Source of the DNA: Diphasiastrum complanatum
Lineage: Eukaryota; Streptophyta; Lycopodiopsida; Lycopodiales; Lycopodiaceae
Length of the DNA: 64,000 bases
Direction of reading: 5' to 3'
Assembly (NCBI GenBank): GCA_029204225.1
Contig: CM055094.1
Location: forward strand, 20,137,489 to 20,201,488
The notes beneath the pieces are model-generated. The model was not told the DNA's origin. It did no database searches and saw only the letters and a list, made by a program, of their open reading frames with translations. Numbering within the stretch: the first letter of the stretch is position 1; each line of letters starts with the position of its first letter. Made by a program: the position numbers and the translations under genes. Positions 1 to 64,000 of the stretch are shown here, in pieces.

Positions 1-753
1 TACAACCAAATTACCTTCCAATTTTTTCAAGCCTATTTGTGGTAAAGTGTCTCACATCTCTATGGAACATATGCACAAAAGTGAATCACTTTCTGCCACG
101 TGATGATAGTGATACATTGTGCACTAGGGAATCACATTGTTGATAAGTTGGATTCAGATTTACATCATGAAGCAAATAGTCTTGTAAGTTTCGTGTTCAA
201 GTGGATCGGAAGCTCACTCCAATGGATGTTGAGATTAATATATCATGCTATGTCTCGCCTAATAGCCACACACTAGATGTTTGGATCCAGAAAATACTCA
301 CACAAAGGGACACAGGTCTACCACGTAGGTCTGCCACGTAGTTTTCAATCAATCAAAAGGAAGGTAGATCCTTATCTTTGGTACTGTGATAGTTAGTTCT
401 TAGACTTATTGAGATCTTAGAAATTAAATTTTAGGGTCAGCCCAAAGTTCTTGCCAATTGCTCATCAAGTGAATGAAATTCTAGTCAAAATTGTGTTCAA
501 TTTTGTTTGATTTGTGATATAGTTTGGATTGATTATTGCTTCATGATTCAACTGATCTTGTAGGAATTATTTGAAGAGGCATATTTATGTGCATACGATT
601 CCTTTTGGTTCAGGTTAGGTGAATCCTATATCCTTGTGAAGTCGAGATCAAGGAGGAGGCAGTTCTACATCCAATTTTTATGCAAATTCAAGCTAGTTTC
701 ATTCTTGTTAACATTAATAGATATGATTTGGCTTAATATCGGGTAGGATCTTA
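1..753 (+). repeat. copia-module leader, copy 1
   Basis: This non-coding stretch precedes the copia reading frame. The same sequence, with scattered changes, precedes the third copia copy at 34,806-35,561. It is found inverted at 5,480-6,160 and 10,874-11,640, and in part at 15,900-16,085, 43,545-43,740 and 46,835-47,070. No paired LTR was recognised in it. The window starts inside or at the edge of this unit. Confidence 0.7.
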
Positions 754-1464
754 TTGAGAGGTCAAGTTTTGAGCTTTATCAAGTCCCTAGGTAGTGGGAT
801 ATCTAGTCTTTTAATCATTTCTATTTTGCATCTATTCAAGAAGAAGCAAACTCAAAGTCCAGCAAATCTTGGTCAAGAGGAAGAGGAGAGCTCTCATGAA
901 GATTTTGTCATGATGCCAAGTTTCTCTTCTTCAAGCATAAGAGGTGAAGACCCTTGGTGGATAGATAGTGGGGCTAGCTCCCACATGACAAGTAAGAGGG
1001 AGTATTTTTCAACCTTATCTACCTATGAAGGACCTATCAAGTCAATTTTTACAGCATATAATTATGCTTGTAAGATAGAAGGAATAGGATCCATACCTTT
1101 ATGCTTGGGATTTTCAAGGAAAATCATCAAGATTGATGCAGTACTTTACATTTCTAGTATCACTAAGAACTTGCTTAGTGTAGGACAATTGCTTGACAGT
1201 GGTTTGATTGTGGAGTTCGCCACAAATACATGTAACATCAAGAAGGATGGCAAGATCATTGCTAAAGGCATAAGGTTTGGAAGATTGTTCAAACTAGATG
1301 CCTATGTGGATGCTAATATTGTGATGCTAGCCAAGGAGACCAAGCTATCCAACCATATTCTACGGCACAAAAGACTTGGCCACATCAACTCAAAATCCAT
1401 GGAGATCATGTGCAAGGAGGAGCTTGCCTCAGGACTTCCAAGATCCTTAGCAAAGTTTATATGA
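754..1464 (+). pseudogene. Ty1/copia Pol fragment: retropepsin plus GAG pre-integrase (copy C1)
   Basis: This is a 236-codon open frame from the front of a Ty1/copia polyprotein; the first codon is TTG, so it is a fragment and not a true start. The retropepsin signature WWIDSGASSHM lies at about residues 69-78, with the catalytic Asp kept in DSG. The GAG pre-integrase zinc-binding region, LRHKRLGH, follows at about 203-210. In the family, retropepsin cleaves the polyprotein and the next domain leads into integrase. Here the frame ends at once and continues out of frame with the end of RNase H, so integrase and reverse transcriptase are missing. Copies C2 (10,166-10,873, minus) and C3 (35,562-36,269) share this structure. 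C1 has one extra Ile codon after SRKI. Confidence 0.9.
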
Positions 1465-1604
1465 TGTTCCAACTCTCTACAATGACAACATTTATGTCCA
1501 ACACCTTGCAACCAACCCAATCTTCCATGCAAGACCAAAACATATCGAGATCTCTCATCATTTTGTGTCAGAGAAGGTGCAATCTAAGGAGATATCTTTG
1601 GAGC
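1465..1604 (+). pseudogene. copia RNase H C-terminal remnant, truncated
   Basis: In a frame shifted relative to the preceding ORF, the sequence encodes the typical end of copia RNase H, including NPIFHARPKHIEISHHF. Compared with copy C3 it stops short: after the word encoding KEISLE it passes directly into gypsy-module sequence near 1,604. The TKPL motif and the 3' flank seen in C2 and C3 are therefore absent. Confidence 0.75.
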
Positions 1605-1905
1605 CCACTTGTAAATAGAGTTGAAAAACCATACTATGGTATTTAAAGAATTGTTTGACCAGATAGTCTCTATTTATGGGGAGACTAATGTACTCCCATC
1701 ATCGATGGTTTGCTCGGCGGAAGTTATGGAAAAACTACATGATTCTAAGTATGAGCTTTTTCATCTTGTTTTGAAATCTCGTATGCATTGTGATGTGAAC
1801 GATGATGTGAATGTGTTAACATGCTTTAACACCAAAAATTGGCATCAAGAACAGCTTTTAATGCAAGATTTAAAACAAGAGTTCAATGATGTTTTTCCTA
1901 AATAG
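1605..1905 (+). pseudogene. Ty3/gypsy connector fragment (module G1)
   Basis: The open frame 1,621-1,905 covers the linker between gypsy protease and reverse transcriptase. It starts within the end of the retropepsin-like fold and finishes with QEFNDVFPK, which resembles the EF.DVFP box that normally precedes gypsy reverse transcriptase. A stop follows immediately and no reverse transcriptase is recognisable downstream. The longer copy at 53,760-54,107 shows what lies upstream: an ILGYEWF segment like the ILG..WL end of retropepsin. The fragment is joined to copia sequence through a few bases (CCACTTG) that belong to module S, which marks it as a secondary chimera. Confidence 0.7.
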
Positions 1906-2387
1906 GTAATATTTTCTGAGGTACATACTTCTAATTATATTGCAGTCCATTTTAAGCACATAATCAAATTTTTCCAAAATGAAATCTTTGAAATGTTTCA
2001 GAAAAGTGCAAGAACATAAAGATAAATTTTCAATTTCAAAATTGTATAAAACATCAAACAAAAAGTACCATTCACTTTTGATGTTAGGTAAGTATGACCA
2101 AGCAAACACAACATCATGGAAGGACTTGTGTATATAAGGCCAAAGATCTGTAATAAAATACAAGTGTAAAAGTGTCTCACACGAACGGTCTCAAACATTC
2201 TATTACAGTAGCGTAAATGTAAAAATATCTTTGCCTTGTCCTTGTGCGTGCTGAGTTGTAGTCGATCCACCATATTCCTAGTGAGAGTTCTTCTATGCAG
2301 ATCCTCAACATCCTGCGAGCCAGTTAATCTCTGTAAAAGTTTAGTCTTTTAGCCAGTAAGTCTTCTTTTGCACCACTCCCTTGTCCT
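1906..2387 (+). repeat. gypsy-module 3' segment, non-coding
   Basis: This conserved stretch follows the gypsy connector in all G modules (7,545-8,086; 14,270-14,790 minus; 27,390-27,860 minus; 38,440-38,925 minus; 46,235-46,770; 54,108-54,653). The opposite strand shows a long frame in several copies, but nothing recognisable is encoded. Confidence 0.6.
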
Positions 2388-2657
2388 TTGTTTCCTTTAT
2401 ATCATGTATACTTCTATCTTTTTTCCATATTTTGTCCAGAAGCCACCGAACTAGGGCTATTTAGGTTGAAAGAACCAGGCCTTTCATTTGAGTTTTGGAA
2501 GAATTTATCTTCGACAGCGAAAAAATTTGGTCTTTTGAGGAGGTGTTCAATCTCTCTGATGTTTTCAGCATCTCCTAAGTTGGCAAGGAGTTTAGCAGAA
2601 GGGTTTGCAGCAAATCAATCATGTGCTGGCGTAAAAAGAGAAAAATCAATCGTGTGA
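2388..2657 (+). CDS. unidentified exon-like ORF of the gypsy module
   Basis: The first codon is not clearly a start. The conserved part begins after a pyrimidine-rich stretch ending in TTTTGTCCAG, which looks like a 3' splice site. It reads LFRLKEPGLSFEFWKNLS, then a basic patch (LLRR), then a Ser/Ala-rich segment. The frame stays open for 60-90 codons in copies at 8,087-8,278, 27,054-27,251 (minus), 38,125-38,385 (minus), 54,654-54,914 and 55,392-55,664. I do not recognise the product. Recent shared origin of the copies could equally explain the open frame. Confidence 0.3.
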   Translation: MFPLYHVYFYLFSIFCPEATELGLFRLKEPGLSFEFWKNLSSTAKKFGLLRRCSISLMFSASPKLARSLAEGFAANQSCAGVKREKSIV

Positions 2658-2659
2658 CT

Positions 2660-3430
2660 TGACAACATATCTGGCGAGCTTGTGTAGCCAAAGAAAAAAG
2701 CCATTCATCTGATTTTGGAAGAATACACCAGGGAAGAATTTACTAAGATTGTTCATCATGAAACACGATGACCCAAAAAAAAAAGAAATGACATGGAGAC
2801 TCTTTTTTTTTCTGTCGCTTTTTTTTTTTTAAATTTTATAAAAAATTTATCCATATTTAAAATGCTTCAAATAAAGATATTGTAATGCTATAAAAAATGT
2901 TGTATTTCGCAAGAAAATTAATCAACCTACTAAAATTTTGTTGATAGATTTTTGTTAATAATTGCAAATTAGCTTATATGAAATAATAATACTATTTAAA
3001 ATAAAATCATTGGACACAAACATTAGAATAACTAAAATTTTTTTTTTGCTTATTAAAACAACAGTTTTCAATGTTTTTTTAAAAATTTTAAAAGTGTTTT
3101 AAATTACAATTCTTGTATCAAGAAAAATATTTTTTAAATTATGACAAAATTTTAATCAATATTTAAATCTTTACTTATATTTAAACATTAATGATTGCAA
3201 ATGAAATTATTTCTAAAAACTTCTTATAAAAACACAACGAAAAATTAAAATATTAAAAACATGACAGTTCGTTGCAATTTTAGTTTTGCTAATATTTAAA
3301 TCATTAAAAAACTGCTAAATCTATATTTTTAATACAAACAAATCTAAAAACATTAAATTAATCAAAAAGATTTCAATACACAATATTTCAAGAAATATAA
3401 ACGCAATTGTTTTCTAAAATAAAAAATAAT
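2660..3430. repeat. AT-rich tail of the gypsy module
   Basis: Very AT-rich sequence with long A and T runs, repeated at 8,400-9,058, 13,230-13,790 (inverted), 26,640-26,940 (inverted, partial), 37,400-37,975 (inverted), 55,060-55,150 (short) and 55,800-56,130. No coding potential is visible. Confidence 0.65.
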
Positions 3431-3433
3431 TTA

Positions 3434-3553
3434 TTACTCCAAGAAATCATCAAGATCATTTACATTTTTTTGTTTTTTTGAAGGAGCCATTGCAGTGTCA
3501 ATTGGCACCTCTTCCACAATTTCCTTGACAACTGTAACCACGTTTATCGTGAA
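3434..3553 (-). pseudogene. short acidic C-terminal coding remnant
   Basis: Reading from an upstream TAG, this frame encodes about 39 residues ending in a Lys-rich and then an acidic tail (core VKEIVEEVPIDTA, end NDLDDFLE). The other copies at about 9,059-9,177 (minus), 13,110-13,228 and 37,282-37,400 are one base shorter in an A run, which ends the frame earlier after KKQK. The family is unknown; it could be the tail of a lost mobile-element protein or chance. Confidence 0.25.
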
Positions 3554-3559
3554 CTAGGA

Positions 3560-4180
3560 CATCAGCAAACTCCCCTTTATCACCCACTTTTCCACTAGTA
3601 GGAGGTTGGGGTTCTTTTTGATAAAAATACAGCAAAATAAACCCATTTGATTCTAGAAATGATAGAGAAAGCACCTACTTAAAATGCAAACAAGATCTAG
3701 AAGCTAGATTACTAATCAATGCATTGATTCCTAGTTTAACTTGGCTTGAACTCCATGAATTATCTCCAAAACTCTTCACACATGTGGATGTACGGCTTGC
3801 TGCTGCCTGCGTACAGTACCTGCAACTCCAATCTCATTCAATGATCATAAAAAATCATAAGCCAATGGCATTCATCAGTCAAATCATAGACTCAAACTAG
3901 TCAAGAAGGAAAATCTCAATTTTGCTCATAATTGGATGGAAATCCCATCACATATTTATACATGTAGAGTTCGAATTTGAGCGTATTACGGCTTCTATGT
4001 AATCATCACAACCTAACCCTAACATCCAACCTAAAGATCCAGTTGATCCACCCTATTTAGGGTCGATGCCTCGAGATCCAAAAACAATGCAAAAATTGCT
4101 ATTTTAAGCTCCTACTTTTTTTCTACCCTATTTGTGCACTCTTCCAAAGGTACCATTCCAAAGCTAGATTAATAATTTGA
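3560..4180 (-). repeat. copia 3' flank / LTR-like segment, copy 1
   Basis: This is an inverted copy of 36,541-37,200, the region following the copia RNase H end in C3. It holds a TATA-like TATAAATA on the minus strand near 3,953-3,960, as expected for an LTR promoter, but no second LTR was found to pair with it. Here it is detached from any copia frame. Confidence 0.5.
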
Positions 4181-4880
4181 CTTAGGGGGCTCGGCTCTAT
4201 GAGCAGTGTATGTAGAGTATTGCTCGGCAGTTTATGGAGACTAGAAATTTGTGGAAAAATTTGGAGCAATGTCGTTCTGATAGGATGTGGAAACGATGAT
4301 GTTTCTTCGCGATAACATACTAGTAGAGAGCTCTCAACCCAAATCGGTGTTGAATGGGTGGTTTTGACAAGCTCCAGTAGCACTACCCCTAAGCATTTGG
4401 CTCGTGCTAGATGTGACGATTTTTGTGTAATGTAGCAGATCTCGGCAGCTTAGGGTTTTTGAAAATGGATGATGATGGCGCTCTGGATCCATGGTGGATG
4501 TATGTAGATGGTGTCCAAGGATGCGAAGGAGTAATCAAGCATGGTCGTAGGAAAATCAATCCTTTGAAGCTATAGCTTTTCAAAGCTTATGAATTCCATT
4601 TCCATGCCTGAAGAAGGAAGTGCCAGCATCAAATCTTCTCCCATCAGAGTTTGTTTGCATTTCCTAAAAAGCATGCATGGCAGCATGGCAGTAAAGCATG
4701 ATATTGTGACTTTCTGTAATGTTCTGCAACATTTGCTTACATACATAGTACAAGCCCAACTCAAGTGCAGACACCAACTCACCACATATGGGAAGATCAT
4801 TAAATTTGAATTTGAAGAAAAATCAAAATTAAAAAAAAATGAAAAACTATTTCTCCTTAGAGGCATTGTGGTCATCATCT
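4123..4880 (-). repeat. module S, copy 1 (shortened)
   Basis: Inverted copy of module S. The region with the 36-bp coding minisatellite is missing, and the module joins the copia flank near 4,170-4,190. On the plus strand 4,589-4,882 forms an ORF that contains MPEEGSASIKSSP. The same frame is open in copies at 15,078, 33,730, 39,770 and 48,008 (minus), but its product is not recognised. Confidence 0.6.
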
Positions 4881-5475
4881 AGACGAGCTGTGCTTGCTTG
4901 AATCAATAGAAACAAAGAAAATAATAATAACGAGTTTTTATCCTATTAATGCACCAATAATATATAAATATAATTGAATTAAATGGGAAGATTATAATAT
5001 TTATCGCTTCATTTAAACATTGATATACTCAATCCAATGATTTCGTTCAAATTCAAATTCCAATGATTTGTGAAGTGTGAATGAATGCAATGTAACTTGC
5101 ATATGTTTGGAACATAGCATAGATTCATTATATGTTTTTTAACTATATGTTATTTAGTCGTGTAACAAGGAATAAACATTTTTTTTAACAAATTTTCAAT
5201 TTGTTTTTGGAAACCCTAGATTACAACATTTTAATATATTAACAAAAATGACTTAATTTGCATGACCAACTTTGGGTTTTGAAAATTTTGGTACATTGCT
5301 TTCAAAAACTTATAAATTGTATTCATCAATGGAGATGTCTAGAGGACATGGTGTGAAAAATTGTCAACTAGTTTGCTTTTTTATTTGGCAATTTTGGAGG
5401 CCAAAATGAATCTCAACTTCGAGTTAGTTTCATATTTATTAGAAGCATTCAATCTATCATGTGAATCCAAAAGAT
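4880..5475. repeat. AT-rich spacer shared with both ends of the large palindrome
   Basis: No gene is visible. The part 5,170-5,290 is an inverted copy of the last 120 bases of the window (63,880-64,000), and 5,285-5,450 matches the 241-bp unit repeated at 20,801-21,281. The first part matches 20,440-20,640. Confidence 0.5.
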
Positions 5476-5479
5476 ATGC

Positions 5480-6164
5480 ATTCATTGATCTCGACTACCT
5501 CCTCCTTGATCTCGACTTCACAAGGATATAGGATTCACCTAACCTGAACCAAAAGGAATCATATGCACATAAATATGACTCTTCAAATCATTCCTACAAG
5601 ATCAGTTGAATCATCATGCAATAATCAATCCAAATATCTCACAAATCGAACAAAATTGAACACAATCTTGAATAGAATTGCATTCACTTGATGAGCACTT
5701 GTCAAAAACTTTGGGCTGACCCTAAAATTTAATTTATAAGATCTCAATAAGTCTAAGAACTAACTATTATAGTACCAAAGATAAGGATCTACCTTCCTTT
5801 TGATTGATTGAAAACTACGTGGCAGACCAACGTGGTAGACCTATGTCCCTTTGTGTGAATATTTTCTGGATCCAAACATCTAGTGTGTGGCTATTAGGCT
5901 AGAGATAGCATGATATATTAATCTCAACATCAATTGGAGCGAGCTTCCGATCCACTTGAACACGAAACTTAAAAGACTATTTGCTTCATGATGTAAATGT
6001 GAATCCAACTTATCAACAATGTGATTCCCTAGTGCACAATGTATCACTATCATCACGCGGCAGAATGTGATTCACTTTTGTGCATATGTTCCATAGAGAT
6101 GTGAGACACTTTACCGCAAATAGGCTTGAAAAAATTGGAAGGTAATTTGGTTGTACAAGAAGCA
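5480..6164 (-). repeat. copia-module leader, inverted copy without copia ORF
   Basis: Inverted copy of 1-700 (same words such as the GTGCACAATGTATCAC region). It is not followed by a copia reading frame; instead module W starts at about 6,165. Confidence 0.7.
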
Positions 6165-6500
6165 AGCGTTAAAGATTGTGCTCTCTTTCTCTTACCTTAA
6201 ATGGTGCAAAAAAGCTACTAGAATATCGAACCAATAATACTACAAGCTACATTCAAATGTGCTAAGATAACATGAAAGTGCAGCACAATTTGCTTATAAT
6301 AGGCTACTTGCAAATGATCATAATCATGGTGAGCTGCAAACTCGATCTTTGCCATTACAAATAAGCCTACACTTGGTATAAATAGCATCATTTCCACCAA
6401 AAAGAAACTTTCAGAGGAAGTTGATTTGTAGAAAAACTAGAATTTCAACCTCATAAAACTCTTTAAGAATATAGGTCCTTAATTTTCTCATTTGGTGTAG
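6165..6500 (+). repeat. module W
   Basis: Copies lie at 33,860-34,195 (inverted), 39,910-40,190 (inverted) and 47,720-48,060. A minus-strand frame at 6,218-6,400 (60 codons) is not conserved well enough to call a gene. No recognised function. Confidence 0.5.
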
Positions 6501-7258
6501 CTATGTATGTAAGCAAATGTTGCAGAACATTACAAAAAGTCACAATATCATGCTTTACTGCGATGCTGCCATGCATGCTTTTAGGAAATGCAAACAAACT
6601 CTGATGGGAGAAGATTTGATGCTGGCACTTCCTTCTTCAGGCATGGAAATGGAATTCAGAAGCTTTGAAAAGCTTTAGCTTCAAAGGATTGATTTTCCAT
6701 CTTTTAGTGGCGATCTATCATTTGCTGCGACCATGCTTGATTACTCCTTCGCATCCTTGGACACCATCTACATACATCCACCATGGATCCAGAGCATCAT
6801 CATCATCCATTTTCAAAAACCCTAAGCTGCCGAGATCTGCTACATTACACAAAAATCGTCACATCTAGCATGAGCCAAATGCTGAGGGGTAGTGCTACTG
6901 GAGCTTGTCAAAACCACACATTCAACATCGATTTGGGTTGAAAGCTCTCTACTAGTACGTTATCGCGAAGAAACATCATCGTTTCCACACCCTATCAAAG
7001 AGACATTGCTCCAAATTCTTCCACAAATTTCTAGTCTCCATACACTGCCGAGCAATACTCTACATACACTACTCATAGAGCTGAGCCCCCATACTCTGCA
7101 ATCACCGTGGACCGAGCCAAACGTCCATACTATGCATTCACTGTGGACCAAGCTGAGCGTCCATACTCTGCATACAAAGTTGACTAAGCCGAGTCCATCA
7201 AAAGTCGACCAATCCGAAGCCCTCCACAGTCGATCGAGCCGAGACTCCACTTGTAAAT
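6500..7258 (+). repeat. module S, copy 2, with 36-bp coding minisatellite
   Basis: Module S carries three tandem 36-bp units at about 7,087-7,190. In one frame they read PYSA(I/F/Y).VDRAE(R/S), that is 12 residues per unit. Two other frames are also open through much of the module, so the true frame is not certain. The module ends at CCACTTG and is fused to gypsy sequence at about 7,256. The same fusion is seen at 39,160 and 45,995. Confidence 0.6.
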
Positions 7259-7545
7259 AGATTTTAAAAACCATACTATGGTATTTAAAGATAAGTTTGA
7301 CCAGATAGTCTATATTTATGGGGAGACTAATGTATTCCCATCATCGATGGTTTGCTCAGCGGAAGTTATGGAAAAACTACATGATTCTAAGTATGAGCTT
7401 TTTCATCTTGTTTTGAAATCTCGTATGCATTGTGATGTGAATGTGTTAACATGCTTTAACACCAAAAATTAGCATCAAGAACAGCTTTCAATGCAAGATT
7501 TAAAACAAGAGTTCAATGATGCTTTTCCTAAATAGGTAAGATTTT
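7259..7545 (+). pseudogene. Ty3/gypsy connector fragment (module G2)
   Basis: Same connector as at 1,605-1,905: frame 7,278-7,472 then a TAG, and further conserved codons up to the remnant of the EFNDAFPK box. It lacks six bases (two Asp/Asn-type codons) present in G1. No reverse transcriptase follows. Confidence 0.65.
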
Positions 7546-9058
7546 TTGAGGTACATACTTCTAATTATATTGCAGTCCATTTTAAGCACATAATCAAATT
7601 TCTCCGAAATGAAATCTTTGAAATGTTTCAGAAACGAGCAAGAACATAAAGATAGATTTTCATTTTCAAAATTGCAGAAAACATCAAACAGAAAGTACCA
7701 TTCACTTTTGATGTTAGGTAAGTATGACCAAGCAAACACAATATCATGGAAGGACTTGTGTATATAAGGCCAAAGATCTGTAATAATTTACAAGTGTAAA
7801 AGTGTCTCACATGAATGCTCTCAAACATTCAATTACAATAGCGTAAATGTAAAAATATCTTTGCCTTGTCCTTGTGTGTGCTGAGTTGTAGTCGATCCAC
7901 CGTATTCCTAGTGAGAGTTCTTCTATGCAGATCCTCAACATCCTGCGAGCCAGTTAATCCCTGTAAAAGTTTAGTCTTTTAGCCGGTAAGTCTTCTTTTG
8001 CACCACTCCCTTGTCCTTTCTTTCTTTTACATCATGTATACTTCTTTCTTTTTCTCATATTTTGTCCAGAAACCACCGAACTAGGGTTGTTTAGGTTGAA
8101 AGAACCAGGCGTTTCATTTGTGTTTTGGAAGAATTTATCTTGGACAGCAAAAAAATTTGGTCTTTTGAGGAGGCGTTCAATCTCTCTGATATTTTCAGCA
8201 TTTTCTAAGTTGGCTAGGAGTTTAGCAGAAGGGTTTGCAGCAAATCAATCATGTGCTGGTGTAAAAAGAGAAAAATAGGTGTGACTTGACAACATCTCTG
8301 GCGAGCTTGTGTAGCCAAAGAAAAAAGCCATTCATCTGTTTTTGGAAGAATGCACCAGGGAAGAATTTACTAAGATTGTTCATCATGAAACACGATGACC
8401 CAAAAAAAAAGGAAATGACATGGAGACCCATTTTCTTTTGTCGCTTTTTTTTTTTAATTTTATAAAAGAAATATCCATATTCAAAATTCTTCAAATAAAG
8501 ATATTGTAATGCTAAAAAAAATGTTGTATTTTGCAAGAAAATTAGTCAACCTACTAAAATTTTGTTAATAAATTTTTGTTAATAATTGCGAATTAGCTTA
8601 TATGAAATAATAATACTATTCAAAATAAAATCATTGGACACAACCATTAGAATAACTAAAAAAAACCTTTTTGCTTATTAAAACAAAAGTTATCAATATT
8701 TTTTTTAAATCTTAAAAGTGTTTTAAATTACAGTTCTTGTATCAAGAAAAATATTTTTTAAATTATGACAAAATTTTATTCAGTATTTAAATCTTTACTT
8801 ATATTTAAACATTAAATGATTGCAAATGAAATTATTTCTAAAAACTTCTTATAAAAACACAATGAAAAATTAAAATATTAAAAACCTGACAATTCGTTGC
8901 AATTTTAGTTTTGCTAATATTTAAATCATTAAAAAACTGCTAAATCTATATTTTTAATTCAAACAAATTTAAAAACATTAACTTAATCAAAAAGATTTCA
9001 ATACACAATATTTCAAAAAATATAAACGCAATTGTTTTCTAGAATAAAAGAGAATTTA
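7545..9058 (+). repeat. gypsy-module 3' part and AT-rich tail (G2)
   Basis: Repeats 1,906-3,430 in the same order. It includes the unidentified ORF LFRLKEPGVSF at 8,087-8,278, ended by a TAG, followed by the AT-rich tail from about 8,400. Confidence 0.6.
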
Positions 9059-9900
9059 TTACTCCAAGAAATCATCAAGATCATTTACATTTTTTGTTTT
9101 TTTTAAGGAGCCATTGCAGTGTCAATTGGCACCTCTTCCACAATTTCCTCGACAACTGTAACCACATTTATCCTGAACTAGGACATCAGCAAACTCCCCT
9201 TTATCACCCACTTTTCCACTAGTAGGAGGTTGGGGTTCTTTTTAACAAAAATATAGCAAAATAAACCCATTTGATTCTAGAAAAGATGGAGAAAGCACCT
9301 ACTTAAATCCAAACAAGATCTAGAAGCTAGATTACTAATCAATGCATTGATTCCTAGTTTATCTTGGCTTGAACTCCATGAATCATCTCGAAAACTCTTC
9401 ACACATGTGGATGTACCTGCAACTCCAATCTCATTCAATGATCATAAAAAATCATAAGCCAATAGCATTCATCAGTCAAATCATAGACTCAAACTAGTCA
9501 AGAAGGAAAATCTCAATTTTGCTCATAATTGGATGGAAATCCCATCACATATTTATACATGTAGAGCTCGAATTTGAGCGTATTACGGCTTCTATGTAAT
9601 CATCACAACCTATCCCTAACATCCAACCTAAAGATCCAGTTGATCCACCCTATTTAGGGTCGATACCTCGAGATCCAAAAACAATGCAAAAACTGCTATT
9701 TTAAGCTCCTACTATTTTTCTACCCTATCTATGCACTCTTTGGACACATTCCAAAGGTACCATTCCAAAGCTAGGTTAATAATTTGACTTAGAATAAGGT
9801 ATCCTATGCTTTTGGCATGTGTGACATCCCACATCATGGCCTCAAAGTCATTTACAAGTGGAATTTATGCAAACTAGCTTGTGTAAATTTAACACTCCTC
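9059..9900 (-). repeat. copia 3' flank / LTR-like segment, copy 2
   Basis: Inverted equivalent of 36,541-37,400, including the short acidic-tail remnant at 9,059-9,177 and a TATA-like TATAAATA on the minus strand near 9,550-9,557. Relative to the copies at 3,800 and 37,020 about 27 bases are missing near 9,415, between two GTAC words that could have mediated the deletion. Confidence 0.55.
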
Positions 9901-10165
9901 CTCACAACTAGTTTGAAGATAACAGAGAATTGCTATCAACCCTAGGGCTGACCTTAACTTCACAAATGCAGCTCTTTGAAGTGGTTTAGTGAGGATATCA
10001 GCAACACATTCACTACTTGCCACATGCTCCAAAGATATCTCCTTAGATTGCACCTTCTCTAACACAAAATGATGAGAGATCTCGATATGTTTTGGTCTTG
10101 CATGGAAGATTGGGTTGGTTGCAAGGTGTTGGACTGAAATGTTGTCATTGTAGAGAGTTGGAACA
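9900..10165 (-). pseudogene. copia RNase H C-terminal remnant (C2)
   Basis: On the minus strand this continues from the C2 frame (frame changed). It encodes the end of copia RNase H: a DNISVQHLATNP segment, FHARPKHIEISHHF, then ADILTKPLQRAAF and a final Leu-rich stretch before a stop near 9,900. The purine-rich TGAGGAGGAGTG next to the stop resembles a polypurine tract preceding a 3' LTR. Confidence 0.8.
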
Positions 10166-10873
10166 TCATATAAACTTTGCTAAGGATCTTGGAAGTCCTG
10201 AGGCAAGCTCCTCCTTGCACATGATCTCCATGGATTTTGAGTTGATGTGGCCAAGTCTTTTGTGCCGTAGAATATGGTTGGATAGCTTGATCTCCTTGGC
10301 TAGCATCACAATATTAGCATCCACATAGGCATCTAGTTTGAACAATCTTCCAAACCTTATGCCTTTAGCAATGATCTTGCCATCCTTCTTGATGTTACAT
10401 GTATTTGTGGCGAACTCCACAATCAAACTATTGTCAAGCAATTGTCCTACACTAAGAAAGTTCTTAGTGATACTAGAAATGTAAAGTACTCCATCAATCT
10501 TGATTTTCCTTGAAAATCCCAAGCATAAAGGTATGGATCCTATTCCTTCTATCTTACAAGAATAATTATTTGCTGTACAAATTGACTTGATAGGTCTTTC
10601 ATAGGTAGATAAGGTTGAAAAACACTCCCTCTTACTTGTCATGTGGGAGCTAGCCCGACTATCTATCCACCAAGGGTCTTCACCTCTTATGCTTGAAGAA
10701 GAGAAACTTGGCATCATGACAAAATCTTCATGAGAGCTTTCCTCTTCCTCTTGACCAAGATTTGCTGGACTTTGAGTTTGCTTCTTCTTGAATAGATGCA
10801 AAATAGAAATGATTAAAAGACTAGATATCCCACTACCTAGGGACTTGATAAAGCTCAAAACTTGACCTCTCAA
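10166..10873 (-). pseudogene. Ty1/copia Pol fragment: retropepsin plus GAG pre-integrase (copy C2)
   Basis: A 235-codon frame nearly identical to C1 and C3. The retropepsin motif is changed from DSG to DSR (WWIDSRASSHM), which should inactivate the protease because the Gly of the DSG loop is replaced. The GAG pre-integrase region LRHKRLGHINS is kept. The frame ends exactly as in C1 and C3, where integrase and reverse transcriptase have been deleted and RNase H sequence follows in another frame. The segment 6,170-11,640 is an inverted copy of 34,806-40,190. Confidence 0.9.
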
Positions 10874-11640
10874 TAAGATCCTACCCGATCTTAAGCCAAA
10901 TCATATCTATTAATGTTAACAAGAATGGAAACTAGCTTGAATTTGCATAGAAATTGGATGTAGAACTGCCTCCTCCTCGATCTTGACTTCACAAGGATAT
11001 AGGATTCACCTATCCTGAACCAAAAGGAATCATATGCACATAAATATGCCTCTTCAAATAATTCCTACAAGATCAGTTGAATCATCAAGCAATAATCAAT
11101 CCAAATTATATCACAAATCAAGCAAAATTGAACACAATCTTGACTAGAATTGCATTCACTTGATGAGCACTTGTCAAAAACTTTGGGCTGACCCTAAAAT
11201 TTAATTTCTAAGATCTCAATAAGTCTAAGAACTAACTATTACAGTACCAAAGATAAGGATCTACCTTCCTTTTGATTGATTGAAAACTACGTGGCAGACC
11301 TATGTGGTAGACCTGTGTACCTTTGTGTGAATATTTTCTGGATCCAAACATCTAGTGTGTGGCCATTAGGCTAGAGATAGCATGATATATTAATCTCAAC
11401 ATCCATTGGAGTGAGCTTCCGATCCACTTGAACACGAAACTTACAAGACTATTTGCTTCATGATGTAATGTGAATCCAACTTATCAACAATGTGATTCCC
11501 TTAGTGCACAATGTATCACTATCATCACGTGGCAGAAAGTGATTCACTTTTGTGCATATGTTCCATAGAGATGTGAGACACTTTACCACAAATAGGCTTG
11601 AAAAATTTGGAAGATAATTTGGTTGTACAAGAAGCAAGCG
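10874..11640 (-). repeat. copia-module leader, copy 2
   Basis: Inverted copy of the leader at 1-753 and 34,806-35,561, in its proper place upstream of the C2 frame. Confidence 0.75.
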
Positions 11641-12264
11641 TTAAAAAATGAAGGGGCCTAGACAAAATTTTTCAAGGTTATGTCCTTGGAGGTGGCCAAT
11701 AATCAACTCCAAGCATCTACGATGAACTACAAGAACACTTGGCTTAACACACAAGCTTCAAACTTTCAAGGCTTCTTCAGGAACTACAAAGAACATGTTT
11801 AAGCTTAAAGACAAGTGGATGCAAAAACATCAGTATGTCTTGAAAACTTCCATACATGTGTATAGATTTTTATTTTTAGAGCTCTAGGACTATGGCACAT
11901 GCAAACGGGGGTACCATTATGGTGCATTTAAGAGTAAAGGATCAAGCAAATACTTATAAAACTGGTATATGGCAAGTTAGACACAATGATAAATTCATGA
12001 GAACAAGTTAGTGAAGCTCAAAAAGTCATTTGGAGTGAGTTCTTGCCGAGTCCCAATTTGTTACCTTGCTATTTGTGAACTTGCCCCAAGATAAGGTGAA
12101 AAAAAACTTTTAATATTACGAATGACAACCACGAAGCTATCATAGTTTCAATCGACATCAATATAATTAAACAACAAAAATCATCACATACATGCAAACA
12201 AGATGGCAAACACTCAACAATTTTTTTGTGCATGATTCGAGCCGGATTGTCTTCATGCCCAAAT
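11640..12264 (+). repeat. module T
   Basis: Non-coding module with copies at 34,200-34,800 (inverted) and 47,080-47,710, and partial copies at 15,250-15,540 and 44,100-44,390. Words such as ACACTTGGCTTAACACACAA recur. No ORF or RNA structure was recognised. Confidence 0.55.
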
Positions 12265-13020
12265 TCCTAGAAAATGTTGCAGAACATTACAAAAATTCAC
12301 AATATCACGCTTTACTGCCATGCTGCCATGCATCCTTTTTAGGAAATGAAAACAAACTCTGATGGGAGAAGATTTGATTCTGGCACTTCCTTCTTCAAGC
12401 ATGGAAATGGAATTCAAAAGCTTTGAAAAGCTATAGCTTCAAAGGATCGATTTTCCATCTTTTAGTGACGATCTATCATTCGCTACGACCGTGCTTGATT
12501 ACTCCTTTGCATCCTTGGACAACATCTACATACATCCACCACGGATCTAGAGTGCCATCATCATCCATTTTCAGAAACCCTAAGCTGCCAAGACTTGCTA
12601 CATTACACAAAAATCGTCACATCTAGCACGAGAATGCTGAGGGGTAGTGCTACTGGAGCTCGTCAAAACCACACATTCAACACCAATTTGGGTTGAAATC
12701 TCTCTACTAGTACGTTATCGCGAAGAAACATCATCGTTTCCACATCCTATCAGAGCGACATTGCTCCAAATTTTTCCACAAATTTCTATTCTCCATACAT
12801 TGCCGAGCAATACTCTACATAGACTGCTCATAGAGCCGCGCCCCCATACTCTACAATCATTGTGGACCGAGCTGTGCGTCCATACTCTACATACAAAGTT
12901 GACTGAGCCGAGTCCATCAAAAGTCGACTGATCTGAAGCCCTCCACAGTCGATCGAGCCGAGACTCCACTTGTCTGTTACCAGAGCCAAACCTTCAACAG
13001 AGTCATCAGCCGAGTCCAGA
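12265..13020 (+). repeat. module S, copy 3
   Basis: Copy of module S with only two of the 36-bp coding units. It extends past the CCACTTG point into CTGTTACCAGAGCC, as in the copies followed by gene P. It then breaks at about 13,025 and joins the copia-flank/acidic-tail sequence instead of P. Confidence 0.6.
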
Positions 13021-13024
13021 ACAT

Positions 13025-13790
13025 GTCTGCTGTATTTTTTATCAAAAAGAACCCCAACCTCCTACTAGTGGAAAAGTGGGTGATAAAGAGGAGTTTGATG
13101 ATGTCCTAGTTTAGGATAAATGTGCTTACAGTTATCAAGGAAATTGTGGAAGAGGTGCCAATTGACACTGCAATGGCTCCTTAAAAAAAACAAAAAATGT
13201 AAATGATCTTGATGATTTCTGGGAGTAATAAATTCTCTTTTATTTTAGAAAACAATTGCGTTTATATTTCTTGAAATATTGTGTATTGAAATTTTTTTGA
13301 TTAATTTAATGTTTTTAAATTTGTTTGTATTAAAAATATAGATTTAACAATTTTTTAATTATTTAAATATTAGCAAAACTAAAATTGCAATGAACTGTCA
13401 GGTTTTTAATATTTTAATTTTTCGTTGTGTTTTTATAAGAAGTTTTTAGAAATAATTTCATTTGCAATCATTTAGTGTTTAAATATAAGTAAAGATTTAA
13501 ATACTGATACAAGAATTTCTTGATACAAGAATTGTAATTTAAAACACTTTTAAAATTCTTAAAAAAACATTGAAAACTTTTGTTTTAATAAGCAAAAAGA
13601 TTTTTTTTAGTTATTCAAATGGTTGTGTCCAATGATTTCATTTTGAATAGTATTATTATTTCATATAAGCTAATTTGCAATTATTAACAAAAATCTATTA
13701 ACAAAATTTTAGTAGGTTGATTAATTTTCTTGCAATATACAACATTTTTTTTAGCATTACAATATTTTTATTTGAAGCATTTTAAACATG
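13025..13790 (+). repeat. acidic-tail remnant and AT-rich gypsy tail, inverted orientation
   Basis: Holds the short acidic C-terminal remnant (13,110-13,228, one base shorter than at 3,434) followed by the AT-rich tail, as at 37,282-37,975. No gene seen. Confidence 0.5.
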
Positions 13791-15001
13791 AATATTTTTT
13801 TTATAAAATTAAACAAAAAAAGTGACAAAAAAAAATGGGTCTCCATGTCATTTCTTTTCCTTTTTGGGTCATCGTGTTTCATGATGAACAATCTTAGTAA
13901 ATTCTTCCCTGGTGCGTTCTTCGAGAATCAGATGAATGGCTTTTTTCTTTGGCTACACAAGCTCGTCAGAGATGTTGTCAAGTCACACCTACTTTTGTCT
14001 TTTTACGCCAACACATGATTGATTTGCTGCAAACCCTTCTGCTAAACTCCTTGCCAACATAGGAGATGCTGAAAACATCAGAGAGATTGAACGCCTCCTC
14101 AAAAGACCAAATTTTTTCGCTATCCAAGATAAATTCTTCTAAAACTCAAATAAAAGTCCTGGTTTTTTCAACCTAAACAATCCTAGTTCTGTGGTTTTTG
14201 GACAAAATATGGGAAAAAGAAAGAAGTATACATGATGTAAAGGAAAGAAAGGACAAGGGAGTGGTGCAAAAGAAGACTTACCGGCTAAAAGACTAAACGT
14301 TTACAGGGATTAACTGGCTCGCAGGATGTTGAGGATCTACATAGAAGAACTCTCACTAGGAATACGGTGGATCGACTACAACTCAACACGCAGAATGACA
14401 AGGCAAATATATTTTTACATTTGCGCTACTGTAATAGAATGTTTGAGACCATTCATGTGAGACACTTTTACACTTGTATTTTATTGCAAATCTTTGGCCT
14501 TATATACACAAGTCCTTCCATGATATTGTGTTTGCTTGGTCATACTTACCTAACATCAAAAGTGAATGGTACTTGTTGTTAGATGTTTTCTGCAATTTTG
14601 AAATTGAAAATCTATCTTTATGTTCTTGCTCTTTTCTGAAATATTTCAAAGATTTCATTTTGGAAAAATTTGATTATGTGCTTAAAACGGACTGCAATAT
14701 AATTAGAAGTATGTACCTCAGAAAATATTACCTATTTAGGAAAAACATCATTGAACTCTTGTTTTAAATCTTGCATTAAAAGCTGTTCTTGATGCTAATT
14801 TTTGGTGTTAAAGCATGTTAACACATTCACATCATCATTCACATCACAATGCATACGAGATTTCAAAACAAGATAAAAAAGCTCATCTTTAGAATCATGT
14901 AGTTTTTCCATAAATTCCGCCGAGCAAACCATCGATGATGGGAGTACATTAGTCTCCCCATAAATTGAGACTATCTGGTCAAACTTATCTTTAAATATCA
15001 T
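13790..15001 (-). pseudogene. Ty3/gypsy module G3 (connector and 3' part)
   Basis: Inverted copy of 1,605-2,760. The connector frame is 14,795-15,001 and is cut off at its start, where four bases (TATG) are shared with module S sequence. This breakpoint differs from the CCACTTG breakpoint of G1, G2, G5 and G6. The rest is non-coding, with a decayed LFRLK ORF around 14,020-14,190. Confidence 0.6.
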
Positions 15002-15250
15002 AGTATGTAGATGGTGTCCAAGGATGCGAAGGAGTAATCAAGCACTGTCGTAGCGAATGATAGATCGCCACTAAAAGATGGAAAATCGATCCTTTGATAG
15101 CTTTTCAAGGCTTCTGAATTTCATTTCCATGTCTGAAGAAGGAAGTGCCAGCATCAAATCTTCTCCCATCAGAGTTTGTTTTCATTTTATAAAAAGCATG
15201 CATGGCACAATGGCAATAAAGCGTGATATTGTGATTTTTTGTAATGTTCC
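15001..15250 (-). repeat. module S fragment (copy 4)
   Basis: The part of module S equivalent to 4,500-4,730, inverted, fused to gypsy module G3 on its left and to module T sequence on its right. The plus-strand frame SEEGSASIKSSP at 15,078-15,278 is open. Confidence 0.55.
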
Positions 15251-15900
15251 CATGTATGTGATGATTTTTGTTGTTTAATTATATCGATGTTGATTGAAAC
15301 TATGATAGCTTCGTGGTTTTCATTCGTAATATTAAAAGTTTTTTTTTCACCTTATCTTGGGGCAAGTTCACAAATAGCAAGGTAACAAATTGGGACTCGG
15401 CAAGAACTCACTACAAATGACTTTTTGAGCTTCACTAACTTATTCTCATGAATTTATCATTGTGTCTAACTTGCCATATACCAGTTTTATAAGTATTTGC
15501 TTGATCCTTTACTCTTAAATGCACCATAATGCTACTCCCTTACTGGCCATAACATCTTCACCGTAGCTCGAAACTGGGTCATACTGGGTGTTGTTGAAAA
15601 AGCTCTCGTTGAGGGCTTTCTAATGGCACCGTAATCATCTCTATTCGAGTTGCCGTTCAAAAGTTACACTGTTTTTTTGCTGAGTTGCATACTATACAAC
15701 AAATAAAATGGCTTATTTACGGGCTGCCCCGACGCAAAATTACAGTTCTTTTAAAAAGAAAAGAAAATCAATTTGAAGGAGCTACGTTACGTAGATTTCA
15801 AATTTGATTGTTTTGATTGGACCATGTGGAAGAAACTTTTAAGAAAAAAATAGAAGGTATGCTTTTGAAAGGCCCCTTTTGTGCTCAAATTTTTTATAAT
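15250..15900. repeat. module T fragment and a block shared with 43,740-44,390
   Basis: 15,250-15,540 is partial module T. 15,540-15,900 is found only once more in the window, inverted at 43,740-44,100. It has a less AT-rich core around 15,715-15,745. No ORF of note was seen. Confidence 0.5.
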
Positions 15901-16084
15901 GGTTGATAAGTTGGATTCACATTTACATCATGAAGCAAATAGTCTTGTAAGTTTTGTGTTCAAGTGGATCGAAAGCTCGTTCCAATGGATGTTGAGATTA
16001 ATATATCATGCTATCTCTAGCCTAACAGCCACACACTAGATGTTTGGATCCAGAAAATATTCACACAAAGGGACATCACACATC

Positions 16085-17341
16085 AATATTAATCTACTTT
16101 CAGAATTAATGGCGTCTACCGGTTGGAGATCTCCAGTCCTCAAAGATACACACGTGAATGAAAGGCTTGAGCAAGCACCAAAGCAAGTCCAGAATGATCC
16201 TTCTTTCGGCCCAAGATTTCATAGAAGACGAGCATGGAGATCGGAAGACAACATATCAGCATATCCTTGCAACTTTGCGATAATAGATGGCTCGTTCTCT
16301 TCTCAGAAGGAATGTCATACATCAATCAATAATTTTTGGGAACTGAGTTTCGATTCTCGCGATCCTACAATCCAGCTACAACACAAGTTCTGCCAGTTTT
16401 TGATGACTGTCATGGGCCAAAGGTTTGAGCAAGATCCACAATTTTCCATCAATCTCCTTCACATGGAGGATACCAGGATCTATTTATGGATTCAATACTT
16501 TCCTGCAGACTCCATACATATCTTCGAAGAGATGTGCACTTCAGGATTTATCATCAATGATGAGGGTTACATGTACACCCAGAGATCAAAAGCATTTACT
16601 GGTCGAAGACAAATACTGACTCGAAACTGCTTCAACTGGCTACGTGAGCAAAATCATAAGCATGCCAATAAGTCGACTCTGATAGGACGAAAAGACGGGG
16701 ACAAGTCAGTTCCAACGACGACATCTAATTCGACCGGGAGCTCTTCTCAGCCAGATTTAATTGCGTCGACCGGTTGTAGAGCTCCATTCCTCAAAGATAC
16801 GTACGTCTATGAAATGCTTGATCAATCACCAAAGCAAATTCAGAATGATCCTTCTTTCGACCCAAGTTTTCGTAGAAGACGAGCGCTAGCATGGAGATCG
16901 GAAGACAACATATCAGCATATCCTTGCAACTTTGCGATAATAGATGGCTCGTTCTCTTCTCAGAAGGAATGTCATACATCCATCAAGAATTTTTGCAAAT
17001 TAACTTCCGATTCTGACGATCCTACAATCAAGCTACAACACAAGTTCTGCCAGTTTCTGATGACTGTCATGGGCCGAAGGTTTGAGCAGGATCCATAATT
17101 TTTCATCAATCCCAAAAAACCGGTGCTTCAGATGGAGGATACCAGGATCTATTTATGGATACAATACTTTCCTGCAGACTCCATACAAATCTTCGAAGTG
17201 ATGTGCAATTCAGGCTTTATCATCAATGCTGATTAGGCTTACACCCAGAGATCAAAAGCATTTGCTGGTCGAAGACAAATGCTGACTCAAACCTGCTCCA
17301 AGTGGCTGCGCGAGCAATATCATAAGCATGATGCCCACTAA
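16085..17341 (+). pseudogene. gene K copy 1: unidentified tandem-domain protein
   Basis: The product is not recognised. It consists of two copies of a domain of roughly 185 residues (starting MASTGWRSPVLKDTH and IASTGCRAPFLKDTY) separated by a Ser/Thr-rich linker with GRKDGDKSVPTT. Conserved words in both domains are DPSF.P.F.RRR, WRSEDNISAYPCNFAIIDGS, QHKFCQFLMTVMG.RFEQDP and RSKAF.GRRQ. The frame is open from 16,040, but the first 60 bases are copia leader, so the N-terminus was lost at the junction. Stops at about 17,096 (CAA to TAA compared with K2) and 17,234 (AAG to TAG) disrupt the second domain. K2 and K3 are related copies. Confidence 0.55.
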
Positions 17342-17890
17342 TCCTGAACAAATGTTATGAAGAAAATCCTTTAGGCGCTATTTTTTGAATTGAGTACATT
17401 GAAAACATCAACATTTGAAGATTGGAGCTTTTAAGATTGACCATTATAGTCATCTAGGGCCAATGTATATGGCACTCAACTGCTAATCTATCTCTTTTAA
17501 AATGTCCACTTTAGTTCATAATCTATGATCTAGATATACCTTCTTCTCGTTGTGTATATATATATGTTCTCATCGTTGATATTTGATTTAATGTATTAAA
17601 TGACCATTGAATGCTCATCAAATCAAATTCAACAATAATTAGGTTACACGTATTCTGTTCAAAAAATATTCAGACACAATGAAAATATCATATCGACAAG
17701 AGGTTTGTTAGTGATCATCCATCCAAAGTAGGCGCACCACTTCCAAATTCTAATGTTACTCCAAGCCTTTTTGTGAGACTACTAATATTTTTGGAAAACA
17801 CATGTTCTTCATATTCCAAGCATGCTCAGCATACCTCCAAGCACATAGCAAAGTAAACCATACATCTTCTTTCCTTGCCCTACTTGTTGG
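17342..17890 (+). repeat. gene K 3' flank, first copy
   Basis: AT-rich flank after K1, nearly identical to 19,138-19,710 after K2 and to 41,000-41,558 beside K3. It has a short TATATATATA run near 17,558. It leads directly into K2, so K1 and K2 with their flanks form a tandem duplication of about 1.8 kb. Confidence 0.6.
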
Positions 17891-19137
17891 TCTACCGATT
17901 GGAGAGCTCCAATCCTCAAAGATACGCACGTGAATGAAAGGCTTGAGCAAGCACCAAAGCAAGTCCAGAATGATCCTTCTTTTGACCCAAGATTTCGTAG
18001 AAGACGAGCATGGAGATCGGAAGACAACATATCAGCATATCCTTGCAACTTTGCGATAATAGATGGCACGTTCTCTTCTCAGAAGGAATGTCATACATCA
18101 ATCAATAATTTCTGGGAACTGAGTTCCGATTCTCGCGATCCTACAATCCAGCTACAACACAAGTTCTGCCAGTTTCTGATGACTGTCATGGGCCAAAGGT
18201 TTGAGCAAGTCCACAATTTTCCATCAATCCCAACAAAGCGGTCCTTCACATGGAGGATACCAGGATCTATCTACGGATTCAATACTTTCCTGCAGACTCC
18301 ATACATATCTTTGAAGAGATGTGCACTTCAGGATTTATCATCAATGCTGATGAGGGTTACATGTACACCCAGAGATCAAAAGCATTTACTGGTCGAAGAT
18401 AAATACTGACTCGAAACTGCTTCAACTGGCTACGTGAGCAAAATCATAAGCATGCTAGTAAGTCGACTATGATAGGACGAAAAGACGGGGACAAGTCAGT
18501 TCCAATGACGGCATCTAATTCGATTGGGAGCTCTTCTCAGCCAGATTTAATTGCGTCGACCGGTTGGAGAGCTCCATTCCTCAAAGATACGTACGTCTAT
18601 GAAATGCTTGATCAATCACCAAAGAAAATTCAGAATGATACTTCTTTCGACCCAAGTTTTCGTAGAAGACTAGCGCTAGCATGGAGATCGGAAGACAACA
18701 TATCAGCATATCCTTGCAACTTTGCGATAATAGATGGCTCGTTCTCTTTTCAGAAGGAATGTCATACATCCATCAAGAATTTTTGCAAATTAACTTCCGA
18801 TTCTGACGATCCTACAATCAAGCTACAACACAAGTTCTGCCAGTTTCTGATGACTGTCATGGGCCGAAGGTTTGAGCAGGATCCACAATTTTTCATCAAT
18901 TCCAACAAACCGGCGCTTCACATGGAGGATACCAGGATCTATTTACGGATACAATACTTTCCTGCAGACTCCATACAAATCTTCGAAGAGATGTGTACTT
19001 CAGGCTTTATCATCAACGCTGATAAGGCTTACACCCAGAGATCAAAAGCATTTGCTGGTCGAAGACAAATGCTGACTCGAACCTGCTCCAAGTGGCTGCG
19101 CGAGCAATATCATAAGCATGATGCCCACTATTCCTGA
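17891..19137 (+). pseudogene. gene K copy 2: unidentified tandem-domain protein
   Basis: Second tandem copy of K. Domain A (frame from 17,930) is broken by a one-base loss near 18,208, where FEQDPQF becomes FEQVHNF; the remainder reads in another frame. Domain B with its linker, 18,469-19,137, is fully open (222 codons) and is the best preserved K domain in the window. It ends KWLREQYHKHDAHYS and a TGA. The two domains repeat at about 664 bp. No signal peptide or membrane segment is seen. The conserved Arg-rich DPSF.P.FRRR and the GRRQ element suggest a basic, perhaps nucleic-acid-associated protein, but that is a guess. Confidence 0.55.
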
Positions 19138-19740
19138 ACAAATGTTATGAAGAAAATCCTTTAGGCGCAATTTTTTGAATTGAGTACATTGAAAACATCA
19201 ACATTTGTTGATTGGAGCTTTTAAGATTGACCATTATAGTCATCTAGGGCCAATGTATATGGCACTCAACTGCTAATCTATCTCTCCACTGCTTTTGAAA
19301 TGTCCACTTTAGTTCATAATCTATGATCCTTCTTCTCGTTGTGTATATATATATGTTCTCATCGTTTATATTTGATTTAATGTATTAAATGAACATTGAA
19401 TGCTCATTAAATCAAAATCAACAATAATTAGGTTACACATATTCTGTTCAAAAAATATTTAGACACACAATGAAAATATCATATCGACAAGAGGGAACAT
19501 ATCACGGCAAAAGGACTAGACAGAGATTGTTTGTTAGTGATCATCCATCCAAAGTAGGCGCACCACTTCCAAATTCTAATGTTACTCCAAGCCTTTTTGT
19601 GAGACTACTAATATTTTTGGAAAACACATGTTCTTCATATTCCAAGCATGCTCAGCATACCTCCAAGCACATAGGAAAGTAAACCGTACATCTTCTTTCC
19701 TTGCCCTACTTGTTGGTCTTCATCCCGTATGGTAAGTACT
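19138..19740 (+). repeat. gene K 3' flank, second copy
   Basis: Same flank as 17,342-17,890, without its internal deletion: it keeps the sequence around 19,490-19,520 that the first copy lacks. A 70-codon frame at 19,470-19,682 also occurs at 41,013-41,225 (minus). It is not recognised and may be chance. Confidence 0.5.
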
Positions 19741-20300
19741 CGACCCTTGATTGTTCCTTTGAATAAGAGCTTTTTGCTATAGTTTCAAGAGAGGATCTTC
19801 CTGGGAAAGGGTCAACTTGGGAGTAGCTTAATATATTGATGTCATTTCAAATCATGATAGCTTCATGGCTGTCACTCAAAATAATAGTAAATTGTTTGGT
19901 AACTTGGGGTAGCTTGATATGTAGCTAGGCAACTAAACAACAAATCACCTCTAGATGGCTTCACAAGCTTGTCTAACTCATTCTTATAATTACTACCATT
20001 GTGTCTAACTTGCCAAATGCTAGGTGTAAAAGTATTTGACAAATGCATAACTCTTTACTCTCCAAGTCTTAAGACTTACCAAGTGTTGTTTGTAGCTCAT
20101 ACTAGATGCTTTGAGAAGTTATATTAAGAATTGGGGGGGGGGGGGGGGGGGGGTTTATCGCAAAGAATCCGATCTTGCCAAATACTAGGTGTAAAAGTGT
20201 TTGACATATTCCTAACTCTTTACTCTCCAAGTGTTGTTTTTAGCTCATAGTACATGCTTTGAGAATAATGTTGCTGGTTATATTAATTTGGGGGGATTGC
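19740..20300 (+). repeat. module T' with poly-G tract
   Basis: Non-coding module with copies at 40,380-40,980 (inverted), 29,050-29,290 (inverted) and 52,690-52,920. It contains the word GGTAACTTGGGGTAGCTTGAT, which in two places fuses to the end of the reverse-transcriptase frame. A homopolymer G run interrupts it. Confidence 0.5.
20133..20153 (+). repeat. homopolymer G tract, 21 bases
   Basis: Uninterrupted run of G. The inverted counterpart is a 20-base C run at 40,543-40,562 in the same module T' context. Such a run can form G-quadruplexes and is error-prone in sequencing, so its length may not be exact. Confidence 0.9.
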
Positions 20301-20632
20301 AAAGAATCGAACTTGAGTGTACAAGCCCAACTCAAGTGCAGACACCAACTCACCACACATGGGAAGATCATTAAATTTGAATCTGAAGAAAAATCAAAAT
20401 TAAAAAAAAATGAAAAACTATTTCTCCTTAGAGGCATTGTGGTCATCATCTAGACGAGTTGTGCTTGCTTGAATCAATAGAAACAAAGAAAATAATAATA
20501 ACCAACTTTTATCCTATTAATGCACCAATAATATATAAATATAATTGAATTAAATGGGAAGATTATAATATTTATCGCTTCATTTAAACATTGATCTACT
20601 AATTTCAATGATTTCGTTCAAATTCGAATTCC
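20300..20632 (+). repeat. spacer related to 4,770-5,050
   Basis: Copy of the tail of module S1. It contains a 64-codon frame (20,259-20,453), part of which (QLTTHGKI.KFE.EEKS) resembles the short frame at 62,725-62,934. No clear gene. Confidence 0.4.
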
Positions 20633-20800
20633 TAGATTACAGCTTCATTCAATCTTCAAATTTCCAAGCTCGTTCAAACTTCAATGAAATATAATTCATT
20701 CCAAAATCCATTCTCGAATCCTAGAACGATGTATTTTAAAAACTTTTGTAATGTGAAAGAGAGATCATTGAGCTAAAACATGACCCTGATTGCATTCGGA

Positions 20801-21281
20801 ATTGCTTTCAAAAACTTATAAATTGTATTCATCAATGGAGATGTCTAGAGGACATGGTGTGAAAAATTGTCAACTAGTTTGGTTTTTTATTTGGCAATTT
20901 TGGAGGCCAAAATGAATCTCAACTTCGAGTTAGTTTCATATTTGTTAATAAGGGCCTAAATAGTGGTTTAACTACCTCTGGCAAGTAGATAAGTGGATGA
21001 GGTCGAGTTTGGACCCATTCTAATTGGCTAAATTTTGGTACATTGCTTTCAAAAACTTATAAATTGTATTCATCAATGGAGATGTCTAGAGGACATGGTG
21101 TGAAAAATTGTCAACTAGTTTGGTTTTTCATTTGGCAATTTTGGAGGCCAAAATGAATCTCAACTTCGAGTTAGTTTCATATTTGTTAATAAGGGCCTAA
21201 ATAGTGGTTTAACTACCTCTGGCAAGTAGATCAGTGGATGAGGTCGAGTTTGGACCCATTCTAATTGGCTAATTTTGGTAC
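20801..21281 (+). repeat. 241-bp tandem repeat, two units
   Basis: Two consecutive units of about 241 bases starting at 20,801 and 21,042, with the beginning of a third at 21,282. The inverted equivalent is at about 63,230-63,710. A single unit also occurs near 5,285-5,450. No coding content. Confidence 0.8.
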
Positions 21282-21571
21282 ATTGCATCTAGACTAGATT
21301 TTCTAGGTTTTTGATAAAGTATCTAGAAGTTTTCAAATTAGGTCAAGTTTGGGGCAAGTGGCCAAATGACATTTTGGAAGCTATAAATAGTTGTACCTAA
21401 GTGGAGAAATAATCATCAAAGTTTCTTTTTTTGTGGAGAATTCATCTCTTATGTCCATCTCATGTGATTTTCTCTATCTTGGTTTTCTATGTGTAGAATG
21501 TTGATTTTCTTCTAGATCTTGATTCCACACGTGTGAAGATTATAATATATATGATTTTGTTAAACATCGAT

Positions 21572-21781
21572 CTACAAACATTTCAATGATTTTTCTTCAA
21601 ATTCAAATTTAACGATCTTACCATGTGTGGTGAGTTGGTGTATGCGCTTTTGTTGGGCTTGTACACTCAAGTTCGATTCTTTGTGATCCCTCGCCAACTG
21701 TGGTTTCAATACTTTCTCTGCAAGATTCTCATTTGAAATTTGCTTGGGACCCTTCTTATCTCCATCAGATATTTTTTTCAA
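21572..21781 (-). other. short conserved frame of unknown nature
   Basis: A 69-codon minus-strand frame containing ENLAEKVLKPQ and HQLTTHGKIVKFEFEE. It is also open at 62,725-62,934 (plus) and broken by one base at about 61,690-61,880. The first codon is not ATG. It could be a captured exon or chance; product unknown. Confidence 0.25.
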
Positions 21782-21833
21782 CGTTGATGCTAGGCCATAC
21801 CACAGGGAAGTAGTTCATGTGTGACTCCTCACT

Positions 21834-21834
<1 letters not shown>

Positions 21835-21912
<78 letters not shown>
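21835..21912 (+). repeat. compound microsatellite (CA)n(TC)n
   Basis: About 33 bases of CA repeats run into about 45 bases of TC repeats. The right arm has a pure GA repeat at the two corresponding places (61,580-61,624 and 62,515-62,673), without the CA part. Frames through it encode only Ser-Leu or Arg-Glu repeats. Confidence 0.95.
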
Positions 21913-21915
<3 letters not shown>

Positions 21916-23050
21916 CCACTCAAGCCTACATGGCAGACCCACGTGGTATAGTTTAGTTGGCTTGCCACACAAGCCTATGTCAAGCCTATATGGCAGACTG
22001 CAACATACCAGCATGAACATACTAGCATCAAGCCTATATCATGCCTATATGACCTACCACACAAGCCTATGATAGGCCTACATGGCTTGCCACATGGCAA
22101 GTCCCAAGCCTATGTGGTTTATCTCATGACATGCCTGCATGGCTTGCCACATGGCAACTTGGGAGCTCCAGCTCTCTCTCTCTAGCTCCACTCAAGCCTA
22201 CATGGCAGAGCTTGGTTGGCTTGCCACACAAGCCTATGGCAAGCCTATGTGGTATCCTGTGACATGCTTACGTGGGAAGCATAAAAAATATGCCATGCCT
22301 ATGTGGCCTGCCATGCAAGCCTATGGCTTATCTCATGACATGCCTACATGGCTTGCCACATGGCAACTTGGGAGCCCCAGCTCTCTCTCTCTCTAGCTCC
22401 ACTCAAGCCTACATGGCAGAGCTTGGTTTGCTTGCCACACAAGCCTATGGCAAGCCTATGTGGTAGCCTGCGACATGCTTACGTGGGAAGATTAAAAAAT
22501 ATGCCATGCCTATGTGGCCTGCCATGCAAGCCTATGGTAGGCCTGTATGGTTTGCCAAGTGGCATCTTTTGAGCCCACTTATATATATATATATATCTCT
22601 AGGTCCACTCAAGCCTACGTGGCACAGGGCTCAGTTGGCTTGACATACAAGGTTATGGTAGGCCTACATGGCTTGCCACATGGCAACCCTCAAGCCTCAT
22701 GGCTTGCCACATGGCAACTTGGGAGCCCCAGCTCTCTCTCTCTAGCTCCACTCAAGCCTACATGGCAGAGCTTGGTTGGCTTGCCACACAAGCCTATGGC
22801 AAGCCTATGTGGTAGCCTGCAACATGCTTATGTAGGAAGCATCATAAACATGCCATGCCTATGTGGCCTGCCACGCAAGCCTATGGTAGGCCTGTGTGGT
22901 TTGCCAAGTGGCAACTTTTGAGCCCACCTATATATATATAGATCTCTAGGTCCACTCAAGCGTACGTGGCACAGGGCCCAGTTGGCTTGACATAAAAGGT
23001 TATGGTAGGCCTACATGGCTTGCCACATGGCAACCCTCAAGCCTGCATGA
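21913..23050 (+). repeat. CATGG-rich degenerate tandem array, left arm
   Basis: An array of short degenerate units built on GCCTACATGGCTTGCCACA and TTGCCACATGGCAA. The arms TTGCCA and TGGCAA of the second word are inverted repeats around two bases. Higher-order units of roughly 200-300 bases, each with a short CT run (AGCTCTCTCTCTC), are visible from 22,130 to 22,930. Open frames occur across it (for example 22,547-22,921) but change frame between units, so coding is unlikely. Related arrays: 30,190-30,600, 51,290-51,715, 61,005-61,579, 62,110-62,514. Confidence 0.75.
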
Positions 23051-23458
23051 TTTGCCATGTGGCATACCGTTGTCATAGGTGTTTCGAAACCTCATGACAA
23101 GAAGCATGTCCTTGGGCATCAGTGTCACCCTCTTGCCATGAATGGAACACAGCATCGAATCCTCAAACAATTTTGTCTGGAAGTCCTCGTATGCAATATG
23201 GAGGGCCTCCAATGCAGCAATATTCCACCTCACTGCATAGGGCAGATGGGTTGTCATATCTTGTGTAATCTCCCTCACAGCCCGGTACAAGGCTGCTTTC
23301 AGGATCACAAGTTTGGTGTACCTCTACAAGGCCCTGATGTCCCTCAACCATGGACGACGAGGTCTTCCGCATCTTTGCGGACGTATGGGTTCAGATGTCT
23401 GGAGACGGGACAATTGAACAAAATGGGTAAGCCTAGCAGTTTGCTTCGTCCGAGCCAT
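23000..23458 (-). pseudogene. CENH3-like histone H3 variant, left-arm copy
   Basis: The frame starts with ATG and MARTKQTAR, the H3 tail signature with Lys4; the residue at position 9 is Leu. A short tail (about 35 residues) leads into a histone fold: LRDIRAL at 38-44, a longer first loop than in canonical H3 with a Trp (VRWNIAALEAL), then LFEDSMLCSIH and RVTLMPKD. The extended loop with Trp and SMLC.IH..RVTLM are features of plant CENH3 rather than canonical H3. Codon 45 is TAG (23,324-23,326) where the right copy has CAG. The frame runs on into CATGG-array sequence after about residue 130, so the C-terminus is foreign. No intron interrupts the fold, unlike typical plant CENH3 genes, which suggests a retrocopy. 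Confidence 0.7.
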
Positions 23459-23594
23459 TGAGGCCGGATATCTATACCATGCGAGGATGGAGATACAACA
23501 GAAGAGAGAGCTAAATTATCTCGCGTAATGGTGACACTGAGAACTCTAAGGGTGATATCGCTACAACGCGAGAGAGTGGCAAAGACAGGCGGGG
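23459..23594 (-). other. 5' leader of the CENH3-like frame, truncated
   Basis: Matches 60,470-60,605 in the right arm: a pyrimidine-rich, relatively CpG-rich leader directly before the ATG. At 23,595 it is fused to gene Q exon 3, so the upstream half of the leader and the CACGTG array found in the right arm are missing here. Confidence 0.55.
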
Positions 23595-24593
23595 TGGGGT
23601 AGGAAATTGTTTTATATGTACTTGTCCAAATGCCTCTTTGATAATTTCAAACATTGTGTCATATGCATCCCTGCTAATACCAGAATAATCACATGATCCT
23701 TGTATCAATTTTCGGTCAATGGTCTTGCCGACTTCACCCATAAGTGCCTCTGCAATCTTGGGCTTGATTCGAGAATATCGTTGATTTCCAAGTAGACTCG
23801 TCGTTGACTTGGCTGTAAGTACTGCACTCAAAGACTTTCCAATCATGTCCTGTTCTTTCAGATTTTCATTGGTGACTAAAGCTGCTCTGCAAAATAAAAA
23901 TAAGATTTAGAAAAAAACAATTCACAACCATTGATGTGCTAGATGAAACAAAACACATGAATAGTTTAAAACACAATCCTACTTGAAAGCATATATTCTT
24001 TTTTTCCGTTGAGCCCCACTTGTTGAGAGCTCGTCAATAGTTTTTAAAATAACTCTTTTTCGCTTATTGTTCAGTATTTTCTTCCGTAATGTGTTTACTT
24101 CTACATTTATTTGACAATATGAGGTACACAATGTTTGTACAATTAGTTTCATATTGTCAGTTTCTTGGTTAAGGTTTAATATAATATCTTGCAAACGAGG
24201 ATTATCTATTTTCAAGATTTCATTTTCTTCTTTTGTTTGCAAAAAAAAATTTCTTTTTCTCGGTAGTCAGTAAGCAAACCATTCAACATATTTTCCAAAC
24301 AGTGGATTTTTTTTCATTGAATAACTAATGCCATAACTTTTCAATCTTTCACAATAATCCACTAGACTATCGTGTCCTTCACACGAAAACAATATGAGTT
24401 GCGTGACCGATCTAAAATTTGGATGTTGCATTGAGCTTGGATCGATTGGATACAAACATCCATCAACCCATAGATCATAATGTTTCCTGTCTTTCGTCCT
24501 TTGGTGAGCTGGTAAGGTGGATCCTTTCAGATTCTTTCTCGACAGTGGAGCATATTCTATGGGAAGATCAATATGGACATGATATTTAGACAT
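23595..24593 (-). pseudogene. gene Q, left-arm copy: unidentified multi-exon gene, truncated
   Basis: Product not recognised. It starts at ATG 24,593 (MSKYHVHIDLPIEYAPL) and runs 108 codons to a TGA at 24,267. It then continues in the same frame with a Lys/Glu/Asn-rich, likely coiled-coil segment (ENEILKIDNPRLQDIILNLNQE; 24,242-23,993). A 106-base intron is well supported: donor CAA|GTAGGA at 23,992 and acceptor TTTTGCAG at 23,887. Joining the exons keeps the frame (IYAFK then AALVTNENL). Exon 3 reads on through KSLSAVLTAKSTTSLLGNQRYS and CDYSGISRDAYDTMF to about 23,597, where it is fused to the CENH3 leader. Unlike the right copy, exon 3 has no stop before that point. Confidence 0.55.
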
Positions 24594-24609
24594 CTTAATA
24601 ATCGATAGA

Positions 24610-25060
24610 TTAATCTAGTAGAAAACCCACTTGTTATATATCTTGTAAGCTATTAAAACTCGTCTTAATTATAAAAAAAAATAATTGTAAAAGTTTGAAA
24701 TGACCTTGGCGCTCTTTTTGATCCATCACACTCATGTTTCTTGCCTTATATGCAAAATCAAAGCTTTGTAGTTATGAGCAAAGTAAGCAAAATATTTTTT
24801 CAATAGATTTGTGTCGAAATTGCAAATTTTGAATTGCAAAAGTTTGAGATAACCTTGCCACTCCATTTGATCCAACACACTCCATATTTTCATAATTTCA
24901 AAAATTTAGATTCACGTTGGCGCTCATTGTGATCCAAAATATTCAAAGTTTCTTGCCATGATTTGCAGATCGATAAGACTATTTTTCTTTGATGTGAACG
25001 CTTTAGTAGATGGAAAGAAAACTTTGATGTGCAATACGATTTGCATTTACATGAGAAGTC
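24610..25060 (-). repeat. module E, upstream region of gene Q
   Basis: Non-coding or weakly coding region between P and Q, also at 31,540-31,960 (minus), 49,920-50,360 and 57,620-58,160. It contains diverged internal repeats around GGATCA with (C/G)AA(G/C)GT words; in one frame these read LDQMERQG.F and MDQKE.QGHF. It could hold the Q promoter, but no clear TATA box was found. Confidence 0.45.
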
Positions 25061-25069
25061 ATGTTAGTT

Positions 25070-26240
25070 AATGGTAGAAAATAGAATCTTGAAGTATGGA
25101 CCCCACGCGTTGCGGCTACCCAACTTTCAGTTAACTACATATGTTACTAGTGAGGTCAAGTCATCGGAGTTGTGCGGGCAGACCAAGAACTCGGTCGGAG
25201 TTTTAAAATTCGACGATTTTCTCTCTCTTACATGGCATTTCTTAGACAGCCCTTTTGTGCCATGGAACTCCTCGAATGTAAACTCCATATCATTTGAGTC
25301 TGTTTCATCTGATGAAGCATGACGCTTCCCTTGTATCGATCCGTCGTCTGTGACATAGAGTACATGGGTGTCTTTCTCGATGTAAGCTTCACTAGGTCGA
25401 CCGTTTGGTTCTTTGCAGTTGGCCCTTGTGGAGAGAAGGAACTCTTTCTCTTTTGAGAAGCCGCTTGCGTGGAATCTGTTGCAATAGGCCTAGAAGTAGA
25501 GTTGGTATTCTTGGCTGGTTCTGAGGGAGTCTCCCAAGCTTTTATCTACTAGCATCGAGGTCGGTGGCTCAACTGTTGCAAAGTGACATCTATCAGAAGG
25601 TAGCCCAATAATTGGAGGTTTGCTTGTTCTTGATATAGTCATGGAGGCAGTTGGAAGCAAACTGGGCCCAGTCATAAAGGTTCTGATCGTGTAGTCTAGA
25701 GTCAGCCATCATGTGGAATAGTTTCATGGGGATACGCGTGATCTTGGACCTATAGGCCTATGTATATTTCGTTAGATAGGCGCACGGAGCAGCTAAGGGC
25801 TTATCATTTATGACCTCGATAAGGTAACCATCTTTTTTTTTCCATTTGTCCACTGAGGGGTCTATGTATTTGAAGTATGTTGTGGACTCAATCTTTTTGA
25901 GGGTCCTATTGACTGTGTTTGGTCCCGTAGGGAAGCCAAATGTATTGAGGTCAGCTCCAGAAATAGGGATAATATAAACACAATTTTGGTTAGGAGGTAA
26001 CATGAACTGGAAAATTTGATGGTGTGGTTATAAGCAATATGCAATCGAAACGGGCTCTGATAGCCACTGATGAAAAGAGGAAGTTGGAACTCTATGTGGC
26101 TCAGGAACTAGTGTGCCTCCTGGTACCAAGTGTTCATCTCAGAGATATCGAGGCTTTCCATGGTGATGTCAATTCTGTCTTGAGTTGGGTCATCAGAACT
26201 GGAAGGTGTTGTGGCAGACAGGTTCTGGACTCGGCTGATG
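25070..26240 (-). pseudogene. gene P, copy 5: unidentified repeat-borne gene
   Basis: Decayed copy of P. The best preserved stretch is 26,003-25,758 (minus), MLPPNQNCVYIIPISGADLNTFGF to KPLAAPCAYLTKYT, ended by TAG where copy P8 has CAG. Further downstream, in shifted frames, are NLYDWAQFASNCLHDYIKNK and a tail with SSDETDSNDMEF. Upstream is module S with the 12-residue repeat. Product unknown; see P8 at 45,103. Confidence 0.45.
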
Positions 26241-26269
26241 ACTCTGTTGAAGGTTCGGCTCTGGTAACA

Positions 26270-26560
26270 GACAAGTGGAGTCTCAGTTCGGTCGACTGTG
26301 GAGGGCTTCGGATCGGTTGTCTTTGGATGGACTTGGCTCAGTTAACTTTGTATGCAGAGTATGGACGCTCAACTCAGTCCATGGTGAATGCAGAGTATGG
26401 ACGCTCAGCTTGGTCCATAGTGATTGTAGAGCATGGGGCCTAGGCTCTCTGAGCAGTGTATGTAGAGTATTGCTCGGCAGTGTATGGAGACTAGAAATTT
26501 GTGGAAAACTTTGGAGCAATGTTGCTTTGATAGGATGTGAAAACGATGATTATTGCATGA
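26270..26560 (-). repeat. module S fragment (copy 5)
   Basis: Inverted S module with three 36-bp coding units, directly upstream of P5. It is joined at about 26,550 to 85 bases of copia leader and then to gypsy AT-rich tail. The right-arm equivalent is 56,220-56,520. Confidence 0.6.
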
Positions 26561-26639
26561 TGATTCAACTGATCTTGTAGGAATGATTTGAAGAGGCATA
26601 TTTATGTGCATATGATTCCTTTTGGTTCAGGTTAGGTCG

Positions 26640-27053
26640 TAATTTAAAAAATATTTTTCTTGATACAAGAATTGTAATTTAAAACACTTTTAAAATTTTT
26701 AAAAAAAATTAAAAACTTTTGTTTTAATAAGCAAAAAGTTTTTTTTTAGTTATTCTAATGGTTGTGTCCAATGATTTTATTTTGAATAGTATTATTATTT
26801 CATATAAGGTGATGTGCAAAAATTAATAAATTTTTTTTTTAGCATTACAATATCTTTATTTGAAGCATTTTAAATATGGGTATTTTTTTATAAAATTAAA
26901 AAAAAAATTTGTCTCCATGTCATTTCTTTTTTTTTGGGATTATCGTGTTTCATTATGAACAATCTTAGTAAATTCTTCCCTGCTGCATCCTTCTAAAATT
27001 AGATGAATGGCTTTTTTCTTTGGCTACACAAGCTCGCCAGAAATGTTGTCAAG
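26640..27053 (-). repeat. AT-rich gypsy tail (G4)
   Basis: Inverted and shortened version of 2,660-3,430, with T and A homopolymers. No gene visible. Confidence 0.55.
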
Positions 27054-27864
27054 TCACACACACTTTTCTCTTTTTACGCCAGCACATGATTGATTTGCTG
27101 CAAACCCTTCTGCTAAACTCCTTGCCAACTTAGGAGATGCTGAAAACATCAAAGAGATTGAATGCCTCCTCAAAAGACCACGTTTTTTCACTGTCCAAGA
27201 TAAATTCTTCCAAAACTCAAATGAAAGGCCTGGTTCTTTCAACCTAAACAACCCTAGTTCGGTGGTTTATGGACAAAATATGAGAAAAAGAAAGAAGTAT
27301 ACATGATATAAAGAAAAGGAAGGACAAGGCAGTGGTGCAAAAGAAGACTTACTGGCTAAAAGACTAAACTTTTATAGGTATTAACTAGCTCGCAGGATGA
27401 CGAGGATCTGCATAGAAGAACTCTCACTAGGAATACGGTGGATCGACTACAGCTCAGCACGCGCAAGGACAAGGCAAAGATACTTTTACATTTACGCTAC
27501 TGTAATAGAATGTTTGAGACCATTCATGTGAGACACTTTTACACTCGTATTTTATTACAATCTTTGGCCTTATATACACAAGTCCTTCCATAATATTGTG
27601 TTTGCTTGGTCATACTTACCTAACATCAAAAGTGAATGGTACTTTTTGTTTGATGTTTTCTGCAATTTTGAAATTGAAAATCTATCTTTATGTTCTTGCT
27701 CTTTTCTAAAACATTTCAAAGATTTCATTTCAAAAAAATTTGATTATGTTCTAACAACGGACTGCAATATAATTAGAAGTATGTACCTCAAAAAATCTTA
27801 GCTATTTAGGAAAAACATCATTGAACTCTTGTTTTGAATCTTGCATTAAAAGCTGTTCTTGATG
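27054..27864 (-). repeat. gypsy-module 3' segment (G4)
   Basis: Inverted copy of 1,906-2,660. The LFRLKEPGLSFEF ORF is 27,054-27,251. The rest is non-coding. Confidence 0.6.
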
Positions 27865-28518
27865 CTAATTTCTGGTGTTAAAGCATGTTAACACATTCAC
27901 ATCACAATGCATACGAGATTTCAAAACAAGATGAAAAAGCTCATACTTAGAATTATGTAGTTTTTCCATAACTTCCACCGAGGAAACCATTAGTGATGGG
28001 AGTACATTAGTCTCCCTATAAATAGAGACTATCTGGTCAAACTTATCTTTAAATACAATAGTATGGCTTTTAAAATCTATTTTCAACGAATCTGATTTAT
28101 CAAAAAACCATTCATATCCTAGGATTACATAAGTTCTATCAAGATTGATAACATGGAAGTCGAGCCGCTCAACATGATCTTGCATCCGAACCTCCAAATT
28201 AGGGACTTTCACATCCCAAACTTCTGTGTCTGACCCTGAGGCTAGAGGACCACATAATGTTGATCACTGGCCATGGTGGGCACCCGAAGCTTCTATACAA
28301 GCCGCACATTCAAAAAGGTTGTGAGTACCTCCAAATTCAAACATTATACTTATGTCTTTCCCTAGAATATTGCCTTTAACTTGAAACCATTGATTAGACT
28401 TGAAAGAAAGTGTACTGAAGTTACAAGTATATTCACAACCATTTAACAAATCAGCTTTCAATTCACAACCATTTAACAAATCGACTTTCAATTTACCTAT
28501 CGGTAAATCCATTGCCAT
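27865..28518 (-). pseudogene. Ty3/gypsy retropepsin region and connector (G4)
   Basis: Minus-strand remnants of gypsy protease. The frame 28,518-28,264 holds a 30-bp tandem duplication (LLNGCE twice) and then KGNILGKDISIMFEFGGTHN, which resembles the flap start and active-site loop of retropepsin. The D-S/T-G triad is replaced by E-F-G, so the protease is dead. A second frame, 28,212-27,865, contains VERLDFHVINLDRTYVILGYEWF, the ILG..W end of the fold, and the connector KSHTIVFKDKFDQ. Stops or frame changes separate the two parts. Right-arm equivalent: 53,455-54,107. Confidence 0.7.
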
Positions 28519-28531
28519 GAAACTTGATGAT

Positions 28532-28750
28532 TTATTTTCCCTCTCGGATCTCTGTTTGGCATGATGCCCAAGTTTGTTGGCAAGCAGTAGCTTCTAGTTC
28601 ATCAAAAAATAGATTTTTTATCTTATTATTTTTTGGCTTTTCATTCTTAGGCTTTTGGGCTGATTGGCTGTGCAAACTCTTCCGTGAGGCAATCACGGTG
28701 CTATCATAGGCTTTAGCTACTCGGATAGCATCTTTCAATATGGAGGACAT
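28532..28750 (-). pseudogene. Lys-rich segment before the gypsy protease
   Basis: A 72-codon frame immediately upstream of the protease remnant, with SSILKDAIRVAK, a Lys/Asn/Pro-rich stretch (KPKNEKPKNNK) and ATACQQTWASC. From its position it is probably the end of gag, but no zinc knuckle is complete. The right copy 53,154-53,441 extends further upstream. Confidence 0.45.
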
Positions 28751-28759
28751 TCCATTTGC

Positions 28760-29255
28760 ACTCCTTTTGGTAATCGGCTAACAATCCATACTATGAATTG
28801 CCACTGTGCCAATTTCCAATCAAGTGACCCTTAAGTGATTATTAGAAGCCTTTTTCAAATGGAAAAAAATAGCATACACCTCTAAAAGGATACGGTTGCT
28901 AGGTCTACAAAGTACTCAACAAAAATTGCTTTTTTTTTAAGGCTTTCAATTGCCTTAACCCAAAAAAGTAAATAGGGAAAAAGTAATGGCAAACCTAAAT
29001 GCAATAAAGGAACTTTCAAAATACCTATTCAAGAGCAAAAAATCCAAAATCCCCCCCCCCCAATTAATGTAACTAGTAACATTATTCTCAAAGCATCTAC
29101 GATGAGCTACAAACAACACTTGGAGAGTAAAGAATTAGGAATCTGTCAAATACTCTTGCATCTAGTATTTGGAAAGTTAGACATAATGATGGTATCATAA
29201 GAATGAGTTAGAGAAGCTTGTGAAGCCATCCAGAGGTGTGTTGTTGTTTTATTAG
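28760..29255 (-). repeat. spacer and module T' with C tract
   Basis: Links the gypsy fragment to the reverse transcriptase. Includes an 11-base C run (29,051-29,061) that mirrors the G run at 52,911-52,921. Module T' begins at about 29,070. No gene. Confidence 0.5.
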
Positions 29256-29259
29256 TTGC

Positions 29260-30168
29260 CTAGATACATATCAAGCTACCCCAAGTTACCACAAACCTAT
29301 TATATGAGTTAAACACGGGTCTATATGAGGCAAGGTGTATATATTGCAAAAAGCAAAAAGGAAGGTCTCCCCTTTTATCATATTTGGACAGATGTGTACA
29401 ACCGGTAATTGGGTTAAAGGTAATTGTAATATTCAGAAAGTTCACCAAATTACATGTGTTGTCGTTTCCGCCTATCTCAAGGTATTCCAGGGGATAGATC
29501 CAAAAAGGATTGTCAGGTGTTCTTGGTTGAGTCTTGTCTAGGAAACGTCCAACCTTATGATTATTGATAAAGCATATATCGTCAATGTACCTGAACGAAT
29601 ATTTGAAGTCGTTTATAAATTTAATTTCCCCTAATCTTGCAAGCCTCTTAATAAACTGCATTTTCAAAAAATAAAAGTACCAATTACAAGACACTGGTGA
29701 ATATGAAAAACCCATTGGTATTTTCCCGACCTGTCGCCAAGTATGATCCCCAAGTCTGATAATGCAATTGTCTATCAAATAGGAATTCCAAATGCATAAG
29801 GTATTCTTGCGGTCTATAGTACTCCATTCATATGAACCTGTATTTTTCGAAACCCATTTAAAATCATTGGTTCCAGATAGTCGTTTGTATTTGAGCAATT
29901 TGATTTTGGCAATCGAACAAATCATTTTAGTCATAATAGTTTTCAAATCGTCAATCCTGTTCAAAGAAATATTGCTTTTTTGGGGGTAACCTAATTCTTT
30001 GCTTGCTGGTTTTTTGAGTTTGTAATGTAATTTCAGGCTGAAATTTTCAGCACACAAGGCTTGTAGGAGGGCGCGTTCCTGCATCCATCTAATGTGTGGT
30101 TTCGACACATTTTGGTGCTGATTTTTTAGATTTGATACTTGTTGTTTTTTGTGTCTTTTAGGGCACAT
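29260..30168 (-). pseudogene. reverse transcriptase of the YIDD, non-LTR (Penelope/TERT-like) kind, defective
   Basis: A 302-codon ATG frame. Visible motifs: IPMGFSYSP at 150-158 (motif B' type), FRYIDDI at 192-198 (catalytic motif C), IYPLEYLEI at 224-232, and SKYDKRGDLPF at 261-271. The last resembles the Y.KR.D.. element after the palm in a YIDD family known from animals and protists. The metal-binding Asp of motif A should lie in a DFSTMY-like segment before NIPL; here that place reads GYPQKSNISLN with no Asp, so a deletion has removed it. The last 12 residues come from module T'. One of two adjacent Gly residues before PMG is Lys here. Enzyme activity is not expected. Confidence 0.7.
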
Positions 30169-30189
30169 TTAGGGTATGAAAAAGTTTAT

Positions 30190-30600
30190 CTTCTCTAGGT
30201 CCACTCAAGCCTACATGGCAGAGGGCCCAGTTGACTTGACATACAAGGTTATGGTAGGCCTACATGGCTTGCCACATGGCAACCCTCAAGCCTGCATGAT
30301 TTGCCATGTGGTAGACGTATGTGGCTTGCCATGTGGTAGTGTGCGATAGGCTTCGCAAATAGCAGACCACGTAGGCAGAGCCTGGTTGGCTTGCCAGCCT
30401 ATGATGGGCCTACGTGGCTTGCCACGTGACTAGCCCCAAGCCTGCATGATTTGCCACATGGCAGCCATACGTGACTTGACACGTGGGCACCTATGACAGC
30501 CTTGGTCAATGGCAGGCCTATGTGGCCTGCTACACAAGTCTATGGTAGGCCATGTGGTAAACCACACAAGCCTATGGTAGGACTATGTGGTTGTAGTTGT
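30190..30600 (-). repeat. CATGG-rich array, second left-arm block
   Basis: Same family of degenerate units as 21,913-23,050, between the reverse transcriptase and the short ORF at 30,583. Mirrors 51,290-51,715. Confidence 0.7.
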
Positions 30601-30654
30601 AGCCTCAACTCGTCGAATGTTGACCTTTCTGAAATCCCTGGAATCACCGGCCAT
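30583..30654 (-). CDS. 23-codon ORF downstream of the CACGTG/TATA unit
   Basis: ATG in good context (ACAATGGCC), encoding MAGDSRDFRKVNIRRVEA and a run of Thr before TAG. It lies about 25 bases downstream of the minus-strand TATATAA at 30,678-30,684. The right-arm equivalent, 51,253-51,324, keeps the frame with three changed residues. It may be the first exon of a gene cut off by the CATGG array. Confidence 0.35.
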   Translation of the reverse strand: MAGDSRDFRKVNIRRVEATTTTT

Positions 30655-30677
30655 TGTACAATCCCCGAGAATGGACT

Positions 30678-31153
30678 TATATAGGAGAAAAAAGTTGGCA
30701 CGTGTGAATCCCAGCGACACGTGGCCCAGTCAGTAGCTGACATGTGGAACCACACGTTTGTATATGCATGTGTGAAATTGCACATCTGGATCAACACGTG
30801 TGGGATCCCATGTGGGGACACGTGGCCGAATGGATCAGCGACATGTGTTCTTGCACGTATCGGCTCACACGTGTGGTCACGTGGCCCAATCAGTACTTGA
30901 TGTGTGGGACCACACTTCTGTATCCGCATGTATGAAACTTGCACATGTGGCCATGTGGTCGAATGGTTTGGTGACGTGTGTTCTGGCATGTGTTAGCTCG
31001 CACGTGTGGGCACGTGGCCGAATGGCAGATTGACGTGTATTGTAGCATGTGTGGTCTCACACGTGTGGATGGTTGTATTACATGCCATAGATCTGATCCG
31101 TTGTTGGATCGACGAGTGTACGACTTGGGTTTTATTGGTTCTAGCTATATAAA
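30678..31153. promoter_or_regulatory. CACGTG array flanked by outward TATA boxes, left arm
   Basis: About 390 bases contain nine CACGTG hexamers, the palindromic core of the plant G-box bound by bZIP and bHLH factors, plus many near matches (CATGTG, CACGTA). TATATAA on the minus strand (30,678-30,684) points toward the 23-codon ORF; TATATAAA on the plus strand (31,146-31,153) points the other way. This looks like a bidirectional promoter, but it is inferred from sequence only. Other copies: 50,755-51,230 and 59,806-60,277. Confidence 0.5.
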
Positions 31154-31167
31154 TGTTGTTTGATCAG

Positions 31168-31465
31168 TTAAAACATTTCGCTAAATTTTGGATTTTCACT
31201 CCCTGTAGCTCTTGGTGTGTGAACCAAATGCCATTCCACCTTAAAATCACCTATTCTAGGAACATTGAGTGGTATGTCGCTCATATGATTCTTAATTATC
31301 TCTGGATATTTTGTTTTACTAAAAATCCAAAATAGAATTTCATGATCTTCTTCAAAACCTGTTTGAAACTTGGTTCCTGTCTGGTAAGGTGGATCCTTTC
31401 AGATTTTTTCTCGACAGTGGAGCATATTCTGTGGGAAGATCAATATGTAGATGATATTTAGACAT
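31168..31465 (-). pseudogene. gene Q fragment: first exon fused to last exon, left arm
   Basis: Starts with the Q start region (decayed) near 31,465 and jumps to the Q last-exon sequence (KNHMSDTPLNVPRIGDFKVEW type, decayed), ending at TAA 31,168. The same internal deletion is seen at 50,435-50,740, so it arose before the arms separated. Confidence 0.5.
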
Positions 31466-31539
31466 CTTAATAATCGATAGATTAATCTAGTAGAAAACCA
31501 ACTTGTTATATATCTTGTAAGCTATTAAAACTTGTCTTA

Positions 31540-31960
31540 ATTATAAAAAAAAACTAATTCGAAAAGTTTGAAATGACCTTGGTGCTCTTTTTGATCCATC
31601 ACACTCCAAGTTTCTTGCTTTATATGCAAAATCAAAGCTTTGCACTTATGAGCAAAATAAGCAAAACATTTTTTCAATAGATGTGTGCTGAAATTGCAAA
31701 TTTTTGAATTGCAAAACTTTGAAATAACCTTGCCGCTCCATTTGATCCAACACACTCCGTATTTTCTGAATTTCAAGATTCACGTTGGCGCTCATTGTGA
31801 TCCAAAATATTCAAAGTTTCTTGCCATGATTTTCAGATCGATAAGACTATTTTTCTTTGATGTGAACGCTTTGAGTAGATGGAAAGAAAACTTTGATGTG
31901 CAATACGATTTGCATTTACATGAGAAGTTATGTTAGTTAATGGTAGAAAAGAGAATCTTG
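31540..31960 (-). repeat. module E (second left-arm copy)
   Basis: Same region as 24,610-25,060, between P6 and the Q fragment. No gene. Confidence 0.45.
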
Positions 31961-32049
31961 AAGTATGGACCCCACGCGTTGCGGCTATCCAACTTCCAGT
32001 TAACTACATACGTTACTAGTGAGGTCAAGCTCCATATCATCTGAGTCTG

Positions 32050-33095
32050 TTTCATCTGATGAAGCATGATGCTTCGCTCGTATCTTGGTCCTTTGCCTGG
32101 ATTGTTGTGTTGGTGGTGGTTGGACCAGTGTGGTGGTGTCTTCATGTTGAGCAAAAGACTCTTCAGCAGAATGATCCTTCATCTGTGACATAGAGGACAT
32201 GGGTGTCTTTCTCGATGTAAGCTTCACTAGGCCAACTGTTTGGTGCTTTGCAGTTGGCCCTTGTGGAGAGAAGGAACTCTTTCTCTTTTGAGAAGCCGCT
32301 TGCGTGGAATCTGTTGCAATAGGCCTAGAAGTAGAGTTGGTATTCTTGGATGGTTCTGAGGGAGTCTCCCAAGCTTTTATCTACTAACATCAAGTGGTCT
32401 CGAACTTGAGGTCGGTGGCTCAACTGCTACAGTGACATCTATCAGAAGATAGCCCAATAATTGGAGTTTTGCTTGTTCTTGATATAGTCATGGAGGCAAT
32501 TGGAAGCAAACTGGGCCCAGTCATAAAGATTCTTATCGTGTAGTCTAGAATCAGACATCATGTGGAATAGTTTCATGGGGATACGCATGATCTTGGACCT
32601 ATAGCGCTATGTATATTTCGTTAGATAGGCGCATGGAGCAGCTAAGGGCTTATCATTTATGACCTCGATACGGTAACCATTTTTTTTTTTCCATTTGTCC
32701 ATTGAGGGGTCTATATATTTGAAGTATGTTGTGGATTCAATCTTTTTGAGGGTCCTGTTGATTGTGACTGTGTTTGGTCCCCTAGGGAAGCCAAATGTAT
32801 TGAGGTCAGCTCCAAAAATAGGGATAATATAAACAAAATTTTGGTTAGGAGGTAACATGAACTGGAAAATCTATGGGTGTGGTTATAAGCAATATGCAAT
32901 AGAAATGGGCTCTTATAGCCACTGAAAAGATGAAGTTGGAACTCTACGTGGCTCAAGAACTAGTGTGCCTCCTGGTACCAAGTGTTCATCTCAGAGATAT
33001 CGAGGCTTTCCATGGTGATGTCAATTATGTCTTGAGTTGGGTCATCAGAACTGGAAGATGTTGTGGCAGACATGTTCTGGACTCGGCTGATGACT
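32050..33095 (-). pseudogene. gene P, copy 6
   Basis: Decayed P gene. Core frame 32,858-32,607 (MLPPNQNFVYIIPIFGADLNTFGF onwards) ends at the same TAG as P5, P9 and P10. The downstream frame 32,227-32,000 preserves the tail best: TSRKTPMSSMSQMKDHSAEE, QPPPTQQSRQRTK and SSDETDSDDMELDLTSN, an acidic, likely disordered end. The frames are not continuous. Confidence 0.45.
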
Positions 33096-33099
33096 CTGT

Positions 33100-33860
33100 T
33101 GAAGGTTCAACTCTGGTAACAGACAGGTGGAGTCTCGGCTCGATCGACTGTGGAGGGCTTCGGATCAGTCGACTTTTGATGGACTCGGCTCAGTCAACTT
33201 TGTATGCAGAGTATGGACGCTCAATTCGTTCCACAGTGAATGCAGAGTATGTAAGCTCAGCTCGGTCCATGGTGATTGTAGAGTATGGGGGCGCGGCTCT
33301 ATGAGCAGTGTATGTAGAGTATTGCTCAGCAGTGTATGGAGAATAGAAATTTGTGGAAAAATTTGGAGCAATGTCGCTCTGATAGGATGTCGAAACGATG
33401 TTGTTTCTTCTCAATAACATACTAGTAGAGAGATTTCAACCCAAATCGGTGTTGAATGTGTGGGTTTGACAAGCTCTAGTAGCACTACCCCTCAGCATTC
33501 TCGTGCTAGATGTGACGATTTTTGTGTAATGTAGCAAGTCTCGACAGCTTAGGGTTTTTGAAAATGGACGATGATGGCACTCTGGATCCGTGGTGGATGT
33601 ATGTAGATGGTGTCCAAGGATGCAAAGGAGTAATCAAGCATGGTCGTAGCGAATGATAGATCACCACTAAAAGATGGAAAATCGATCCTTTGAAACTATA
33701 GCTTTTGAAAGCTTCTGAATTCCATTTCCATGCTTGAAGAAGGAAGTGCCAGCATCAAATCTTCTCCCATCAGAGTTTGTTTTCATTTCCTAAAAAGGAT
33801 GCATGGCAGCATGGCAGTAAAGCGTGATATTGTGAATTTTTGTAATGTTCTGCAACATTT
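33100..33860 (-). repeat. module S, copy 6
   Basis: Inverted module S with three 36-bp coding units, upstream of P6. The frame 33,420-33,190 reads through SPYTAEQYSTYTAHRAAPP and the 12-residue repeat. On the plus strand LEEGSASIKSSP is open at 33,730-33,912. Confidence 0.6.
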
Positions 33861-34195
33861 GCTTACATACATAGCTACACCAAATGAGAAAATTAAGGAC
33901 CTGGATTCTTAAAGAGTTTTATTAGGTTGAAGTTCTAGTTTTTCTACAAATCAACTTCCTCTGAAAGTTTCTTTTTGGTGGAAATGATGCTGTTTATACC
34001 AAGGGTAGGCTAATTTATAATGGCAAAGATCCAGTTCACAGCTCACCATGATTATGATCATTTGCAAGTAGCCTATTATAAGCAAATTGTGCTGCACTTT
34101 CGTGTTATCTTAGCACATTTGAATGTAGCTTGTGATATTATTGGTTTGATATTCTAGTAGCTTTTTTGCACCATTTAAGGTAAGAGAAAGAGAGC
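33860..34195 (-). repeat. module W, second copy
   Basis: Inverted copy of 6,165-6,500. No gene recognised. Confidence 0.5.
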
Positions 34196-34199
34196 ACAA

Positions 34200-34800
34200 T
34201 CAAATAATGATGCAATAGGTTCTAGAAAACATCTTGTTTGCATGTACGTGATGATTTTTGTTGTTTGATTATATCGATGTCGATTGAAACTATGATAGCT
34301 TCGTGGTTGTCATTCGTAATATTAAAAGTTTTTTTTCACCTTATCTTGGGGCAAGTTCACAAATAGCAAGGTAACAAATTGGGACTCGGCAAGAACTCAC
34401 CCCAAATGACTTTTTGAGCTTCACTAACTTGCTCTCATGAATTTATCATTGTGTCTAACTTGCCATATACCAGTTTTATAAGTATTTGCTTGATCCTTTA
34501 CTTTTAAATGCACCATAATGGTACCCCCCTTTGCATGTGCCATAGTCCTAGAGCTCTAAAATTAACAATGTATACACATGTATGGAAGTTTTCAAGACAT
34601 ACTGATGTTTTTGCATCCACTTGTCTTTAAGCTTAAACATGTTCTTTGTAGTTCCTGAAGAAGTCTTGAAAGTTTGAAGCTTGTGTGTTAAGCCAAGTGT
34701 TGTTGTAGTTCATCGTAGATGCTTGGAGTTCATTATTGGCCACCTCCAAGGACATAGCCTTAAAAAAATTTGTCTAGGCCCCTTCATTTTTTAACGCTTG
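34200..34800 (-). repeat. module T, second copy
   Basis: Inverted copy of 11,640-12,264 and of 47,080-47,710. Non-coding. Confidence 0.55.
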
Positions 34801-34805
34801 CTTCT

Positions 34806-35561
34806 TGTACAACCAAATTACCTTCCAATTTTTTCAAGCCTATTTGTGGTAAAGTGTCTCACATCCCTATGGAACATATGCACAAAAGTGAATCACTTTC
34901 TGCCACGTGATGATAGTGATACATTGTGCACTAGGGAATCACATTGTTGATAAGTTGGATTCACATTTACATCATGAAGCAAATAGTCTTGTTAGTTTCG
35001 TGTTCAAGTGGATCGGAAGCTCGCTCCAATGGATGTTGAGATTAATATATCATGTTATCTCTAGCCTAATAGCCACACACTAGATGTTTGGATCCAGAAA
35101 ATATTCACACAAAGGGAGATAGGTCTACCACGTAGGTCTGCCACGTAGTTTTCAATCAATCAAAGGGAAGGTAGATCCTTATCTTTGGTACTATAATAGT
35201 TAGTTCTTAGACTTATTGAGATCTTAGAAATTAAACTTTAGGGTCAGCCCAAAGTTTTTGACAATTGCTCATCAAGTGAATGCAATTCTAGTCAAGATTG
35301 TGTTCAATTTTGCTTGATTTGTGATATAGTTTGGATTGATTATTGCTTGCTGATTCAACTGATCTTGTAGAAATTATTTGAAGAGGCATATTTATGTGCA
35401 TATGATTCCTTTTGGTTCAGGTTAGGTGAATCCTATATCCTTGTGAAGTCGAGATCAAGGAGGAGGCAGTTCTACATCCAATTTTTATGCAAATTCAAGC
35501 TAGTTTCCATTATGGTTAACATTAATAGATATGATTTGGCTTAAGATCGGGTAGGATCTTA
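34806..35561 (+). repeat. copia-module leader, copy 3
   Basis: Copy of 1-753, in the correct place before the C3 frame. About 35,100 is also the inner end of the large inverted repeat, so the palindrome stops within this leader. Confidence 0.75.
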
Positions 35562-36269
35562 TTGAGAGGTCAAGTTTTGAGCTTTCTCAAGTCCCTAGGT
35601 AGTGGGATATCTAGTCTTTTAATCATTTCTATTTTGCATCTATTCAAGAAGAAGCAAACTCAAAGTCCAGCAAGTCTTGGTCAAGAGGAAGAGGAGAGCT
35701 CTCATGAAGATTTCGTCATGATGCCAAGTTTCTCTTCTTCAAGCATAAGAGGTGAAGACCCTTGGTGGATAGATAGTGGGGCTAGCTCCCGCATGACAAA
35801 TAAGAGGGAGTATTTTTCAACCTTATCTACCTATGAAGGACCTATCAAGTCAATTTTTACAGCAAATAATTATGCTTGTAAGATAGAAGGAATAGGATCC
35901 ATACCTTTATGCTTGGGATTTTCAAGGAAAATCAAGATTGATGGAGTACTTTACATTTCTAGTATCACTAAGAACTTGCTTAGTGTAGGACAATTGCTTG
36001 ACAATGGTTTGATTGTGGAGTTCGCCACAAATACATGTAACATCAAGAAGGATGGCAAGATCATTGCTAGAGGCATAAGGTTTGGAAGACTGTTCAAACT
36101 AGATGCCTATGTGGATGCTAATATTGTGATGCTAGCCAAGGAGACCAAGCTATCCAACCATATTCTACGGCACAAAAGACTTGGCCACATCAACTCAAAA
36201 TCCATGGAGATCATGTGCAAGGAGGAGCTTGCCTCAGGACTTCCAATATCCTTAGCAAAGTTTATATGA
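35562..36269 (+). pseudogene. Ty1/copia Pol fragment: retropepsin plus GAG pre-integrase (copy C3)
   Basis: A 235-codon frame like C1 and C2. The active-site loop WWIDSGASSRM keeps DSG, but the following His is Arg. The GAG pre-integrase LRHKRLGHINS is present near the end. First codon TTG, so the N-terminus (Gag) is missing. It is followed, in another frame, by the complete RNase H end, which shows that integrase and reverse transcriptase were removed by an internal deletion common to all three copies. Confidence 0.9.
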
Positions 36270-36543
36270 TGTTCCAACTCTCTACAATGACAACATTTCA
36301 GTCCAACACCTTGCAACCAACCCAATCTTCCATGCAGGACCAAAACATATCAAGATCTCTCATCATTTTGTGTCAGAGAAGGTGCAATCTAAGGAGATAT
36401 CTTTGGAGCATGTGGCAAGTAGTGAATGTGTTGCTGATATCCTCACTAAACCACTTCAAAGAGCTGCATTTGTGAAGTTAAGGTCAGCCCTAGGGTTGAT
36501 AGCAATTCTATGTTATCTTCAAACTAGTTGTGAGGAGTGTTAA
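36270..36543 (+). pseudogene. copia RNase H C-terminal remnant (C3)
   Basis: Longest copy of the RNase H end. It reads DVPTLYNDNISVQHLATNP, then FHAGPKHIKISHHFVSEKV, EHVASSECVADILTKPLQRA and a final SCEEC before the stop. These match the last strands and helix of copia RNase H. It needs one frame change from the preceding ORF. Confidence 0.85.
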
Positions 36544-37281
36544 ATTTACACAAGCTAGTTTGCATGAATTCCACTTGTAAATGACTTTGAGGCCATGATG
36601 TGGGATGTCACACATGCCAAAAGCATAGGATACCTTATTCTAAGTCAAATTGTTAACCTAGCTTTGGAATGGTACCTTTGGAATGTGTCCAAAGAGTGCA
36701 TAGATAGGGTAGAAAAAAAGTAGGAGTTTAAAATAGCAGTTTTTGCATTGTTTTTGGATCTCGAGGTATCGACCCTAAATAGGGTGGATCAATTGGATCT
36801 TTAGGTTGGATGTTAGGGTTAGGTTGTGATGATTACATAGAAGCCGTAATACGCTCAAATTCGAGCTCTACATGTATAAATATGTGATGGGATTTCCATC
36901 CAATTATGAGCCAAATTGAGATTTTCCTTCTTGACTAGTTTGAGTCTATGATTTGACTGATGAATGCTATTGGCTTATGATTTTTTATGATCATTGAATG
37001 AGATTGGAGTTGCAGGTACAGTACGCAGGCAGCAGCAAGCCATACATCCACATGTGTGAAGAGTTTTGGAGATAATTCATGGAGTTCAAGCCAAGATAAA
37101 CTAGGAATCAATGCATTGATTAGTAATCTAGCTTCTAGATCTTGTTTGGATTTTAAGTAGGTGCTTTCTCCATCATTTCTAGAATCAAATGGGTTTATTT
37201 TGCTGTATTTTTATCAAAAAAAATCCCAACCTCCTACCAGTGGAAAAATGGGTGATAAAGCGGAGTTTGCTGATGTCCTAG
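36541..37281 (+). repeat. copia 3' flank, probable 3' LTR remnant
   Basis: Begins with TGTTAAATTTACAC right after a purine-rich TGTGAGGAG, as a 3' LTR would after its polypurine tract. It holds a TATA-like TATAAATA at 36,875-36,882. No 5' LTR copy precedes the coding part, so the LTR call stays tentative. Inverted copies: 9,180-9,900 and 3,560-4,180. Confidence 0.45.
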
Positions 37282-37975
37282 TTCAGGATAAATGTGGTTA
37301 CAGTTGTCAAGGAAATTGTGGAAGAGGTGCCAATTGACACTGCAATAGCTCCTTCAAAAAAACAAAAAATGTAAATGATCTTGATGATTTCTGGGAGTAA
37401 TAAATTCTCTTTTATTTTAGAAAACAATTGCGTTTATATTTCTTGAAATATTGTGTATTGAAATCTTTTTGATTAATTTAATGTTTTTAAATTTGTTTGT
37501 ATTAAAAATATACATTTAGTAGTTTTTTAATGATTTAAATATTAGCAAAACTAAAATTGCAACGAACTGTCAGTTTTTTAATATTTTTATTTTGCATTGT
37601 GTTTAAATATAATTAAAGATTTAAATATTGATTTTGTCATAATTTAAAAAATATTTTTCTTGATACAAGAATTGTAATTTAAAACACTTTTAAAATTTTT
37701 AAAAAAACATTGAAAACTTTTGTTTTAATAAGCAAAAAGGTTTTTTTTAGTTATTCTAATGGTTGTGTCCAATGATTTTATTTTGAATAGTATTATTATT
37801 TCATAAAAGCTAATTTGCAATTATTAACAAAAATATATTAACAAAATTTTAGTAGGTTGATTAATTTTCTTGCAAAATACAACATTTTTTTTAGCATTAT
37901 AATATCTTTATTTGAGGCATTTTAAATATGGATATTTTTTTATAAAATTAAAAAAAAAATGACAAAAAAAAATGG
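37282..37975 (+). repeat. acidic-tail remnant and AT-rich gypsy tail
   Basis: Acidic C-terminal remnant at 37,282-37,400, then AT-rich sequence. Inverted equivalent of 8,400-9,177. No gene otherwise. Confidence 0.5.
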
Positions 37976-39160
37976 GTCTCCATGTCATTTCTTTTTTTTT
38001 TGGGTCATCGTGTTTCATGATGAACAATCTTAGTAAATTCTTCCCTGGTGCATTCTTCCAAAATCAGATGAATGGCTTTTTTCTTTGGCTACACAAGCTC
38101 GCCAGAGATGTTGTCAAGTCACACCTACTTTTCTCTTTTTACGCCAGCACATGATTGATTTGCTGCAAACCCTTCTGCTAAACTCCTTGCCAACTTAGGA
38201 GATGGTGAAAACATCAGAGAGATTGAACGCCTCCTCAAAAGACCAAATTTTTTCGCTGTCCAAGATAAATTCTTCCAAAACTCAAATGAAAGGGCTGGTT
38301 CTTTCAACCTAAACAGCCCTAGTTCGGTGGTTTCTGGACAAAATATGGGAAAAAGAAAGAAGTATACATGATATAAAGAAAACAAAGGACAAGGGCGTGG
38401 TGCAAAAGAAGACTTACCGGCTAAAAGACTAAACTTTTACAGGGATTAACTGGCTCGCAGGATGTTGAGGATCTACATAGAAGAACTCTCACTAGGAATA
38501 CGGTGGATCGACTACAACTTAGCACGGACAAGGACAAGGCAAAGATATTTTTACATTTACGGTACTGTAATAGAATGTTTGAGACCATTCGTGTGAGACA
38601 CTTTTACACTTGTATTTTATTACAGATCTTTGGCCTTATATACACAAGTCCTTCCATGATATCGTGTTTGCTTGGTCATACTTAACTAACATCAAAAGTG
38701 AATGGTACTTTTTGTTTGATGTTTTCTGCAATTTTGAAACTGAAAATCTATCTTTATGTACTTGCTCTTTTCTGAAACATTTCAAAGATTTCATTTTGGA
38801 AAAATTTGATTATGTGCTTAAAACGGACTGAAATATAATTAGAAGTATGTACCTCATAAAATCTTACCTATTTAGGAAAAACATCACTGAACTCTTGTTT
38901 TAAATATTGCATTAAAAGCTGTTCTTGATGCTAATTTTTGGTGTTAAAGCATGTTAACACATTCACATCATCATTCACATCACAATGCATACGAGATTTC
39001 AAAACAAGATGAAAAAGCTCATACTTAGAATCATGTAGTTTTTCCATAACTTCCGCCGAGCAAACCATCGATGATGGGAGTACATTAGTCTCCCCATAAA
39101 TAGAGACTATCTGGTCAAACTTATCTTTAAATACCATAGTATGGTTTTTAAAATCTATTT
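37975..39160 (-). pseudogene. Ty3/gypsy module G5 (connector and 3' part)
   Basis: Inverted copy of G2. Connector frame 38,931-39,137 (minus). The LFRLKEPALSFEF ORF is 38,125-38,385. The fusion to module S at 39,160 has the same CCACTTG breakpoint as G2. Confidence 0.65.
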
Positions 39161-39910
39161 ACAAGTGGAGTTTTGGCTCGATCGACTGTGGAGGGCTTCA
39201 GATCGGTCGACTTTTGATGGACTTGGCTCAGTCAACTTTGTATGCAAACTATGGACGCTCCGCTTGCTCCACAGTGAATGCATAGTATGGATGCTTGGCT
39301 CGGTCCACGGTGATTGCAGAGTATGGGGGCTCGGCTCTATGAGCAGTGTATGTAGAGTATTGCTCGGCAGTGTATGGAGACTATAAATTTGTGGAAAAAT
39401 TTGGAGCAATGTCGCTCTGATAGATGTGGAAACGATGATGTTTCTTCGCGATAATGTACTAGTAGAGAGCTTTCAACCCAAATCGGTGTTGAATGTGTGC
39501 TTTTGACAAGCTCCAGTAGCACTACCCCTCAGCATTTGGCTCGTGCTAGATGTGACGATTTTTGTGTAATGTAGCATGTAATGGCAACTTAGGGTTTTTG
39601 AAAATGGATGATGATGGCGCTCTGGATCCATGGTGGATGTATGTAGATGGTGTCCAAGGATGCGAATGAGTAATCAAGCATGGTCGTAGCAAATGATAGA
39701 TCGCCACTAAAAGATGGAAAATCAATCCTTTGAAGCTATAGCTTTTCAAAGCTTCTGAATTCCATTTCCATGCCTGAAGAAGGAAGTGCCAGCATCAAAT
39801 CTTCTCCCATCAGAGTTTGTTTGCATTTCCTAAAATGCATGCATGGCAGCATGGCAGTAAAGCATGATATTGTGACTTTTTGTAATGTTCTGCAACATTT
39901 GCTTACATAC
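39160..39910 (-). repeat. module S, copy 7
   Basis: Inverted module S with three 36-bp units; mirror of 6,500-7,258. Plus-strand frame PEEGSASIKSSP at 39,770-39,952. Confidence 0.6.
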
Positions 39911-40190
39911 ATAGCTACACCAAATGACAAAATTAAGGACCTAGATTCTTAAACAGTTTTATGAGGTTGAAATTCTAGTTTTTCTACAAATCAACTTCCT
40001 CTGAAAGTTTCTTTTTGGTGAAAATGATGCTATTTATACCAAGTGTAGGCTAATTTGTAATCGCAAAGATCGAGTTTGCAGCTCACCATGATTATGATCA
40101 TTTGCAAGTAGCCTATTATAAGCAAATTGTGCTCCACTTTCGTGTTATCTTAGCACATTTGAATGTAGCTTGTGATATTATTGGTTCTCT
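39910..40190 (-). repeat. module W, third copy
   Basis: Shortened inverted copy of 6,165-6,500, breaking at about 40,190 into sequence equivalent to 21,470-21,640. Confidence 0.5.
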
Positions 40191-40998
40191 ATCTTGGTTT
40201 TCTGTGTAGAATGTTGACTTTCGTGTAGATCTTGATTCCACATGTGTGAAGATTATAATATATATGATTTTGTTAAACATCGATCTACAAACATTTCAAT
40301 GATTTTTCTTCAAATTCAAATTTAATGATCTTCCCATGTGTGGTGAGTTGGTGTCTGCACTTGAGTTGAGCTTGTACACTTAAGTTCAATTCTTTGCAAT
40401 CCCCCCGAATTAATATAACCAGTAACATTATTCTCAAAGCATGTACTATGAGCTAAAAACAGCACTTGGAGAGTAAAGAGTTAGGAATATGTAAAACACT
40501 TTTACACCTAGTATTTGGCAAGATCGGATTCTTTGCGATAAACCCCCCCCCCCCCCCCCCCCAATTCTTAATATAACTTCTCAAAGCATCTAGTATGAGC
40601 TACAAACAACACTTGGTAAGTCTTAAGACTTGGAGAGTAAAGAGTTATGCATTTGTCAAATACTTTTACACCTAGCATTTGGCAAGTTAGACACAATGGC
40701 AGTAATTATAAGAATGAGTTAGACAAGCTTGTGAAGCCATCTAGAGGTGATTTGTTGTTTAGTTGCCTAGCTACATATCAAGCTACCCCAAGTTACCAAA
40801 CAGTTTACTATTATTTTGAGTGACAACCATGAAGCTATCATGATTTGAAATGACATCAATATATTAAGCTACTCCCAAGTTGACCCTTTCCCAGGAAGCT
40901 TCCCTCTTGAAACTATAGCAAAAAGCTCTTATTCAAAGGAACAATCAAGGGTCGAGTACTTACCATACGAGATGAAGACCAACAAGTAGGGCAAGGAA
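40190..40998 (-). repeat. spacer and module T', inverted
   Basis: Inverted copy of 19,740-20,300 plus sequence like 21,470-21,640. Contains the C tract at 40,543-40,562. No gene. Confidence 0.5.
40543..40562 (+). repeat. homopolymer C tract, 20 bases
   Basis: Inverted counterpart of the G run at 20,133-20,153; it lies in module T' within the second inverted repeat. Confidence 0.9.
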
Positions 40999-40999
40999 A

Positions 41000-41558
41000 G
41001 AAGATGTACGGCTTACTTTGCTATGTGCTTGGAGGTATGCTGAGCATGCTTGGAATATGAAGAACATGTGTTTTCCAAAAATATTAGTAGTCTCACAAAA
41101 AGGCTTGGAGTAACATTAGAATTTGGAAGTGGTGCGCCTACTTTGGATGGATGATCACTAACAAACAATTTCTGTCTAGTCCTTTTGCCGTGATATGTTC
41201 CCTCTTGTCTATATGATATTTTCATTGTGTGTCTAAATATTTTTTGAACAGAATATGTGTAACCTAATTATTGTTGATTTTGATTTAATGAGCATTCAAT
41301 GTTCATTTAATACATTAAATCAAATATCAACGATGAGAACATATATATATACACAACGAGAAGAAGGTATATCTAGATCATAGATTATGAACTAAAGTGG
41401 ACATTTCAAAAGCAGTGGATTAGCAGTTGAGTGCCATATACATTGGCCCTAGATGACTATAATGGTCAATCTTAAAAGCTCCAATCAACAAATGTTGATG
41501 TTTTCAATGTACTCAATTCAAAAAATTGCGCCTAAAGGATTTTCTTCATAACATTTGT
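41000..41558 (-). repeat. gene K 3' flank, third copy
   Basis: Inverted copy of 19,138-19,710, downstream of K3. Confidence 0.6.
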
Positions 41559-42947
41559 TCAGGAATAGTGGGCATCATGCTTATGATATTGCTCGCGCAG
41601 CCACTTGGAGCAGGTTTGAGTTAGCATTTGTCTTCGACCAGCAAATGCTTTTGATCTCTGGGTGTAAGCCTTATCAGCATTGATGATAAAGCCTGAAGTG
41701 CACATCTCTTCGAAGATTTGTATGGAGTCTGCAGGAAAGTATTGTATCCGTAAATAGATCCTGGTATCCTCCATGTGAAGCGCCAGTTTTTTGGGATTGA
41801 TGAAAAATTGTGGATCCTTCTCAAACCTTCGGCCCATGACAGTCATCAGAAACTGGCTGAACTTGTGTTGTAGCTTGATTGTAGGATCGTCAGAATCGGA
41901 AGTTAATTTGCAAAAATTCTTGATGGATGTATGACATTTCTTCTGAGAAGAGAACGAGCCATCTATTATCGCAAAGTTGCAAGGATATGCTTATATGTTG
42001 TCTTCCGATCTCCATGCTAGCGCTCGTCTTCTACGAAAACTTGGGTCGAAAGAAGGATCATTCTGAATTTGCTTTGGTGATTGATCAAGCATTTCATAGA
42101 CGTACGTATCTTTGAGGAATGGAGCTCTCCAACCGGTCGACGCAATTAAATCTGGCTAAGAAGAGCTCTCGATCGAATTAGATGCCGTCGTTGGAACTGA
42201 CTTGTCCCCGTCTTTTCGTCCTATCACAGTCGACTTACTGGCATGCTTATGATTTTGCTCACGTAGCCAGTTGAAGCAGTTTCGAGTAAGTATTTGTCTT
42301 CGACCATTAAATGCTTTTGATCTCTGGGTGTACATGTAACCCTCATCAGCATTGATGATAAATCCTGAAGTGCACATCTCTTCGAAGATATGTATGGAGT
42401 CTGCAGGAAAGTATTGAATCCGTAAATAGATCCTGGTATACTCCATGTGAAGGACCGCTTTGTTGGGATTGATGGAAAATTGTGGATCTTGCTCAAACCT
42501 TTGGCCCATGACAGTCATCAGAAACTGGCAGAACTTGTGTTGTAGCTGGATTGTAGGATCACGAGAATCGGAACTCAGTTCCCAGAAATTATTGATTGAT
42601 GTATGACATTCCTTCTGAGAAGAGAACAAGCCATCTATTATCGCAAAGTTGCAAGGATATGCTGATATGTTGTCTTCCGATCTCCATGCTCGTCTTCTAC
42701 GAAATCTTGGGTCGAAAGAAGGATCATTCTGGACTTGCTTTGGTGCTTGCTCAAGCCTTTCATTCACGTGCGTAACTTTGAGGACTGGAGCTCTCCAACC
42801 GGTAGACGCCATTAATTCTGGCTGAGAAGAGCTCCCTATCAAATTAGATGCCGTCGTTGGAACTGACTTGTCTGCGTCTTTGCATCCTACTAGAATCGAA
42901 TTACTGATATCATGTGCCTCCAAATCTCTTCCGCATATAGATTTCAT
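41559..42947 (-). pseudogene. gene K copy 3: unidentified tandem-domain protein
   Basis: Two domains as in K1 and K2, at 666-bp spacing. The first domain plus linker is open for 263 codons (42,947-42,156). An extra linker (DADKSVPTTASN, SSSQPE) precedes it, showing that the original protein had at least one more repeat upstream. The frame is broken by TAG at about 42,157 (CAG in K2), by TAA near 41,990 (TCA in K2) and by a length difference. The last domain is open at 41,846-41,559. This copy also retains an upstream coiled-coil exon. Confidence 0.6.
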
Positions 42948-43072
42948 AGTTTTTGATATTTTGGCATACGGATTTTCTCAGCCGCCAATACTATGTTCAT
43001 TTCTAGGTCCTGCTCCATCTTCCTAAGCCGATGTTGGAGATCAACAATCCTTTTCTGAGACTCTTCAGCCTC
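42944..43072 (-). pseudogene. coiled-coil exon upstream of gene K3
   Basis: Minus-strand frame starting right after a splice-acceptor-like TCATTTACAG: EAEESQKRIVDLQHRLRKME, then QDLEMNIVLAAEKIR, a strong heptad pattern. It ends at a TGA that overlaps the ATG of the K3 frame by two bases. A one-base change would join coiled coil and K repeats, so they were probably one protein. This part is absent from K1 and K2. Confidence 0.5.
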
Positions 43073-43079
43073 CTGTAAA

Positions 43080-43545
43080 TGATGAAAATAAGAGGTGAAA
43101 TCAGAAGGACAGAGAACATCGATAATGCAGAGAGAGAGAGAGAGGGATAGAGAGATTCATGCATTGCATTCTATTTGTACTATTTCGGGTTAGACGTTGA
43201 GGCATTGTAGTCATATGTATAGAGCATTCCATCCTTAAAGGAGAACTTGTGACCATTCTCTAGGTGACTTGAATAAGCCCGCCCCTTTCACACTCATACA
43301 CCCCCCCCCCCCCCCCCCCCCCCCCCTTACAACAATCAAATTTTACTTGTCCAAGAATAGGAGAAAGATAAGCATGAGAAAAGGTCACAATTGTATCACA
43401 TTTTAGTTGCCCAAGACAAAGGTAGTGCATGAGAAATTAAGGCAACAGGAAAGGCACATTCACAGGTTTGTTTGAAGGGAGCTTTTCATGTCGCATAAGC
43501 ACGAAATGATGTGACAAAATAAAAGGTGAAAGTAGATTAATATTG
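43080..43545. other. stretch found once, with GA repeat and C tract
   Basis: Probable intron or upstream region of K3. Contains a short GA repeat (43,129-43,146) and a 26-base C run (43,301-43,326). I found no second copy in the window and no gene. Confidence 0.5.
43301..43326 (+). repeat. homopolymer C tract, 26 bases
   Basis: Longest homopolymer in the window, without mirror copy. The exact length may be a sequencing artefact. Confidence 0.9.
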
Positions 43546-44390
43546 ATGTGTGATGTCCCTTTGTGTGAATATTTTTTGGATCCAAACATCTAGTGTGTGG
43601 CTGTTAGGCTAGAGATAGCATGATATATTAATCTCAACATCCATTGGAGTGAGCTTCCGATCCACTTGAACACAAAACTTACAAGACTATTTGCTTCATG
43701 ATGTAAATGTGAATCCAACTTATCAACCATTATAGAAAATTTGAGCACAAACGGGTCCTTTCAAAAACATACATTTTATTTATTTTCTCAAAAGTTTTTT
43801 CCACATGGTCCAATCAAAACACTAAAATTTGAAATCTACGTAACGTAGCTCCTTCAAATCGATTTTCTTTCCTTTTTAAAAGAACTGTAATTTTGCGTCG
43901 GGGCAGCCCGTAAATAAGCCATTTTATTTGTAGTATAGTATGCAACTCATCAAAAAAACAGTGTAACTTTTGAACGGCAACTCGGATAGAGACGATTACG
44001 GTGCCATTAGAAAGCCGTCGACGAGAGCTTTTTCATCAACACCCAACATGACCCAGTTCGGAGCTACGGTGAAGAAGTTATGGCCAGTAAGGGAGTAGCA
44101 TTATGGTGCATTTAAGAGTAAAGGATCAAGCAAATACTTATAAAACTGGTATATGGCAAGTTAGACACAATGATAGATTCATGAGAATAAGTTAGTGAAG
44201 CTCAAAAAGTCATTTGGAGTGAGTTCTTGCCAAGTCCCAATTTGTTACCTTGCTATTTGTGAACTTGTCCCAAGATAAGGTGAAAAAAGTCTTTTAATAT
44301 TACGAATGACAACCACAAAGCTATCATAGTTTCAATCAACATCGATATAATTAAACAACAAAAATCATCACATACATGGGAACATTACAA
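43545..44390 (-). repeat. leader fragment, shared block and module T fragment
   Basis: 43,545-43,740 is copia leader; 43,740-44,100 is the block otherwise only at 15,540-15,900; 44,100-44,390 is part of module T. Together they are the inverted copy of 15,250-16,085. No gene. Confidence 0.55.
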
Positions 44391-45100
44391 AAAATCACAA
44401 TATCACACTTTATTGCCATGCTGCCATGCATGCATTTTAGGAAATGAAAACAAACTCTGATGGGAGAAGATTTGATGCTGGCACTTCCTTCTTCAGGCAT
44501 GGAAATGAAATTCATAAGCCTTGACAAGCTATAACTTCAAAGGATCGATTTTCCATCTTTTAGTGGCGATCTATCATTCGCTACGACAATGCTTGATTAC
44601 TCCTTCGCATCCTTGGACACCATCTACATACATCCACCACGGATCCGGAGCGCCATCATCATCCATTTTCAAAAACCCTAAGCTGCCGAGATCTGCTACA
44701 TTACACAAAAATCGTCACATCTAGCACGAGCCAAATGCTGAGGGGTAGTGCTCCTGGAGCTTGTCAAAACTGCACATTCAACACCGATTTGGGTTGAAAG
44801 CTCGCTACTAGTACGTTACTACGAAGAAACATCATCGTTTCCAAATCCTATCAGAATGACATTGCTCCAAATTTCTAGTTTCCATACACTGCCGAGCAAT
44901 ACTCTACATACACTGCTCATAGAGTCGAGCCCCCATACTCTGCATTCACTATGGACCGAGCTGAGCGTCCATACCCTCCATACAAAGTTGACCGAGATAA
45001 GTCCATCAAAAGTCCATCCGAAGCCCTCCACAGTCGACCGAGCCGAGACTCCACTTGTCTGTTACCAGAGCCGAACCTTCAACAGAGTCCTCAGCCGAGT
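44390..45100 (+). repeat. module S, copy 8, upstream of P8
   Basis: Module S with only two 36-bp units. The frame 44,748-45,221 is open through the module into the start of P8. It mirrors nothing at the equivalent place in the large palindrome because it lies between its arms. Confidence 0.55.
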
Positions 45101-45102
45101 CC

Positions 45103-45918
45103 AGAACATGTCTGACACAACATCTTCCAGTTCTGATGACCCAACTCTAGACATAATTGACGTCACCATGGAAAGCCTCGATATCTATGAGATGAACACT
45201 TGGTACCAGGAGGCACACTAGTTCCTGAGCCACATAGAGTTCCAACTTCCTCTTTTGATTAGTGGCTATCAGAGCCCATTTCGATTGCATATTGCTTATA
45301 ACCCCACCGACAGATTTTCCAGTTCATGTTACCTCCTAACCAAAATTTTGTTTATGTTGTCCCTATTTCTGGAGCTGACCTCAATACATTTGGCTTTTCT
45401 AGGGGACCAAACACAGTTAGTAGGACCCTCAAAAAAATTGAATCCATAGCATACTTCAAATACATAGACCCCTCAGCGGACAAATGGAAAAAAAAGATGG
45501 TTACCGTATTGAGGTCATAAATGATAAGCCCTTAGCTGCTCCATGTGCCTATCTAGCGAAATATACACAGCGCTATAGGTACAAGATCACGCGTATCCCC
45601 ATGAAACTATTCCACATGATGGCTGATTTTAGACTACACAATGAGAACCTTTATGACTGGGCCCAGTTTGCTTCCAACTGCCTCCATGATTATATCAAGA
45701 ACAAGCAAACCTCCACGTTATTAGGCTATCTTCTAATAGATGTCACTTTGCAGCAGTTGAGCCACCGACCTCGAGTTCGAAACCAGTTGACACCCTCAGA
45801 ACCAGCGATCCACTATTCTCACGTTGAGTGTGACGCTTCTGTTGTCGCTGCTACACTTGATTCTTGCCCTTGGAATAGTCTTTCTTCTTGGTGTATAGGG
45901 CTATGGATTTGTCTTTGA
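45103..45918 (+). pseudogene. gene P, copy 8, best preserved: unidentified
   Basis: Product not recognised. A likely start is ATG 45,103 (MSDTTSSSSDDPTLDIIDVT), which after 37 codons reaches a TAG present in all five P copies. After a region ending in a splice-acceptor-like TTTTCCAG (45,322) the frame continues as MLPPNQNFVYVVPISGADLN (from 45,326) and, one base on, 45,484-45,918. The latter covers YRIEVINDKPLAAPCAYLAK, RIPMKLFHMMADFRL and NLYDWAQFASNCLHDYIKNK. Here CAG stands where the other copies have TAG. The tail beyond KNKQTS is unlike the other copies because of a one-base difference. The start could instead lie upstream in the 12-residue repeats. Confidence 0.5.
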
Positions 45919-45954
45919 TGGACAGGCCATTGGTCTTTCTTCACATTTCTTCCT

Positions 45955-46830
45955 GAAGAAGATCACCGCACAGTCGATCGAGCCGAGACTCCACTTGTAA
46001 ATAGATTTTAAAAACCATACTATGGTATTTAAATATAAGTTTGACAAGATAGTCTCTATTTATGGGGAGACTAATGTACTCCCATCATCGATGGTTTGCT
46101 CGGTGGAAGTTATGGAAAAACTACATGATTCTAAGTATGAGCTTTTTCATCTTGTTTTGAAATCTCGTATGCATTGTGATGTGAATGATGATGTGAATGT
46201 GTTAACATGCTTTAACACCAAAAATTAGCATCAAGAACAGCTTTTAATGCAAGATTTAAAAAAGAGTTCAATGATGTTTTTCCTAAATAGGTAAGATTTT
46301 CTGAGGTACATACTTCTAATTATATTGCAGTCCATTTTAAGCATATAATCAAATTTTTCCAAAGTGAAATCTTTGAAATGTTTCAGAAAAGAGCAAGAAC
46401 ATAAAGATAGATTTTCAATTTCAAAATTGCACAAAACATCAAACAGAAAGTACCATTCACTTTTGATGTTAGGTAAGTATGACCAAGCAAACACGATATC
46501 ATGGAAGGACTTGTGTATATAAGGCCAAAGATCTGTAATAAAATACAAGTGTAAAAGTGTCTCACATGAAAGGTCTCAAACATTCTATTACAGTAGCGTA
46601 AATGTAAAAATATCTTTGCCTTGTCCTTGTGCGTGCTGAGTTGTAGTCGATCCACCATATTCCTAGTGAGAGTTCTTCTATGCAGATCCTCAACATCCTG
46701 TGAGCCAGTTAATCCCTATAAAAGTTTAGTCTTTTAGCCGGTAAGTCTTCTTTTGCACCACTCCCTTGTCCTTTCTTTCCTTTATATCATGTATTCTTCT
46801 TTCTTTCTCCCATATTTTCTCCATAAACCA
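45955..46830 (+). pseudogene. Ty3/gypsy module G6 (connector and start of 3' part)
   Basis: Starts with the last bases of module S (GAGCCGAGACTCCACTTG) fused to the gypsy connector, the same breakpoint as G2 and G5. Connector frame 46,022-46,228. It breaks off at 46,830 into copia leader, which is the inner end of the right palindrome arm. Confidence 0.65.
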
Positions 46831-47079
46831 CCTTGGAGTGAGCTTCCGATCCACTTGAGCACGAAACTTACAAGACTATTTGCTTCGTGATGTAAATGTG
46901 AATCCAACTTATCAACAATGTGATTCTCTAGTGCACAATGTATCACTATCATCACGTGGCAGAAAGTGATTCACTTTTGTGCATATGTTCCATAGAGATG
47001 TGAGACATTTTACCACGAATAGGCTTGAAAAAATTGGAAGGTAATTTGGTTGTACAAGAAGCAAGCGTTAAAAAATGAG

Positions 47080-48060
47080 GTGGCCAATAATCAACTCCAA
47101 GCATCTATGATGAACTACAACAACACTTGGCTTAAAACACAAGCTTCAAACTTTCAAGACTTCTTCAGGAACTACAAAGAACATGTTTAAGCTTAAAGAC
47201 AACTGGATGCAAAAACATCAGTATGTCTTGAAAACTTCCATACATGTGTATACATTGTTAATTTTAGAGCTCTAGGACTATGGCACATGCAAAGGGGGGT
47301 ACCATTATGGTGCATTTAAGAGTAAAGGATCAAGCAAATACTTATAAAACTGGTATATGGCAAGTTAGACACAATGATAAATTCATGAGAGCAAGTTAGT
47401 GAAGCTCAAAAAGTCATTTGGGGTGAGTTCTTGCCGAGTCCCAATTTGTTATCTTGCTATTTGTGAACTTGCCCCAAGATAAGGTGAAAAAAAAATTTTA
47501 ATATTACGAATGACAACCACGAAGCTATCATAGTTTCAATCGACATCGATATAATTAAACAACAAAAATCATCACATACATGCAAAGAAGATGGCAAACA
47601 CTCAACAATTTTTTTGTGCATGATTCGAGCCGAATTGTCTTCATGCCCAAATTCCTAGAAATTGGAGATACCGGAACAACAGATTTACATTTTTCTAGAA
47701 CCTATTGCATCATTATCTGTTTGTGCTCTCTTTCTCTTACCTTAAATGGTGCAAAAAAGCTACTAGAATATCGAACCAATAATATCACAAGCTACATTCA
47801 AATGTGCTAAGATAACACGAAAGTGCAGCACAATTTGCTTATAATAGGCTACTTGCAAATGATCATAATCATGGTGAGCTGTGAACTGGATCTTTGCCAT
47901 TATAAATTAGCCTACGCTTAGTATAAATAGCATCATTTCCACCAAAAAGAAACTTTCAGAGGAAGTTGATTTGTAGAAAAACTATAACTTCAACCTCATA
48001 AAACTCTTTAAGAATCTAGGTCCTTAATTTTCTCATTTGGTGTAGCTATGTATGTAAGCA
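47080..48060 (+). repeat. modules T and W, right arm
   Basis: Module T at 47,080-47,710 and W at 47,720-48,060, mirror of 33,860-34,800. No gene. Confidence 0.55.
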
Positions 48061-48850
48061 AATGTTGCAGAACATTACAAAAATTCACAATATCACGCTT
48101 TACTGCCTTGTTGCCATGCATACTTTTTAGGAAATGAAAACAAACTCTGATGGGAGAAGATTTGATGTTGGCACTTCCTTCTTCAAGCATGGAAATGGAA
48201 TTCATAAGCTTTGAAAAGCTATAGCTTCAAAGGATCGATTTTCCATCTTTTAGTGGCGATCTGTCATTCACTAAGACCGTGCTTGATTACTCCTTCGCAT
48301 CCTTGGACACCATCTACATACATCCACCACGGATCCAGAGTGCCATCATCATCTATTTTCAAAAACCCTAAGCTGCCGAGACTTGCTACATTACACAAAA
48401 ATCGTCACATCTAGCACGAGAATGCTGAGGGGTAGTGCTACTGGAGCTTGTCAAAACCACACATTCAACACCAATTTGGGTTGAAATCTCTCTACTAGTA
48501 CGTTATCGCGAAGAAACATCATTATTTCCACATCCTATCAAAGCGACATTGCTCCAAATTTTTCCACATTTCTATTCTCCATACACTTCTGAGCAATACT
48601 CTACATACACTGCTCATAGAGCCGCGCTCCCATACTCTACAATCACCGTGGACTGAGCTGATCGCACATACTCTGCATTCGCTGTGGAACGAACTGAGCG
48701 TCCATACTCTGCATACAAAGTTGACTGAGCCGAGTCCATCAAAAGTCGACCGATCCAAAGCCCTCCACAGTCGATTGAGCCGAGACTCCACTTGTCTGTT
48801 ACCAGAGCCGAACCTTCAATAGAGTCATCAGCCGAGTTCAGAACATGTCT
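48060..48850 (+). repeat. module S, copy 9
   Basis: Module S with three 36-bp units, upstream of P9. Minus-strand frame LEEGSANIKSSP at 48,008-48,205. Confidence 0.6.
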
Positions 48851-49905
48851 GCCACACATCTTCCAGTTCTGATGACCGAACTCAAGACGTAATTGACATC
48901 ACCATGGAAAGCCTCGATATCTCTGAGATGAACACTTGGTACTAGGAGGCACACTAGTTCCTGAGCCACATAGAGTTCCAACCTCCTCTTTTCAGTGGCT
49001 ATCAGAGCCCATTTCTATTGCATATTGCTTATAACCACACCGACAGATTTTACAGTTCATGTTACCTCCTAACTAAAATTTTGTTTATATTATCCCTATT
49101 TCTGGAGCTGACCTCAATACATTAGGCTTCCCTAGAGGACCAAACACATTCAACAGGACCCTCAAAAAGATTGAATCCACAACTACTTCAATTACATAGC
49201 CCCTCAGTGGACAAAAGGAAAAAAAAAAGATGGTTACCGTATCGAGGTCATAAATGATAGGCCCTTAGTTGCTCCATGCGCCTATCTAACGAAATATACA
49301 TAGTGCTATAGGTCCAAGATCATGCGTATCCCCATGAAACTATTCCACATGATGGCTGATTCTAGACTACACGATCAGAACCTTTATGACTGGGCCCAGT
49401 TTGCTTCCAACTGCCTCCATGACTATATCAAGCACAAGCAAACCTCCAGTTATTGGGCTATCTTCTGATAGATGTCACTGTAGAAGTTGAGCCACCGACC
49501 TCGATTTTGAGACCACTTGATGCTAGCAGATAAAAGCTTGGGAGACTCCCTCAGAACTAGCCAAGAATACCAACTCTACTTCCAGGCCTATTGCAACAGA
49601 TTCCACGCAAGCGGCTTCTCAAAAGAGAAAGAGTTCCTTCTCTCCACAAGGGCCAACTACAAAGCACCAAACTGTCGGCCTAGTGAAGCTTACATCGAGA
49701 AAGACACCCATGTCCTCTATGCCACAGACGAAGGATCATTCTGCTGAATAGTCTTTTGCTCAACATGAAGACACCACCACACTGGTCCAACCACCACCAA
49801 CACAACAATCCAGGCAAAGGATCAAGAAGCGTCATGCTTCATCAGATGAAACAGACTCTGACGATATGGAGCTTGACCTCACTAGTAACATATGTAGCTA
49901 ACTAG
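48850..49905 (+). pseudogene. gene P, copy 9
   Basis: Most decayed P copy: frame shifts within the GADLNTLGF core and a TAG at 49,311. The acidic tail (KRHASSDETDSDDMELDL) is readable at about 49,820-49,890 in the frame SRKTPMSSMPQTKDHSAE. Confidence 0.4.
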
Positions 49906-49919
49906 AAGTTGGGTAGCCG

Positions 49920-50360
49920 CAACGCGTGGGGTCCATACTTCAAGATTCTATTTTCTACCATTAACTAACATAACTTCTCATGTAAATGCAAATCATATTG
50001 CACATCAAAGTTTTCTTTCCATCTACTCAAAGCGTTCACATCAAAGAAAAACAGCCTTATCGATCTGAAAATCATGGCAAGAAACTTTGAATATTTTGGA
50101 TCACAATGAGCGCCAACGTGAATCTTGAAATTCATAAAATACGGAGTGTGTTGGATCAAATGGAGCGGCAAGGTTATTTCAAAGTTTTGCAATTCAAAAA
50201 TTTGCAATTTCAACACACATCTATTGAAAAAATATTTGCTTATTTTGCTCATAACTGCAAAGCTTTGATTTTGCATATAAAGCAAGAAACTTGGAGTGTG
50301 ATGGATCAAAAAGAGCACCAAGGTCATTTCAAACTTTTCCAATTCATTGTTTTTTAAAAC
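49920..50360 (+). repeat. module E, right arm, inner copy
   Basis: Mirror of 31,540-31,960. The frame 50,106-50,357 reads SVLDQMERQGYF and SVMDQKEHQGHF, an internal repeat. Coding status uncertain. Confidence 0.45.
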
Positions 50361-50434
50361 TAAGACGAGTTTTAATAGCTTACAAGATATATAACAAGTT
50401 GGTTTTCTACTAGATTAATCTATCGATTATTAAG

Positions 50435-50740
50435 ATGTCTAAATATCATCTCCATATTGATCTTCCCACAGAATATGCTCCACTGTCGAGAAAAAATCTG
50501 AAAGGATCCACCTTACCAGCTCACCAAAGGACGAAAGACAGGAAACAAGTTTCAAACATGTTTCAAAGAAGATCATGAAGGATTTTTAATAAAACAGAAC
50601 ATCCAGAGATAATTAAGAATCATATGAGCGACACACCACTCAATGTTATTAGAATAGGTGACTTTAAGGTGGAATGGCATTTGGTTCACACAGCAAGAGC
50701 TACAGGGAGTGAAAATCCAAAACTTAGCGAAATGTTTTAA
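50435..50740 (+). pseudogene. gene Q fragment: first exon fused to last exon, right arm
   Basis: ATG and the first 38 or so codons of Q (MSKYHLHIDLPTEYAPLSRK) joined directly to the last exon (decayed NHMSDTPL and PRIGDFKVEW region). Ends at TAA 50,738-50,740. Same deletion as 31,168-31,465. Confidence 0.55.
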
Positions 50741-50754
50741 CTGATCAAACAACA

Positions 50755-51230
50755 TTTATATAGCTAAAACCAATCAAACCCAAGCCGTACACTCGTCGAT
50801 CCAACAACGGATCAGATCTATGGCGCGTAATACAACCGTCCACACGTGTGAGACCACACGTGCTACAATACACGTCAATCTGCCATTCAGCCACGTGCCC
50901 ACACGTGCGAGCTAACACGTGCTAGAACACACGTGACCAAACCATTCGACCACATGGCCACATGTGCAAGTTTCACACATGCGGATACAGAAGTGTGGTC
51001 ACACACGTCAGGTACTGATTGGGCCACGTGACCACACGTGCGAGTCGATACGTGCAAGAACACATGTCGCTGATCCATCCGGCCATGTGTCCCCACGTGG
51101 GATCCCACACGTGTTGATCCAGACATGCAGTTTCCACATGCGTATACAAACGTGTGGTTCCACATGTCAGCTACTGACTGGGCCACGTGTCACTGGGATT
51201 CACATGTGCCAACTTTTTTCTCTTATATAA
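50755..51230. promoter_or_regulatory. CACGTG array flanked by outward TATA boxes, inner right copy
   Basis: Eleven CACGTG hexamers in about 370 bases. TATATAAA on the minus strand at 50,755-50,762 and TATATAA on the plus strand at 51,224-51,230, about 25 bases before the ATG of the short ORF at 51,253. Confidence 0.5.
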
Positions 51231-51252
51231 GTCCATTCCCGGGGATTGTACA

Positions 51253-51324
51253 ATGGCCGGTGATTCCAGGGATTTCAGCAAGATCAACATACGACGAGTT
51301 GAGGCTACAACTACAACCACATAG
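51253..51324 (+). CDS. 23-codon ORF downstream of the CACGTG/TATA unit, right arm
   Basis: ACAATGGCC start context; encodes MAGDSRDFSKINIRRVEA and five Thr. Conserved with 30,583-30,654. The CATGG array follows at once. Confidence 0.35.
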   Translation: MAGDSRDFSKINIRRVEATTTTT

Positions 51325-51715
51325 TCCTACCATAGGCTTGTGTGGTTTACCACATGGCCTACCATAGACTTGTGTAGCAGGCCACATAGGCCTGCGATTG
51401 ACCAAGGCTGTCATAGGTGCCCACGTGTCAAGTCACGTATGACTGCCATGTGGCAAATCATGCAGGCTTGGGGCTAGCCATGTAGCAAGCCACGTAGTCC
51501 CATCATAGGCTGGCAAGCCAACCAGGCTTTGCCTACGTGGTCTGCTATTTGCGAAGCCTATCGCACAGCACCACATGGCAAGCCACGTAGGTCTACCACA
51601 TGGCAAATCATGCAGGCTTGAGGGTTGCCATGTGGCAAGCCATGTAGGCCTACCATAACCTTGTATGTCAAGTCAACTAGGCCCTGTGCCACGTAGGCTT
51701 GAGTGGACCTAGAGA
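51290..51715 (+). repeat. CATGG-rich array, inner right copy
   Basis: Mirror of 30,190-30,600; ends with a TATATATATA stretch at 51,720. Confidence 0.7.
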
Positions 51716-51792
51716 TCTCTATATATATATAGGTGGGCTCAAATCTCTTGCCATAAAAACCAGCCAAGAAGATAAACTTTTTCAAACCCTAA

Positions 51793-52712
51793 ATGTGCCC
51801 TAAAAGGCACAAAAAATAGCAAGTATCAAATCTACAAAATCAGCACCAAAATATGTGTCGAAACCACACATTAGATAGATGCAGGAACTCGCCCTCCTAC
51901 AAGCCTTGTGTGCTGAAAATTTCAGCCTGAAATTTCGTTACAAACTCAAAAAACCAGCAAGCAAAGAATTAGGTTACCCCCAAAAAAGCAATATTCCTTT
52001 GAACGAGATTGACGATTTGAAAACTATTATGACTAAAATGATTTGTTCGGCATTTAAAATTGCCAAAATCAAATTGCTCAAATACAAACGAATATCTGGA
52101 ACCAATGATTTTAAATGGGTTTCGAAAAATACAGGTTCATATGAATGGAGTACTATAGACCGCAAGAATACCTTATGCATTTGGAATTCCTATTTGATAG
52201 ACAATTGCATTATCAGACTTGGGGATCATACTTGGCGACAGGTCGGGGGAATACCAATGGGTTTTTCATATTCACCAATGTCTTGTAATTGGTACCTTTC
52301 TTTTTTTTAAATGCAGTTTATTAAGAGGCTTGCAAGATTAGGAGAAATTAAATTTATAAACAACTTCAAATATTCGTTCAGGTACATTGACGATATATGC
52401 TTTATCAATAATCATACGGTTGGACGTTTCCTAGACAAGACTCAACCAAGAACACCTGACAATCCTTTTTGGATCTATCCCCTGGAATACCTTGAGATAG
52501 ACGGAAACGACAACACATGTAATTTGGTGAACTTTCTGAATATTGCAATTACCTTTAACCCAATTACCGGTTGTACACATATGTCCAAATATGATAAAAG
52601 GGGAGACCTTCCTTTTCGCTTTTTGCAATATATACACCTTGCCTCATATAGACCCGTGTTTAACTCATATAATAGATCTGTGGTAACTTGGGGTAGCTTG
52701 ATTTGTATCTAG
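51793..52712 (+). pseudogene. reverse transcriptase, right-arm copy, defective
   Basis: Equivalent of 29,260-30,168. It begins ATG CCCTAAAAGG region near 51,793, hits a stop after about eight codons, and has a two-base insertion (CAAAATATGTGTCG) and another stop before the open part 51,879-52,310. That part carries VGGIPMGFSYSP, with both Gly kept, and ends at TAA after YLSFF. The frame resumes at 52,311-52,712 with FRYIDDI, IYPLEYLEI and SKYDKRGDLPF. Like the left copy it lacks the motif A Asp and ends in module T' sequence. This copy keeps three residues (AFK) lost in the left copy. Confidence 0.7.
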
Positions 52713-52714
52713 GC

Positions 52715-53150
52715 AACTAATAAAACAACAACACAACTCTGGATGGCTTCACAAGCTTCTCTAACTCATTCTTATGATACTATCATTATGTCTAACTTTC
52801 CAAATACTAGATGCAAGAGTATTTGACAGATTCCTAATTATTTACTCTCCAAGTGTTGTTTGTAGCTCATCGTAGATGCTTTGAGAATAATGTTACTAGT
52901 TATATTAATTGGGGGGGGGGGATTTTGGATTTTTTGCTCTTGAATAGAGATTTTGGAAGTTCCTTTATTGCATTCAGGTTTGCCATTACTTTTTCCCTAT
53001 TAACTTTTTTGGGTTAAGGCAATTGAAAGCCTTAGAAAAAGAAGCAATTTCTGTGGAGTACTTTGTAGACCTATCAACCGTATCCTTTTAGAGGTGTATG
53101 CTATTTTTTTCCATTTGAAAAAGGCTTCTAATAATCACTTAAGGGTCACT
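52715..53150 (+). repeat. module T' and spacer with G tract
   Basis: Mirror of 28,760-29,255; 11-base G run at 52,911-52,921. No gene. Confidence 0.5.
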
Positions 53151-53153
53151 TGA

Positions 53154-53441
53154 TTGGAAATTGGCACAATGGCAATTCATAGTATGGATTGTCAGCCGAC
53201 TACCAAAAGGAGTGCGAATGGAATGTCCTCCATATTGAAAGATGCTCTCAGAGTAGCTAAATCCTATGATAGCACCGTGATTGCCTCACGGAAGAGTATG
53301 CACAACCAATCAGCCCAAAAACCTAAGAATGAAAAGCCAAAAAATAATAAGATAAAAAATCTATTTTTTGATGAACTAGAAGCTACTGCTTGCCAACAAA
53401 CTTGGGCATCATGCCAAACAAAGATTCGAGAGGGAAAATAA
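53154..53441 (+). pseudogene. Lys-rich segment before the gypsy protease, right arm
   Basis: A 95-codon frame with KRSANGMSSILKDALRVAK and KPKNEKPKNNK, ATACQQTWASC; equivalent of 28,532-28,750 and probably the end of gag. It is followed by the protease region after one stop. Confidence 0.45.
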
Positions 53442-53454
53442 ATCATCAAGTTTC

Positions 53455-54107
53455 ATGGCGATGGATTTACCGACAGGTAAATTGAAAGTCGATTTGTTAA
53501 ATGGTTGTGAATTGAAAGTTGATTTGTTAAATGGTTGTGAATATACTTATAACTTCTGTACACTTTCTTTCAAGTCTAATCAATGGTTTGAAGTTAAAGG
53601 CAATATTCTAGGGAAAGACATAAGTATAATGTTTGATTTTGGAGGTACTCACAACTTTTTGAATGTGCGGCTTGTATAGAAGCTTCGGGTGCCCACCATG
53701 GCCAGTGATCAACATTATGTGGTCCTCTAGCCTCAGGGTCAGACACAGAAGTTTGGGATGTGAAAGTCCCTAATTTGGAGGTTCGGATGCAAGATCATGT
53801 TGAGCGGCTCGACTTCCATGTTGTGAATCTTGATAGAACTTATGGAATCCTAGGATATGAATGGTTTTTTGATAAATCAGATTCGTTGAAAATAGATTTT
53901 AAAAACCATACTATTGTATTTAAAGATAAGTTTGACCAGATAGTCTCTATTTATGGGGAGACTAATGTACTCCCATCACTAATGGTTTCCTCGGTGGAAG
54001 TTATGGAAAAACTACATAATTCTAAGTATGAGCTTTTTCATCTTGTTTTGAAATCTCGTATGCATTGTGATGTGAATGTGTTAACATGCTTTAACACCAG
54101 AAATTAG
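53455..54107 (+). pseudogene. Ty3/gypsy retropepsin region and connector (G7)
   Basis: First frame (53,455-53,679): a 30-bp tandem duplication (KVDLLNGCE twice) then KGNILGKDISIMFDFGGTHNF. The catalytic Asp is kept, but the triad is DFG instead of DSG or DTG. Second frame (53,760-54,107): VERLDFHVVNLDRTYGILGYEWF, then IDFKNHTIVFKDKF, the end of the retropepsin fold and the connector. Stops separate the two parts. This is the best gypsy copy here, with no recognisable reverse transcriptase, RNase H or integrase downstream. Confidence 0.75.
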
Positions 54108-55150
54108 CATCAAGAACAGCTTTTAATGCAAGATTCAAAACAAGAGTTCAATGATGTTTTTCCTAAATAGCTAAGATTTTTTGAGGTACATACTTCTAAT
54201 TATATTGCAGTCCGTTGTTAGAACATAATCAATTTTTTCTGAAATGAAATCTTTGAAATGTTTTAGAAAAGAGCAAGAACATAAAGATAGATTTTCAATT
54301 TCAAAATTGCAAAAAACATCAAACATAAAGTACCATTCACTTTTGATGTTAGATAAGTATGAGAAAGCAAACAAAATATTATGGAAGGACTTGTGTATAT
54401 AAAGTCAAAGATTGTAATAAAATACGAGTGTAAAAGTGTCTTACATGAATGGTCTCAAACATTCTATTACAGTAGCGTAAATGTAAAAATATCTTTGCCT
54501 TGCCCTTGCGCGTGCTGAGCTGTAGTCGATCCACCGTATTCCTAGTGAGAGTTCTTCTATGCAGATCCTCGTCATCCTGCGAGCTAGTTAATACCTGTAA
54601 AAGTTTATAGTCTTTTAGCCGGTAAGTCTTCTTTTGCACCACTCCCTTGTCCTTTGTTTCCTTTATATCATGTATACTTCTTTCTTTTAACCATATTTTG
54701 TCCAGAAACCACCGAACTAGGGTTGTTTAGGTTGAAAGAACCAGGCCTTTCATTTGACTTTTGGAAGAATTTATCTTGGACAGCGAAAAAATTTGGTCTT
54801 TTGAGGAGGCGTTCAATCTCTCTGATGTTTTCAGCATCTCCTAAGTTGGCAAGGAGTTTAGCAAAAGGGTTTGCAACAAATCAATCATGTGCTGGCGTAA
54901 AAAGAGAAAAGTAGGTGTGACTTGACAACATCTCTGGCGAGCTTGTGTAGCCAAAGAAAAAAGCCATTCATCTGATTTTGGAAGAATTCACCAGGGAAGA
55001 ATTTACTAAGATTGTTCATCATGAAACACGATGACCCAAAACAAAAAGAAATGACATGCAAACCCATTTTTTTTTTGTCGGTTTTTATTGTAATTTTATA
55101 AAAAAAATACCCATATTTAAAATGCTTCAAATAAAGATATTGTAATGCTA
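54108..55150 (+). repeat. gypsy-module 3' segment (G7)
   Basis: Same as 1,906-2,760. The LFRLKEPGLSFDF ORF is 54,654-54,914. The AT-rich tail is cut short at about 55,155. Confidence 0.6.
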
Positions 55151-55154
55151 AAAA

Positions 55155-56130
55155 AAATGTTGTATAAAATACAAGTGTAAAAGTGTCTCACATGAACGTT
55201 CTCAAACATTCTATTACAGTAGCGTAAATGTAAAAATATATTTGCCTTGTCATTCTGCGTGTTGAGTTGTAGTCGATCCACCGTATTCCTAGTGAGAGTT
55301 CTTCTATGTAGATCCTCAACATCCTGCGAGCCAGTTAATCCCTGTAAAAGTTTAGTCTTTTAGCCGGTAAGTCTTCTTTTGCACCACTCCCTTGTCCTTT
55401 CTTTCCTTTACATCATGTATACTTCTTTCTTTTTCTCATATTTTGTCCAGAAACCACCGAACTAGGTTGTTTAGGTTGAAAGAACCAAACCTTTCATTTG
55501 AGTTTTGGAAGAATTTATCTTGGACAGTGAAAAAACGTGGTCTTTTGAGGAGGCGTGCAATCTCTCTGATGTTTTCAGCATCTCCTAAGTTGGCAAGGAG
55601 TTTAGCAGAAGGGTTTGCAGCAAATCAATCATGTGCTGGCATAAAAAGAGAAAAGTGTGTGTGACTTGACAACATCTATGGCGAGCATGTGTAGCCAAAG
55701 AAAAAAGCCATTCATCTAATTTTGGAAGGATGCACCAGGGAAGAATTTACTAAGATTGTTCATCATGAAACACGATGATCCCGAAAAAGAAAAATGACAT
55801 GGAGACCCATTTTTTTTTAATTTTATACAAAAAATACCCGTATTTAAAATGCTTCAAATAAAGATATTGTAATGCTAAAAAAAGTGCTGTCTTTTGCAAG
55901 AAAATTAATCAAGCTACTAAATTTCTGTTAATAGATTTTTATAAATAATTGCACATTAGCTTATATGAAATAATAATACTATTCAAAATAAAATCATTGG
56001 ACACAACCATTAGAATAACTAAAAAAAACCTTTTTGCTTATTAAAACAAAAGTTTTTAATTTTTTTTTAAAATTATAAAAGTGTTTTAAATTATAATTCT
56101 TGTATCAAGAAAAATATTTTTTAAATTATG
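55155..56130 (+). repeat. second gypsy 3' segment in tandem (G8), right arm only
   Basis: Repeats 54,420-55,150 once more and continues into the AT-rich tail. The ORF (LFRLKEPNLSFEF) is 55,392-55,664. The left arm has only one such segment. Confidence 0.65.
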
Positions 56131-56520
56131 ACCTAACCTGAACCAAAAGGAATCATATGCGCATAAATATGCCTCTTCAAATCATTCCTACAAGATCAGT
56201 TGAATCATCATGCAATAATCATCGTTTTCACATCCTATCAGAGCAACATTGCTCCAAAGTTTTCCACAAATTTCTAGTCTCCATACACTGCCGAGCAATA
56301 CTCTACATACACTGCTCAGAGAGCCTAGCCCCCATACTCTGCAATCACTGTGGACCGAGCCGAGCGTCCATACTCTGCATTCACTGTGGACTGAGCTGAG
56401 CGTTCATACTCTACATACAAAGTTGACTGAGCCGAGTCCATCCAAAGACGACCGATCCGAAGCCCTCCACAGTCGACCGAGCCGAGACACCACTTCTCTA
56501 TTACCAGAGCCGAACCCTCA
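56130..56520 (+). repeat. copia leader piece and module S fragment (copy 10)
   Basis: Mirror of 26,270-26,640: about 85 bases of leader joined to module S with three 36-bp units. Confidence 0.6.
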
Positions 56521-56544
56521 ACAGAGTCATTAGCTAAGTCCAGA

Positions 56545-57620
56545 ACCTGTCTGCCACAACAACTTCCAGTTCTGATGACCCAACTCAAGACAGAATTGAC
56601 ATCACCATGGAAAGCCTCGATATCTTTGAGATGAGCACATGGTACCAGGAGGCACACTAGTTCTTGAGCCACATAGAGTTCCAACTTCCTCTTTTGATCA
56701 GTGGCTATCAAATCTCGTTTCGATTGCATAATGCTTATAACCACACCGACATATTTTCCAGTTCATGTTACCTCCTAACCAAAATTTTGTTTATATTATC
56801 CCTATTTCTGGAGCTGACCTCAATACATTTGGCTTCCCTAGGGGACCAAACACAGTCAATAGGACCCTCAAAAAGATTGAATCCACAACATACTTCAAAT
56901 ACATAGACCCCTTAGTGGACAAATGGAAAAAAAATGATGGTTACCGTATCGAGGTCATAAATGATAAGCCCTTAGCTGCTTCGTGCGCCTATCTAACAAA
57001 ATATACATAGGGCTATAGGTCCAAGATCACACGTATCCCCATAAAACTATTCCACATGATGGCTAATTCTAAACTACACGATCAGAACCTTTATGACTGG
57101 GCCCAGTTTGCTGCCAACTGCCTCCATGACTATATCAAGAACAAGCAAACCTCCAGTTATTGGGCTATCTTCTGATAGATGTCACTTTGCAACAGTTGAG
57201 CCACCGACCTCGATTTTGAGACCACTTGATGCTAGCAGATTAAAGCTTGGGAGACTCCCTCAGAACCATCCAAGAATACCAACTCTACTTCCAGGCCTAT
57301 TGCAACAGATTCCATGCAAGCGGCTTCTCAAAAGAGAAAGAGTTCTTTCTCTCCACAAGGGCCAACTGCAAAGCATCAAACGGTCGACCTAGTGAAGCTT
57401 ACATCGAGAAAGACACCCATGTACTCGATGTCACAGACGACGGATCGATACAACCGAAGCGTCATGCTTCATCAAATGAAACAGATTCAAATGATATGGA
57501 GTTTACAGTCGAGGAGTTCCGTGGCCCAAAAGGGTTGTCTAAGAAATGCCATGTAAGAGAGAGAAAATCGTCGAATTCTGACCGAGTTTTTGGTCTGCCC
57601 GCACAACTCCGATGAGTGAC
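56545..57620 (+). pseudogene. gene P, copy 10
   Basis: Core frame 56,765-57,010 (MLPPNQNFVYIIPISGADLN to SCAYLTKYT) ends in TAG 57,008-57,010, CAG in P8. Further on are YDWAQFAANCLHDYIKNKQTS and a tail in other frames. 57,314-57,556 holds a Ser/Lys-rich stretch and 57,247-57,615 a frame with SSNETDSNDMEF. Confidence 0.45.
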
Positions 57621-58160
57621 CTCACTAGTAATGTATGTAGTTAACTGGAAGTTGGGTAGCCGCAACGCGTGGGGTCCATACTTCAAGATTCTATTTTCTA
57701 CCATTAATTAACATGACTTCTCATGTAAATGCAAATCGTATTGCACATCAAAGTTTTCTTTCCATCTACTAAAGCGTTCACATCAAAGAAAAACAGTCTT
57801 ATCGATCTGCAAATCATGGCAAGAAACTTTGAATATTTTGGATCACAATGGGCGCCAACGTGAATCTAAATTTTTGAAATTCAGAAAATACGGAATGTGT
57901 TGGATCAAATGGAGCGGCAAGGTTATCTCAAACTTTTGCAATTCAGAAATTTGCAATTTCAACACACATCTATTGAAAAAATATTTGGCTTATTTTGCTC
58001 ATAACTGCAAAGCTTTGATTTTGCATATAAAACAAGAAACATGGAGTGTGATGGATCAAAAAGAGCGCCAAGGTCATTTCAAACTTTTTCAATTATTATT
58101 TTTTATTATGAAGACAAGTTTTAATAGCTTACAAGATATATAACAAGTGGGTTTTCTACT
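57620..58160 (+). repeat. module E upstream of gene Q, right arm
   Basis: Mirror of 24,610-25,060, with the same internal GGATCA repeats. No gene called. Confidence 0.45.
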
Positions 58161-58183
58161 AGATTAATCTATCGATTATTAAG

Positions 58184-59791
58184 ATGTCTAAATATCATCT
58201 CCATATTGATCTTCCCACAGAATATGCTCCACTATTGAGAAAAAATCTGAAAGGATCCACCTTACCAGCTCACCAAAGGACGAAAGACAGGAAACATTGT
58301 AATCTATGGTTTGATGGAAGTTTGTATCCAATCAATCCAATGTCAATGCAACATCCAAATTTTAGATCGGTCACACAACTCATACTGTTTTTGTGTGAAG
58401 GACACAATAGTCTATTGGGTTATTGTGAAAGATTGAAAAGTTATGGCATTAGTTATTCAATGAAAAAAAATCCACTATTTGGAAAATATGTTGAATGGTT
58501 TGCTTACTGACTACCGAGAAAAAGAAACTTTTTTATGCAAACAAAAGAAGAAAATGAAATCTTGAAGATAGATAATTCTCGTTTGCAAGATATTATATCA
58601 AACCTCAACCAAGAAACTGACAATATGAAACTAATTGTACAAACATTGTGTACCTCATATTGTCAAATAAATGTAGAAGTAAACACATTACGGAAGAAAA
58701 TACTGAACAATAAAAGAAAAAGAGTTATTTTAAAAAGTATTGACGAGCTCTCAACAAGTGGGAGTCAACGGAAAAAAAGAATATATGCTTTCAAGTAGGA
58801 TTATGTTTTAAACTATTCATGTGTTTTGTTTCATCTAGCACATCAATGGTTGGAATTGTTTTTTTCTAAATCTTATTTCTATTTTGCAGAGCAGCTTTAG
58901 TCACCAATGAAAATCTGAAAGCAAGGACATGATTGGAAAGTCTTTGAGTGCAGTACTTACAGCCAAGTCAACGACGAGTCTACTTGGAAATCAACGATAT
59001 TCTCAAATCAAGCCCAAGATTGCAGAGGCCCTTATGGGAAAAGTCGGCAAGATCTTTGACTGAAAATTGATACAAGGAGCATGTGATTATTCTGGTATTA
59101 GCAGGGATGCATATGACACAATGTTTAAAATTATCAAAGAGGCATTTGGACAAGTACATATAAAACAATTTCCTATTCCTCGGCCCTTTCAAATCAAATT
59201 AGAGAGGGATGTCTTAAACATGGGTATGAAAAACATCATTGGTATTCCTTACCATATCAATGAAATTTATAACTCAAAACATGGCACTTTGTCATATGAT
59301 TCTACCAACAATATGTTTGTAGATCTAAATCATTTATAGAGATTTATTGTAAAGTTTTATGGAATCATGAATGGAACATTAAGCAATACGATAAACTCAG
59401 AGAGTCTTAATTTCAGTGTGCAGTCCGAAAATAATATTTGGTGGTTGGCAGCTTTCCAGGTTTAAATCTATTCTATTGAGTACTAGCAACTAATTCATTT
59501 CGAGAATTAATGGTTTTGTGTTTTAAGCTAATATTGTTTTGTTATTATAGGTCTGAGTTCAATTCTCTTAAAATAGTTCATGATTTTGTGTTTCAAACAA
59601 GTTTTAAAGAAGATCATAAAATTCTATTTTGGATTTTTAGTAAAACAGAATATCCAGAGATAATTAAGAATCATATGAGCGACACACCACTCAATGTTCC
59701 TAGAATAGGTGATTTTAAGGTGGAATGGTATTTGGTTCACACACCAAGAGCTACAGGGAGTGAAAATCCAAAACTTAGCGAAATGTTTTAA
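58184..59791 (+). pseudogene. gene Q, right-arm copy: unidentified multi-exon gene
   Basis: Longest copy of Q; product not recognised. Exon 1-2 frame: ATG 58,184, TGA 58,508-58,510 (also in the left copy), then in the same frame the coiled-coil-like segment to 58,794. Intron 58,795-58,889: donor CAA|GTAGGA, acceptor TTTTGCAG. Exon 3 runs 58,890-59,459 (KSLSAVLTAKSTTSLLGNQR, KYYSGISRD-type region CDYSGISRDAYDTMF, FQIKLERDVLNMGM, FSVQSENNIWWLAAFQ). It is broken by a one-base loss near 58,924, TGA near 59,060 and TAG near 59,337. A probable second intron starts GTTTAA at 59,460. The last part contains FKEDHKILFWIFSKTEYPEI and PRIGDFKVEWYLVHTP and ends at TAA 59,789. It may be the N-terminal part of a mobile-element protein; that is a guess. 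Confidence 0.55.
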
Positions 59792-59805
59792 CTGATCAAA
59801 CAACA

Positions 59806-60277
59806 TTTATATAGCTAAAACCAATAAAATCCAAGCCGTACACTCGTCGATCCAACAGCCGATCGGATCTATGGCGCGTAATACAACCGTCCACACGTGT
59901 GAGACCACACGTGCTACAATACACGTCAATCTGCCATTCGGCCACGTGCCCACACGTGCGAGCTAACACGTGCCAGAACACACGTCACCAAACCATTCGA
60001 CCACATGGCCACATGTGCAAGTTTCACACGTGTGAATACAGAAGTGTGGTCCCACACGTCAGTTACTGATTGGGCCACGTGACCACACGTGCGAGCCAAT
60101 ACGTGCAAGAACAAATTTCGCTGGTCCATTCGGCCACGTGTCCCCACATGGGACCCCACACGTGTTGATCCTGCAGTTTCACACATGCATATACAAACAT
60201 CTGGTTCCAAATGTCAGCTACTGACTGGGCCACGTGCCGCTGGGATTCACACGTGCCAACTTGTTTCTCCTATATAA
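59806..60277. promoter_or_regulatory. CACGTG array flanked by outward TATA boxes, upstream of the CENH3-like frame
   Basis: Twelve CACGTG hexamers between 59,894 and 60,255, far above chance. The plus-strand TATATAA (60,271-60,277) lies about 330 bases before the CENH3-like ATG; a minus-strand TATATAAA (59,806-59,813) faces gene Q. It may drive transcription of the CENH3-like frame. In the left arm this block is deleted from the corresponding place. Confidence 0.55.
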
Positions 60278-60285
60278 GTCCATTC

Positions 60286-60605
60286 CTGGGGATTGTATAG
60301 GTTTTCGCGTAATTTGCTGTCATGTTTGATTGCTTCCATACGACCTGCATGCGTGATATTGCCGTCATGCGAGCGACCTCGTCCCCAGGCCTATTCCTGA
60401 CACCCTCTCACGTCGTAGCGATATCAGCCTGACTTTCCCAGTATCACCATCATGCAAGCCCCTGCCTCTGCCCGCCTGTCTTTGCCACTCTCTCGCGTTG
60501 TAACGATATCACCCTTAGAGTTCTCAGTGTCACCATTACGCGAGATAATTTAGCTCTCTCTTCTGTTGTATCTTCGTCCTCGCATGGTATAGATATCCGA
60601 CCTCA
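60286..60605 (+). other. 5' leader of the CENH3-like frame
   Basis: Less AT-rich than its surroundings and relatively rich in CpG. Contains two related segments, starting near 60,405 (CTCTCACGTCGTAGCGATATC) and 60,490 (CTCTCGCGTTGTAACGATATC). Pyrimidine-rich before the ATG. Probably an untranslated leader carried along with the captured histone gene. Confidence 0.45.
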
Positions 60606-61064
60606 ATGGCTCGGACGAAGCAAACTGCTAGGCTTACCCATTTTGTTCAACTGTCCCGTCCCCAGACATCTGAACCCATACGTCTGCAAAGACGCGGAAG
60701 ACCTCGCCGTCCATGGTTGAGGGACATCAGGGCCTTGCAGAGGTACACCAAACTTGTGATCCTGAAAGCAGCCTTGTACCGGGCTGTGAGGGAGGTTACA
60801 CGAGATATGACCACGCATCTCCCCTATGCAGTGACGTGGAATATCACTGCATTGGAGGCCCTCCATATTGCATACGAGGACTTCTAGACAAAATTGTTTG
60901 AGAATTCGATGCTGTGTTCCATTCATGGCAAGAGGGTGACACTGATGCCCAAGGACATGCTTCTTGTCATGAGGTTTCGAAACACCTATGACAACGGTAT
61001 GCCACATGGCAAATCATGCAGGCTTGAGGGTTGCCATGTGGCAAGCCATGTAGGCCTACCATAA
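60606..61064 (+). pseudogene. CENH3-like histone H3 variant, right-arm copy
   Basis: ATG frame of 152 codons with one internal TAG at codon 94 (60,885-60,887; CAG in the left copy). N-terminus MARTKQTAR with Lys4 but no Lys9, a short Pro/Arg-rich tail (RRGRPRRPW at 29-37), then LRDIRALQRYTKLVI (alpha-N and alpha-1), an extended loop 1 with Trp (VTWNITALEAL), and SMLCSIHGKRVTLMPKD (loop 2 and alpha-3 start). Compared with canonical H3, loop 1 is about four residues longer, a CENH3 feature, as is SMLC in place of TNLC. From about residue 131 the frame enters the CATGG array (MPHGKSCRLEGCHVA). CENH3 replaces H3 in centromeric nucleosomes; this copy should not encode a full fold unless the stop is bypassed. 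Confidence 0.75.
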
Positions 61065-61576
61065 CCTTTTATGTCAAGCCAACTGGGCCCTGTGCCACGT
61101 ACGCTTGAGTGGACCTAGAGATCTATATATATATAGGTGGGCTCAAAAGTTGCCACTTGGCAAACCACACAGGCCTACCATAGGCTTGCGTGGCAGGCCA
61201 CATAGGCATGGCATGTTTATGATGCTTCCTACGTAAGCATGTCGCAGGCTACCACATAGGCTTGCCATAGGCTTGTGTGGCAAGCCAACCAAGCTTTGCC
61301 ATGTAGGCTTGAGTGGAGCTAGAGAGAGAGAGCTGGGGCTCCCAAGTTGCCATGTAGGCATGTCATGAGATAAACCACACAGGCTTGGGACTTGCCATGT
61401 GGCAAGCCATGTAGGCCTATCATAGGCTTGCGTGGTAGGTCATATAGGCATGACATAGGCTTGATGCTAGTATGTTCATGCTAGTATGTTGCAGTCTGCC
61501 ATATAGGCTTGACATAGGCTTGTGTGGCAAGCCAACTGAGCTATACCACGTGGGTTTGCCATGTAGGCTTGAGTGG

Positions 61577-61579
<3 letters not shown>
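61005..61579 (-). repeat. CATGG-rich array after the CENH3-like frame
   Basis: Mirror of part of 21,913-23,050, with GA runs (61,321-61,330) and a TATATATATA stretch near 61,125. The first bases also encode the foreign C-terminus of the histone frame. Confidence 0.7.

Positions 61580-61624
<45 letters not shown>
61580..61624 (+). repeat. (GA)n microsatellite
   Basis: About 22 GA units. Equivalent of the TC part of 21,869-21,912. Confidence 0.95.
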
Positions 61625-61626
<2 letters not shown>

Positions 61627-61629
61627 TGA

Positions 61630-62109
61630 GTGAGGAGTCACACATGAACTACTTCCCTGTCGTATGGCCTATCATCAACGTTGAAAATAATATCTGATAG
61701 AGATAAGAAGGGTTCCAAGCAAATTTCAAATGAGAATCTTGCAGAGAAAGTATTGAAACCACAGTTGGCGAGGGATCCAAAGAATCGAACTTGAGTGTAC
61801 AAGCCCAACAAAAGCGCATACACCAACTCACCACACATGGGAAGATCGTTAAATTTGAATTTGAAGAAAAATCATTGAAATGTTTGTAGATCGATGTTTA
61901 ACAAAATCATATATATTATAATCTTCACACATGTGGAATCAAGATCTACAAGAAAATCAACATTCTACACATAGAAAACCAAGATAGAGAAAATCACATG
62001 AGATGGACATAAGAGATGAATTCTCCACAAAGAAAGAAACTTTGATGATTATTTCTCCACTTAGGTACAACTATTTATAGCTTCCAAAATGTCATTTGGC
62101 CTCCAAAAT

Positions 62110-62110
<1 letters not shown>
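61630..62110 (+). repeat. block repeated at 62,680-63,140
   Basis: Spacer with the short AEKVLKPQ frame broken by one base. It matches 62,680-63,140 and, inverted, 21,330-21,830. This indicates a tandem duplication of about 1 kb in the right arm only. Confidence 0.6.
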
Positions 62111-62675
<565 letters not shown>

Positions 62676-62724
62676 TGAGTGAGGAGTCACACATGAAGTA
62701 CTTCCCTATGGCCTAGCATCAACT

Positions 62725-62934
62725 TTGAAAAAAATATCTAATGGAGATAAGAAGGTTCCCAAGCAAATTTCAAATGAGAATCTTGCAGAGAAAGTATTGA
62801 AACCACAGTTCGCGAGGGATCCCAAAGAATCGAACTTGCGTGTACAAGCCCAACAAAAGCGCATACACCAACTCACCACACATGGGAAGATCGTTAAATT
62901 TGAATTTGAAGAAAGATCATTGAAATGTTTGTAG
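62725..62934 (+). other. short conserved frame of unknown nature, right arm
   Basis: Equivalent of 21,572-21,781: ENLAEKVLKPQFARD, QLTTHGKIVKFEFEE, KCL and stop. First codon TTG. Unknown. Confidence 0.25.
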
Positions 62935-63229
62935 ATCGATGTTTAACAAAATCATATATATTATAATCTTCACACGTGTGGAATCAAGATCTACAAGAAA
63001 ATCAACATTCTACACATAGAAAACCAAGATAGAGAAAATCACATGAGATGGACATAAGAGATGAATTCTCCACAAAGAAAGAAAGTTTGATGATTATTTC
63101 TCGAGTTAGGTACAACTACTTATAGCTTCCAAAATGTCATTTGGCCACTTGCCCCAAACTTGACCTAATTTGGAAGCTTCTACATACTTTATCAAATACG
63201 TAGAAAATCTAGTCTAGATGCAATGTACC

Positions 63230-63710
63230 AAAATCAGCCAATTAGAATGGGTCCAAACTCGACCTCATACACTGATCTACTTGCCAGAGGTAGTTAAACC
63301 ACTATTTAGGCCCTAAGGATTAACAAATATGAAACTAACTCGAAGTTGAGATTCATTTTGGCCTCCAAAATTGCCAAATGAAAAACCAAACTAGTTGACA
63401 ATTTTTCACACCATGTCCTCTAGACATCTCCATTGATGAATACAATTTATAAGTTTTTGAAAGCAATGTACCAAAATTTAGCCAATTAGAATGGGTCCAA
63501 ACTCGACCTCATCCACTTATCTACTTGCCAGAGGTAGTTAAACCACTATTTAGGCCCTTATTAACAAATATGAAACTAACTCGAAGTTGAGATTCATTTT
63601 GGCCTCCAAAATTGCCAAATAAAAAACCAAACTAGTTGACAATTTTTCACACCATGTCCTCTAGACATCTCCATTGATGAATACAATTTATAAGTTTTTG
63701 AAAGCATACC
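63230..63710 (-). repeat. 241-bp tandem repeat, right arm
   Basis: Two units, inverted equivalent of 20,801-21,281. No coding content. Confidence 0.8.
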
Positions 63711-64000
63711 GAATGCAATCAGGGTCATGTTTTAGTTCAGTGATCTCTCTTTCACATTAGAAAAGTTTTTAAAATACATCGTTCTAGGATTCGAGAATGG
63801 ATTTTGGAATGAATTATATTTCATTGAAGTTTGAACGAGCTTGGAAATTTGAAGATTGAATGAAGCTGTAATCTATAATTTTCAAAACTCAAAGTTGTTC
63901 ATGCAAATAAAGTCATTTTTGTTAATATATTAAAATGTTGTAATCTAGGATTTCCAAAAACAAATTGAAAATTTGTTTAAAAAAATGCTTATTCCTTGTT
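63711..64000. repeat. outer end of right arm and sequence shared with 5,170-5,290
   Basis: 63,711-63,873 matches 20,632-20,800 inverted. From 63,880 the match switches to 5,170-5,290 (inverted), so the arm ends here while another repeat relationship begins. No gene. Confidence 0.6.

What the first reader, a model, noticed from the sequence alone, without database searches (positions are those of the whole stretch)
60606..61064. CENH3-like histone frame carried in both arms of a repeat block
Seen: MARTKQTAR start, histone-fold helices, Trp-containing extended loop 1, SMLCSIH..RVTLMPKD. Known: a longer loop 1 and the SMLC.IH..RVTLM wording are typical of plant CENH3, not canonical H3. Inference: a CENH3 gene or its cDNA was captured by a repeat and multiplied. 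Capture of a centromere histone by mobile DNA would be unusual and could yield decoy or small RNAs against the host gene.
Basis: partly seen in the sequence, partly recalled or inferred. Interest (0 to 1): 0.8.

Follow-up and report, generated by a model that had tools for sequence, protein, structure and literature searches.

The report
Mobile element carrying its own histone
The histone-like frame is a worn copy of a histone H3-type gene that belongs to a very abundant mobile element in what appears to be a plant genome, and the element histones read so far lack the one lysine on which plant cells place a main silencing mark on such elements.

Summary
The frame is real: an H3-type fold at 60606-61064, with a 97%-identical inverted copy at 23458-23000. 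Both window copies carry a stop; 24 of 37 ungapped copies on the same contig are open.

It does not look like a captured host CENH3. The candidate host CENH3 is a separate intron-bearing gene (C3:74.78-74.79 Mb), 30-44% identical to the element histones; the window frame shares no exact stretch over 9 nt with its two exons. The frame belongs to a dispersed family (137 non-canonical hits scored; 5560 first-look candidates) linked to an unclassified transposase-like gene: 42 of 137 within 10 kb; 28 of 92 on contigs of known length against 0.13 by chance. In 10 of 11 chosen contexts a partner gene lies beside it.

Fold dN/dS is 0.13-0.29 between lineages of one subfamily. Representatives of seven subfamilies keep key nucleosomal residues; none found has lysine 9.

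Best reading: an element-owned H3 variant, perhaps resisting H3K9-based silencing; function is inferred. Nearest precedent: fungal hAT elements with captured H3.

The parts
60606..60995 (+). Window copy of the element's H3-like gene: N-tail (ARTKQTAR, Leu at position 9) and histone fold; TAG stop at 60885-60887
60996..61064 (+). C-terminal codons 131-152 and stop of the frame, read into the flanking minisatellite-like repeat
23000..23458 (-). Inverted copy of the H3-like frame, 97% identical; TAG at codon 45
60471..60605 (+). Upstream flank of the H3-like frame shared by both arms
59130..59737 (+). Pieces of the element's transposase-like gene (59130-59462 and 59591-59737), same strand, upstream of the histone frame
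58166..58621 (+). N-terminal exon piece of the transposase-like gene (43% identical to a relative in L084)
24156..24611 (-). Same N-terminal transposase-like piece in the inverted arm (44% identical to L084)

Best explanation
The frame is a decayed copy of a histone H3-type gene that belongs to a multi-gene mobile element. SHOWN: members of the family carry, in recurring order, a transposase-like gene, a second unknown gene (ORFX), often a third ORF with a weak PB1-like look, and the H3-like gene; scored hits lie on all of contigs C1-C23; the histone fold shows purifying selection between lineages of one subfamily and in pooled counts of two others; representatives of seven subfamilies keep nucleosomal contact residues, keep much of the first eight tail residues, and lack lysine 9. 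INFERRED: the protein is built into nucleosomes on or near the element in place of H3. Lacking K9 and the rest of the H3 tail, such nucleosomes could not take H3K9 methylation (recalled: the plant mark that feeds DNA methylation on transposons) but would keep the K4 end. The window copy was then multiplied with its flanks by local segmental duplication and is decaying. The anatomy is much surer (about 0.9) than the silencing step (about 0.3).
For: Linkage: 42 of 137 scored H3-like hits have one of 113 scored transposase hits within 10 kb, 40 on the opposite strand, 38 at 2.5-4.5 kb downstream; of the 92 on contigs of known length 28 do, against a random mean of 0.13 (max 2 in 1000); canonical H3 0 of 13. 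In 10 of 11 chosen contexts of 8-10 kb at least one partner gene lies beside the histone. Selection: among six cx copies, fold dN/dS 0.13-0.29 in 12 pairs (dS 0.12-0.55) and 0.44-1.32 in the 3 near-identical pairs; pooled pN/pS 0.35 in 12 distinct polyP loci and 0.33 in the window type; window-type fold variants seen in four or more copies are mostly synonymous (12 S: 4 N), the others are not (15 S: 56 N), p 8e-5. Residue 9: L in 40 of 40 window-type copies, D or G in 12 of 12 distinct polyP loci with a readable start, D in 6 of 6 cx; E, R, P and L in one locus each of four more subfamilies; K in 13 of 13 canonical H3. Residues 1-8 are identical in window, polyP and L083 types despite 4-5 synonymous codon differences in 8. 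R69, R83, H113, K115-T118, D123, L126, R129 are kept in 7 of 7 representatives.
Against: No expression, protein or chromatin data. Element ends, terminal repeats and target-site duplications were not resolved. The transposase-like gene matches no Pfam family at its cut-off and no PDB chain, so 'transposase' rests on copy number, linkage and conserved acidic and CxxC motifs. One of 11 contexts (L082) has the histone without partners. Contexts were chosen by me and scored hits are the best of thousands, which favours conserved copies and may lower dN/dS. Counting each window-type variant once gives N:S:stop 102:42:5 against 98.8:43.5:6.3 expected, i.e. no constraint; with a cut at two copies the frequency contrast is weaker (17 S: 20 N against 10 S: 40 N, p 0.018), and the fold against tail plus extension is p 0.063. 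Only 3 of 7 subfamilies have ARTKQTAR exactly; L085 and L086 differ by one residue, L084 has a damaged start, and cx has changes at positions 1, 3 and 7. K9 is also absent from the plant CENH3s I recall, so its loss need not be selected for escape from silencing.
Confidence: 0.6

Rival explanations
1. The element histone works in transposition or target choice rather than against silencing: it pairs with H4 or presents an H3K4-like tail to host readers, so that the transposase complex is tethered to chosen chromatin, or it compacts the excised DNA.
For: K4-end residues and nucleosomal contacts are conserved; fixed linkage to the transposase-like gene.
Against: No integration-site data; loss of K9 and of the whole remaining tail is not explained by it.
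Confidence: 0.25
2. One reading: a host CENH3 gene or its cDNA was captured recently and multiplied as passenger cargo.
For: Intronless frame; loop-1 Trp and longer loop 1 in the window type; A65 in 7 of 7 and P63 in 5 of 7 subfamily representatives, as in three recalled angiosperm CENH3s.
Against: The candidate host CENH3 has R63 and L65 there and 30-44% identity; element rows plus host CENH3 as one group is rejected, p-AU 0.038. Seven divergent subfamilies carry the gene, most with the same partners; purifying selection.
Confidence: 0.05
3. The gene entered the element anciently from a CENH3 or CENP-A-type histone and still acts as a centromere-type histone, seeding CENH3-like chromatin where the elements lie.
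For: Element rows with canonical H3 as one group is rejected, p-AU 0.039; plant CENH3 affinity not excluded (50/79); Trp at position 47 in 6 of 7 representatives as in CENP-A.
Against: Loop 1 has H3 length in 5 of the 7 representatives (alignment); scored hits lie on all of C1-C23 with no sign of one site per contig, though centromere positions are not known here.
Confidence: 0.12
4. Ordinary decay: dispersed retrocopies or segmental duplicates of a histone gene with no role.
For: Window-type copies share flanks (32 of 40 one upstream type, 5 of 40 the other) and variants counted once look neutral.
Against: Linkage at fixed spacing, partner genes in 10 of 11 contexts, dN/dS 0.13-0.29 between cx lineages, octapeptide kept over synonymous change.
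Confidence: 0.08
5. The multi-gene unit is an endogenised DNA virus that brought a viral H3-like histone.
For: Several genes of unknown family plus a histone; viral histones exist (PMC9145170, search listing only).
Against: Two scans of IMG/VR contigs with one transposase and one histone protein found no relative; no viral family in the ORFs scanned with Pfam, though not every ORF was scanned.
Confidence: 0.08

Closest known systems
Histone H3-like 'H3L' carried by hAT DNA transposons in Pyrenophora tritici-repentis and Mycosphaerellaceae fungi (PMC3538342 passages; PMC6710886 abstract, outline and passages)
   Same: An H3-type gene inside a DNA transposon, amplified from tens to hundreds of copies; without introns in P. 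fijiensis.
   Different: Fungal; hAT transposase; captured H3, RIP-inactivated in Mycosphaerellaceae. Here: an unclassified transposase-like gene, several divergent H3 subfamilies, further partner genes, signs of selection on the histone between element lineages, lysine 9 absent, first-look candidates in the thousands.
Plant CENH3 / CENP-A
   Same: Divergent H3 fold, rewritten tail without K9, loop-1 Trp in the window type, L084 and L086, A65 and often P63 as in recalled angiosperm CENH3s.
   Different: Multicopy, intronless, dispersed, element-linked; not grouped with the candidate host CENH3; loop 1 mostly of H3 length; several keep QTAR after ARTK.
VANC anti-silencing proteins of Arabidopsis VANDAL transposons (PMC5735166 abstract and outline; PMC10398659 search listing)
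   Same: Analogy only: an element-encoded accessory protein that counters silencing of its own element.
   Different: VANC is a sequence-specific anti-silencing protein, not a histone; no homology claimed or tested.
Pack-TYPE and other gene capture by plant transposons (PMC8903248 search listing; PMC13317346 term search)
   Same: Host-type coding sequence inside plant DNA transposons.
   Different: Pack-TYPE elements are described as non-autonomous; here a full histone gene recurs beside an apparent transposase gene.

Membership tests
Histone H3 fold family (Pfam PF00125) | Match over the curated cut-off (26.4 bits) | tested here: met
   Inverted copy 57.6 bits; second half of this copy 33.2; first half 26.0, just under; cx, L084, L086 and polyP members 88-98 bits
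Histone H3 fold family (Pfam PF00125) | DNA- and dimer-contact residues (R69, R83, H113, R116, T118, D123; roles recalled) | tested here: met
   Kept in 7 of 7 subfamily representatives
Plant CENH3 | Groups with plant CENH3 in a tree | tested here: inconclusive
Plant CENH3 | Longer loop 1 with Trp, then T-x-E-A | tested here: inconclusive
   Window type: longer loop and Trp but N-I-A-A; polyP and L083: H3-length loop, no Trp, but T-A-D-A and T-G-E-A
Plant CENH3 | Intron-bearing, low-copy host gene | tested here: not met
   No intron within the fold and multicopy; the candidate host CENH3 is elsewhere
Plant CENH3 | Localises to centromeres | not testable with these tools
   Needs ChIP or imaging
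hAT elements carrying H3 (fungal type) | hAT transposase domains beside the histone | tested here: not met
   No hAT family in the transposase-like pieces scanned, at E <= 1
DNA transposon | Terminal inverted repeats and target-site duplication | tested here: inconclusive
   Shared edges found (L087:632, L090:42) but no convincing TIR or TSD; only one copy spans both edges
DNA transposon | Dispersed multicopy unit with linked transposase-like gene | tested here: met
   that the linked gene is a transposase is itself inferred

The most novel reading that the evidence does not exclude
A plant transposon superfamily encodes its own nucleosomal H3 variant that lacks lysine 9 but keeps the K4 end, and uses it to build silencing-resistant chromatin on itself: a selfish histone. 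The variant has been kept by selection through the divergence of at least seven subfamilies.
Probability: 0.3. Interest if true: 0.95.

Novelty: new variant of a known kind. Interest (0 to 1): 0.8.

Why it matters
Mobile elements are known to evade host chromatin, but an element lineage that maintains its own H3 variant, lacking the lysine used for heterochromatic silencing, would be a direct molecular way to escape that silencing and would make the question testable with one protein. It also matters for annotation: histone or CENH3 gene counts in such a genome are swamped by element copies, and the candidate host CENH3 is hidden among them. Six literature searches on histone or CENH3 capture and element-borne histones brought up only the fungal hAT cases among the titles and abstract starts listed; four of the six lists were capped (15 of 96, 12 of 273, 12 of 73, 10 of 35 papers), and preprints and most subscription papers are not held.

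Tried and rejected
IMG/VR scans with one transposase core and one histone fold found no relatives. PDB search with the transposase core found nothing. Terminal inverted repeats were sought in three 10-kb contexts and at shared edges without a convincing pair. Identity of the host: the canonical H3s look to me like those of an early-diverging land plant and a homosporous lycophyte was guessed from memory, but one paper search gave no confirmation and a light-harvesting-protein search did not complete, so 'plant' rests on the canonical H3s and the CENH3-like gene. A small-RNA decoy role was disfavoured for the exons at hand.

A variant-spectrum test on the 37 ungapped window-type copies showed no constraint when each variant is counted once; weighting by frequency does show it, and the cut of four copies was chosen after seeing the counts. 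A run stopped with an error after the fold results; its C-terminal-extension table is incomplete and not used. Some loci overlap: L066 lies in L083, L070 in L079, L073 in L080, so counts of polyP loci are given for distinct loci (12, not the 13 rows or the 14). No readable start was found for L077, L078 and L088.

Full report
OBSERVATION. The frame at 60606-61064 (+) encodes MARTKQTARLTHF... followed by an H3-type fold, with a TAG at codon 94. Pfam Histone matches both halves (the first just under the cut-off) and the inverted copy. The inverted copy at 23458-23000 is 97.1% identical over 899 bp and has its stop at another codon. The window is G000:C3:20137489-20201488 of a 1.74-Gb assembly. 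A DNA search scored 40 of 1584 first-look candidates and listed 41 matches: 40 full-length copies at 96-100% identity and one 65-bp piece, all on contig C3 (18.5-21.7 and 29.9-30.2 Mb). Of the 40 copies (refetched; the two window copies included), 32 share the upstream flank of the right arm, 5 that of the left arm and 3 neither fully, so this type has spread locally as duplicated blocks. 37 of 40 are ungapped; 24 of these are open through codon 152 and 13 have internal stops. Variants are densest as C-to-T and G-to-A at CG and CHG sites, as expected of methylated DNA.

A GENOME-WIDE FAMILY. A Pfam Histone search scored 150 of 6325 first-look candidates and gave 13 canonical H3 loci (about 164 bits), then hits of 84-110 bits on the large and many small contigs. 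A rice CENH3 query scored 150 of 5560: the same 13 plus 137 others, which lie on all of C1-C23 (not C24) and on small contigs (by my hand count 98 of the 137 have no stop in the matched stretch). The thousands are first-look candidates, not confirmed copies. Reading loci showed several subfamilies: 'polyP' (open frames up to 417-440 codons, long acidic and polyproline linker), 'cx' (about 331 codons, C-terminal extension), L083 (which contains L066), L085, L084, L086 and the window type. I did not read all 137.

THE HISTONE TRAVELS WITH OTHER GENES. tblastn in five 10-kb contexts and the window and six 8-kb contexts found a transposase-like gene, an unknown ORF ('ORFX') and an ORF with a weak PB1-like match ('ubl') around the histone. 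Of these 11 contexts (L079-L089, chosen by me from the hit lists), 10 have at least one partner and one (L082) has none; ubl is in 7 of 11. Where the parts are present the order is ubl, H3, then convergent ORFX and transposase in polyP, L085 and L083, and transposase, inverted ORFX, H3, inverted ubl in cx (L081), L084 and in part L086. The window keeps only transposase pieces (58166-58621, 59130-59462, 59591-59737) upstream of the histone. A genome search with the transposase core scored 113 of 13,775 candidates. Comparing places, 42 of 137 H3-like hits have a scored transposase hit within 10 kb, 40 on the opposite strand, 38 at 2.5-4.5 kb downstream. For the 92 hits on contigs of known length, 28 were observed against a random mean of 0.13 (maximum 2 in 1000). 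Canonical H3: 0 of 13. The transposase-like pieces match no Pfam family at its cut-off and no PDB chain; 'transposase' is an inference.

SELECTION. Among six cx copies fold dN/dS is 0.13-0.29 in 12 pairs (dS 0.12-0.55) and 0.44, 0.86 and 1.32 in the three near-identical pairs; pooled pN/pS in polyP copies is 0.35 (0.35 for 12 distinct loci and 0.30 with three more). In the window type pooled pN/pS is 0.33 in the fold, 0.69 in the tail and 0.64 in the extension. Fold variants seen in four or more copies are mostly synonymous (12 S: 4 N), the rest are not (15 S: 56 N), p 8e-5; with a cut at two copies p is 0.018, and fold against tail plus extension p is 0.063. Counting each variant once gives no departure from expectation. 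Read together, this is the usual pattern of a gene constrained while elements are active and neutral after insertion. The scored copies are the best-scoring of thousands, which can bias dN/dS down.

WHAT IS KEPT. R69, R83, H113, K115-R116-V117-T118, D123, L126 and R129 are unchanged in one representative of each of 7 subfamilies (contact roles recalled). The tail octapeptide ARTKQTAR is identical in 36 of 40 window-type copies and shared by window, polyP and L083 types with 4-5 synonymous codon differences among 8 codons (6-8 against one host H3). L085 and L086 have ARTKQTTR, cx has DRRKQTRR, and L084 has KQTAR after a damaged start. Position 9 is L (40 of 40 window-type), D or G (12 of 12 distinct polyP loci with a readable start), D (6 of 6 cx), E (L083), R (L085), P (L086), L (L084), and K in 13 of 13 canonical loci.

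NOT THE HOST'S CENH3. An exon with [35 protein letters not shown] and a GT donor lies at C3:74791650-74791760 (-), 47 bits, below the 13 canonical loci and one further 77% hit that I did not read (C11:49645893), and ten bits above the next hits. The best genome hit for the next rice CENH3 stretch is 9.9 kb downstream on the same strand, C3:74781657-74781731, VREISSQFSTDVTRWTAEALICIQE between AG and GT; its E-value alone (0.39) is weak, and position, splice sites and the RWTAEAL wording carry the case. I call it the candidate host CENH3; a third exon was not reached. Against this: over the 60 residues read it is as close to host H3 (66%) as to rice CENH3 (66%), and it does not group with the plant CENH3s in the best tree, though such a group is not rejected (p-AU 0.316). 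Element histones are 30-44% identical to it and 38-45% to host H3 over 54-59 columns. All 12 element rows form one side of a branch (87/91, short of the tool's star); with the candidate CENH3 alone p-AU 0.038; with canonical H3 p-AU 0.039; with all plant CENH3s undecided (50/79). The longest exact match of the window frame to the two exons is 9 nt and to canonical H3 loci 11 nt.

MECHANISM. Shown: linkage, dispersal, signs of selection, retained contacts, absent K9. Inferred: incorporation into nucleosomes and resistance to H3K9-based silencing. CENH3s that I recall also lack K9, so loss may reflect a rewritten tail rather than escape. The retained K4 end argues that the tail is used.

KNOWN WORK. 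Fungal hAT elements carry captured H3: two forms, 10 and 16 copies, in the P. tritici-repentis reference (PMC3538342, passages) and 784 H3-like copies in P. fijiensis, RIP-inactivated (PMC6710886, abstract, outline and passages). Plant VANDAL elements encode anti-silencing proteins of another kind (PMC5735166, abstract and outline). A review of plant gene capture has no occurrence of 'histone' (PMC13317346, term search). Passages of a paper on plant CENH3 evolution (PMC11687628) added nothing on element-borne copies. Six searches listed no plant element with its own histone; four lists were capped, only titles and abstract starts were seen, and preprints and most subscription papers are not held.

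Noticed in passing
window 29260-30168 (-) and 51804-52712 (+): ORF pair (88% identical in protein) whose wording recalls a Penelope-like reverse transcriptase; the first had no Pfam match at E <= 1, and the name is recalled only.
   Followed up: partly
window 16040-17329, 17891-19119 (+), 41577-42899 (-): Unknown repeated ORF (about 210-aa unit, 70-93% identical between copies in protein) with no Pfam family over its cut-off.
   Followed up: partly
window 1-64000: The window is a mosaic of highly similar blocks in direct and inverted order (163 inverted pairs of 150 bp or more).
   Followed up: partly
L080:4303-4465, L083:5360-5561: A long hairpin lies between the convergent histone and transposase-side genes in two subfamilies that are about 44% identical in the fold; possibly a shared terminator.
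   Followed up: no
L087:1165-1518, L079:2153-2506, L089:1530-1805, L081:7815-8078, L084:6534-6887: A fifth recurring ORF (MASTQSRKPKNQL...) with a BAH-domain look by eye but no Pfam support.
   Followed up: partly
G000:C11:30.68-31.04 Mb and 50.37-51.80 Mb: Canonical H3 loci on C11 occur in two groups about 20 Mb apart with matching open-frame lengths; a segmental duplication or an assembly duplicate.
   Followed up: no
L083:4887-5204 and 6971-7345: Two different H3-like frames lie about 2 kb apart, apparently nested or adjacent elements.
   Followed up: no
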